Below, in pieces: positions 1-64,000 of a stretch of DNA of 64,000 nt. The stretch covers positions 62,001-126,000 of the forward strand of contig JAJPJI010000013.1 of the NCBI GenBank assembly GCA_021324305.1. Reading direction: 5' to 3'. Below the pieces are notes generated by a model. The model was not told the origin of the DNA. It saw nothing but the letters and a program-made list of their open reading frames with translations, and did not search any database. A program made the translations under genes and the position numbers. Source of the DNA: Gammaproteobacteria bacterium. GTDB taxonomy: Bacteria; Pseudomonadota; Gammaproteobacteria; DSM-16500. Position 1 is the stretch's first letter; the number at the start of each line of letters is the position of its first letter.

Positions 1-30
1 TTGATTCAAAAGAGCCCTTTTGCCGCTTCA

Positions 31-1392
31 TTATCGGGTAATCCTGAAATAGGATTCTGCCCCGTTCAGACTGTTTGCTTCTTTCCACTCGGAAAGCTTG
101 CTGATCGCAAAATCCAGCATCCTGCAATAAAGCCCGTCAGGTTTGACCGCCTGATTATCCGCAGCGCCAGCACGGGCGTCTACCAGAAACTGAAACAGCG
201 CATCGATTTCAGGATTGCTGCCGGCAAATGCCAGGATTTTTTTCACTTCTGTTTGATAATGACGCGTCTTGCCTGAATAAAATGGAGCGGCATATCTTGC
301 AAACAGATTTTTCACTGCGAGATTTAGCGCATGCCGCATATCTTTCTGCTGCGCATTGAATCCGTCATCCCAATGCTCCGAAAAATCGACAGAGTTATTC
401 TTGCCCTGATTAAATGCGCTGCCCACCGCAAAAAATCCATAATTGCACGGCACAATAAATCTCGCGAAGCTGGCCTTGCTGATATTTGAGTCGAGAGTAT
501 AAAAGCATCTTATCGTTTCAATTTGCGGTTTTGGCGGATATGCCACACTCTCCAGCCAGTGTTCACGCAGCTGCAGCTTTTTCTCCTTCAACAAATAGCC
601 ATTTTTCAGGGTCACAATGAAAATGGCAGGTGTACTCACGGCATAAAAATAATCCAGTTTTTCATCATAATTTTCTGGTGTATGAAAATGTCGATAGCTG
701 TTCGCCTGGTCGAAATTATCAAAAAGACGAAGGACATGATCGGAACCATGCAACGAAGCAAAAATCGTTTGCGTGGAGAAGGGACCGCGATAAGCCTTGT
801 TTCCGGCATTCCAGACATATCCCAACAGATTCTCCAGCGTCGAGCCCGTCAAATCAATGGGATTGCCAACGGCATAGTAAGTCTCGCGTACGGGGAAACT
901 TGCGAGATCATTTGCACTCATGGCGCTGGCTGCACGAAATCGGCGTTTCGCACGCAGGTCAAGATACCGAAAAACAAGGCCTTTGATTTCTGCGGGCAGC
1001 AATTTGAACCCGTTAATTGATTTCTTTATTAGGCCATACTGGACTTTTACCTTTTCAAGGTAGGCATGAATCTCATCATCCAGACTGGCGCTGGGCTCCA
1101 CCTTGCGCGTCATATTGTTGCGGCGGGTTTTCAGGTTTGATAGTACGGTTTCAGTCTCGACCCCGGAAGGCATGAATTCTTCCGCAATACCGGATTGCAC
1201 CCTGGAAATCAGCGACTCTGCATCATTCATCAATTTATTGATTTTTTCCTCATTCTCGTAATCTGAAAAATTCTCCAGCTTCCTTTTAGAACTCACCAGG
1301 GATGGAACGATGAATGGCAGAAGTCCGCCAAATTCAGCCACCAGCAAATTGTGCTCCGCAACAAGACAATTGAACTGACTTCGGATGTTCAT
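31..1392 (-). CDS. F-box-like protein of unknown function, possible effector
   Basis: 453 residues. Residues about 130-165 begin LLPAEIKGLVFRYLDL and continue to a conserved-looking Ser/Ala-rich helix. This matches the F-box pattern of LPxEI followed by hydrophobic helices, the eukaryotic motif that binds Skp1 in SCF ubiquitin ligases. Before it lies a charged, mainly helical segment (about 35-125). The C-terminal 290 residues carry no motif I recognise. There is no signal peptide or clear membrane segment. ATG start at 1392 is preceded by GAGGA at good spacing. It is divergent from the ParB homologue. F-box proteins are known effectors in Legionella and relatives. That this one is an effector is inferred from the motif alone. 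Confidence 0.6.
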   Translation of the reverse strand: MNIRSQFNCLVAEHNLLVAEFGGLLPFIVPSLVSSKRKLENFSDYENEEKINKLMNDAESLISRVQSGIAEEFMPSGVETETVLSNLKTRRNNMTRKVEPSASLDDEIHAYLEKVKVQYGLIKKSINGFKLLPAEIKGLVFRYLDLRAKRRFRAASAMSANDLASFPVRETYYAVGNPIDLTGSTLENLLGYVWNAGNKAYRGPFSTQTIFASLHGSDHVLRLFDNFDQANSYRHFHTPENYDEKLDYFYAVSTPAIFIVTLKNGYLLKEKKLQLREHWLESVAYPPKPQIETIRCFYTLDSNISKASFARFIVPCNYGFFAVGSAFNQGKNNSVDFSEHWDDGFNAQQKDMRHALNLAVKNLFARYAAPFYSGKTRHYQTEVKKILAFAGSNPEIDALFQFLVDARAGAADNQAVKPDGLYCRMLDFAISKLSEWKEANSLNGAESYFRITR

Positions 1393-1478
1393 TGAAATCC
1401 TCGTTTTTTGTTTGCAAAATGTGCATTATGCCAGTAAAGCATATGGGCTGACAGCCGCTTTTCTGATATCATTACCGC

Positions 1479-2282
1479 ATGCAAAAAAGACGACCCACAC
1501 TTCAACAAATCGCCATCGACCTCCTGGTACGCGGCAAATATCAGCCCAGGCAGCATTTTGACCCGGAAAAGCTGCGTGAATTAGCTGATTCCATCAAAAG
1601 TACAGGCGGTTTGTTACAGCCTATCGTCGTCAGACCGACAGCCGGCAGCAAATATGAAATCGTCGCAGGTGAACGACGCTGGCGTGCCGCCCAGCTGGCA
1701 GGACTTGAAGATGTAAGCTGTCTCGTGTGCCAGTATACCGATGAACAGGCATTGCAGGCGTCCATCGTCGAAAATATCAGCCGTGCGGATCTGAATCCGA
1801 TTGAAGAAGCCCAGGCCTACCAACGCCTGATTGATGAATTCCAGTATTTGCATGAGGAAGTCGCGGCATCAGTTGGTAAGTCCCGGGCAGCCATTACCAA
1901 TTCATTGAGGCTTTTGAAACTGGATGCGCGGGTACAACAGTATCTGGTCACAGGCATGATCTCTGAAGGCCATGGCAAAATCCTTGCCGGCCTGGAACCA
2001 CAGCATCAGATTGAACTGGCAGAGCGTTGCGTGCAAAAGGGCTGGAATGTCCGCAAGATGGAGCTGGAAGCAAAAAAATTGCAACTGGCAGGCTCCTCTG
2101 ACCAAGGCCCTTACAGCGACGCCAATATCAAACGTCTTGAGACAGCCTTGTCCGAACACCTTGGCAATCGTGCGCAAATTGAATATGAAGAACGCGGCGG
2201 CGGCTATATACGTTTACGCTTCAATAATATCGATGAACTTGAAGGCCACTTCCAGCGCATCGGTTTCAGGTACGAAGAATAA
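1479..2282 (+). CDS. parB: ParB/Spo0J-family chromosome partitioning protein
   Basis: 267 residues. The N-terminal ParB/Srx domain shows the GERRWRAA box (about residues 64-71) that binds CTP and parS, then ENISRADLNPIEEA, the second conserved box. A helix-turn-helix region follows (about 120-145, VAASVGKSRAAITNSLRLL), then a C-terminal dimerisation region. ParB loads on parS sites next to the origin, slides as a CTP-gated clamp and is moved by ParA. No parA lies beside it in this window, and I saw no consensus parS nearby. It could therefore be the chromosomal ParB separated from ParA or a paralogue. Length is close to the family norm (about 260-300). Confidence 0.9.
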   Translation: MQKRRPTLQQIAIDLLVRGKYQPRQHFDPEKLRELADSIKSTGGLLQPIVVRPTAGSKYEIVAGERRWRAAQLAGLEDVSCLVCQYTDEQALQASIVENISRADLNPIEEAQAYQRLIDEFQYLHEEVAASVGKSRAAITNSLRLLKLDARVQQYLVTGMISEGHGKILAGLEPQHQIELAERCVQKGWNVRKMELEAKKLQLAGSSDQGPYSDANIKRLETALSEHLGNRAQIEYEERGGGYIRLRFNNIDELEGHFQRIGFRYEE

Positions 2283-2451
2283 TATCACCAGAAGCAGTTC
2301 GGGCACTTGCCATTTCTTCGTTGCGGCATGGGTTAGATTTTTTGTTTTCTGACGCTCATAGTCAGATGAAGTTCAACGATTTATGTAAGCGCAATCATCC
2401 AACAGCAGTTGTAGATTACTTCGCCACAAAAGCACTCCGCAAACAGGAAAT

Positions 2452-4158
2452 TTATTTACTCTGAGATTTAAAGATGATGGTTTGAATGCCATGCGCTGGA
2501 ATATACAAGTTCAAAAATATATTTCCACCCTCTCTGGAATTATCCTGAATGTAATAATTCCTACCGCTGAAATCACGATTCAGCACCACAAGCGTGATTG
2601 TTTCAGGAATATTGCCATGCGCAGGGACCTTGAACGCAACTTCTTCCAATGGAAATGGGCCCTTGGACTGGCTTGCCAGCATGACCGATTCTGGCCGGAG
2701 AAACTTGCTGAAATGGCCTAGATAAAAATACATGGGCTGAATATATAAAGTTTGCGTGCTGAGGTCAGCCAGTATGGGTGCATCAACTTTATTGTTCGCC
2801 CAATTTGGGCCGCCCTGCATATCCAGTACCAGATTCCAGTCCATCCAGCCGGACACAGAATGATTGAGATCACTGATGATATCATGCGCGTAAGCTTCGC
2901 CCCGGGACCAGCTGCCAAGTGACGGCCCACCCATCAAGGGTAAATAGCCTTCACACGCTTCTGTTCCAAGAATGAATTTTTTATTCACGCCGCTCCGTTT
3001 ATTTAATGCCTGATATGCATCATCAAGATTTCCATAATACCTGTCCAAATTCATATACCAGTGCAGGCCTGCACCATCGACATATTGGGCAACTTCCGGA
3101 TCATCGAGCATGGTCATTCTTCGTTGGATGGTTGTCACCTGGTCATCGTGAACCATGAGATTGATTTTGGAGCCGTATTCCTGCTCAAATTGCCTGAGTG
3201 CCGGACCTAAATAAGCTTTAACAAAATTTCCTTCTTCCATTTCTGTTGAATACATGGTCTGCCAGGTTTGCATGAATTTTTTGCCAAGATAGCCGGAATC
3301 AACCGGCTCATTCTGGACGGTGACACCCCAAAATCGTATCTGCTGCGCTCGATATGCCCGAAAGAATTTAATGAAATAATCCGACCATACCTGTTGATAT
3401 TGCGGCCACAAATTTCCATGCACCATGCTGTAATTTGACTTCATCCAGGCTGGTGCAGACCAGGGACTTGCGAACAGCCGCAAGGGCTGATGTGTATTCT
3501 CTTCAACTGCCTGCATGGCAGACTTAATCATGGGAATTTTGTATTCGAGATCCTCAGGCTGCAGAGCGAAATTGGTCAGGTTAAGATCCGGTTCATCGGC
3601 ATAAGAATATTGTGAAGCCAAATCCGAGCACCCATTCAGGCGAGGTACGGAAATTGATTTGCCGTTTTTTTCGATGACTTGGCGGCAGGAGAAATCATTG
3701 CTCGCCATTGGAACCCGGCCCAATGAATATTCGATTCCCTGCGCTGAGAAATACGCCTTTATCAGGGCATTCTGCAAGGCTTTTGACATATTCCCAAACA
3801 GCATGGAAGCACTGTCTGTAAATGCCCCGCCAAAACCGATGATTGGTGCCGTGTCCTTTAAATCAGACTCATTGATGACGATATAATGCCAGCCGCCATT
3901 ATTCTTGCCTGTAAATGCCTGACTGGTTTGTTCCATCCATTTGCCGCCGCTCGACGTTTGATAAACAACCGCCTGCTCGTTCAGCCTCTCCAGCGTCAGC
4001 GCCGGTATAGCAAGCGGACACTGTGAATCGGTGCAGGTAACAACGTTTGCCATTGCCGTGTCTGCCGCGAAGATCATCTGAGAAGAAAGCAGCGCTGCTG
4101 CCAGGACATTATTTACAAATAGTGTTCGCAGAAAATAACCAGACAATCCATTTTTCAT
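2452..4158 (-). CDS. Secreted glycoside hydrolase family 30 (glucosylceramidase-like)
   Basis: 568 residues from the chosen ATG at 4158, which has GGGAAG upstream. A TTG 15 bases further up would overlap that site. Residues about 1-35 are a signal peptide with a hydrophobic core ending near IFAA, so the enzyme is exported. The GH30 (beta/alpha)8 fold is marked by GFGGAFTDSAS, LFASPWSAPAWMKSN, the acid/base Glu in TVQNEP (E284) and the nucleophile Glu in LGTEACEG (E400). The C-terminal beta domain completes the family layout. GH30 contains human lysosomal glucosylceramidase and bacterial beta-glucanases; both catalytic residues are present. The substrate could be host glucosylceramide or a beta-glucan, which sequence alone does not settle. 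It stands alone with no sugar-uptake genes next to it. Confidence 0.88.
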   Translation of the reverse strand: MKNGLSGYFLRTLFVNNVLAAALLSSQMIFAADTAMANVVTCTDSQCPLAIPALTLERLNEQAVVYQTSSGGKWMEQTSQAFTGKNNGGWHYIVINESDLKDTAPIIGFGGAFTDSASMLFGNMSKALQNALIKAYFSAQGIEYSLGRVPMASNDFSCRQVIEKNGKSISVPRLNGCSDLASQYSYADEPDLNLTNFALQPEDLEYKIPMIKSAMQAVEENTHQPLRLFASPWSAPAWMKSNYSMVHGNLWPQYQQVWSDYFIKFFRAYRAQQIRFWGVTVQNEPVDSGYLGKKFMQTWQTMYSTEMEEGNFVKAYLGPALRQFEQEYGSKINLMVHDDQVTTIQRRMTMLDDPEVAQYVDGAGLHWYMNLDRYYGNLDDAYQALNKRSGVNKKFILGTEACEGYLPLMGGPSLGSWSRGEAYAHDIISDLNHSVSGWMDWNLVLDMQGGPNWANNKVDAPILADLSTQTLYIQPMYFYLGHFSKFLRPESVMLASQSKGPFPLEEVAFKVPAHGNIPETITLVVLNRDFSGRNYYIQDNSREGGNIFLNLYIPAHGIQTIIFKSQSK

Positions 4159-4202
4159 TTTGACGCTTCCCAATCATGCGCTGTTAAAAGTATCAGAGCC
4201 TT

Positions 4203-5015
4203 TTAACGGTCCAGGCTCGCATCCTGCAATACCGCATTCGCATTCATGCGTGCCAGACTTTTTTCAATGCGGCGCAAACCCTTGTCCACGCTTTTGGCAC
4301 GAGTGCTTAATTCCGGATTCAATACCGTGGTCGCATGATTGATATGCTCAAGGTATTTGATCAACACATCCGATGGCAGAAAAACCATTTGATAACCCGC
4401 ATCCAGCAGACGCTTGTGCATGTCCTTTCCAGCCACCATGTCGCCGCCCGAAAAAGTCAAATTCAGTTTTTTTAATACATCCAGCCGATACATGGCACAA
4501 TGACTGCGCAGGTAATAATAATTTTTTCCAATGCCTTCAATTCCATGCTGTGCCTTGCCTGTCACCCGATAATAGGCAAGCTGCGCCTTGCGCTCCAGCA
4601 ATTTCAGGACTTGCCGCCATAACGGCTTGGACTCAAGCTTCCATGAACCCACCCCTGCTATTTCCGGATTCTTCTCCATCTGGCTGATCAGAAATTCCAG
4701 CCATTGGGGATGCTTGACCAGCGTGTCTGTGTGAATTGACAGCACATACGGCGTTTGGGCCTGCGCCATGCCTAAGTCCAGGGCCCGCGAATGCGCCGAT
4801 ATGGAGCCCTCATCAGGGATAGCCTGACGCTCGATTAACTGGATCCAGGAAACACTGCGCAAATAATCCAGCGAGGCGTCCCGTGAATCATTATCAATGA
4901 CGATGACTCTGACCTTGTTCAGGTCGGTATATTTGCGTATCAGCCGTAAGCATAGCTTCGTCAATTCCAGGGTTTTATAATGTGGCACTAATATCGTCAC
5001 TTGCGGCTGCATCAT
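4203..5015 (-). CDS. Family 2 glycosyltransferase
   Basis: 270 residues with a GT-A fold. VTILVPHYKT opens the nucleotide-sugar domain, VIDNDSRDAS follows at about residues 60-69, and HTDT (about 115) is the likely DxD-type metal-binding site. GKDMHKRLLDAGY (about 205) corresponds to the acceptor/catalytic ED-type region. There is no membrane segment, so it probably acts on the cytoplasmic face. It is divergent from the dTDP-rhamnose operon and shares its upstream region, which suggests a rhamnosyl- or other surface-glycan transferase. That sugar assignment is inferred from context. Two adjacent ATGs (5015 and 5012) are both possible starts. Confidence 0.82.
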   Translation of the reverse strand: MMQPQVTILVPHYKTLELTKLCLRLIRKYTDLNKVRVIVIDNDSRDASLDYLRSVSWIQLIERQAIPDEGSISAHSRALDLGMAQAQTPYVLSIHTDTLVKHPQWLEFLISQMEKNPEIAGVGSWKLESKPLWRQVLKLLERKAQLAYYRVTGKAQHGIEGIGKNYYYLRSHCAMYRLDVLKKLNLTFSGGDMVAGKDMHKRLLDAGYQMVFLPSDVLIKYLEHINHATTVLNPELSTRAKSVDKGLRRIEKSLARMNANAVLQDASLDR

Positions 5016-5027
5016 GGGCTGTAAAAA

Positions 5028-5056
5028 CTCGCATCTTGAAATGTAACGGGTATAAT
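5028..5056 (+). promoter_or_regulatory. Probable rmlA operon promoter
   Basis: A perfect TATAAT (-10) lies at 5051-5056, 41 bases before the rmlA ATG. The -35 region is weak. GGGGT just before the rmlA ATG is the ribosome binding site. Confidence 0.45.
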
Positions 5057-5097
5057 ACGCGCTTCTCTATCTGAACTGAAGAACCTTTGGGGTCTGG

Positions 5098-5964
5098 ATG
5101 AAAGGCATTATTTTAGCGGGAGGACTGGGTACACGCCTCTATCCCGCAACCCGGTCAATTGGTAAACAATTACTGCCGGTATATGACAAGCCAATGATTT
5201 ATTACCCATTATGCACGCTGATGCAGGCTGGAATCAGCGAGATCCTCATTATCACGACACCACATGAATTAACCATGTTCCAGCAAATGCTCGGCGACGG
5301 CTCGCAATGGGGTATCTCTCTCTCCTATGCCGTACAACCCAATCCCGAAGGCATTGCACAGGCGTTCATCATCGGTGAAAAATTCATCGGCAATGATTCT
5401 GTCAGCCTGATTCTTGGCGACAATATTTTATATGGTGACGGCTTGTCAGATAAATTAAGCAAGGCCGCACAGCAAACATCCGGTGCCACGATTTTCGGTT
5501 ATTATGTAGCGGACCCGGAACGTTATGGCGTCATCAGGTTTGATGAAAACAATCATCCCGTTGATATCATTGAAAAACCAACGACCCACATCTCAAATTA
5601 TGCCGTCATCGGGCTCTATTTTTACGACAACCAAATCGTCGACATTGCCAGACAGCTGAAACCCTCCGACCGCGGCGAACTGGAAATTACCGATGTCAAT
5701 CGCCGTTATCTCGAGCTAAAAAAATTACGCGTGGAAAAACTGGGACGCGGAACAGCCTGGCTGGACACAGGCACACACAAGTCGCTGCTGGACGCAGCCA
5801 ATTTTATTTATGTACTGGAACAGCGTCAGGGATTAAAAATCGGCAGTCCCGAAGAAGTTGCCTGGCGTATGGGACTGATTTCAACAGCTCAAGTTGAAAA
5901 GCTCGCAGCCACGCAAATTAAAAGCGGCTATGGAGAATATTTATTGAATTTGGTAAGTGCTTAG
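5098..5964 (+). CDS. rmlA: Glucose-1-phosphate thymidylyltransferase
   Basis: 288 residues, the usual length for RmlA. It joins glucose-1-phosphate and dTTP to give dTDP-glucose, the first step of dTDP-L-rhamnose synthesis. The nucleotide-binding signature [11 protein letters not shown] is at residues 8-18, followed by [27 protein letters not shown] holds the catalytic Asp, and IIEKP and [10 protein letters not shown] are typical of the family. It is the first gene of the rml operon, 52 bases before rmlC. Product feedback by dTDP-rhamnose is known for the family. Cytoplasmic. Confidence 0.97.
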
Positions 5965-6016
5965 AATGCGGATCAAATGACACAGTAAACAAGACACTAC
6001 TTACAAAGAGAGAACC

Positions 6017-6562
6017 ATGAAAGTCACAGAAGGACCATTACCAGGGCTGCTCATTATCGAGCCCCGCGTATTCAATGATAATCGCGGCTATTTTTTTGAG
6101 GTCTTCCAGCAAAAACGTTATGCGGAATTTGGCATTCCCGCATTCGTACAAGACAACGTTTCCAGGTCCGCACGCAATGTATTGCGCGGACTGCATTATC
6201 AACTCCCGCACGCGCAGGGCAAACTGGTCTTTGTGACACGCGGCAGTGTCTGGGATGTCGCTGTCGATATACGCACGAATTCGCCGACATTTGGCCAATG
6301 GTTTGGGATACACCTGAATGATGAAAACCATACGCAATTTTATATCCCGCCAGGGTTTGCACACGGATTTTGTGTCCTGTCAGACGAAGCTGATTTTCAT
6401 TACAAATGTACTGACTACTATCAGCCAGGATCCGAACACGGCATAGCCTGGAATGACGAGCGATTAAATATTCCCTGGCCGGTCAGCAATCCGGTTTTGT
6501 CTCCGAAAGATGAAATCTATCCTGCGCTGCATGAGATAGCCCATGAAAAATTATTTACCTAG
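6017..6562 (+). CDS. rmlC: dTDP-4-dehydrorhamnose 3,5-epimerase
   Basis: 181 residues, a cupin-fold enzyme. It epimerises C3 and C5 of dTDP-4-keto-6-deoxyglucose in step three of rhamnose synthesis. Visible family motifs are NRGYFFEVFQ, the catalytic His in LRGLHYQ (about residue 60), and FYIPPGFAHGFCVLSD (about 110-125), which lines the active site. AGAG precedes the ATG. Its last 20 bases overlap rmlD, so the two are probably translationally coupled. Confidence 0.97.
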   Translation: MKVTEGPLPGLLIIEPRVFNDNRGYFFEVFQQKRYAEFGIPAFVQDNVSRSARNVLRGLHYQLPHAQGKLVFVTRGSVWDVAVDIRTNSPTFGQWFGIHLNDENHTQFYIPPGFAHGFCVLSDEADFHYKCTDYYQPGSEHGIAWNDERLNIPWPVSNPVLSPKDEIYPALHEIAHEKLFT

Positions 6563-7418
6563 GGTTCTCATCACGGGCGGAAGCGGCCAACTGGGTCACG
6601 CACTGCAGCATCACGCAGCGGCTCTGGAGTTCCATGTAACGGCTTGCTCGCATGCTGAACTGGATATTACCGATATCACATCAATCAACAAAGCCATTAC
6701 CCATTATTCGCCTGACATCATCATTAACGCAGCAGCCTACACTGCCGTTGATAAAGCTGAACAGGACAGGGAAGCTTGCATGCGGATAAATCATAGGGGC
6801 GCAGAATACATCGCACAGGCTTGCGTGAAGTACAAGATACCACTGATTCATCTTTCAACGGACTATGTTTTTGATGGCACCAAAACATCGCCATACCGCG
6901 AAGATGATACCGCTAACCCGGTCAATTTTTATGGAACCAGCAAATGGCTGGGTGAACAATCCGTGCGCGCCTATTGCGACCACCATATTATTTTACGTGT
7001 CAGCGGTATCTTCAGTGAGTATGGCAATAATTTCATGAAAACAATGCTGAGACTTGCGCGCGAGAGAAATGAATTACGCGTGGTAGCCGATCAAATCACT
7101 TGCCCCACTTATGCAGGACATATTGCCGGGGTTATCTTCTCCATCATCAAACAACCGGCGCGGCAAGGAACCTATCATTATTGCGACGCAAGCCCTGCTT
7201 CATGGCATGAGTTTGCTCAGGCAATCATCAATGCATCCAGACAGCATCAGGAATTGCGTGTTGAAACAGTGAAGGCCATTCCAGCCACTGATTACCCGAC
7301 ACCTGCCAGACGTCCCGCCTATTCCGTCCTGGATTGCAGCAAAATAGAGAATGATTTTGGTATCAAACAGGCCGAATGGATGCAGGCCGTCGAATCGACA
7401 GCCGCCATGCTTGCCTAA
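6543..7418 (+). CDS. rmlD: dTDP-4-dehydrorhamnose reductase
   Basis: 291 residues, an extended SDR enzyme. It reduces dTDP-4-keto-L-rhamnose to dTDP-L-rhamnose, the final pathway step. The Rossmann motif GGSGQLG is at about residues 12-18. INAAAYTAVDKAE, STDYVFDGTK and the catalytic pair in YGTSKWLGE (YxxxK) are all present. The start lies inside the end of rmlC (20-base overlap), and rmlB begins 16 bases after the stop. Confidence 0.97.
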   Translation: MKNYLPRVLITGGSGQLGHALQHHAAALEFHVTACSHAELDITDITSINKAITHYSPDIIINAAAYTAVDKAEQDREACMRINHRGAEYIAQACVKYKIPLIHLSTDYVFDGTKTSPYREDDTANPVNFYGTSKWLGEQSVRAYCDHHIILRVSGIFSEYGNNFMKTMLRLARERNELRVVADQITCPTYAGHIAGVIFSIIKQPARQGTYHYCDASPASWHEFAQAIINASRQHQELRVETVKAIPATDYPTPARRPAYSVLDCSKIENDFGIKQAEWMQAVESTAAMLA

Positions 7419-7434
7419 GAATTGAGGAATTGAA

Positions 7435-8454
7435 ATGAATACATACCAGCCACACTCCATGCTTGTCACCGGCGGCGCAGGATTCATAGGAGCGAATTTT
7501 ATACGCCATGTATTACAGCATGAACCCGGAATCAGCATTGTTAATCTTGACAAGTTAACCTACGCAGGCAATCTGGATAATTTGCATGATCTTCCCAACT
7601 CCGAGCGCTATCATTTCATTCGCGGCGATATCCTGGATTCAGATCTGGTCAGACATGTCCTGCAGCATCATCATATTGACACTATTGTGCATTTTGCCGC
7701 GGAAAGTCATGTTGACCGCTCCATTACCGGTCCTGCGGCTTTCGTGCAAACCAATGTATTAGGGACGTTTGTGCTGCTTGAGGCTGCACGTCATCACTGG
7801 TTTGAAGTTAAAGCATGCCAGCCATCGCATTGCCGCTTCCATCACATCTCGACAGATGAGGTGTATGGCTCCCTGAAAACTGGCGATCCGCTTTTCACAG
7901 AAAAAACTGTTTATGACCCTCGCTCACCTTATTCGGCGTCAAAAGCAGGTTCGGATCATCTGGTCAACGCTTATTATCATACCTACGGTTTGCCAGTGAC
8001 CATTTCCAACTGCTCAAACAATTATGGGCCATACCAGCATCCTGAAAAATTCATTCCAACCGTGATTCGTTCCTGCATCATGCGGCAAGACATTCCCATT
8101 TATGGGAACGGAAAAAACATTCGCGACTGGCTGCATGTTGAGGATCATTGCCGCGGCATTCTCAGAATTATCAAACAAGGCAAGACCGGTGAACGCTATA
8201 ATCTTGGCGGCAATAACGAATGGGAAAACATCAATCTGGCACGCTACATTTGCGAACAGTTTGACAAACTGCGGCCGGGTGAAACATCCCACACGTCATT
8301 GCTGAAATTCGTGACTGACAGGCCAGGCCATGATTTTCGATACGCGATAGACACCACGAAAATCAGGAATGAACTCGGATGGCAACCCCAGGAAACGCTG
8401 GAGTCAGGCATTAAAAAAACGATCGATTTTTATTTGTCACACTACCAGACCTGA
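7435..8454 (+). CDS. rmlB: dTDP-glucose 4,6-dehydratase
   Basis: 339 residues, an NAD-dependent extended SDR. It converts dTDP-glucose to dTDP-4-keto-6-deoxyglucose, step two of rhamnose synthesis. GGAGFIGANF (about residues 13-22) binds NAD. HISTDEVYGSL gives the catalytic Thr-Asp-Glu, and YSASKAGSDH gives YxxxK. GAGG lies just before the ATG. It is last in the order rmlA-C-D-B. In many gammaproteobacteria rmlB comes first, so the order is rearranged here. Its last 13 bases overlap the convergent SDR gene. Confidence 0.97.
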   Translation: MNTYQPHSMLVTGGAGFIGANFIRHVLQHEPGISIVNLDKLTYAGNLDNLHDLPNSERYHFIRGDILDSDLVRHVLQHHHIDTIVHFAAESHVDRSITGPAAFVQTNVLGTFVLLEAARHHWFEVKACQPSHCRFHHISTDEVYGSLKTGDPLFTEKTVYDPRSPYSASKAGSDHLVNAYYHTYGLPVTISNCSNNYGPYQHPEKFIPTVIRSCIMRQDIPIYGNGKNIRDWLHVEDHCRGILRIIKQGKTGERYNLGGNNEWENINLARYICEQFDKLRPGETSHTSLLKFVTDRPGHDFRYAIDTTKIRNELGWQPQETLESGIKKTIDFYLSHYQT

Positions 8455-9041
8455 TAGATTTGTCCTGTTTGCGCACCTTCAACGCTTTTACTATACGCAA
8501 TCGCAACACGTGCCGCCGGCGCGGGTTCAAATCCATGGAAATAATCACCATATGCTGACATGGATTCGGAAACAATGGTTGGGCTGATTGAGTTGATGCG
8601 CAGCATGCGCGGCATTTCAATGGCTGAAGCAATCACAAAACTGTCTATCGCACCATTGACCATGGAGGCTGAAGATCCGTAGCGTATCGGATCCCGGCTT
8701 AGAATGCCGCTGGTCAGGGTAAATGAACCTCCTTCATTGATATATTTCAAGCCAGCCAACACCAGATTCACCTGTCCCATGAGCTTATCATTCAGACCGA
8801 CAAGATAATTCTCGGGTGTCATTTCCTTGAAATCGCCAAAATGCACTTTGCCAGCCGTGGAAACCACCGCATCGAATTTTCCAACCGATTGATACATTGA
8901 TTCAATCGATTTGATATCCTTGATATCAACTTTTACGTCACCATGTGAGTATCCCGCAACGACAATTGTATGCCGCTTCGAAAGTTCCGCAACAACAGCT
9001 TTACCAATGGTTCCGGTCCCACCTACGACGATGATTTTCAT
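8442..9041 (-). CDS. Short-chain dehydrogenase lacking the usual catalytic Tyr (Lin1944-like)
   Basis: 199 residues. VVGGTGTIGKAVV at the N-terminus is a Rossmann nucleotide-binding motif, and VVSTAGKVHFGDF corresponds to the NNAG region. Where classical SDRs have YxxxK, this has RYGSSASMVNGAIDSFV followed by RINSISPT. That pattern fits the small Lin1944-like SDR group, in which the canonical Tyr/Lys pair is altered. The substrate is unknown. It overlaps the convergent rmlB by 13 bases but is not part of that operon. NADP-dependent redox activity is an inference from fold only. Confidence 0.8.
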   Translation of the reverse strand: MKIIVVGGTGTIGKAVVAELSKRHTIVVAGYSHGDVKVDIKDIKSIESMYQSVGKFDAVVSTAGKVHFGDFKEMTPENYLVGLNDKLMGQVNLVLAGLKYINEGGSFTLTSGILSRDPIRYGSSASMVNGAIDSFVIASAIEMPRMLRINSISPTIVSESMSAYGDYFHGFEPAPAARVAIAYSKSVEGAQTGQIYQVW

Positions 9042-9235
9042 GTCTGTCTCCAGTTTTGAATTCGGCTGATTTATTCAACTTAGCAGATTTTCCAGCGCAT
9101 GATAAGCTGTCGAAAAGTATATTGACTGTTTACAAAACGAGGATAATGATCGCCGCTTTACATATAAACAAGGAATTACACTGAATTTATTATGTCAACT
9201 ATTTAATCCTGAGCAGATACCCTGGCGTATATTCA

Positions 9236-11323
9236 TCAATTCTTAATGCTGCGCTTGGCAGGTTTTGGATGCTCCTTCTGATACAGTTTGATGGCATCAT
9301 TGACATTATCAACCAGTTCGCTGCCACCCATACTGCGCAGAAAGAACTTATTCGAACCGAACAAACCGCGCTTGACCTTGTCTAAACGACTTTCTACACG
9401 TTTAATCATGACTTCAGGTGTGCTAATTTCAGTATCATTGACAATTTTCAGTATCTCAGACATGTCATCCAAACGTCTTTGGGATGCCGCTCTGTCCTGT
9501 TTTTTAATTGCTGATTTGGTGTAGGTGTCATCCAGATAAATGATCACAGCCAGCTTGATGAATGCCCGCAGATCTGCCAGGTTTTTTGACTGTTCATTTT
9601 CCCCGACTACAGGTTCTGTCATGAGCAGACTAACAACCGTGCTAAGTTGATGTTCTTGCTGCTTGTTGCCTGGCTGATAGACATCATCCAGAGAGGCTAG
9701 CCTGTCTTTAGCTCTGGCATTAATTTTTTTCATTTTTTCCGTTACGATTACCATTTCATCTATACCAGGCGGAAGTTTTTTCATTGTATTGTCAGCACTT
9801 TCAAACTCATCATTGACTGACTTGATAAGTTTATAAAAGCGGGACTTTTCTTTAGGTTCCAGCCATTTCATGACGCGTTCCACAGAAGCGGATGTTTTAT
9901 AGAATTGTTCCGACTGTTTTTTGAATTCGTTGTTCAGGGACTCGAGTTTCTCCTCGATATCTTTTTTAGATCGGCATTCCTTAAACGCCGTTACACCCAA
10001 CCCATCAACAAATGCTTTAATACAGGCTTTTTCATCCGTAATTTTACCCAGTTGCTTGTTAATGAGCTTAATGATCTTAATGATCTGCGCAGTGTCTCCT
10101 TCAGTGGATTTAATTTGTCTGCATGCTTTCCAAGCTTCCAGACCAACGACATTTGCCTGGCTGATTTTTTTCAACTCTTCGTTATCCTTGATTTCCTTAT
10201 TTTTATAAGCAAGATTAATCTGCTCAAACACTCGCAATGCGTCTTCAACTGGCAAACGCTCATCTTGATTTGCCCGGGTCATGTCTTGAATGGTTTCAAA
10301 AACAGTTTCCTTTTCATTAAGGTCATTAATTTCATCGAGTTTCTCTCTATTAAATTCGGTATCTTTTGCTGCATTCTCAACGCATTTAACTGGCGGTAAA
10401 TTTTTTGATATGTGAGGCATATCCCAGATTTCAGAAAGTATCTTTCCCATGGCATAGCTGTCTGTCGATTTGTCCAGTGAACTGACATCGGCATTCAATT
10501 GCTCCAGAGGCGCATACTTAGGTGTCCCGCCTACGGTTCCAGACAGGTTGTCCAGACGTTTTCCTAACCCAAGATCAAAAATATATACTTCACCTGTCGT
10601 TCTGTTGTATTTGATGTTGAGCGGCTTGAGATCCAGATGCAAAATGTTTTTGTCATGAAACAATTCCTGAAGCTTGCGTAATAACTGTATGGAAAGATGC
10701 AGCCGCTCCTGTGTGCTTAATGGATTTTTGTCATTCGCTAGAACACGGATTAAATCCTCACCGGGTAAACGTTTCATGACTGTATAAGCTGTCTCAACCT
10801 GAGGAATTGTCTTTTCTTCTTGCAGCTCTGGTCTGCTTGATGGTTCAACAACAATAGCTGGCTTTTTGACATGGATATCCGGAATTTCGCTGGTTAACTC
10901 GTATTCATGCGTCACACTTGCTTCGAAATCAACCGTCTCTTCTCCTGCTTCCTCACGTTTAACGCCGCGTGATTTGCTGTTCTTGAAAACAAGCCTCCCG
11001 CCAAGATCAGGCGCCAGTGTTCCTTCTATGCGCAGAAACGAGCCTGCCGCACCCTTGCCTATCGGTCTATTATCATTACTCACGACTTCAAAGCGATCTT
11101 GAGCTGGATTACTTGCACGCTCTCTATGAATAATGTCATGCGTAAGCTGGAATTGATACTGCACGCCATTTATGACAATCACATGGACAGCGTCTTTAGA
11201 AAATTTTTTATTCCTCTTGTTCTTGATGAGATAGCGTCGCAGGATGCGTGTTTTGATGTCACCTACTTCGAGCTGTGTAGGATCAATTGTGCCCAGATTT
11301 TTGGGTTTTTTTCGTAAGAACAT
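9236..11323 (-). CDS. Eukaryotic-like Ser/Thr protein kinase-like protein, variant motifs
   Basis: 695 residues. The kinase-like core spans about residues 80-375. It has a degenerate glycine loop GKGAAGSF (89-96), LHLDLKPLN where HRDLKPxN is usual (catalytic D231, K233, N236), DLG (250-252) instead of DFG, and GGTPKYAPLE as the activation-loop end. The catalytic Asp, Lys and Asn are kept, so activity is possible, but HRD and DFG are both substituted. The remaining 320 residues are helical and highly charged and look coiled-coil rich. There is no signal or membrane segment. It shares the N-terminal build of the two kinases near 20-24 kb. A translocated effector is plausible but only inferred. 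Confidence 0.8.
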   Translation of the reverse strand: MFLRKKPKNLGTIDPTQLEVGDIKTRILRRYLIKNKRNKKFSKDAVHVIVINGVQYQFQLTHDIIHRERASNPAQDRFEVVSNDNRPIGKGAAGSFLRIEGTLAPDLGGRLVFKNSKSRGVKREEAGEETVDFEASVTHEYELTSEIPDIHVKKPAIVVEPSSRPELQEEKTIPQVETAYTVMKRLPGEDLIRVLANDKNPLSTQERLHLSIQLLRKLQELFHDKNILHLDLKPLNIKYNRTTGEVYIFDLGLGKRLDNLSGTVGGTPKYAPLEQLNADVSSLDKSTDSYAMGKILSEIWDMPHISKNLPPVKCVENAAKDTEFNREKLDEINDLNEKETVFETIQDMTRANQDERLPVEDALRVFEQINLAYKNKEIKDNEELKKISQANVVGLEAWKACRQIKSTEGDTAQIIKIIKLINKQLGKITDEKACIKAFVDGLGVTAFKECRSKKDIEEKLESLNNEFKKQSEQFYKTSASVERVMKWLEPKEKSRFYKLIKSVNDEFESADNTMKKLPPGIDEMVIVTEKMKKINARAKDRLASLDDVYQPGNKQQEHQLSTVVSLLMTEPVVGENEQSKNLADLRAFIKLAVIIYLDDTYTKSAIKKQDRAASQRRLDDMSEILKIVNDTEISTPEVMIKRVESRLDKVKRGLFGSNKFFLRSMGGSELVDNVNDAIKLYQKEHPKPAKRSIKN

Positions 11324-11495
11324 GGCAAATTCTCGTTTTGTGTCATAATCATATTATCGTTGTTAATTATTATAGAATATTCATGTTAATGTATTATTAA
11401 TAAATGAAACGCAACATTTTCCGGACATAATTGCTGCGCAAGCATCTGAAATATATATAAATAGCCTCTCGCGAGTTCATGGTTCTGGTTGCCGG

Positions 11496-11573
11496 TGTCA
11501 TTGCGAGCATCCGAAGGATGCGCGGCAATCCAGACAATATTTTATGGATCGCCACGCTTTGCTCGCGATGACA
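11496..11573. repeat. Palindromic intergenic repeat (REP/ERIC-like)
   Basis: A 78-base imperfect palindrome. The left end TGTCATTGCGAGC pairs with the right end GCTCGCGATGACA with one mismatch. The inner arms GCGCGGCAATCC and GGATCGCCACGC also pair largely. It lies between two minus-strand genes. Degenerate relatives of the same words appear near 15750-15773 and 41234-41405. No transposase is present. Confidence 0.7.
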
Positions 11574-11587
11574 GCCACTTCAATTGA

Positions 11588-12211
11588 TCATCGCTGCCTC
11601 TTGCTGCATGCTGTTTGTTCAAGCGCAAATTGCTTATCATTTCCATACCTGGATGAATTGATGTTCTCGGCACTCCTGCATATCCCGGGTCTTGCTAAAA
11701 CAGACAGCTCACACTCTCCGTTTGCAGACATTTTTTCCTTTTGTCCCACTGAAAATATCAACGAATGGCTTAATCCGCCCTGGGAATGGCGATACGATTT
11801 TTTATGCCTGTGATGCTCATGTCTGCCTTGCTGCGCCAAAGCGGGAAGACTCGACATCATTTTGGGTAATTCGTTATATTTCCTGTCAATATCCAGTCTT
11901 ATCACTTCCAGATCTTCTTCAACCTTATGTACGGCGCGGATGATATCCATTTCAGATTTAAGTGCATGCTCTTTTTTCCGCTGTCTATCGATTTCCTTCT
12001 GCTCATTTTTTTTATATTCACGATGACTGATGCATGCACCAACAATCGCAAATGTAATTCCGGCAGCTGCGATGATTGGTATTGAAATGATTGGTGCAAC
12101 TGTGACAAATGCCGCGATGATAGTAAAAACCACACCTGCAATACCTGCACCCAGCGTAAAACTTTCACCTGCTCCCTTGATCACCTGCCAAACATGTTTT
12201 CCCTTCATCAT
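11588..12211 (-). CDS. Small membrane protein with cytosolic coiled coil, unknown function
   Basis: 207 residues. GGAGGAG lies six bases before the ATG at 12211. Residues about 18-60 are strongly hydrophobic and fit two closely spaced membrane helices (GAGIAGVVFTIIAAFVTVAP, then IIAAAGITFAIVGACI). Residues about 63-110 are charged and helical and likely form a coiled coil. The rest is His/Ser-rich and looks disordered. No family is recognised. It sits between the kinase-like gene and mutT, with the palindromic repeat just downstream. The two-helix-plus-coiled-coil layout is common among membrane-inserting effectors, but nothing here proves that. Confidence 0.6.
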   Translation of the reverse strand: MMKGKHVWQVIKGAGESFTLGAGIAGVVFTIIAAFVTVAPIISIPIIAAAGITFAIVGACISHREYKKNEQKEIDRQRKKEHALKSEMDIIRAVHKVEEDLEVIRLDIDRKYNELPKMMSSLPALAQQGRHEHHRHKKSYRHSQGGLSHSLIFSVGQKEKMSANGECELSVLARPGICRSAENINSSRYGNDKQFALEQTACSKRQR

Positions 12212-12356
12212 GGCTGACTCCTCCGTGTGATTAGTAATTCTTTTCTCACACTTTCACCTTATCAGAGTATTAGTTAAGAAATGCTTAAACCCGCCATATG
12301 CTGATCAGAGAGTTTTCGTGATTTGAGTTATTGGGCAATAGTTGATACTGGTGTGC

Positions 12357-12755
12357 TTAGACAATAAAAAACAAGCTTTTGATTTTGTCCACGATTGGCC
12401 AGTTGCCTTCCAGCAAATTCATGCCTGACATTTCCTGCGGTGTCACCCAACGCAATGCCTGGTTTTCCTTGCCGTGGGGCTCGTTGGCATAGCGTGTGAC
12501 CAGCCAGATTTCGAGATTGACAATTTTATCCGGATAGGAATAGGTGTGATTAAACAAATGTTGTGACGCGATGACATCTATGCCTAATTCTTCATTCAAT
12601 TCACGGTGCAAGGCATCATGGCCTGATTCATGCATTTCAATCTTGCCGCCCGGAAACTCCCAAAAACCGCTATATGGTTTTCCAACCGGCCGCTGTCCAA
12701 GAAGAATCTTATCCTCGCGCTTCAATATTCCAGCGACCGCATGCACAATTTTCAT
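12357..12755 (-). CDS. mutT: 8-oxo-dGTP diphosphatase (Nudix)
   Basis: 132 residues, the normal MutT length. The Nudix box (residues about 36-58, from GGKIE to REL-EELGI) has the full GX5EX7REUXEEXGU pattern that binds the metal. WEFPGGK and the N-terminal VAGILKREDKILLGQRP fit MutT. It hydrolyses 8-oxo-dGTP to the monophosphate and so prevents A:T to C:G transversions. It lies 33 bases after secA on the same strand, the gene order seen in many gammaproteobacteria. Confidence 0.95.
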   Translation of the reverse strand: MKIVHAVAGILKREDKILLGQRPVGKPYSGFWEFPGGKIEMHESGHDALHRELNEELGIDVIASQHLFNHTYSYPDKIVNLEIWLVTRYANEPHGKENQALRWVTPQEMSGMNLLEGNWPIVDKIKSLFFIV

Positions 12756-12788
12756 ATATCACCGTTACACGGGAGGAAATCGGCAAGC

Positions 12789-15515
12789 CTATTCCAGCCT
12801 CCCATGACACTGCTTATATTTCTTGCCCGAGCCGCAGGGACACGGTTCATTACGGCCTACTTTGGGGGCGCCGCGCACGACGGATTGCTGTCTGGCAAGA
12901 AATGCCTGTTCATCTTCACGAACCGCGACATCGGAATCCTGCAAGGCGTCAATCTCTGCGTGTTTGTATTCCATGCGCATTGGATTCATTGTCTGGCGGC
13001 GCTGTGCTTCAATTTGCTCAACGTCTTGCTCGACTTTGACTTCAAACTTGCTTAAAGCGGAAATCACCTGATAATTAATCTTGTCCAGCAATTGCGAAAA
13101 CAATTCGAATGATTCACGCTTGTATTCCTGCTTGGGATTCTTCTGTGCATAACCGCGCAGATGAATACCCTGACGCAAATAATCCATTGCCGCCAAATGC
13201 TCACGCCACGATGTATCCAGTGTCTGCAGCATAATCGCCTTTTCAAATTGACGCATGATGCTTTCAGAAATCTGATTTTCCTTATTCTTGTACGCGTTTT
13301 TAAATTCCAGCTGGATTTTTTCGCGCAAGTGATCTTCATCAAGCGTCGTATCTTGTTCCAGCCACTGTTTTAATGGTAATTTCAGATTGAAATCACTTTC
13401 GAGGCGCTGCTCAAGACCCGGAACATCCCACTCTTCTTCCATGCTGTGCTGCGGAATAAATGTGTGGATGAGCTGCTCCATCACACGATTACCAATATCC
13501 ATAATGGTATCGGCAATACTGTTCGCCGTCAGCAATTCATCGCGCTGCCGGTAAATGACCTTGCGCTGCTCATTAGCGACATCATCATATTCCAAAAGCT
13601 GTTTGCGGACATCAAAGTTATACGCCTCTACTTTACGCTGTGCATTCTCAATGCTGCGCGACAACATGCGGGACTCGAGAGCAGCTCCTTTTTCCATGCC
13701 GATTCTCTGCATAATGGCATTCAGCCGGTCGCCCCCGAAAATACGCAGCAGGTTGTCCTGCAAGGAGAGATAAAACCTTGATTTGCCAGGATCGCCTTGC
13801 CGGCCGGAGCGTCCTCGCAGCTGATTATCGATTCGGCGTGATTCATGGCGTTCAGTACCCAGCACATATAAACCGCCCGACTTCACAACCTGCTCATGCC
13901 GTTCTTCCCATGCCTTGCGGCGTCTTGCGATTTCATCTTCTGACGGATTGTCCAGGGCTTTTAATTCAGCCTCCAGATTACCGCCCAGCACGATATCGGT
14001 TCCGCGTCCCGCCATGTTAGTGGCGATCGTCACAGCACCCGGACGTCCCGCTTCGGCAACAATCTGCGCTTCTTTTTCATGGAATTTCGCATTCAGGACC
14101 TGATGTGGAATTTTCTCTTTCTTTAGCAGACCGGAGAGATGTTCAGATGCCTCAATGGAGGTTGTACCTACTAGAATTGGCTGCTGAGTTGTGTGTGTTT
14201 TCTTGATGTCCTCAACAATCGCGGCAAATTTTTCCTCCGCTGACATGTAGACAAAATCAGCATGATCAACGCGTATCATGGGCTTGTGTGTTGGAATGAC
14301 AATGACTTCCAGTCCGTAAATTTGCTGGAACTCATAGGCTTCGGTATCTGCTGTACCGGTCATGCCTGCGAGTTTTTGATAAAGACGGAAAAAGTTCTGG
14401 AACGTAATGGAAGCCAAGGTCTGGTTTTCCTGATTGATCTTGACTTTTTCTTTCGCTTCCACTGCCTGGTGCAATCCATCCGACCAGCGTCTTCCCGGCA
14501 TGGTACGGCCGGTATGTTCATCAACTATCACGACTTCGCCATTTTGCACAATGTAATCGACATCGCGATGAAACAGCGTGTGCGCACGCAGTGCCGCATA
14601 AATGTGGTGCATCAGCACAATATTCTGGGCATCGTAAAGACTTTCGCCTTCGCGTATTAACCCTGCTTTCGTCAGGAGCTCTTCGACATGCTGGTGCCCT
14701 TCCTCGGTCAGAAAAGCCTGTTTCGATTTTTCATCCAGACTGTAATCACCAGGGCCGTCTTTTTGTTCCTGCTTGACAAGCTGTGGAATAATATCATTGA
14801 TAGTGATGTACAAATCGACACTTTCTTCCGCCGAACCGGAAATAATCAACGGCGTTCGCGCTTCATCGATGAGAATGGAATCCACTTCGTCGACAATGGC
14901 ATAGTTGAGTCCGCGCTGGACTTTCTCACCCATGCTGAACACCATGTTATCGCGCAGATAATCAAAACCAAATTCATTATTGGTTCCATAGGTAATATCA
15001 GCCCGGTAAGCAGCCTGCTTATCCGGCTGTGACATGCCATGCAAATTGACGCCAACCGTCAACCCAAGGAATTCATACAATGGCCGCATCCATTCCGCGT
15101 CTCGTCTGGCGAGATAATCGTTAACGGTAACAATGTGGACGCCTTTCTGCGGCAAGGCATTCAAATAGGCTGATAATGTTGACATCAGCGTCTTGCCTTC
15201 GCCGGTACGCATTTCAGCAATGTTTCCACCATGCAGTACCATACCGCCAATCAGCTGAACATCAAAATGACGCATCCTGAGAGTTCTTTTCGAGGCCTCA
15301 CGCACAACGGCAAACGCTTCCGGAAGCAGGCTGTCCAACGTCTCGCCATTCTGCAAGCGCTTGCGGAATTCATCCGTTTTTGCACGGAGAGCATCATCGG
15401 ACAATGCCGAGATTTGAGGCTCCATGGCATTAATTTTTTCTATCGTTTTCCAAAACCGACGCAGCACACGCTGATTGCGGCTACCGAGAACATTCGTAAA
15501 AATGCGATTTAGCAT
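12789..15515 (-). CDS. secA: Preprotein translocase ATPase SecA
   Basis: 908 residues, full length. SecA drives unfolded preproteins through SecYEG using ATP. Walker A MRTGEGKT is at about residues 102-109, and [20 protein letters not shown] holds the DEAD-type Walker [12 protein letters not shown] and the arginine-rich [13 protein letters not shown] are motifs V and VI of the second motor domain. The C-terminus ends in the SEC-C zinc motif [13 protein letters not shown], which binds SecB and phospholipid. No secM-like leader is seen upstream. mutT follows in the same direction. Confidence 0.98.
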
Positions 15516-15903
15516 GATATGTGTCTTTACCTAGAAAAAAATCAAACGAAAACATTACCCTGTTCGATGAAAAAGTCAAACAACTATTGAATTATTCGGC
15601 CTCAATTCAAGGTGAACAATAGACAGATCCTCTTTACACATGATGGGTATGATACGCGGATTATCAAGGGCCAGCCGGGAATTTTGCGGAAAAAACAGGG
15701 CATAGATCGCCGCGTCAGCGATGTTGATCCCGGCAAGCTCTAAACCAAGAGCAGTCTCGCGATGACGAGCTCAGGATCATTTTCTCATCCGCCGTATAGA
15801 AACTCCCTCTTCAGATTGTATTATTTTTGATCTCAGATGGGAATATTAGTCATTTTAATGCTTTTTGATTATACTCTGCCTCCTTAACATACCGAGGTTC
15901 ATT
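15516..15903. other. Intergenic region with possible gene remnant
   Basis: 388 bases between the divergent secA and the next gene. It holds a 64-codon open stretch on the minus strand (15576-15770) without a usable start codon, and a half copy of the palindromic repeat at about 15750-15773. Possible promoter hexamer TATACT lies near 15871, upstream of the plus-strand gene. Confidence 0.4.
15576..15770 (-). pseudogene. Possible remnant of an unidentified gene
   Basis: A minus-strand frame stays open for 64 codons and ends in TGA. Its translation has protein-like composition (GLELAGINIADAAIYALFF, then LALDNPRIIPIMCKEDLS), but there is no start codon and a stop lies immediately upstream. It could be the end of a decayed gene or chance. 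The family is not recognised. Confidence 0.25.
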
Positions 15904-17271
15904 ATGGGATTCTGGGCAAAAGCTAAAGCAGCTGTTATCACCACTCTTTCCGTTACCAGCCGGGTCATTTATAACGGAGCGCAAACATTTTACAGCATGC
16001 TCAAGGTAGTTGAGTATTTCAAAGGTACTGGTCATCCCGCGGCCACTGCAGCCACCGCTACTGCTATTATCGGTACTGCCGGTTCGACGTTATTAGTCAA
16101 AACTGTCACTACTTATGACCATATTACTGCCGCTTCGAGTCAGACTGATGCAGCAAGGCCTCCTTTAAAGTGGGGCGGCTGGCTGGCCGATGTCAGCCTG
16201 AGAGGTTCATCAGTTGTCTATGGCAGCATGAATTCGGTAAGCGCACACTTTCTCACCACCACAATCATCAAAAGCCTGGATGCACTGGTTTCATCAGAGC
16301 CTGAAACCGCTGCCTGGAAAGAAGCCCTTATACAGCTGACAGGCATTTTGATTGCCGGATTCACTTATTACAACTATCACTCCAATGACTATCGTTTCAT
16401 CAGGGAAAATACCCGGAGCATTGGTGAAAGTATTGATGAACGGCACTTCGCGCTGAATAAGGCCATGGCTAAAACATTAACCCTGTCATCCTTGAATCTG
16501 GTTACCTTTCCCGCGCAGGCAGCCTTTTTTGCCAAACCCGCGATTCAAGGACTTCCATATGTAGGCAAGATGCTGGGCAATGCAGGAACGAATGCCTTGA
16601 CCGGCGCCGCGGCAGGCGTGACATTCCTGACTGTTGTTTCGTGGCTGCCTTCCGTTTACAAGCAATTTGCTGATACATCCCACCATGAGATGCATACCGT
16701 CAGGATACCCGCCAATTGCATGACAATATCTTATAAAATTGCCTCGTATGTGACCGGCACTATCGATTCTATTGGCGGTAATGGCCTGGGGCCGTATATC
16801 AGCATCATTTTCGCCATGAACCAGCTGTTTGGGCTCAATCCTTATGGATGGGTAATCGGCTTTGCCAGCTTATGCGGACTGAATGCTCTGGTCATGAATG
16901 AATTATTTTCTGTCAAGGCAGGCACCGATACAACACTGGAAATTCTTTACCGTGATAATGATCCAGAAACAAGATCATTATTGCGGTCAGACAATAAGGA
17001 TCCGGAGTCGCTATTGCCTGAAGGCGATCCGGATAACGATGAAGCGAGTCCGATGGAAATCGATTCCGTGACGCCCATTAATGATACCAACGATTGGCCT
17101 GCACCCGGCACCCCACCACAAGTCCGCAGCGAAACCGGGACTGGAGCATTTTATACGACAGGCACCAATAGCGGCGTCTTGCTATTTAGTAATGGTGACA
17201 GCCGTGATTCCACGCATCCGGCAACTCCCAGAGTGGAAAGACATTATCAACCAGTTCCACAGTCTAAATAA
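15904..17271 (+). CDS. Multi-span membrane protein with acidic disordered tail, unknown function
   Basis: 455 residues from the ATG at 15904, which has CCGAGG at proper spacing. An upstream in-frame ATG at 15865 has no such site. The first 340 residues contain several hydrophobic stretches rich in Ala, Gly, Thr and Ser, for example around residues 35-60, 140-165, 195-250 and 285-330, suggesting four or more membrane helices. From about 350 the protein is hydrophilic, rich in Asp, Glu, Pro, Ser and Thr, and looks disordered. No family is recognised. It is isolated between divergent secA and the convergent ankyrin gene. The layout resembles membrane effectors of Legionellales, which is a comparison of form only. 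Confidence 0.65.
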   Translation: MGFWAKAKAAVITTLSVTSRVIYNGAQTFYSMLKVVEYFKGTGHPAATAATATAIIGTAGSTLLVKTVTTYDHITAASSQTDAARPPLKWGGWLADVSLRGSSVVYGSMNSVSAHFLTTTIIKSLDALVSSEPETAAWKEALIQLTGILIAGFTYYNYHSNDYRFIRENTRSIGESIDERHFALNKAMAKTLTLSSLNLVTFPAQAAFFAKPAIQGLPYVGKMLGNAGTNALTGAAAGVTFLTVVSWLPSVYKQFADTSHHEMHTVRIPANCMTISYKIASYVTGTIDSIGGNGLGPYISIIFAMNQLFGLNPYGWVIGFASLCGLNALVMNELFSVKAGTDTTLEILYRDNDPETRSLLRSDNKDPESLLPEGDPDNDEASPMEIDSVTPINDTNDWPAPGTPPQVRSETGTGAFYTTGTNSGVLLFSNGDSRDSTHPATPRVERHYQPVPQSK

Positions 17272-17418
17272 CTCACGAGACGCACAAGGATAAATTTATT
17301 TATTCCGAATTTGATTTGTCGCAGACTGCATTGAAGCAATACAATGACAGAATATGACATGCACAAAAATAATGAGACATATACTGAAAACAATCCCGAT
17401 GCATTTTTGAAATCAGCA

Positions 17419-18264
17419 TCAAGCTGGTGTTAATTGCTCCATGATTGCTTTATTCACCAGCGGCCTGGACAGGCAAAAACATTTTAACATTGCCTCATAA
17501 AATTGCGCACGATACACAGCCTGCCTGTTTTGCAGATACCATTCCGCACAATCGTAAAGCGTCCTGAAGGGTGAATTTGCTTCGGTATCATTCAGCAGAT
17601 AGTCTTTTCCCCATCCATGGTTCACAATAACGTGCGGAACAAACCATCGGAGCACGCTGTAAGATTTATTTTGTGTCGCATAATAATTTTCTGTTGTATC
17701 TGCCACTTCGGCCAGCAAATCACTGTTTTCGGGCGACAATCCATAAGGATAGGCCAAATCAGCAAGCGTGATATCGGTTTGATAATAATCAATCGGCTGA
17801 TTCCCGAAAACATCACGAAGCCGGGTACTGGCACCGGCGCTCAGCAAAATCCTGATCGCAGGATCGGACCGCAGCATGCAGGCATAGTGTAATGCAGTAT
17901 ATTCCCGATAATCCTGCTCATTGAGACTTGCCCCTAACGCCACCAGTTTACTGATGATATTGACAGCATCGATTTTTGCTGCGAGCAAAAGCGGTGTATT
18001 TGAGCCTGTCGGCCAAAAGTCTTTTGTGTTCAACGCAATTTTTTCAACATCCAGGTCAAGAAGCTTGTCTGCCGCAACAAGCCTGTTCCAGGCGAGGGCC
18101 TGAAGCAAAAACGTATTCGCGTGCCGGGTGCGATGATCCCTGCCAAACAGTGATACCACTTCTGGCTGTTCATCTGTGAATTGAGCACCTGATTCGAGCT
18201 GATCGACAATTTCATCCGCGGACAGCGTCTCTGAATCAGATAAAGAGGAAAAAATATTTAACAC
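17419..18264 (-). CDS. Ankyrin-repeat protein
   Basis: 281 residues. At least two ankyrin repeats are clear: about residues 87-119 (SNTPLLLAAKIDAVNIISKL, ending LGASLNEQD) and 120-152 (YTALHYACM, then RILLSAGASTRLRDVFGNQP). A degenerate repeat precedes them at about 48-80. The N-terminal 45 residues and the C-terminal 120 residues show no known domain. There is no signal peptide. Ankyrin repeats bind proteins and are frequent in host-directed proteins of intracellular bacteria. The partner cannot be told from sequence. Single-gene unit convergent with the multi-span gene. Confidence 0.8.
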   Translation of the reverse strand: MLNIFSSLSDSETLSADEIVDQLESGAQFTDEQPEVVSLFGRDHRTRHANTFLLQALAWNRLVAADKLLDLDVEKIALNTKDFWPTGSNTPLLLAAKIDAVNIISKLVALGASLNEQDYREYTALHYACMLRSDPAIRILLSAGASTRLRDVFGNQPIDYYQTDITLADLAYPYGLSPENSDLLAEVADTTENYYATQNKSYSVLRWFVPHVIVNHGWGKDYLLNDTEANSPFRTLYDCAEWYLQNRQAVYRAQFYEAMLKCFCLSRPLVNKAIMEQLTPA

Positions 18265-18415
18265 GCACTACTCATTAATGTCGTTAATGGACTGCTCTGC
18301 ATTCTAATCCATATGCCAAGGCATGTCAAAAAATTGTGCAATTGCTGCGCGCTTTTAATGACAGACAGAGTTATCCTGCCCGCAATGAATTCAAGTCAGA
18401 TTTCTAGTATATTGT

Positions 18416-18430
18416 GTATGTTGAACATAC
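18416..18430. promoter_or_regulatory. Perfect 15-bp palindrome before dciA
   Basis: GTATGTT-G-AACATAC, two perfect 7-base arms around one base, ends 13 bases before the dciA start codon. Its size and position suit a repressor operator, but no regulator is assigned. Confidence 0.4.
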
Positions 18431-18443
18431 TGCGGGATGAATT

Positions 18444-18908
18444 GTGACTGATTCAACTTTTAAAAAAGCAGACCAGTTTATTGAAGCAAAGGGACGCGAT
18501 TTAAACGCCATCTTTGCCAGGATCAAAATCCTGGAAGCAATAAACATTGAGTTGCAAAAATATTTGGAACCTGATATCGCAAGATATTGCCAGGCAGCCA
18601 ACATTATTGATAGAAAACTCATTCTGCTTGCTGCAAATGGGTCCATCGCCACACAACTGCGTTTCCAGGCCAGTGATCTGCTCAGAAAATTCAAGGACAA
18701 TCCGTTATTAAAAAACATTCAACAGATTGAATGTAAAGTGCGCCCGGTAAATGCGCCTGCCATCGTGCGCCGACAGCAGCATGTCAAAAACATGCAGCTG
18801 CTTTCAACTCACACGGCAGAAATTATCAGAGAGATAGCAGAATCGCTGGATGACCCCAAATTAAGAAATATTATGCTGAAAATTTCCCGGCATACTAAAA
18901 ATGGCTGA
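18444..18908 (+). CDS. dciA: DciA-family (DUF721) replicative helicase loader
   Basis: 154 residues with a GTG start at 18444. The C-terminal half of the DUF721 domain is visible as LAANGSIATQLRFQASDLLR followed by a beta strand IECKVRP near residues 90-95. DciA is the ancestral bacterial protein that brings DnaB helicase to origin DNA, used where phage-type DnaC/DnaI is absent. In gammaproteobacteria it typically sits between lpxC and secA, as here, which strengthens the call. It is convergent with lpxC (45-base gap). No other replication gene is adjacent. Confidence 0.82.
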   Translation: MTDSTFKKADQFIEAKGRDLNAIFARIKILEAINIELQKYLEPDIARYCQAANIIDRKLILLAANGSIATQLRFQASDLLRKFKDNPLLKNIQQIECKVRPVNAPAIVRRQQHVKNMQLLSTHTAEIIREIAESLDDPKLRNIMLKISRHTKNG

Positions 18909-18953
18909 TATTCTGTAGCACGCCATGCCATTGTTCCGGCATGGCGCTGACAC

Positions 18954-39254: not shown

Positions 39255-39590
39255 TCACTCGTGAATGATAACCACAGATTTATGGTCCGGAATAATCATC
39301 CCTAATTTATTTTCAGCTATCTGCTGTATTCGTGCCTGCATCATCCAAGTGCTGCGCTCCAATAGTAATTGCCCGCGTTGCACATGTAAATGATCTTGTT
39401 CAGACAGGTTACGCTGATAGGCGGCATGCAAGATGCGAGTCACATGAGTAACATAAATAATGCTCACGGCTGACAAGAGGACCCCCAGAGCCAGCACCAG
39501 CACAGCGATCTGCCGGCGGTTCAGAAAATGAGCCAATACCAGATGACGTGATAATACACCTTGATGAACTAAGCGTGCTGCCGCGTTCAT
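39255..39590 (-). CDS. ftsL: Cell division protein FtsL
   Basis: 111 residues. A single membrane helix (about 26-50, RQIAVLVLALGVLLSAVSII) is followed by a periplasmic coiled coil with a leucine-type heptad pattern (about 55-95). FtsL forms a complex with FtsB and FtsQ that activates FtsWI. Sequence conservation is low in this family, so the call rests on size, topology and position. Its ATGA start overlaps the rsmH stop by four bases. Confidence 0.9.
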   Translation of the reverse strand: MNAAARLVHQGVLSRHLVLAHFLNRRQIAVLVLALGVLLSAVSIIYVTHVTRILHAAYQRNLSEQDHLHVQRGQLLLERSTWMMQARIQQIAENKLGMIIPDHKSVVIIHE

Positions 39591-40543
39591 GATAATTTCT
39601 CCGCTATACGTAATATGGCACTACGTGCCCTGGGGTTGATGTTAACTTCATTTAAACCCGGCTTGATTGGCTTACCCAATGACTTGAGCCGTGCCTGAAA
39701 ACGATTTCCCTTGACCGGCAAACCACGCGGTAAATCTGCGCCTTTTTCATGCTGCCGAATAAATTGTTTAACAATTCTGTCTTCAAGTGAATGAAAGCTG
39801 ATGACAGCCAGACGGCCGCCGGCAATTAAACCATCAAGAGCCTGAGCAAGGCCAAGTTCCAGATCTTCCAATTCCTGATTGATTGCGATCCGGATTGCCT
39901 GAAAACTGCGTGTCGCGGGGTGTTTATCATAATTTTTTGATCTTGGAATAGCAAATTTGATGATATCAGCCAATTGTGCTGTGGTGGTAATAGGTTTCTG
40001 CTCGCGTGCCTTCACAATCGCACCAGCGATGCGTCGTGAAAATTTCTCTTCTCCATATTTCCACAATATGTTGGCAAGTTCCGTTTCACTGACTTGCGCA
40101 ATCCAGTTCATGGCATCCATACCCTGACTCGTATCCATACGCATATCAAGTTTGCCTTCCTTCGCAAAACTGAATCCACGTTCAGGATTATCCAGCTGCG
40201 GTGAAGACACACCAAGATCAAATAAAATTCCATTAACTTTGCCAAATACATTCTGTTGAATCAAGTGAATCTGCATTTGTGCAAATGAACCATGAATAAT
40301 GCTGAATCGTTTATCGTGAGAAAAATGTTTTTGCGCATAAGCAATCGCTTCCGGATCCTTATCGAAAGCAATTAATCTTCCGTGCGGGCCCAAACGATCC
40401 AGAATAGCTTGTGAATGGCTGCCGCGCCCGAATGTCGCGTCAACATAAATTCCATCAGATGAAGTAAAAAGACCGGCAACTGCTTCATTCAGCAGAACAG
40501 CGATATGTTGGTGAAAAATTTCGTTCATACGGCAAGCTGCCAT
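39587..40543 (-). CDS. rsmH: 16S rRNA m4C1402 methyltransferase
   Basis: 318 residues. RsmH (MraW) methylates N4 of C1402 in the ribosomal P site with SAM. HIAVLLNEAVAGL opens the domain, VDATFGRGSHS binds SAM, and GILFDLGVSSPQLD, RGFSFAKEGKLDMRMD and VISFHSLEDRIVK are family signatures. It follows mraZ by 28 bases and overlaps ftsL by four. Confidence 0.97.
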   Translation of the reverse strand: MAACRMNEIFHQHIAVLLNEAVAGLFTSSDGIYVDATFGRGSHSQAILDRLGPHGRLIAFDKDPEAIAYAQKHFSHDKRFSIIHGSFAQMQIHLIQQNVFGKVNGILFDLGVSSPQLDNPERGFSFAKEGKLDMRMDTSQGMDAMNWIAQVSETELANILWKYGEEKFSRRIAGAIVKAREQKPITTTAQLADIIKFAIPRSKNYDKHPATRSFQAIRIAINQELEDLELGLAQALDGLIAGGRLAVISFHSLEDRIVKQFIRQHEKGADLPRGLPVKGNRFQARLKSLGKPIKPGLNEVNINPRARSAILRIAEKLS

Positions 40544-40571
40544 GTTGGTTAGTAAACTCCCTTCACTTACA

Positions 40572-41033
40572 TCACAACGAAATAGACTTCACCTCTTCAG
40601 GTAGAGAGGAGCCATTTGAATCGGATTCTTCCTGCAACCAGCGGTTTCGGCATTCATCCCAACGCGCCTGATCCCATAATTCAAATTTTTTCCCCTGACC
40701 AACTAATACCGCATGCTTGTTGAGTCCAGCATATTCGCGTAACAAAGGCGGCAATAGTACACGTCCATGAGTATCCATTTCCACATCTGTCGCATGCCCA
40801 ACCAGCAACCGCTGGATGCGGCGCGCGGCAGGATTAAAACTTGGAAGTCCCGCCAGCTTCTTTTCAATCTCTTCCCACTCCGGCAATGGATAGACCAGTA
40901 AACAGCGTTCCTCTGTATCAATCGTCAATACCACCACGCTTTTACTATCAAGCTGCAGCCGCTCGCGGTATCGGGTTGGCATCACGATCCTGCCCTTCGC
41001 ATCGATGTTTATCCCATTGATACCGCGAAACAC
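40572..41033 (-). CDS. mraZ: Transcriptional regulator MraZ
   Basis: 153 residues. I chose the GTG at 41033 because GGAGG sits eight bases upstream and it gives the family start MFRG. The longer frame from 41078 adds 15 residues unlike MraZ. The protein has two AbrB-type repeats: about residues 5-50 (INIDAKGRIVMPTRYRE) and 75-125 (VEMDTHGRVLLPPLLREYAGL). MraZ binds tandem repeats in its own promoter and controls the dcw operon. Here a five-copy 10-base repeat lies 86-137 bases upstream. Confidence 0.95.
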   Translation of the reverse strand: MFRGINGINIDAKGRIVMPTRYRERLQLDSKSVVVLTIDTEERCLLVYPLPEWEEIEKKLAGLPSFNPAARRIQRLLVGHATDVEMDTHGRVLLPPLLREYAGLNKHAVLVGQGKKFELWDQARWDECRNRWLQEESDSNGSSLPEEVKSISL

Positions 41034-41118
41034 TGCATTAACCTCCCCGAGAGAGAAGCCCACAAAGAAAACCCCCAAAATCTAGGAAGCAGCCGTAAAA
41101 CCTTTGTGGGTAAAATTG

Positions 41119-41170
41119 AATATACCACAATTTTCCACAAAACAACACTTTCTACCACTTATCTCCACTT
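41119..41170 (-). promoter_or_regulatory. Five tandem 10-bp repeats, probable MraZ operator and promoter
   Basis: Read on the mraZ strand, five consecutive decamers are AAGTGGAGAT, AAGTGGTAGA, AAGTGTTGTT, TTGTGGAAAA and TTGTGGTATA. The shared core is WWGTGK, at exact 10-base spacing, one helical turn. Known MraZ sites are GTGG/TGGG-type direct repeats with the same 10-base period. A candidate -10 (TATATT, 41119-41124) overlaps the last copy, which would suit autorepression. The -35 is weak. Confidence 0.72.
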
Positions 41171-41233
41171 TTCGCGAAAGTAGACGCACCGGCTTTGCTG
41201 TTATGGGAGATTGAGAGCGCTCATTACACTGTG

Positions 41234-41405
41234 TCCTGGCGAGACCAATCCAGGCGAAAACCCATGGATCGCCACGCTGATTTCAGCCTGCAGTGACGAG
41301 CTGGGTTCATTTCCAGCTTCGCGATTGAATTCAGATGAGTATCTGCAGGATACCGGTAATCAGCGTCGTCGTTGAGGAGCTGCAAAGCAGCCGCGGCAAT
41401 CGAGA
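41234..41405. repeat. Degenerate copies of the palindromic intergenic repeat
   Basis: Two partial, diverged copies share words with the 11496-11573 repeat: ccatggatcgccacgctgat with cagtgacgagctgg (about 41262-41303), and gttgaggagctgcaaag, agccgcggcaatcgagac (about 41370-41405). They lie between the mraZ promoter and rnpB. Confidence 0.45.
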
Positions 41406-41424
41406 CAGCAGGGAAAAACAGGAA

Positions 41425-41774
41425 TTAGTGAGTCAGTCGATAAGCCGGGTTCTGTCGCGAGCAATCATTTATCTAGGATGCCTGTTGCCAGACACCTCAT
41501 GCAGCCTACCCAAACCCAGTGCGGGTCGCACTATCAGGTTCCTATTTGGCCTTACTCCAGGCGGGGTTTACCATGCCGCAACTGTTACCAGTCACGCGGT
41601 GCGCTCTTACCGCACCATTTCACCCTTACCCAGCCCCGTTGCGGAGGCTGGGCGGTATATTTTCTGTGGCACTTTCCGTAGGCTCACGCCTCCCAGATGT
41701 TATCTGGCGCCTTACCCTATGGAGCCCGGACTTTCCTCCCCTTCAAATGAAGGAGCGATTGCCTGACTGACTCG
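41425..41774 (-). ncRNA. rnpB: RNase P RNA (bacterial class A)
   Basis: About 350 nucleotides. The minus strand shows the class A conserved core: GAGGAAAGTCCGGGCTCCAT near the 5' end, GGTAAGGGTGAAA, GGTGCGGTAAGAGCGCACCG, GGTAAACCCC, AAGGCCAAATAGG, GGGTAGGCTGC, CTAGATAAATGA and ACAGAACCCGGCTTATC near the 3' end. The P1 helix is formed by GAGTCAGTC (41765-41773) and GACTGACTC (41430-41438). It is the ribozyme that trims the 5' end of pre-tRNA. Ends are set from P1 and may be off by a few bases. It lies upstream of mraZ, as in several gammaproteobacteria. Confidence 0.97.
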
Positions 41775-41858
41775 CCGGCAAGTCTAACACAGTTTGTAGG
41801 AGAGAAATATCAAGATGCGGGCTGAACAGCGATGTCAGGGCCGCGCCTGTCAGGATGA

Positions 41859-42293
41859 TCAGCCCATTTTCAAATCATTTTTTGGCGCGGCGGGTGCAAA
41901 CAAGGAAAACAACTCTTCAAGATCCGTGCTGCCAAAGTATGTTGTCAGGGATTTTTCATTAAAAAGCTGGCTGCCTGCTGTTGTTCTCGTCTCAATGCGT
42001 GCGCTTTCGATGGATGAGTAAATTTTGGCACACTGTTTAAGTTGTGCGTCGGAAATCCTGTACTCACGCAAATGACCTGAGTATTTTTCAGCAGCCCTTG
42101 CGATGTCACGCACCAGGGCATAGCCAATAATAAATTCCAATGCCTCCTCAGAGGATTTAAATCGCTGCTGATTACGTATTTGATCACAACCCGCGCTTAT
42201 GAACTTTAAAACCTGATCCAGGTCATTCTCATGGACTCTTCTCATGAGAAAATCAATCTCGATCAATTGATCCTTGCTAAGAGCTTCTGGCAT
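41859..42293 (-). CDS. Hypothetical protein, second gene of a two-gene unit
   Basis: 144 residues. The ATG at 42293 is preceded by GGGAGG ten bases upstream, so I prefer it to the TTG at 42302. It is predicted mainly helical, with no signal or membrane segment. The segment ISAGCDQIRNQQRFKSSEEA is mid-protein, and the C-terminus ends in Ala/Pro-rich and basic residues. No family is recognised. It starts 5 bases after the stop of the 124-residue gene, so the two are almost certainly cotranscribed and perhaps work together. Confidence 0.6.
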   Translation of the reverse strand: MPEALSKDQLIEIDFLMRRVHENDLDQVLKFISAGCDQIRNQQRFKSSEEALEFIIGYALVRDIARAAEKYSGHLREYRISDAQLKQCAKIYSSIESARIETRTTAGSQLFNEKSLTTYFGSTDLEELFSLFAPAAPKNDLKMG

Positions 42294-42298
42294 GGAAA

Positions 42299-42673
42299 TC
42301 AACCCTCCCGCAGCGTGGATTGAAACTTCTTGTGGGCATTTATCCGTTGCTGGATGTCCCTGGAAAAAACATGTATGAACTTCTTCAGGTCATCCTGGTA
42401 ACGTGGATCGTCCCATTTTTCCTGTACTTGAAAAAAAATAAACTCCCGCGCACAGATACTTTTTAATTCATCAAAATACTGAGGATAAAGATGCTCAAAT
42501 ACAGAATCAGGTAGCGAATCGATAATTTCCCCGATTACTTCCTCCATTTGCTTGTTCGTGATCCCGAATATTCTTGCAATCTCGCTATCTGTCTGCAGAT
42601 TGAAAACCAGCTTGCACATATCCTTGACGGCATTGATAACACCGTGTGAAAACTCGAGTTTTCTAACCTGCAT
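42299..42673 (-). CDS. Hypothetical protein, first gene of a two-gene unit
   Basis: 124 residues, mainly helical and acidic. TDSEIARIFGITNKQMEEVI (about residues 28-47) could be a helix-turn-helix-like segment, but the match is weak. The C-terminal half is aromatic and charged. It has no signal peptide. It is followed at once by the 144-residue gene. Neighbours are rnpB downstream and a glycosyltransferase upstream, which say nothing about function. DNA binding is a guess only. Confidence 0.55.
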   Translation of the reverse strand: MQVRKLEFSHGVINAVKDMCKLVFNLQTDSEIARIFGITNKQMEEVIGEIIDSLPDSVFEHLYPQYFDELKSICAREFIFFQVQEKWDDPRYQDDLKKFIHVFSRDIQQRINAHKKFQSTLREG

Positions 42674-42711
42674 TATCCGGAGCCCCGATTGCGCAAATGC
42701 TTACAATACAA

Positions 42712-43596
42712 TTATACCTCATTTAAAAATTGCCTGGCCAATTCAAGTGAAACCCGATGGTGCCTGTATTTGTTTTCCTGTTTGACATTCAAGCCAAACA
42801 GCCTCTTTATCAAGGACAAGCGCAACATATGAAAGCGCGCATGCCTTAAGTCATGTTTGACAATTTTCAAAACGTCGGATTTCGGGTAGTGCTTTTTATA
42901 AAACAGCAGCTTTCCCGCTTTTTTCTTGCGCACGACTTCTTCGCGCGGATTACCTTTCTCGCTTGCGCTGCCAATATGCCGGACTGTCATCTGTTCACAA
43001 TATTCAATCGTGTAGCCAAGCTTGCGTATGCGCAAACAAAGATCTGTTTCCTCGCCATACAGGAAGAAATCCTCATCGAATCCATGAATCCGTTCAAACA
43101 CGTCACGCCGCGCAATCATGCTTGCACCCAGGACTGTCGCCAGTCTGCCGGGCAACTCTGAAAAATCAGCACTGGACTGTGTTTGACGGGGATAATGAAG
43201 AAACGCTGTGCGCTCAAGTTTATTATCTGCATTGACAATGCGGGTACCGGCCAGGCCACAATGAGGGTGATGATCCATAAACTGTACTGCGCGAAATAAA
43301 TCCGTCTCGGTCAAACAGACAGCATCCGGATTAAGCATAAATACATAACGCCCCCTACAAATCTTGAACGCCTGATTATTTGCCCGTCCAAAACCCTTAT
43401 TATCACTGTTCGCTATCAATGCGATGCATGCCTCAAATTGACGCAGAACCTCAATGCTGTCATCGCTGCTATGGTTATCAACGACAATGATTTCAAAATT
43501 TATATTCTGCTGACACAAAACAGATTCAACGCATTTTTTAACAAGCTGGGCAGTGTTGTAATTAACGATTATGACAGAAACATCAATGATAGGCAT
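42712..43596 (-). CDS. Family 2 glycosyltransferase (rhamnosyltransferase-like)
   Basis: 294 residues, GT-A fold. VSVIIVNYNTAQLVKKCVES begins the nucleotide-sugar domain, VVDNHSSDDS follows (about residues 36-45), and FMLNPDAV contains the DxD-like metal site (NPD). DEDFFLYGEETDLCLRIRKL is the acceptor/catalytic ED motif, strong for wbbL-like rhamnosyltransferases. The C-terminal 60 residues are basic. The dTDP-rhamnose operon elsewhere in the window gives a possible donor, but the sugar is inferred. It stands alone upstream of the two-gene unknown unit. Confidence 0.85.
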   Translation of the reverse strand: MPIIDVSVIIVNYNTAQLVKKCVESVLCQQNINFEIIVVDNHSSDDSIEVLRQFEACIALIANSDNKGFGRANNQAFKICRGRYVFMLNPDAVCLTETDLFRAVQFMDHHPHCGLAGTRIVNADNKLERTAFLHYPRQTQSSADFSELPGRLATVLGASMIARRDVFERIHGFDEDFFLYGEETDLCLRIRKLGYTIEYCEQMTVRHIGSASEKGNPREEVVRKKKAGKLLFYKKHYPKSDVLKIVKHDLRHARFHMLRLSLIKRLFGLNVKQENKYRHHRVSLELARQFLNEV

Positions 43597-43716
43597 AAGT
43601 AAGATTCATTATTAATTGGCCGCGTCAAGTATAAAGCCCACATAATGTACAAGGCAAGCTTGCGACTTAAGATAACCCGCATGGATGAACCAGCCGCCCT
43701 GCAGAAATAAGCACAT

Positions 43717-44568
43717 TTATTTGTTCTTTTTAGCCAAGGCCATTTCATACAATACGTTTTTGCGTTCGCCAGTGATTTTACTCGCCAGTGCGGCCGCCTG
43801 CTTGAGGGGCAGTTCCTCTAAAAGCGCATCCAGTACCTCTTCAGGAATAACCTCTTTACTTACGCTGGCTTCCTCATCGATCCCCTCAACCAATATGACA
43901 AATTCACCACGCAATTCCTTCTCACGCGCCGTGTAATGACTGACAAGCCCTGCCAGTTCGTCAGTGAGTACAGACTCATGGATTTTGGTAATCTCTCGTG
44001 CGACGGTTGCCATTCTTGTCCCGCCAAAGACTTCCATCATGGTTTGTAATGTGGACAGCAATCGATGCGGCGCTTCGTAGAAGATCATGGTGCGAGCCTC
44101 GTGCAGCAACAACGCCAGCCGGTTGCGGCGAGCTTCAGGCTTGGCTGGCAAAAAACCCTCAAATGTGAATTTATCTGTCGGAAGCCCAGCCACGCTTAAT
44201 GCCGCAATTGCAGCGCATGGTCCGGGAATAGATACCACATTGATACCTTGCGCCTTTGCCTCCCGGACCAGATGGAACCCCGGATCACTGATTAAGGGCG
44301 TACCCGCATCGCTGATCAAAGCAACTGACTCACCCTGCTGCAAATGCTCCAATATAACCTTGAGCCGTTCCCGCTCATTAAATTCGTGCATTGAGATACT
44401 GGGCTTGTTGATGGAGAAATGTTTTAATAAGGGTGATGAATGTCTGGTGTCTTCCGCAGCGATCCTGTCAACCTTCTTCAACACTTCAATAGCCCGCAAC
44501 GTAATATCCTGCAAATTGCCTATCGGTGTGGCAACAATATACAGTGTGCCGATTTTTTCACTTTTCAT
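43717..44568 (-). CDS. rsmI: 16S rRNA 2'-O-ribose C1402 methyltransferase
   Basis: 283 residues. RsmI 2'-O-methylates C1402, the same nucleotide that RsmH methylates on its base, and rsmH is also in this window. TLYIVATPIGNLQDITLRAI at the N-terminus, AAEDTRHS, SDAGTPLISDPGF and VVSIPGPCAAIAALSVAGLP are the tetrapyrrole-methylase-type SAM motifs. FYEAPHRLLSTL fits RsmI. It is divergent from yraN, as in E. coli, but lpoA is missing from between them. Confidence 0.97.
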   Translation of the reverse strand: MKSEKIGTLYIVATPIGNLQDITLRAIEVLKKVDRIAAEDTRHSSPLLKHFSINKPSISMHEFNERERLKVILEHLQQGESVALISDAGTPLISDPGFHLVREAKAQGINVVSIPGPCAAIAALSVAGLPTDKFTFEGFLPAKPEARRNRLALLLHEARTMIFYEAPHRLLSTLQTMMEVFGGTRMATVAREITKIHESVLTDELAGLVSHYTAREKELRGEFVILVEGIDEEASVSKEVIPEEVLDALLEELPLKQAAALASKITGERKNVLYEMALAKKNK

Positions 44569-44740
44569 CGCTTATCATCTTTTTTGATAAAAAAGCATTT
44601 TAAACAATAACCACGATAAACTCTATGCACATGATTCAGCGTCATTGGTGACAATCAAATCCCTGGACCAGCAAGCACAGCAAACTCTTGCGACATCGGA
44701 AAAAGACCTTCAGAGAGACCAAAAAACAGGAGTTTTCGGA

Positions 44741-45121
44741 ATGAATCCACTCGACAGGCAAAAAATCGGCAGACATGCGGAAAATCAGGCATGTGCTTAT
44801 CTATTGTCACTCGGCTTTATCTTGATCGAGAAAAATTATCGCTGCCGTCATGGTGAGATTGACTTAATCATGCGTGACCGGGATGATATCGTATTCGTGG
44901 AAGTCCGCAGCCGGAGCCGCAAGGACTATGGCAGCGCAGACGAATCGATAGATAAACGCAAGAGAAACAGGATTATCAGAGCTGCCACACATTTTTTGCA
45001 AAAGCAGCACTGGTTATATAAAGTGAGCAGCCGCTTTGATGTGATCGCCATTCATTATACAAATGGAAAATCACAGCTTGAGTGGATTAAAAACGCATTT
45101 TTGGATGAGAGTGATTTTTAG
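44741..45121 (+). CDS. yraN: YraN family (UPF0102) nuclease-like protein
   Basis: 126 residues from the ATG at 44741, with GGAG eight bases upstream. A TTG at 44645 would add 32 residues unlike the family. LLSLGFILIEKNYRCRHGEIDLIM and DIVFVEVRSRS carry the Holliday-junction-resolvase-like core: E and D of GEIDLI and ExK-type EVR. The family's function is still unclear, and a nuclease is expected from the fold. It is first in yraN-diaA-dolP, a standard gammaproteobacterial order. Confidence 0.9.
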   Translation: MNPLDRQKIGRHAENQACAYLLSLGFILIEKNYRCRHGEIDLIMRDRDDIVFVEVRSRSRKDYGSADESIDKRKRNRIIRAATHFLQKQHWLYKVSSRFDVIAIHYTNGKSQLEWIKNAFLDESDF

Positions 45122-45150
45122 GGTGAAGTTTCAACAGACATTTTATATAG

Positions 45151-46346
<1,196 letters not shown>

Positions 46347-46382
46347 GATAGCTATTTATCTTCAAGCCTATTTAATCAAAGC

Positions 46383-46411
46383 CTTCCTCCCCCGATCAAA
46401 GCGGGGAGGAA
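46383..46411. terminator. Hairpin between convergent dolP and sensor kinase
   Basis: TTCCTCCCC and GGGGAGGAA form a 9-pair stem around a short loop, in the 75-base gap between convergent genes. It has no long U-run on either strand, so it may terminate in both directions only weakly. Confidence 0.45.
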
Positions 46412-46421
46412 ACAGATGCAA

Positions 46422-48410
46422 TCATTTCTTCGCATATTCTTCAAGGACTGCCGCGATTTCATCATAGCTGATAGGTTTTGCAATAATGCGGTTCATTCCT
46501 GAATCAAATGCCTGCTGGCGATCCCGTTCGAGAATATGTGCGGTCATGGCAACAATCGGCATCTCTTTTAAATCAGGACACTGGCGCAAACGCTTGACGA
46601 TATCAAATCCACTGATATCCGGCAGACCCACATCCATGAAAATCAGATCGTATTTGTTGATTTCACACACGTTTTCCAGCACTTTCTGGCCATTATCGAC
46701 CACATCCACGCAACAACCGAAATCTTCCAGCATGATTTTGGCTATTTTCTGGTTAATCAGGTTGTCTTCGACAAGCAGGACATTCGACTTATATTGCGAC
46801 CGCTGCAGGAGTGATGATTTATCCGCAGCCATATTCATGCCTGAATTCTTCGAATCGGACGATTGCAGCTTTAACGACAATGTGAATTTGAATTCGGATC
46901 CTTTTCCGACTTCGCTTTTAACTTCAATTTCACCGCCCATGGCTTCAACCAGCTGCTTGGTTATTGCGAGACCAAGACCGATTCCCCTGTGTTTACGATG
47001 ATATATTGAATCAATCTGACTGAATTTTTCAAAAATGCTTTCCAGTTTGTCACGACGGATTCCAATTCCTGTGTCAACCACCGTGACCTCAAACAAGGCC
47101 CTGGTCTTGGATTTTTTCGGGCAATTCACGATCACCTTGATGTAACCATCTTCGGTAAACTTAATCGCATTGCCTAATAAATTCACCAATACCTGCCTGA
47201 CGCGATTGGCATCTCCAATGACTGCGCTGGTCAAATCCGGGTTATATTCAAGGATCAAATCAATGCCTTTCTCGCGTGCTTGATATTGCAGGCTCTGGAC
47301 GATTTGAGTAAATAAACTGTAAAGATCAAATGGATCGTTCGAAAAAGACAGCTTTCCGGCTTCCAGCCTGGCGAAATCCAGAATATCACTCACCAGTGAG
47401 AGCAAACTGTTTCCGGCGTTACTGATGATATCGACATATTCTTCTGATTCAGCAGGAAGACCTTTCATTTTAAGAATTTGCGCCATTCCAAGGATTGCAT
47501 TTAGCGGTGTACGCAGCTCATGACTAATCATCGCCAAGAAGTCTGACTTAGCCTGGTTTGCCACTTCAGCTCGCTGCATGGCGTCCCTTAGCTTTTGTTC
47601 ATGCAAGACTTCCTTGGTGATGTCTTCAGCAATGCCCGCGAAACCAATGAAATTGTTTTTTTCATCCTGAATGGGAAAGCTGGTATCCTTGATCCATCTT
47701 ATGTCCCCCTCTGGAGTAAAAATACGATAACGATATTCATATTGCGCATCCTGGCCCATTTCCTTCAGGGTCTCAAATCGCGCCACATTGGATGCTTTCT
47801 CGCGGTCTTCGGGGTGCAGCGTATCCAGCCACGAATCAGGATTCTCGTATAAGCTGTCACGGCTTCTTCCCCACACTTTTTCATAACCGGGACTGAGATA
47901 TAATTGCTTGTTGCATGAGTTATCCCTTACCCAGAAGACGGCATGCACTTTTTCTGCGAAAAAACGAAAAAAATGGCTGGCTTGTTCCAGCTCTGCCAAT
48001 CTTAATTTTTCCTGGGTGACATCTTTAGCGATGCCTGCAAACCCGATAAACTGATGATTAGTATCATAGAGAGGGAAATTCACTTCCTGGATACGCCTGA
48101 TATCATTATCAGGGCGTATGATTCGATATTCCAAAAAGTTGGTCTGTCCTTCCTGCGGATTGTTCTTGATTCGGTTAATTTCAATCTCAACCTGTTTCCT
48201 GTCGTTCGGATGAACCGTCGAGAACCATGCGACACTGTCATCGTATAAGCTTTCGCATGTTCGTCCCCAGATTTTTTCATAGGCTGGACTGATATAAAGC
48301 TGGGTCTTATAATCAACATCACGGATCCAGAAAACATCCTGGCTCAGCTCGGCAAGCTTATAAAAGTACTTTCCCAGATTGATAACACTTGAGTCAGTTA
48401 ACGAGTTCAT
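46422..48410 (-). CDS. PAS-PAS hybrid sensor histidine kinase
   Basis: 662 residues. Two PAS domains lie at about 15-135 and 145-270; each repeats FWIRD/FWVRD, SPxYEKxWGR and EYR/R-I-PxGDIR. A HisKA domain has the phosphorylated His of SHELRTPLN (H297). HATPase_c has N414 in LLGNAIKF, DTGIG (446-450) and GIGLGLAI (477-484). A receiver domain (about 543-660) has DN at 549-550 and phospho-Asp D593 in FMDVGLP. There is no membrane segment, so it senses a cytoplasmic cue, perhaps redox or small molecules. No histidine phosphotransfer domain is attached, and its partner is not nearby. The signal is unknown. Confidence 0.93.
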   Translation of the reverse strand: MNSLTDSSVINLGKYFYKLAELSQDVFWIRDVDYKTQLYISPAYEKIWGRTCESLYDDSVAWFSTVHPNDRKQVEIEINRIKNNPQEGQTNFLEYRIIRPDNDIRRIQEVNFPLYDTNHQFIGFAGIAKDVTQEKLRLAELEQASHFFRFFAEKVHAVFWVRDNSCNKQLYLSPGYEKVWGRSRDSLYENPDSWLDTLHPEDREKASNVARFETLKEMGQDAQYEYRYRIFTPEGDIRWIKDTSFPIQDEKNNFIGFAGIAEDITKEVLHEQKLRDAMQRAEVANQAKSDFLAMISHELRTPLNAILGMAQILKMKGLPAESEEYVDIISNAGNSLLSLVSDILDFARLEAGKLSFSNDPFDLYSLFTQIVQSLQYQAREKGIDLILEYNPDLTSAVIGDANRVRQVLVNLLGNAIKFTEDGYIKVIVNCPKKSKTRALFEVTVVDTGIGIRRDKLESIFEKFSQIDSIYHRKHRGIGLGLAITKQLVEAMGGEIEVKSEVGKGSEFKFTLSLKLQSSDSKNSGMNMAADKSSLLQRSQYKSNVLLVEDNLINQKIAKIMLEDFGCCVDVVDNGQKVLENVCEINKYDLIFMDVGLPDISGFDIVKRLRQCPDLKEMPIVAMTAHILERDRQQAFDSGMNRIIAKPISYDEIAAVLEEYAKK

Positions 48411-48516
48411 GGCTCTAGAGACTTGTTTTTTATAAAAAAATTCGGATAAGATGTAATATTTCCAACTATTCTATCACTAGAATGACACAAAGCAAAAATA
48501 TACGAGGGTTACTGGT

Positions 48517-51500
48517 ATGATGCGACGCACAATTCAACCTCAAGCCGCCCAACGAAGCTTAATGCTGCTTGAAAGACTTTACCCCGGCACGACCAGTAAT
48601 CACCGCAGTGTTGCAGTCGAAATCACAGGGCCCATTAATCTTCCTGCCTTCAGGGAAGCATTCAAAAAGGTAATCAATCGCCATGAAATGCTTCGAGCGT
48701 ATGTCAAAGTCACCAATGAAGACAGGGTTTTTGAGATTTATGACTCAGCCGACTACCTCGATAAATTCACAACACTGAACAAATACATCGATGCTTCAGG
48801 AATAGTATCCAAGCCGAAACTTGAAGACTTTTACACGACCCTTAAAATTCTCAAGGAAGAGGAGTTTGTAGAAAAGCCATTCGACTTGCATAACATTCCT
48901 CTCTGGCGCAGCATCATTGTGAAGGTTGATGAAAATCGCTATCAATTTTCCATCATGTTCAATCACATCATCATCGATGAAGGCTCGATAGGCGTCATAT
49001 TAAGAGAGTTGTCGCATTTTTATAATCTCGAACTAGGCCAGTCTTCGCAAGCATCTCTCGATTTTATTCCCTCATTTGCAGAGCATGACATCAGTTTATC
49101 AACCCTCGAAAAAGAGGAGCGACTCGCTTACTGGAGCGAAAAGCTCAAAGACCTTAACACAACCAATTTGCAAACTGATGTTCCTCCGCAGCAATCGTTC
49201 AGATTCGCTGGCAAACGCATACGTTTCAAACTGGACAGTGATTTGATCGCGCAACTGGAAATCATCGCCAAATCAAAAGACTCCTCACTGAACCAGGTCA
49301 TGCTTGCAAGCCTGTATTCTCTTCTGTATCGATATAGCGGTGAAACTGATATCTGCCTGGGCATTACTTCAGCCAATCGCAGACATAAGGCTCTTGATTC
49401 AAAAATTGCGGAACAGATGGTCAACTGCTTTTTTAACAGCGTTCCGTTACGTCTGCAGTTTGATAAAAATGTTACTTTTCTGGAATTGCTCTCACAAACC
49501 AGGGTCACGTTGAGTGAAGCACTAAAAAAACAATTACCCCTGGATATCGTTTTTGAGGAAGCAATCAGTCCGGATACAAAAGCGTCATTGCTGACAGCTT
49601 CTCCATTTAACTGCCTGCTCGTTCTTAACAGGCTTAAGCCAACCCTGACTCTCACCGGCACAACCGCGTCACAACCTGTAGAGCTTGATTTTGGGAGATG
49701 CAAGTTCCCCTACTTTGGAATCAATCTTGATGAATACCCTGACGGCTCATACGATTGTTTTGTTGAATATAATACAGATTTGTTCTTTGAAGAAACGATG
49801 AATCGCCTGATCGGGCACTTCAAAAAAATTCTTCAATGCATCACAGAGCAGCCTAGCGCGAAGATTTCAACTCTGCCGCTTCTGCTGGATGAAGAAAAAA
49901 AACTGATTGCTGATTTTAACGCCACAACAAAAGAACCCGTCACACAAAATTTGGTACCCGATTATTTTCATGAATGCGCAGAAGCTTACCCCGACCATAT
50001 CGCACTGGTATTTCATCACAGCAATAGCAGCATTGAGAAACTGACCTATCGGGAACTGGACATACGATCATCGCAGCTTGCCAACTACCTCATACAGCAT
50101 GGCATTGGACCCAACATACCGGTTGGCATTTCACTAACGAGGTCCGCTAATCTTGTTGTAGCAATACTTGCAGTCCTCAAGGCCGGTGGTGCTGTCGTAA
50201 CCATGGAAACGGAAGAATGCGCATCCTTGTCTCACAAAATCAAGGATACCAAAATCCCGGTCGTCATCACTGATAGTTCAACCGCATCTCTTTTTAGCGA
50301 TCTCACAACTGACATCATAAATATCGATAATGAGAAAATCGGACACGATATTGCACAAGCTTTGCCGCCCGACAAACGACCGGCACTTAAACCAACTGAC
50401 ATCGCCTACATTATGTATACGTCGGGAACAAGCTCGGCTTCTGAAACGGGTGAAAAAGCCAACCCCAAAGGTGTAGTCATTACCCACGGAAGCTTTGCCA
50501 ATCTTCTTAACGCACTTTTTGATTTGCATCTAAAGCCTAACACTAAAGTCATCTGCACTGCACTTCCGACATTTGACGCCATATTCTATGACATGCTGGC
50601 GGCATGGACGACTCATGGTGAAATACATTTATGTTTCGAAGGTGGTCGATATTCTCCCCGAGTTCTTGAAGAAATCATAGCAAAAGAAAATATTAACTTT
50701 GGTGTCTTCTTGCCCAGTCTTTTATCCGAACTCAATCCTCAGCTGCCTCTTGAGTTTGTCATCAGCATGGGCGCTGTTCCCCATGAGGAAACCATGAAAA
50801 TCTGGGCAACCTCGCGCAAGGGCAGAGTTATCATGAATGGACTTGGCCACACTGAGGCAGGCGTTTGCACTTCAATCCACATTTACAAACCTGGCACAGA
50901 TCACACTATCACTGGCCAGCCAATCCGCAACATGCAAATGTTCATCATCAATCCTGAAAATTTATCTATTTGTCCGCTTGGCGTGCCTGGTGAAATTTAT
51001 CTGTCAGGTCCCAGTCTTGCCCAGGGATACATCGGGAATGAGAAACTGACAAATAAAAAATTCCCTCTACTCTCATATAATCCAGTTGACGGAACTTTTA
51101 AAAGGCTGGGTCCATCAGAAACCAGTGAAACCGCGATCAGAGTTTATGCGACAGGCGATTATGGTTGTTATCAATTAACACAGGATAAAAAAGTTGAAAT
51201 TAAATTCATCGGGCGCAAAGACAGAGTAATAAAAATTTATGGTGTCAGGGTTGATCTTGATGAAGTCGAATTCATTTTAAGAAAACATCCATCTATCAAA
51301 GATGTCGTTGTTCTTTCCAATCAGGAAAATACAGATTTGACGGCATATATGGTTCCCAGTTCAACCGGAATATCACCTGACAATCTTCGTCAGCATATCC
51401 AGGAATACCTTACTCAAACACTGCTGCCATCCGTTGCTCATCCCAAAACAATTTGCATACTCCCGGAACTGCGTCTCACCAGAAATGGGAAAATCGATAC

Positions 51501-51999
51501 CCGTGCCTTACCTGTAACCATTCCGGGTCAAAGTATAGACAAAACACGACCGCTAACAGAGTTACAAATCAGGATACGTGAGATCTGGGCTCACGTGTTA
51601 AAACGCGATGTTGAGCAAATAAGCATCTATCATTCTTATAAAGAGAACGGCGGCAATTCACTTTCGCTTGCAAGACTGGAAACTGAGTTGAATAAAAAAT
51701 TAGCATTTAATGAGTACGTTGGCATCAATATATTATCCAAGCATATGACTATCATCAGCCTTAGTGAGACACTTGCGCCATTATTAAAATCCAGCTCAGC
51801 TCTCTCAAAATTACCCGGTGATGCCTATCGCAATTCTGATGACACTGTTGTCTTTTTCAAAAAAAAAACCTCTCAGAAGCCCGAGGTACTCCAGCACATA
51901 CCGCAAAATACAGTGAAAAAGGAAACTGGTGGCACTGATACTCAAAATCATCAATCTCAAACAAGCCTTTCTTTTAAAACAACAGGAAATCTTGTTTGA
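48517..51999 (+). CDS. Single-module non-ribosomal peptide synthetase (C-A-PCP)
   Basis: 1160 residues. The condensation domain (about 1-450) has NHIIIDEG (149-156): the catalytic His (H150) and Asp are kept, but the first His of HHxxxDG is Asn. The adenylation domain (about 475-1000) shows YTSGT (634-638), FDAIFYD with D687 for the amino acid amine, NGLGHTE (774-780), GEIYLSGPSLAQGYIG, YATGD (877-881), GRKDRVIKIYG and NGKID with Lys992. A carrier domain follows (about 1013-1090) with GGNSLS, the Ser1048 that takes phosphopantetheine. The C-terminal 70 residues look disordered. There is no thioesterase in cis, but a thioesterase gene follows. Likely product is an N-acyl or N-aminoacyl amino acid; the substrate is not identified. 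Confidence 0.9.
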   Translation: MMRRTIQPQAAQRSLMLLERLYPGTTSNHRSVAVEITGPINLPAFREAFKKVINRHEMLRAYVKVTNEDRVFEIYDSADYLDKFTTLNKYIDASGIVSKPKLEDFYTTLKILKEEEFVEKPFDLHNIPLWRSIIVKVDENRYQFSIMFNHIIIDEGSIGVILRELSHFYNLELGQSSQASLDFIPSFAEHDISLSTLEKEERLAYWSEKLKDLNTTNLQTDVPPQQSFRFAGKRIRFKLDSDLIAQLEIIAKSKDSSLNQVMLASLYSLLYRYSGETDICLGITSANRRHKALDSKIAEQMVNCFFNSVPLRLQFDKNVTFLELLSQTRVTLSEALKKQLPLDIVFEEAISPDTKASLLTASPFNCLLVLNRLKPTLTLTGTTASQPVELDFGRCKFPYFGINLDEYPDGSYDCFVEYNTDLFFEETMNRLIGHFKKILQCITEQPSAKISTLPLLLDEEKKLIADFNATTKEPVTQNLVPDYFHECAEAYPDHIALVFHHSNSSIEKLTYRELDIRSSQLANYLIQHGIGPNIPVGISLTRSANLVVAILAVLKAGGAVVTMETEECASLSHKIKDTKIPVVITDSSTASLFSDLTTDIINIDNEKIGHDIAQALPPDKRPALKPTDIAYIMYTSGTSSASETGEKANPKGVVITHGSFANLLNALFDLHLKPNTKVICTALPTFDAIFYDMLAAWTTHGEIHLCFEGGRYSPRVLEEIIAKENINFGVFLPSLLSELNPQLPLEFVISMGAVPHEETMKIWATSRKGRVIMNGLGHTEAGVCTSIHIYKPGTDHTITGQPIRNMQMFIINPENLSICPLGVPGEIYLSGPSLAQGYIGNEKLTNKKFPLLSYNPVDGTFKRLGPSETSETAIRVYATGDYGCYQLTQDKKVEIKFIGRKDRVIKIYGVRVDLDEVEFILRKHPSIKDVVVLSNQENTDLTAYMVPSSTGISPDNLRQHIQEYLTQTLLPSVAHPKTICILPELRLTRNGKIDTRALPVTIPGQSIDKTRPLTELQIRIREIWAHVLKRDVEQISIYHSYKENGGNSLSLARLETELNKKLAFNEYVGINILSKHMTIISLSETLAPLLKSSSALSKLPGDAYRNSDDTVVFFKKKTSQKPEVLQHIPQNTVKKETGGTDTQNHQSQTSLSFKTTGNLV

Positions 52000-52120
52000 T
52001 AATCCGATACAAATATGAAACTATATGAATATAATTATAGAATTATTTGTGATACTTTACTGAGTTTAATCTAATCTAGGTTGATAATAATTATTACATT
52101 CTCTTTGGGGAGTAAGTAAG

Positions 52121-53494
52121 ATGCCATTTCTTAGAGTCAGATTTGAAGGAGAGCCTGAGTCTTCGGGCAATCTCACAGCTTATCCTACCAAGCCCAACCA
52201 GATCCCGCTTTTTTTCATCCCGGGTATTCTGGGGAATGGATCAGAATTTCAAAATATCATCGAGCAGCTAAGAGCCAATGGCGATCATAGACCTTTTTAT
52301 GTTTATTACCACCCTTCAATTGCACCTGATAAAAAGCACTCATACAAAGAAGATGCAACTCTGGAAGATCAAGCCAAGTTAATTGCAGAATGCATGCTGG
52401 ATATTCTACCCAAAGGCCCTCTCCCTCATCTTGTCGTAGGGTATTCATACGGATGCAGTCAGGCGGCATTGGCAGCCCGGCATCTCCCCGATGCACGGCT
52501 TTTTCTAATTGACGGTCCATCACCTGAATGCTCAAGGGAATACTTTACAAGCGACAATCCATCCTTAATTATTGACTTGTTCAATATTGTAAAATATGCG
52601 GCAATACTATCAGAAGATGACGGAGATTTTGCCAACAGTGTTTCCATTTCATCAGATTTGCTGGATAAGTGCAAAAAACTTGACCCGCTTAGTTGCATTG
52701 ATGAAATTTCAAAGTACATTTCGTTAAGAGTTGCTGGGATCAATCAATCCGAGTTTAATAAGTATTTAAAAATTGCCAAGCAAGGCATCAAGAATCTCGT
52801 TACTCCGTCGCCACCGGCATCTGAAACAGCTCTTCCGGAAAAAATTGTCACATTAATAACCAAGGAAACCTTGAAAAAGTATGGCAATCAGTATGCCGGA
52901 TGGGACAAGCATACTGAACGATTGCTCCTAGTTAATGATGAGCATCTTCAGAATGAAAACCACATGAGCTTATTAGAAGTTGATCAGGAAATGAAACTCG
53001 TTCATTCAATTGAGCGATTTGTTGCTCAGGAAACCAGACCTGAAAATCTGCTAGCATTGCATTTAAATTTCCTGTTGCAAACATACTGCAAAAGCGAACC
53101 AAATTTGGAAAGACAATCTCCAACATCTATCTCACCGGAAAGCCTTAGCCCAGAAATGCAAAGATCACCCAAATCCGTTACTCCTCCAAAAAAATCCAAA
53201 TCAGGTTTCTCCAGTCCTAGCACATCAGATATAGAAGATTTTAATTCTGATAATAGCGGCTCGCCAAGGGTTGAAACATTTAGCGACGAAGATGAAAATA
53301 TTTATGTAGGAGAAAACGAGGACAAAGTTAATCCATTGGAGTTTCTGGCTAATCTTGAACAAATCAAACGAAAACTGACTTTTTTCATGACGAATACTGA
53401 TCAAATGGCTATTCTTACCCAGAAAAAACTTGTCGATGAACAGCCAGTGACTTCATCACGCATGGGTCTGACACCAACCCCGCTCTCTCAGTAA
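52121..53494 (+). CDS. Thioesterase/alpha-beta hydrolase with disordered tail
   Basis: 457 residues. The hydrolase core (about 28-300) has the PLFFIPGILGNGSEF oxyanion region, the nucleophile elbow VVGYSYG (S109) and a possible catalytic His in ENHMSLLE (H281). The acidic residue is probably in or near LIDGPSP (D131), which is uncertain. This is the type seen in NRPS thioesterases. A Ser/Pro/acidic tail (about 330-457) is atypical for stand-alone type II thioesterases of about 250 residues. It follows the NRPS by 121 bases on the same strand; GGGGAG precedes the ATG. It likely releases or edits the carrier-bound product. That partnership is inferred. Confidence 0.8.
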   Translation: MPFLRVRFEGEPESSGNLTAYPTKPNQIPLFFIPGILGNGSEFQNIIEQLRANGDHRPFYVYYHPSIAPDKKHSYKEDATLEDQAKLIAECMLDILPKGPLPHLVVGYSYGCSQAALAARHLPDARLFLIDGPSPECSREYFTSDNPSLIIDLFNIVKYAAILSEDDGDFANSVSISSDLLDKCKKLDPLSCIDEISKYISLRVAGINQSEFNKYLKIAKQGIKNLVTPSPPASETALPEKIVTLITKETLKKYGNQYAGWDKHTERLLLVNDEHLQNENHMSLLEVDQEMKLVHSIERFVAQETRPENLLALHLNFLLQTYCKSEPNLERQSPTSISPESLSPEMQRSPKSVTPPKKSKSGFSSPSTSDIEDFNSDNSGSPRVETFSDEDENIYVGENEDKVNPLEFLANLEQIKRKLTFFMTNTDQMAILTQKKLVDEQPVTSSRMGLTPTPLSQ

Positions 53495-53550
53495 CTGACA
53501 ACGTATTGATTAGATTTATTGATGTCCAGGTCAAGAGACCAAAAAATGAG

Positions 53551-53581
53551 ACACTGGTAGTTACGCACTAACTACCAGTGT
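53551..53581 (-). terminator. Perfect hairpin between thioesterase and sspB
   Basis: ACACTGGTAGTTA and TAACTACCAGTGT are perfect 13-base complements around the loop cgcac. On the minus strand the stem is followed by CTCATTTTTT, so it probably terminates sspB and may also help end the thioesterase transcript. Confidence 0.6.
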
Positions 53582-53631
53582 AAATTATCATTGGATTTTG
53601 ATGGATATTTAACAAGCAAGATGGAAACAGC

Positions 53632-54087
53632 TTATTCGACCAATTTCAAGAATGGCTTGGCTCGTCCAATTGAAGGCTCGACTACGACGCCTGATTGCTG
53701 TTCGATTGATTCAATGCCGCCTGAGCCGCCTTCGATACCTTTAAGCTGCACAACTTCTTCGGTACCACTTTCAGCATCATCTTCAGCATCAAAGAAAATT
53801 CCCTCACCATTTTCTTCAGCATAAATAGCTAACACACCCTTGATCGGTGCTGAAATCATATGAATGACGCCAGAAAATGAAGCCTTGAATTCAACCAATT
53901 CATTAGATATTTTCAGATCACGAATAGCGGAAGGAGAAATATTAAATACAATCTCGCCTCCTTCAACATATTCCTTGGGTATTTTACAACGCGGGTTGTT
54001 TGCATCGATAACAAGTATAGGATTACAGTTACTATCAACTATCCATTGATAAAATGCACGTAGTAGGTATGGTCTGTTCGATAGCAT
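53632..54087 (-). CDS. sspB: ClpXP adaptor SspB
   Basis: 151 residues. SspB captures ssrA-tagged proteins and hands them to ClpXP. RPYLLRAFYQWIVDSNCNP (residues about 5-23) and VEGGEIVFNISPSAIRDL are the substrate-binding fold, and FSGVIHMISAPIKGVLAIYAEENGEGIFF follows in the core. The acidic linker after about 115 is variable. Known SspB ends in a ClpX-binding motif; here the last residues (IGRAKPFLKLVE) fit that region. It is downstream of sspA by 11 bases. Confidence 0.95.
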   Translation of the reverse strand: MLSNRPYLLRAFYQWIVDSNCNPILVIDANNPRCKIPKEYVEGGEIVFNISPSAIRDLKISNELVEFKASFSGVIHMISAPIKGVLAIYAEENGEGIFFDAEDDAESGTEEVVQLKGIEGGSGGIESIEQQSGVVVEPSIGRAKPFLKLVE

Positions 54088-54098
54088 AAGTCACTCCC

Positions 54099-54749
54099 TT
54101 AAGCTGTTTCTGCTCTGACTAATTTTCTTAATTCCTGCTCTGATTCCGTGAGACTGGCCTGGAAGGAATCCCGTTGGAATACACGATCTGCATACTTGTC
54201 TATAATCTTTGCCTCAGCCTGGGGAAATGTAATGCCCCATGCAGGTAACCGCCATAATACAGGAGCAATACAGCAGTCTACCAGTGTAAATTCATCGCCC
54301 ATGAAGTATGGAGACGCATTGAATACAGGTACCAGTTGCAACAAATAACTTGTCAATTCTTTTGCTGCTGCGCGTGAATCATTAATCTTGCTAGACTCCA
54401 GTTTCTTGATTAACGGACCCCATTCGCGGTCAAATCGATAGATAATCAATCTTGCCTTCGCTCTGGCAACTGGGTAAACCGGCATCAAGGGAGGATGCGG
54501 AAAGCGTTCATCAAGGTATTCAGCGATAATATTAGGTTCATATAGGGCTAGCTCACGATCAACTAACGTTGGAACACTGCCGTATGGATTCAATTCAAGC
54601 AAATCTTCAGGCTTGGTACGGGATTCTACGTTAACCACTTCATAAGATACGCCTTTTTCGGCGAGAACGATGCGCACTCTGTGACTCAAAATATCAACAG
54701 CACCAGAATACAGTGTCATGACGGATCGTTTATTTGTAATGATTGCCAT
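54099..54749 (-). CDS. sspA: Stringent starvation protein A
   Basis: 216 residues, a GST-fold RNA polymerase-associated protein. The N-terminal thioredoxin-like domain has MTLYSGAVDILSHRVRIVL and the LLELNPYGSVPTLVDRELAL motif, and EPNIIAEYLDERFPHP joins it to the helical domain. It lacks a catalytic Cys typical of GST. SspA binds sigma70 RNA polymerase and helps acid and starvation responses. Operon partner sspB follows 11 bases after. A tRNA separates it from rpsI. Confidence 0.96.
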   Translation of the reverse strand: MAIITNKRSVMTLYSGAVDILSHRVRIVLAEKGVSYEVVNVESRTKPEDLLELNPYGSVPTLVDRELALYEPNIIAEYLDERFPHPPLMPVYPVARAKARLIIYRFDREWGPLIKKLESSKINDSRAAAKELTSYLLQLVPVFNASPYFMGDEFTLVDCCIAPVLWRLPAWGITFPQAEAKIIDKYADRVFQRDSFQASLTESEQELRKLVRAETA

Positions 54750-54836
54750 GCTAACCTCTTCTCTTAAAAAATGGTTATTGTTAGTTATATCAAGAAATTC
54801 TCATTCGATATATCTAGCAGCGCGAAAAGAAAAAGG

Positions 54837-54910
54837 TGGCTGGGGGACTAGGATTCGAACCTAGGTTGACGGAGTCAGAGTCCGTAGTCCTGCCGCTAGA
54901 CGATCCCCCA
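54837..54910 (-). tRNA. tRNA-Gln (anticodon CUG)
   Basis: The minus strand folds as a cloverleaf: acceptor TGGGGGA paired with TCCCCCA, anticodon stem ACGGA/TCCGT around loop CTCTGAC (anticodon CTG), and T-arm CTAGG-TTCGAAT-CCTAG. The 3' CCA is encoded. It reads CAG codons. It lies between sspA and rpsI. Confidence 0.93.
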
Positions 54911-54933
54911 ATCGTTGAAGTGTACAATACAAA

Positions 54934-55356
54934 TTATCGTTTGGAGTATTGTGTGCCCTTACGAGCTTTATGTTTGCCAACTTTTTTACGCTCGACTTCT
55001 CGCGCGTCTCGTGTCATGTAACCAGCTCTTCGCAAAGCTTTTCTAATTGAGTTGTCTTCAGAACCCTCAACAGCGCTGCTCAGTTCGTATTTAACCAGTG
55101 CGCGTGAAATACCATGACGAATAGCACCTGCCTGACCATTCATACCACCGCCATCAACGGTAACAATCACGTCAAACTTACTGTTTAAATCTGTCACTTC
55201 CAATGGCTGGCGAACGATCATTCTTGCTGTTTCACGTCCGAAATACTCATCAAGAGTCCTGTCATTGATTACAATGTTTCCCTTGCCTTTTTTTAAAAAT
55301 ACACGTGCGGTTGATGTCTTGCGACGCCCGGTACCATAATAAATCTGCTCTGCCAT
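54934..55356 (-). CDS. rpsI: 30S ribosomal protein S9
   Basis: 140 residues, slightly longer than the 130-residue E. coli S9. [19 protein letters not shown] (about residues 6-24), [21 protein letters not shown] and the C-terminal [19 protein letters not shown] plus QYSKR are diagnostic. The basic C-terminal tail reaches the decoding site P-tRNA anticodon. It follows rplM by 9 bases, the usual operon. Confidence 0.98.
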
Positions 55357-55365
55357 GTCGTTGTC

Positions 55366-55806
55366 CTATTCTGCTTTTTCTAGATTAATCGCTACAGGCT
55401 GCTGCGCATCATGTGGATGCTCAGATCCAGCATATACCTTCAATTTACGCAACATCGCTCTACCCAGCGGATTTTTTGGCAGCATGCCCTTCACCGCAAT
55501 TTCAATAATCTGGGTTGGATTCTTTGCTTGAAGCTTTTCAAACGTTGTTTCTTTTAAACCGCCCGGATAACCGGAATGACGGTAGTAAACCTTATCCTGT
55601 TCCTTTTTCCCCGTCACTTTCACCTTGTCGGCATTAATCACGACAATATAATCGCCTGCATCTGCATGCGGGGTATATTCTGGCTTATGTTTGCCACGCA
55701 GGTATTTCGCTATTTGACTTGCTAGCCGGCCTAAAACTTTGCCTGTTGCATCAACGACATACCATTTATGTTCTATATTTTCACTTGTTGCAAAATACGT
55801 TTTCAT
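55366..55806 (-). CDS. rplM: 50S ribosomal protein L13
   Basis: 146 residues, near the 142-residue E. coli size. [20 protein letters not shown] starts the protein. [51 protein letters not shown] and [19 protein letters not shown] are conserved. L13 is an early assembly protein of the large subunit. It heads rplM-rpsI. Confidence 0.98.
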
Positions 55807-56156
55807 CGTTAATCCTATGAATAGAAAGAACCCTTAAAAGCGCCAGAATTGTATAGTAAGCCACATAAACAAGCAAGTGCCTGGGTCATCTTTGCGGGAG
55901 CTTCAAGCTCTTGATCAGAACCATCATTGGTAAGCCGAAAGAAACCCATCATAACACAAATGATTAAGAATGTGCCAACGCACAAGAAAATTTTTACCGC
56001 TTCCCATCTCTACACCCCGCTGCCGCTTCCAATTCAGACGTTCATCACTTGGTCCTGCCGTGAGGGTACCTGAATGCCAGGAACCACCCACCCGCGCAAG
56101 AACAGGCTCCCAGCGGCAGTGCAGCAAAACATGGCCGCAGAACCGCCGAGATACCC
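55807..56156. other. Gene-free region upstream of rplM
   Basis: 350 bases between rplM and the secreted-protein gene. It presumably holds the rplM-rpsI promoter. Short open frames here have no ribosome binding site or protein-like composition. I see no RNA or repeat. Confidence 0.35.
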
Positions 56157-57101
56157 TTATACGCCAAAGATATCCGCTCCATTACCCGCAAACCCCCATC
56201 TGTCATCACGCGAGCTATAGCGCTTGATGCAATCCTGGAAGGATGATGCCATGGGCTTGCCACTGATGGCTTCTTTCATGGCACAATTTGCCGCCCTGTC
56301 ACTCGGACCTACTTTTAAATCATTTATCCCCGCAGCATATTTCTGGGATTGGGCTGAAACCAGCAGCGAAGACCTCATCGGGTCGTTAAACGCTCTGCAA
56401 GCCAGCCATATATTCGTGACCTTGTAATTGAATTGCTGGTAGAGCAACGAATTGATGTCAGCATAAGAGATCACACCATCAACTGTGGTGATTAACTGTG
56501 TATTTGCATCACCATCATAAAAATTTCCTTTCAGTCTGGGACACTTCATGTAGTTGAGATAATTCGTCCTTGTGGCGCTCTGCTGGAGCAGTCTCACTGT
56601 TCTTAGCGAATGCGCCTCGGCTGCCCTTGCCACGTCGATTGTAATACTTTGTTCAAGGCTATCGTTATTTGGCGCAAAGGCGATAAATTCTGTCGAGGTG
56701 TCAGGGCATTCAGCCTTATACGGCATAAGTCCTGGCTGCTGCGCGAAATCTTCCGCATCAAGAAGGTAATTCTTCCTAACTGAAGAAGCGTTAAAACCCG
56801 AATCCAGATCAACCCGGGCGACTTCAACGCCATGCACCCCTTTTCTGAACAAAAATACCAGCAGATGCCCTGGTTGATGCCGGTTGTCATTAATCACCTG
56901 CACCCTTATTTCCCTGAACTGATTGATCTTGAAAGCGTGATTAACAATCGCCGTGATTTTATCAAGCGAGATCCTGGATTTGCCTTCAGCCGTATCAAGA
57001 AGTTTCACAAGCGTTTCTGCATAGGCCGTGCCAACCGCATTAACACCGATGACCACAAGCAACAATACCGAAAAAATCACACGCCGCATCGCAATGCACA
57101 T
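56157..57101 (-). CDS. Secreted protein of unknown function
   Basis: 314 residues. A signal peptide covers about 1-28 (basic MCIAMRR, a hydrophobic core, cleavage near AYA). GGAGG lies five bases before the ATG at 57101. The mature protein has six or so cysteines, including the pairs in KCPRL and ACRAF, NCAMK and DCIKR, which may form disulfides in the periplasm. I see no catalytic motif and no known family. It is a single gene between rplM and the divergent HU gene. Confidence 0.65.
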   Translation of the reverse strand: MCIAMRRVIFSVLLLVVIGVNAVGTAYAETLVKLLDTAEGKSRISLDKITAIVNHAFKINQFREIRVQVINDNRHQPGHLLVFLFRKGVHGVEVARVDLDSGFNASSVRKNYLLDAEDFAQQPGLMPYKAECPDTSTEFIAFAPNNDSLEQSITIDVARAAEAHSLRTVRLLQQSATRTNYLNYMKCPRLKGNFYDGDANTQLITTVDGVISYADINSLLYQQFNYKVTNIWLACRAFNDPMRSSLLVSAQSQKYAAGINDLKVGPSDRAANCAMKEAISGKPMASSFQDCIKRYSSRDDRWGFAGNGADIFGV

Positions 57102-57260
57102 ACAAACCTCCCTCCATGGTCAAGCTGCATTTTTTCAAAAAAATCGCGTCAGAATTGCTGTATTTTATACATATCAAAAATGATTTTCATTGGAAACCCC
57201 CGTTAAAACAGGTAAAAACAAGTCATAACATAGTTGTCGAAGTTAAAAAACCCGTACTTT

Positions 57261-57288
57261 TTGCATGTTTTTTCGCGTGTTTTATAAA
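57261..57288 (+). promoter_or_regulatory. Probable promoter of the HU-like gene
   Basis: TTGCAT (57261-57266) and TATAAA (57283-57288) are separated by 16 bases, 67 bases before the ATG at 57356. The surrounding sequence is very A/T-rich. Confidence 0.45.
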
Positions 57289-57355
57289 AAAACTCTCGCA
57301 AAATTCTATAAAAATGGTATTTTATCTAGTGTCTTTTACTTAGTGAGGAATGAAC

Positions 57356-57769
57356 ATGGCCGTGAAAAAATCTATGTCTAAAATGAAAAGGAAGTCTGGT
57401 ACTGGTAAACCAGCTGCAAAACAAGCAGCCAAGAAAATGGCTCCAGCAAAGATGCCATCAATCAAAGATCCAATGTCAAAGAGTGGCATGATCAAGACAA
57501 TTACCGACGTTACTTGCCTCAGCAAAAAAGATGTCGTTTCTGTACTTGACTGCTTTACTCAGGTAATCGAAAAACACGTAAAATCTGGCGGCCCGGGCGT
57601 ATTTGTCATGCCAGGCCTGATGAAAATCAGCGTAGTGAAAAAACCTGCCAGACCAGCTCGTAAAGGTATTAATCCTTTCACTGGTGAAGAGATCATGATC
57701 AAGGCAAGACCCGCTTATAAAGCAGTCAAGATCAAAGCTCTTAAAAAATTGAAAGAAATGGTTGCCTAA
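57356..57769 (+). CDS. HU-family DNA-binding protein with lysine-rich N-terminal tail
   Basis: 137 residues from the ATG at 57356 (GAGG seven bases upstream); an ATG at 57350 is too close to it. Residues about 1-36 are Lys/Ala/Pro-rich, like a histone H1 tail. The HU domain follows (about 37-137): LSKKDVVSVLDCFTQVIEKH is the dimer helix region, GVFVMPGLMKISVVKKPARP is the start of the beta arm, and INPFTGEEIMIKARPAYKAV is the conserved C-terminal part. HU bends and compacts DNA. The tail probably adds charge-driven DNA binding. A clear terminator follows. Confidence 0.87.
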   Translation: MAVKKSMSKMKRKSGTGKPAAKQAAKKMAPAKMPSIKDPMSKSGMIKTITDVTCLSKKDVVSVLDCFTQVIEKHVKSGGPGVFVMPGLMKISVVKKPARPARKGINPFTGEEIMIKARPAYKAVKIKALKKLKEMVA

Positions 57770-57799
57770 CCAACCGCGTACTTTTTCGTACCAAAATAA

Positions 57800-57836
57800 A
57801 AAATCCCCTCGCCCTATCAGTTGAGGGGATTTTTTT
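57800..57836 (+). terminator. Intrinsic terminator after the HU-like gene
   Basis: AAATCCCCTC and GAGGGGATTT form a 10-pair stem around gccctatcagtt, followed by TTTT. On the minus strand the stem is followed by a T-rich run too (aaaaaaa complement), so it can also serve glmM. Confidence 0.85.
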
Positions 57837-57874
57837 CAGAGATAAACTTTCAGAGATAAACAGAAAAACCCGGA

Positions 57875-59230
57875 CTAGCCCAGTTCTTGCCTGACCTTTC
57901 CAGCAAGTTGCTCTGCAAGGCGCCTGACATGCCCTTCGTCCTCGCCCTCAACCATAATCCTGATTAATGGCTCAGTTCCGGAACAACGCAACAATACACG
58001 ACCTTTGCTGCCCAACTCTGCCTCGACTTCCTTGACCGCCTGTTCAATGCGCGGGTTATCAAGGGATTTATTCATACTGGTAAGCTTGACGTTAACCAGC
58101 ACTTGCGGGTATTTCACCAGTCCAGCCCTGATTTCAGCCAGTGACATGTTCTGATGACGCATTGCTGCAAGCACTTGTAATGCAGAAATAATACCATCGC
58201 CAGTTGTTGTCATATCCAGACTCACGATATGCCCAGAAGGTTCGCCGCCCAAATGCCAGTTGCGCTGGCCAAGCTCATTCATGATGTATCTATCGCCCAC
58301 CGCAGCACGCACAAATTCCAATCCCATTTGCGTAAGAGCCTGCTCAAGTCCAAGATTGGACATGACTGTTCCGACCACACCACCCTTGTGCAGCCGGCGT
58401 AACATTTTATCCTTGACGATGATATACAGGAGTTCATCGCCATCCAGAACATGCCCTCGATGATCTACCATTACCACACGATCACCATCACCATCCAGTG
58501 CAATCCCCAAATCCGCGTTAGACTCAAGCGTCTTTTTCCTGATTACTTCCGGATGCGTGGCGCCACAGTCCAGGTTAATATTCAAGCCATTGGGCTCAAC
58601 ACCAATTTCTATAATTTCTGCACCCAGTTCACGAAATACATTCGATGCGATGTGATAAGCGGCACCATGTGCGCAATCAACCACAATTTTCAAACCATGA
58701 AGAATAATGTCAGAGGAAACCGTACTCTTGCAAAATTCAATGTAGCGCCCTGGTGCGTCAACTACGCGAATCGCTTTACCGAGTTCTGCGGAATCAACAG
58801 TTGTCATGGGCTGTTCCAACTGTTCTTCAATCAGGAGTTCCACACTATCAGGCAGCTTGGTTCCCTGAGAAGAAAAAAACTTGATGCCATTATCATAATA
58901 CGGGTTATGAGATGCGCTGATGACAATCCCGGCCTGGGCACGTAACGTGCGAGTAAGATAGGCGATTGCCGGCGTAGGCATGGGACCTAGCAGGTGTGTA
59001 TCAATACCTGCCGCTGATAATCCCGATTCAAGCACCGACTCAAACATATAGCCAGAAATGCGTGTATCCTTACCAATCAATACCTTTCCGCTTCCCTGAC
59101 GTGCCAGTACCTTCCCGACTGCCCAACCAAGCTTGAGTACGAACTCAGGTGTGATCGGCCAAACGCCAACACGTCCACGAATTCCATCCGTGCCAAAATA
59201 ACGGCGAGTTTTTTGCGATGATTGGGTCAT
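57875..59230 (-). CDS. glmM: Phosphoglucosamine mutase
   Basis: 451 residues from the ATG at 59230, one base after the ftsH stop. The longer frame from 59308 would overlap fts[14 protein letters not shown] opens the domain. [17 protein letters not shown] holds the phosphorylated Ser (S107). [11 protein letters not shown] binds Mg, and GGEPSGHI and [14 protein letters not shown] are substrate motifs. GlmM makes glucosamine-1-phosphate for UDP-GlcNAc, which feeds peptidoglycan and LPS. folP, usually between ftsH and glmM, is absent. Confidence 0.97.
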
Positions 59231-59231
59231 T

Positions 59232-61202
59232 TCAGTTAATGCTTGTACTGTTCGCTGAGGCAGTTCCGTTGTTTTCATCACCGAATTTAATTGATCCTTG
59301 TTCTTCATCAGACTTGCCAGAATTGGTGGTTACTGTCTCATCTGCTTTCTGATTGGTTTTATCCGAGGAATCTTTGCTGCGCCAGCTGGCAGGCTCACGA
59401 ACCGGCCGTCCAGCCATGATATCCTGAATCTGATCCTGACCGATGGTCTCGTATTTGACGAGCGCATCCGCCATGATATGTAACTTATCAATATTTTCCT
59501 TGAGAGTCCGTTCAGCACGCTGATAATTTCGCTCAATAATATCTCGCACTTCAGCATCAACAATACTGGACGTTGCTTCTGAGACATCCTTGTGCCTGGT
59601 AATCGAGTGACCCAGGAAAACTTCTTCATCGTTGCCGCCAAGTGTCAACGGCCCGACTTTTTCTGAAAGCCCCCATTTGGTAACCATATTACGAGCAATT
59701 TCAGTTGCCTTTTGAATATCATTAGATGCACCGGTGGTGACCTTGCCAGCACCGAAAATAATTTCTTCCGCCAGGCGGCCTCCAAACAGACTGGAAAGCT
59801 TGCTTTCCAGATACTCCCTGGTATAGCTGTAGCGGTCTCCTTCAGGCAGAAACATGGTGACACCCAACGCTCTGCCGCGTGGGATTATCGTGACTTTATG
59901 GACAGGATCATGAGAAGGCATCAACAAGCCAACAATGGCATGCCCAGCTTCATGGTAAGCAGTTAGCTTCTTTTCTTCATCTGTCATGACCATGGAACGG
60001 CGCTCCGCCCCCATGATGACTTTATCCTTTGCCTTTTCAAAATCATCCATATCAACGGCGCGCTTGTTGGCACGAGCAGCAAATAGCGCGGCTTCATTCA
60101 CAATATTGGCCAAATCAGCGCCTGAGAACCCTGGCGTACTGCGGGCGATGACAGCAACATCGACATCATCTGCCGTTGGAACTTTACGGCTGTGTACGCG
60201 AAGTATTTGTTCACGACCACGGACATCCGGCAGTCCGACAACAACTTGACGGTCAAAACGTCCTGGCCGCAATAACGCGGGATCCAGAACATCGGGCCGG
60301 TTGGTAGCCGCCACAACGATAACACCTTCGCTTCCCTGGAACCCATCCATTTCAACCAATAGCTGATTAAGGGTTTGTTCACGCTCATCATGTCCACCGC
60401 CCAAGCCAGCGCCGCGATGACGGCCAACCGCATCGATCTCATCAATAAAGATAATGCAGGGAGCTTGCTTTTTCGCTTGTTCAAACATGTCGCGAACGCG
60501 GGAGGCGCCTACACCCACAAACATTTCAACAAAATCAGAACCCGAGATAGTGAAGAATGGTACCTTCGCCTCACCGGCAACAGCCCGCGCCAATAGCGTT
60601 TTACCTGTTCCGGGAGGACCCACCAGCAATACTCCGCGCGGAATTTTGCCGCCCAGCCGCTGGAATTTGCCGGGATCGCGCAAAAAATCCACCAGTTCCT
60701 TGACTTCTTCTTTCGCTTCTTCACAACCAGCCACATCTGCAAAAGTAACTTTGACCTGATCAGCATTCAGTAATCTTGCACGGCTGCGCCCGAATGAAAA
60801 CGCTCCGCCCTTGCCCACTCCTGCCTGCTGGCGCAATACATATATCCAGATTGCGAAAATGACGATCCATGGAAGCAGACTTATCAGATGCGCCATTAAA
60901 CCAGGCTGCTCTGGCGGTTTGCCTTTGACAACAACATTCTTATCGATCAGATCCTGCAATAATGCAGCATCTTGCGGCATAGGAAGGTAACTGACAAATT
61001 TCTTGTTATTTTTGTAGGTTCCGCTAATATTCTGATCAGAAATTGTCACGGACTGGACATTTCCCTGTTTAACTTCTGTAATCAGGGCAGAGTAAGTAAT
61101 TCGTTGATCCGTTTCACGTCGAGGCCCGAAGTTATTGAATACGGAAATTAAGATAATCCCTATCACTAACCACAAAAGTATCGTCTTGATTGCATCATTC
61201 AC
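59232..61202 (-). CDS. ftsH: ATP-dependent zinc metalloprotease FtsH
   Basis: 656 residues. Two membrane helices (about 7-22 and 104-122) flank a small periplasmic domain. The AAA module has Walker A GPPGTGKT (about 193-200), Walker [12 protein letters not shown] and the SRH region [19 protein letters not shown]. The metalloprotease has HEAGH (about 418-422). The C-terminal 50 residues are acidic/Ser-rich and disordered. FtsH degrades SecY, LpxC, sigma32 and other proteins in E. coli. glmM follows immediately; folP is missing. Confidence 0.98.
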
Positions 61203-61657
61203 GTTGATAGACCTCTTTTAAAGCGTCATTCTGTACTTAAAATTTCATTGACCGCCAATGAACCGCGTCATCCAAATACACCCCGGTTCTTTTTTAAGTA
61301 TAAGTTAATCATACCTAAATGGGGGGCGTTAAACTACAAAAGTCACTCTGACCCATCATCATTCATGCCTGCCTGACCCATAACACACTGATTTTCTGTA
61401 GGCCATCACTATTATCTTAACATTTTTATTTTGCAATGCAGCCTGAAAATCAATATGTTACAGCCATTATCAGGCAAGAGTCGCCGGAATCTCCCTATTC
61501 AGAACCACCTGCTCACAATAATGATAATGAATCACTCAACACGTCCTATTCTATTGATTGATCAAACGCATCCCGTTCCCATTAAACTCAATTATAAGAT
61601 CATAATTGTCAATGGGTTCATCAATCCTGCACCGGGATAACCACAAAGACCATCTGG
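61203..61657. other. Gene-free region between rlmE and ftsH
   Basis: 455 bases upstream of ftsH. It contains a sigma32-like promoter candidate (61316-61342) and otherwise A/T-rich sequence. Two small frames overlap at 61431-61640 without a ribosome binding site. I see no RNA gene. rlmE-ftsH are thus probably not one transcript. Confidence 0.4.
61316..61342 (-). promoter_or_regulatory. Possible heat-shock (sigma32-like) promoter of ftsH
   Basis: On the ftsH strand CTTTTG (61342-61337) and CCCCATTTA (61324-61316) stand 12 bases apart, 114 bases before the ftsH start. The E. coli sigma32 consensus is CTTGAAA and CCCCATNT. The -10 match is good and the -35 is partial. Confidence 0.35.
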
Positions 61658-62278
61658 TCACCCCGTCTTTAATTCTCTTGCCAAAATATACACTTCTCGC
61701 GACCGGTCTCTTGATGCCTTCGGCTTGCGTATCGCTACCGATTTAAAGTGGCGTTTCATTTCTGCAAGCAGTGTGTCAAACCCTTCCCCCTGAAACACTT
61801 TTATCAGAAAGCCGCCATTTTTGCTCAAGACCCGCAAGGCAAAATCCAGGGCCAGCTCAGACAGGTACATCGCTCGCGGAATATCAATACTTTCGTTTCC
61901 ACTCATGTTTGGCGCCATGTCTGAAATTACCCAGTCAACCTTGGTATCCGACAATTTCTCATGCAGTATTTGCATGATGGCATCATCTGAAAAATCACCC
62001 TGGATGAATTCAACACCTTCGATTGGCTCCATGGGCAATAGATCAAGAGCGATCATTTTGCCTGCTGGCTTGATTAACTTTACAACCAGCTGTGACCATC
62101 CGCCAGGAGCAGCACCAAGATCAATGACTGTCATACCTGGTTTAAACAAACGGTATCGCTCCTGGATTTCGAGCAGCTTGTAAACTGCACGGGAACGATA
62201 ACCCTCTTGCTGCGCCTGTTTTACGTAGGTGTCAGTAAAATGTTCTTTAAGCCACCTGCGGCTGCTTTTGCTGGTCAT
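61658..62278 (-). CDS. rlmE: 23S rRNA 2'-O-ribose U2552 methyltransferase
   Basis: 206 residues. RlmE (FtsJ/RrmJ) methylates U2552 in the A loop. [20 protein letters not shown] is the N-terminal RNA-binding stretch. [19 protein letters not shown] binds [21 protein letters not shown] and [12 protein letters not shown] hold catalytic residues (K-D-K-E tetrad), and [12 protein letters not shown] ends the domain. Its ATG overlaps the greA stop by one base, so the two are coupled. Confidence 0.97.
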
Positions 62279-62751
62279 TAAATGTATGCTACTTCAACTA
62301 TTTCGTAGACAATGGTGCCATCCGGCGTACTGACTTCAACAGTGTCGCCTTCGAACTTGCCAATCAGGGCTCTTGCGACCGGAGAAGTAACAGAAATTTT
62401 TCCGTTGCTGATATCAGCCTCATCCTCTCCGACAATCTGATAGGAAATCGACTCACTTCCCTCATTGGTCAATTTGATTGTTGCACCAAAAATTACACGT
62501 CCTGTATTTTCCATTTGCGAAATATCAATTACGTGCGCAATGGAAAGCTTGCCTTCTATTTCAAGGATGCGCCCCTCAATAAACCCCTGCTGTTCACGTG
62601 CAGCGTGATATTCAGCATTTTCCTTTAAATCCCCATGCGCACGCGCTTCCGCAATTGCGTTAATAATTCTTGGCCGCTCTACCTGCTTTAGCCGGTTCAA
62701 TTCTTCACGCAACTTGTCTGCGCCTTTTACTGTCATTGGTACTTTTTGCAT
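62278..62751 (-). CDS. greA: Transcription elongation factor GreA
   Basis: 157 residues from the ATG at 62751 (E. coli 158); a longer frame from 62781 adds ten non-family residues. GreA enters the RNA polymerase secondary channel and restarts backtracked complexes by cleaving the transcript. The coiled-coil N-terminus has [33 protein letters not shown] carries the acidic tip residues, and the C-terminal globular domain contains [18 protein letters not shown] and ends EIVEV. It heads greA-rlmE. Confidence 0.97.
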
Positions 62752-62819
62752 TCCTATCACCTCAAAACTCGATTTACACATACATCCACACCATCCATCC
62801 AGATATTACTGCAGCATGG

Positions 62820-63935
62820 CTACAGTTTCATATCATCGAAAAACTTTTTTACCTTATTAAACCAGGAACTGGATTTTGGACTGTGCTTATTGTTAACAGA
62901 CATGGTCTTATCAAACTGGGTCAATAATTCTTTCTGTTTCGCTGTCAAATTGACGGGTGTTTCAATCAACACCCGACACATCAAATCTCCTGGATCGCCG
63001 CCCCGAACTGAAGGCACCCCCATCCCTTTGACGCGAAACACTTTGCCTGTCTGGGTTTCTGAAGGAATCTTCAACTTTACCCGGCCATGTAGTGCAGGAA
63101 CCTCAAGCTCGCCTCCCAGTGCCGCTGTTACAAAACTAATCGGAACTTCACAGTATAAATTCTTTCCGTCACGTTCAAACAATTGATGCGGCTGAACCTG
63201 GATCTGAATATACAAATCACCTGACATTGCGCCAGATTCCCCAGCTTCACCCTCTCCGCTTAAACGAATCCTGTCGCCAGTATCAACGCCTTGCGGTATT
63301 TTGACTGACAGTTTTTTATTTTGCTTGTTTCTGCCGCGGCCATGGCATGTTGGGCAGGGAGTCTGGATGACGCGGCCCTTGCCATAACAGGTTGGACAGG
63401 TTTGCTGCACGGAGAAAAAGCCTTGCTGCATACGTATCTGGCCGTAACCGCCACAATCAGAACAGGTAACAGGTGACGTGCCTGGTCTGGCGCCAGATCC
63501 ATGACATTCCGCGCAAGAAGTAAGAGTAGGGATGGTTATTTCGGCTGTTTTGCCAAATACGGCGTCTTCCAGGGTGATTTCTAGGGTGTAATACAGATCT
63601 GAACCACGTTGGGGACCGCCTCTGCCGCCGCCAAAAATATCCCCGAAAATGTCCCCGAAAATATCTGTGAAATTCATGTTGCCGGGGCCGCCGCCAAACC
63701 CGCCCGCGCCATCAACGCCCGCATGACCAAACTGATCGTAAGCCGCACGACGCCTGCTATCTGATAGCACCTCATAGGCTTCTTTAATCTGCTTGAATTT
63801 CTCTTCCGCCGCCTTGTCATTTGCATTGCGATCCGGATGGAATTTCATCGCCAGGCGACGATAGGTTTTTTTAATTTCCTCTTCGCTGGCATTTCGGGTC
63901 ACACCTAGAGTTTCATAATAGTCACGCTTAGTCAT
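62820..63935 (-). CDS. dnaJ: Chaperone DnaJ (Hsp40)
   Basis: 371 residues, full length. The J domain has HPD at 33-35 (KFHPDRN). A Gly/Phe-rich segment lies at about 70-110. Four CxxCxGxG zinc repeats follow (about 138-205: [32 protein letters not shown]). The C-terminal substrate-binding beta domains end in the helical dimerisation tail. DnaJ delivers unfolded clients to DnaK and stimulates its ATPase. dnaK would normally lie upstream, beyond the window end. Confidence 0.98.
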
Positions 63936-64000
63936 GGTCTGTATTTACCCATTCTTTCAATGTATTAATTCCATCATTCTCAAAATTTGCATGGCATTCT

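What the first reader, a model, noticed from the sequence alone, without database searches (positions are those of the whole stretch)
48517..53494. Compact one-module NRPS plus trans thioesterase: candidate new small-molecule pathway
A C-A-PCP synthetase is followed on the same strand by an alpha/beta hydrolase of thioesterase type. One module with a starting condensation domain can join an acyl or aminoacyl starter to one amino acid, so the likely product is an N-acyl or aminoacyl amino acid. The pair sits in a housekeeping region between a sensor kinase and sspB, with no mobile genes and no other biosynthetic genes. It may also read as more A/T-rich than the neighbouring core genes. Seen: all main A and PCP motifs and the thioesterase elbow. 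Inferred: that the two work together and what they make.
Basis: partly seen in the sequence, partly recalled or inferred. Interest (0 to 1): 0.78.

Follow-up and report, generated by a model that had tools for sequence, protein, structure and literature searches.

The report
Sensor-paired one-module peptide synthetase cassette
A small non-ribosomal peptide synthetase and a partner thioesterase are usually found with a sensor-protein gene beside them in one bacterial family, so the unit looks like a signal-controlled pathway for an unknown small molecule, sitting in a chromosomal spot whose contents change between species.

Summary
In detail: a 1160-aa C-A-PCP synthetase (48517-51999) and a 457-aa thioesterase-type hydrolase (52121-53494). 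The pair is conserved: 8 of 35 family genomes searched hold the synthetase, and in 6 of the 7 with a visible downstream flank the thioesterase follows. A PAS-PAS hybrid histidine kinase (46422-48410, minus) faces the synthetase; 6 of the 8 synthetase genomes have it there, one has a PAS-LuxR protein instead, one has neither; one kinase orthologue occurs without the synthetase. The site is not plain housekeeping: the BON-sspB interval holds different genes in different genomes. The condensation domain is the weak part: catalytic His kept in 5 of 7 copies, motif Gly in 0 of 7, N-lobe absent in the eighth, while adenylation, carrier and thioesterase residues are almost fully kept. Starter-C class stayed unresolved. 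Best reading: a PAS-controlled monomodular NRPS plus trans thioesterase making a small acylated or dimeric amino-acid product; product, donor and control are inferred. New variant of a known kind.

The parts
46422..48410 (-). PAS-PAS-HisKA-HATPase-receiver hybrid histidine kinase, divergent from the NRPS
   Evidence: Pfam; orthologues in 7 of 36 family genomes, 6 of them next to the NRPS and divergent from it; phospho-acceptor His and receiver Asp motifs visible in 6 of 6
48411..48516 (.). divergent intergenic region between kinase and NRPS
   Evidence: 106 bases, read; no shared motif seen by eye in seven regions
48517..51999 (+). monomodular NRPS, C-A-PCP, 1160 aa, with a C-terminal tail
   Evidence: 8 orthologues counted, own included
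48541..49908 (+). condensation domain, residues 9-464
   Evidence: Pfam; one clade of 7 orthologues, 100/99
48958..48987 (+). C3 motif FNHIIIDEGS, second His at residue 150
   Evidence: second His in 5 of 7, Asp in 7 of 7, Gly in 0 of 7; N-lobe absent in G027
49966..51510 (+). adenylation domain, about residues 484-998, with an 8-residue longer A3 loop than typical
   Evidence: Pfam; catalytic positions; loop seen in alignment
51550..51726 (+). peptidyl carrier domain, Ser1048 as pantetheine site
   Evidence: Pfam; Ser kept in 7 of 7 copies that reach it
52121..53494 (+). trans thioesterase-type alpha/beta hydrolase, 457 aa; Ser109, Asp131, His281
   Evidence: Pfam; these residues invariant in 6 of 6; fold
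53084..53332 (+). low-confidence Ser/Pro/Thr-rich tail of the thioesterase, about residues 322-404
   Evidence: pLDDT around 33; Ser+Pro+Thr fraction of the last 110 residues above the rest in 6 of 6 homologues
45765..46346 (+). flank: lipoprotein-like protein, here called BON
   Evidence: ORF; name recalled, not scanned; a match in 35 of 36 family genomes, paralogues included
53632..54087 (-). flank: sspB
   Evidence: Pfam SspB 94.7 bits; found in 30 of 36 family genomes

Best explanation
A family-restricted cassette of three genes: a PAS-PAS hybrid sensor kinase and, facing it, a monomodular NRPS followed by a trans thioesterase. Likely working: the genome's only recognised phosphopantetheinyl transferase charges the carrier domain; the adenylation domain loads one amino acid, probably hydrophobic; the condensation domain, in this copy, joins it to a donor that does not come from another recognised NRPS module (acyl-CoA, acyl carrier protein, or a second loaded copy of the same protein), because no other condensation domain was found; the thioesterase releases the product. 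The kinase reads a cue through its PAS domains and controls when the two genes are used. Shown: gene content, conserved pairing, conserved active-site residues, kinase link, variable spot. Inferred: substrate, donor, order of steps, control by the kinase, product.
For: Thioesterase directly downstream in 6 of 7 synthetase genomes with visible flank. Facing kinase in 6 of 8; PAS-LuxR protein in a seventh. A3 Ser, Gly, Lys, Asp235 equivalent and A5 Glu in 8 of 8; A8 Arg, A10 Lys, carrier Ser in 7 of 7 that reach them. Thioesterase Ser, Asp, His in 6 of 6. One phosphopantetheinyl transferase of the larger kind. Single Condensation match in the genome. Kinases of the NRPS loci lie on one side of a 100/100 branch.
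Against: Second His of the condensation motif lost in G005 and G011, N-lobe lost in G027, motif Gly absent in 7 of 7. Kinase absent from the G005 contig and a kinase orthologue in G013 without the NRPS. No thioesterase in G033. No transporter or second biosynthetic gene is part of the conserved neighbourhood. No shared intergenic motif seen. Pocket code matches no recalled code beyond 5 of 10.
Confidence: 0.5

Rival explanations
1. Signal circuit: the NRPS-thioesterase product is itself the cue sensed by the facing PAS kinase (or by the PAS-LuxR protein in G033), so the cassette is a synthase-sensor pair for cell-cell or self signalling.
For: Kinase and NRPS co-occur and face each other in 6 genomes; the eighth genome keeps a PAS part with a different output; a signalling role was proposed for Legionella NRPS clusters beside regulators (PMC5126622 section 20).
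Against: The kinase is 58-76% conserved while the adenylation pocket codes differ in all 8 copies, so one shared ligand is not obvious. PAS kinases are common: 24 first-look candidates in the own genome. Regulation without product sensing explains the same facts.
Confidence: 0.2
2. The condensation domain is a platform, as X domains are in glycopeptide synthetases; the pair only activates one amino acid and releases or transfers it, and no acyl or peptide bond is made.
For: Second His lost in 2 of 7, Gly in 7 of 7, N-lobe missing in an eighth, while A, PCP and thioesterase residues stay. X domains are inactive C relatives with altered HHxxxDG (PMC8949500 passages).
Against: The window copy and four others keep the second His and the Asp; the essential residue is the second His (PMC1894796 passages); 5 of 13 reference C or E domains in my set also lack the motif Gly.
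Confidence: 0.2
3. The module is decaying: an old pathway kept in few genomes, with different parts lost in each.
For: 8 of 35 genomes only; N-lobe loss in G027, His loss in G005 and G011, no thioesterase in G033, no kinase in G005; A3 reads SSSGTT in G005 and A7 has Lys for Gly in G027.
Against: The window and G010 copies are full length without internal stops and keep the A, PCP and thioesterase residues.
Confidence: 0.1
4. NRPS and thioesterase are delivered into host cells by the type IVB secretion system and act there.
For: Three DotI/IcmL matches in the genome; protein-kinase and ankyrin genes in the same window; other genes of the same spot in relatives look ankyrin-like or F-box-like by eye; Ser/Pro/Thr-rich tails on 6 of 6 thioesterases.
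Against: No delivery signal was tested; a carrier domain needs pantetheine charging first; the G027 synthetase has almost no tail; tails were not compared with other proteins of the genome.
Confidence: 0.06

Closest known systems
Monomodular NRPS clusters of Legionella (Tobias et al. 2016, PMC5126622; section 20 and passages read)
   Same: One-module NRPSs; a single Sfp-type transferase and no AcpS; clusters B-D lie beside a transcriptional regulator and were proposed to make signals
   Different: Those regulators are described as transcriptional, not as a facing PAS hybrid kinase; cluster F is described as one module with A, T and C. Homology to any of these clusters was not tested here
Pyreudione synthetase of Pseudomonas fluorescens (PMC11904905, abstract start and passages)
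   Same: A minimal NRPS (so titled in its reference list) making small amoebicidal alkaloids; by recall a one-module C-A-T-TE enzyme
   Different: Here the thioesterase is a separate gene with a tail; no product is known; domain layout of the pyreudione enzyme is recalled, not checked
LgrA, linear gramicidin synthetase (best PDB sequence match)
   Same: C-A-PCP domains align over residues 119-1071
   Different: LgrA is multidomain with a formylation start; the condensation motif here is altered
[not shown]
   Same: Alpha/beta hydrolase core with helical lid; Ser, Asp, His
   Different: Free-standing, about 390-460 aa, with a long tail; release and editing types score too close to separate
PAS-LuxR regulators of Streptomyces clusters (PMC9774167, abstract start only)
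   Same: A PAS protein encoded beside a biosynthetic gene, as in G033
   Different: In the window the PAS part drives a hybrid kinase, not a DNA-binding domain

Membership tests
NRPS module C-A-PCP | Condensation, AMP-binding and PP-binding domains in order | tested here: met
   All over Pfam cut-offs
NRPS module C-A-PCP | A-domain catalytic residues and carrier Ser | tested here: met
NRPS module C-A-PCP | HHxxxDG condensation motif | tested here: inconclusive
   NHIIIDE: second His and Asp kept, first His and Gly not
Starter condensation domain | Groups with starter C domains in a tree | tested here: inconclusive
   No labelled starter set was at hand; deep forks open among 20 domains
NRPS-type thioesterase | PF00975 match and Ser-Asp-His | tested here: met
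   33.9 bits against 26.4; three residues invariant in 6 of 6
Type I against type II thioesterase | Closer fold to release domains or to editing enzymes | tested here: inconclusive
   [not shown]
Hybrid sensor histidine kinase | PAS, HisKA, HATPase and receiver domains | tested here: met
Synthase-sensor signalling pair | Product binds or drives the sensor | not testable with these tools
   Only co-occurrence was tested
Type IVB secreted protein | Translocation into a host cell | not testable with these tools
   Only presence of DotI/IcmL matches was seen
Legionella cluster F | Sequence homology to it | not tested
   No Legionella sequence was compared

The most novel reading that the evidence does not exclude
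A monomodular NRPS and its thioesterase are themselves host-delivered proteins: cargo of an effector-exchange spot, switched on through a PAS kinase, and making or releasing a small molecule inside the eukaryotic host cell.
Probability: 0.06. Interest if true: 0.88.

Novelty: new variant of a known kind. Interest (0 to 1): 0.45.

Why it matters
If right, the cassette is a very small, self-contained, sensor-linked biosynthetic unit, found so far only in this bacterial family in the samples searched. Its 8 natural variants, some with a damaged condensation domain, make the question 'what does a lone C-A-PCP module do, and is its C domain needed?' directly testable. It also flags the BON-sspB interval as a place where sensor kinases recurrently face exchangeable genes of unknown function.

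Tried and rejected
Starter-C assignment: a tree of 20 C or E domains left the deep forks open. Recent horizontal transfer from base composition: low GC in the window, not in the synthetases of three relatives. Anti-phage defence: 0 PADLOC families at E 1e-5 for the three proteins. Plasmid spread: no thioesterase match at E 1e-5 in 72,556 plasmid records. Substrate prediction: 25 recalled pocket codes gave at most 5 of 10 identities for the window copy, tied between Val, Tyr, Trp and Phe codes. Shared regulatory motif in seven kinase-NRPS or upstream regions: none seen by eye. That the orphan 'CIGY' proteins (my name) of the same spot are cyclodipeptide synthases: no Pfam family at E 0.05 for four of the five and a 0.048 non-specific hit for the fifth, best PDB E 0.13; dropped. 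Literature for this cassette: searches gave no listed paper whose title or abstract start describes it; only openly licensed PubMed Central papers are held, and searches listed 15 of 44 and 8 of 10 papers.

Errors and limits. In one search the outgroup row of the kinase tree was a wrong ORF (a 430-aa ORF overwrote the kinase); the tree was rebuilt without it, and only one search is relied on. The script failed on a file name. The NRPS search covered 35 of the 36 family genomes; G056 was not searched with it, and the Fisher table counts it as lacking. One search's list of matches was cut. One search scored only 3 first-look candidates per genome. Spot contents rest on 16 stretches from 14 genomes; G019, G032 and G034 look adjacent from coordinates only. 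One G013 genome shows a kinase orthologue without the NRPS, and G005 carries both the NRPS and a weak CIGY match (E 5e-9, contig C60, which also bears a second sspB match), so the two cargo types are not strictly exclusive.

Full report
1. What is there. The two ORFs are as stated. The first, 1160 aa, carries Condensation, AMP-binding, AMP-binding_C and PP-binding domains, all over Pfam cut-offs; the second, 457 aa, matches Thioesterase PF00975 at 33.9 bits (cut-off 26.4). Of 92 NCBIfam models matching the synthetase, none of the 25 shown reached its own cut-off; none matched the thioesterase. The condensation domain is the only one recognised in the 2.89-Mb, 92% complete assembly. One phosphopantetheinyl transferase is recognised; its ORF matches ACPS and AASDHPPT_N, so it is of the larger, Sfp-like kind. 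A single Sfp-type enzyme without AcpS is also reported for Legionella (PMC5126622, passages). Charging of the carrier is therefore possible, but this enzyme is no pathway marker.

2. Relatives. The synthetase was searched in 56 genomes: 35 of the family, 21 of other families of the class. I count 8 orthologues, own copy included: G000, G010, G005, G011, G029, G022, G033, G027. Identity to the window protein in the alignment is 51% (G010), 38 (G005), 34 (G011), 34 (G029), 40 (G027, shortened), 35 (G022, cut by the contig end) and 33 (G033). Outside the family the best matches by E-value (G049, G038, G035, G044) are 27-33% identical and sit in other architectures or fragments; I count none as an orthologue. 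The thioesterase was found in 6 of 36 family genomes: G000, G010, G005, G011, G029, G027, each time directly downstream of the synthetase. G022 cannot be judged, as its contig ends inside the synthetase; G033 has none. In a class-wide sample of 369 genomes the thioesterase profile matched 9; only G000 and G027 over the full length, the other 7 over part of the hydrolase, in frames of 955 to 4609 aa. No plasmid record matched.

3. The third gene. The gene facing the synthetase is a PAS-PAS-HisKA-HATPase-receiver kinase. Orthologues at E 1e-100 or better occur in 7 of 36 family genomes: G000, G010, G011, G029, G027 and G022, all next to the synthetase and divergent from it, and G013 (48% over 434 residues), where no synthetase was found and the kinase is read in the same direction as the BON gene. 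In a class sample, 3 of 369 genomes matched at E 1e-120, the only outsider being G265 at 44% over 516 residues. On a tree of 17 kinases from this spot the six NRPS-linked ones lie on one side of a 100/100 branch, with G013 among them. G005 has the end of BON and then the synthetase, with no trace of the kinase on its contig by tblastn. In G033 the neighbour, read towards the synthetase, is a 267-aa protein with a PAS_3-like part (21.2 bits, under the cut-off of 25.6; its best blastp matches to the NRPS-linked kinases are 33-40% identical) and a LuxR-type GerE domain (48.1 bits, cut-off 23.5). So a PAS protein stands beside the synthetase in 7 of 8 genomes. Over 36 genomes (6 both, 1 kinase only, 2 NRPS only, 27 neither) Fisher's test gives p 9.5e-5; this ignores shared descent and counts G056, not searched for the NRPS, as lacking. 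The kinase is better conserved (58-76%) than the synthetase (33-51%).

4. The place. A BON match is found in 35 of 36 family genomes, paralogues included, and sspB in 30 of 36. In 13 genomes without the synthetase in between I read the interval from BON to sspB: 10 hold at least one kinase-like ORF 30-39% identical to the window kinase (split in G021 and G028; one whole and one split in G020), G017 holds other ORFs only, and G033 and G023 are nearly empty. In 5 of the 10 (G006, G001, G007, G008, G009) the kinase faces an orphan protein with a CIGY-like motif; a profile of it matched 7 of 36 genomes, all of one genus, G005 weakly; no Pfam or PDB relative was found that I would credit. Ankyrin-like and F-box-like ORFs lie there too, judged by eye. 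The synthetase occupies the spot in G000, G010, G005, G011, G027 and, as far as the contig goes, G022; in G033 it lies elsewhere (contig C93, while BON and sspB are neighbours on C166); in G029 the context is unresolved. G005 has a group II intron reverse transcriptase and G027 a glpK-like ORF (by eye) between thioesterase and sspB. The spot thus changes content, and a kinase facing its partner gene recurs there.

6. Reading. The window copy keeps what is needed to load an amino acid and release a product, and probably enough to condense. With no second recognised condensation domain in the genome, the donor is likely an acyl-CoA, an acyl carrier protein or a second loaded copy of the protein. 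I make no substrate call: the pocket code DAYFIMGVCK is mostly hydrophobic but shares at most 5 of 10 letters with 25 recalled codes. That the kinase controls the pair is inferred from co-occurrence and divergent order. That it senses the product is possible but not favoured, since the kinase changes slowly while the pocket codes differ in all 8 copies. Delivery into a host cell is the boldest reading not excluded: three DotI/IcmL matches are present, the window has protein-kinase and ankyrin genes and the thioesterases carry Ser/Pro/Thr-rich tails, but nothing tested shows delivery.

7. Verdict. A real, conserved, family-restricted cassette, larger by one gene than reported and placed in a variable spot. 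It is a variant of a known kind: monomodular NRPSs beside regulators are already reported in Legionella (PMC5126622, section 20). I found no paper on this cassette in searches, which cover only openly licensed PubMed Central papers.

Noticed in passing
window 9236-11323 (-), 20090-22015 (-), 22054-24039 (-): Three genes with a eukaryotic-type protein kinase domain (Pkinase 55.3, 75.6 and 79.5 bits) in one 64-kb window, among cell-division and envelope genes.
   Followed up: partly
window 17419-18264 (-): Ankyrin-repeat protein (Ank_2 38.8 bits).
   Followed up: partly
window 2452-4173 (-): Glycosyl hydrolase family 30 protein (295.3 bits), glucosylceramidase-like by recall.
   Followed up: partly
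window 31-1392 (-): 453-aa ORF with a stretch that looks F-box-like by eye; no Pfam match at E 0.001.
   Followed up: partly
L052:3021-4217, L053:1551-2606, L054:4830-6530, L055:3308-4903, L057:3126-4712: Orphan 'CIGY' protein family facing a PAS kinase in the BON-sspB spot of five genomes; profile matched 7 of 36 family genomes, all of one genus; no credible Pfam or PDB match. Function unknown.
   Followed up: partly
L034:4866-5669 (-): In G033 the neighbour of the NRPS is a PAS-LuxR (GerE) protein, not a kinase: a sensory part with a different output.
   Followed up: partly
L029:5339-6715 (-): Group II intron reverse transcriptase between thioesterase and sspB in G005: the spot has taken up a mobile element there.
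   Followed up: no
G000:C35:2380-4336 (L075-L077): Three adjacent DotI/IcmL matches in the window's genome, so a type IVB secretion system is likely present.
   Followed up: no
L035:1171-1884 (G000 contig C22): The only recognised phosphopantetheinyl transferase is of the larger Sfp-like kind; no AcpS-length second match in the 92% complete assembly.
   Followed up: partly
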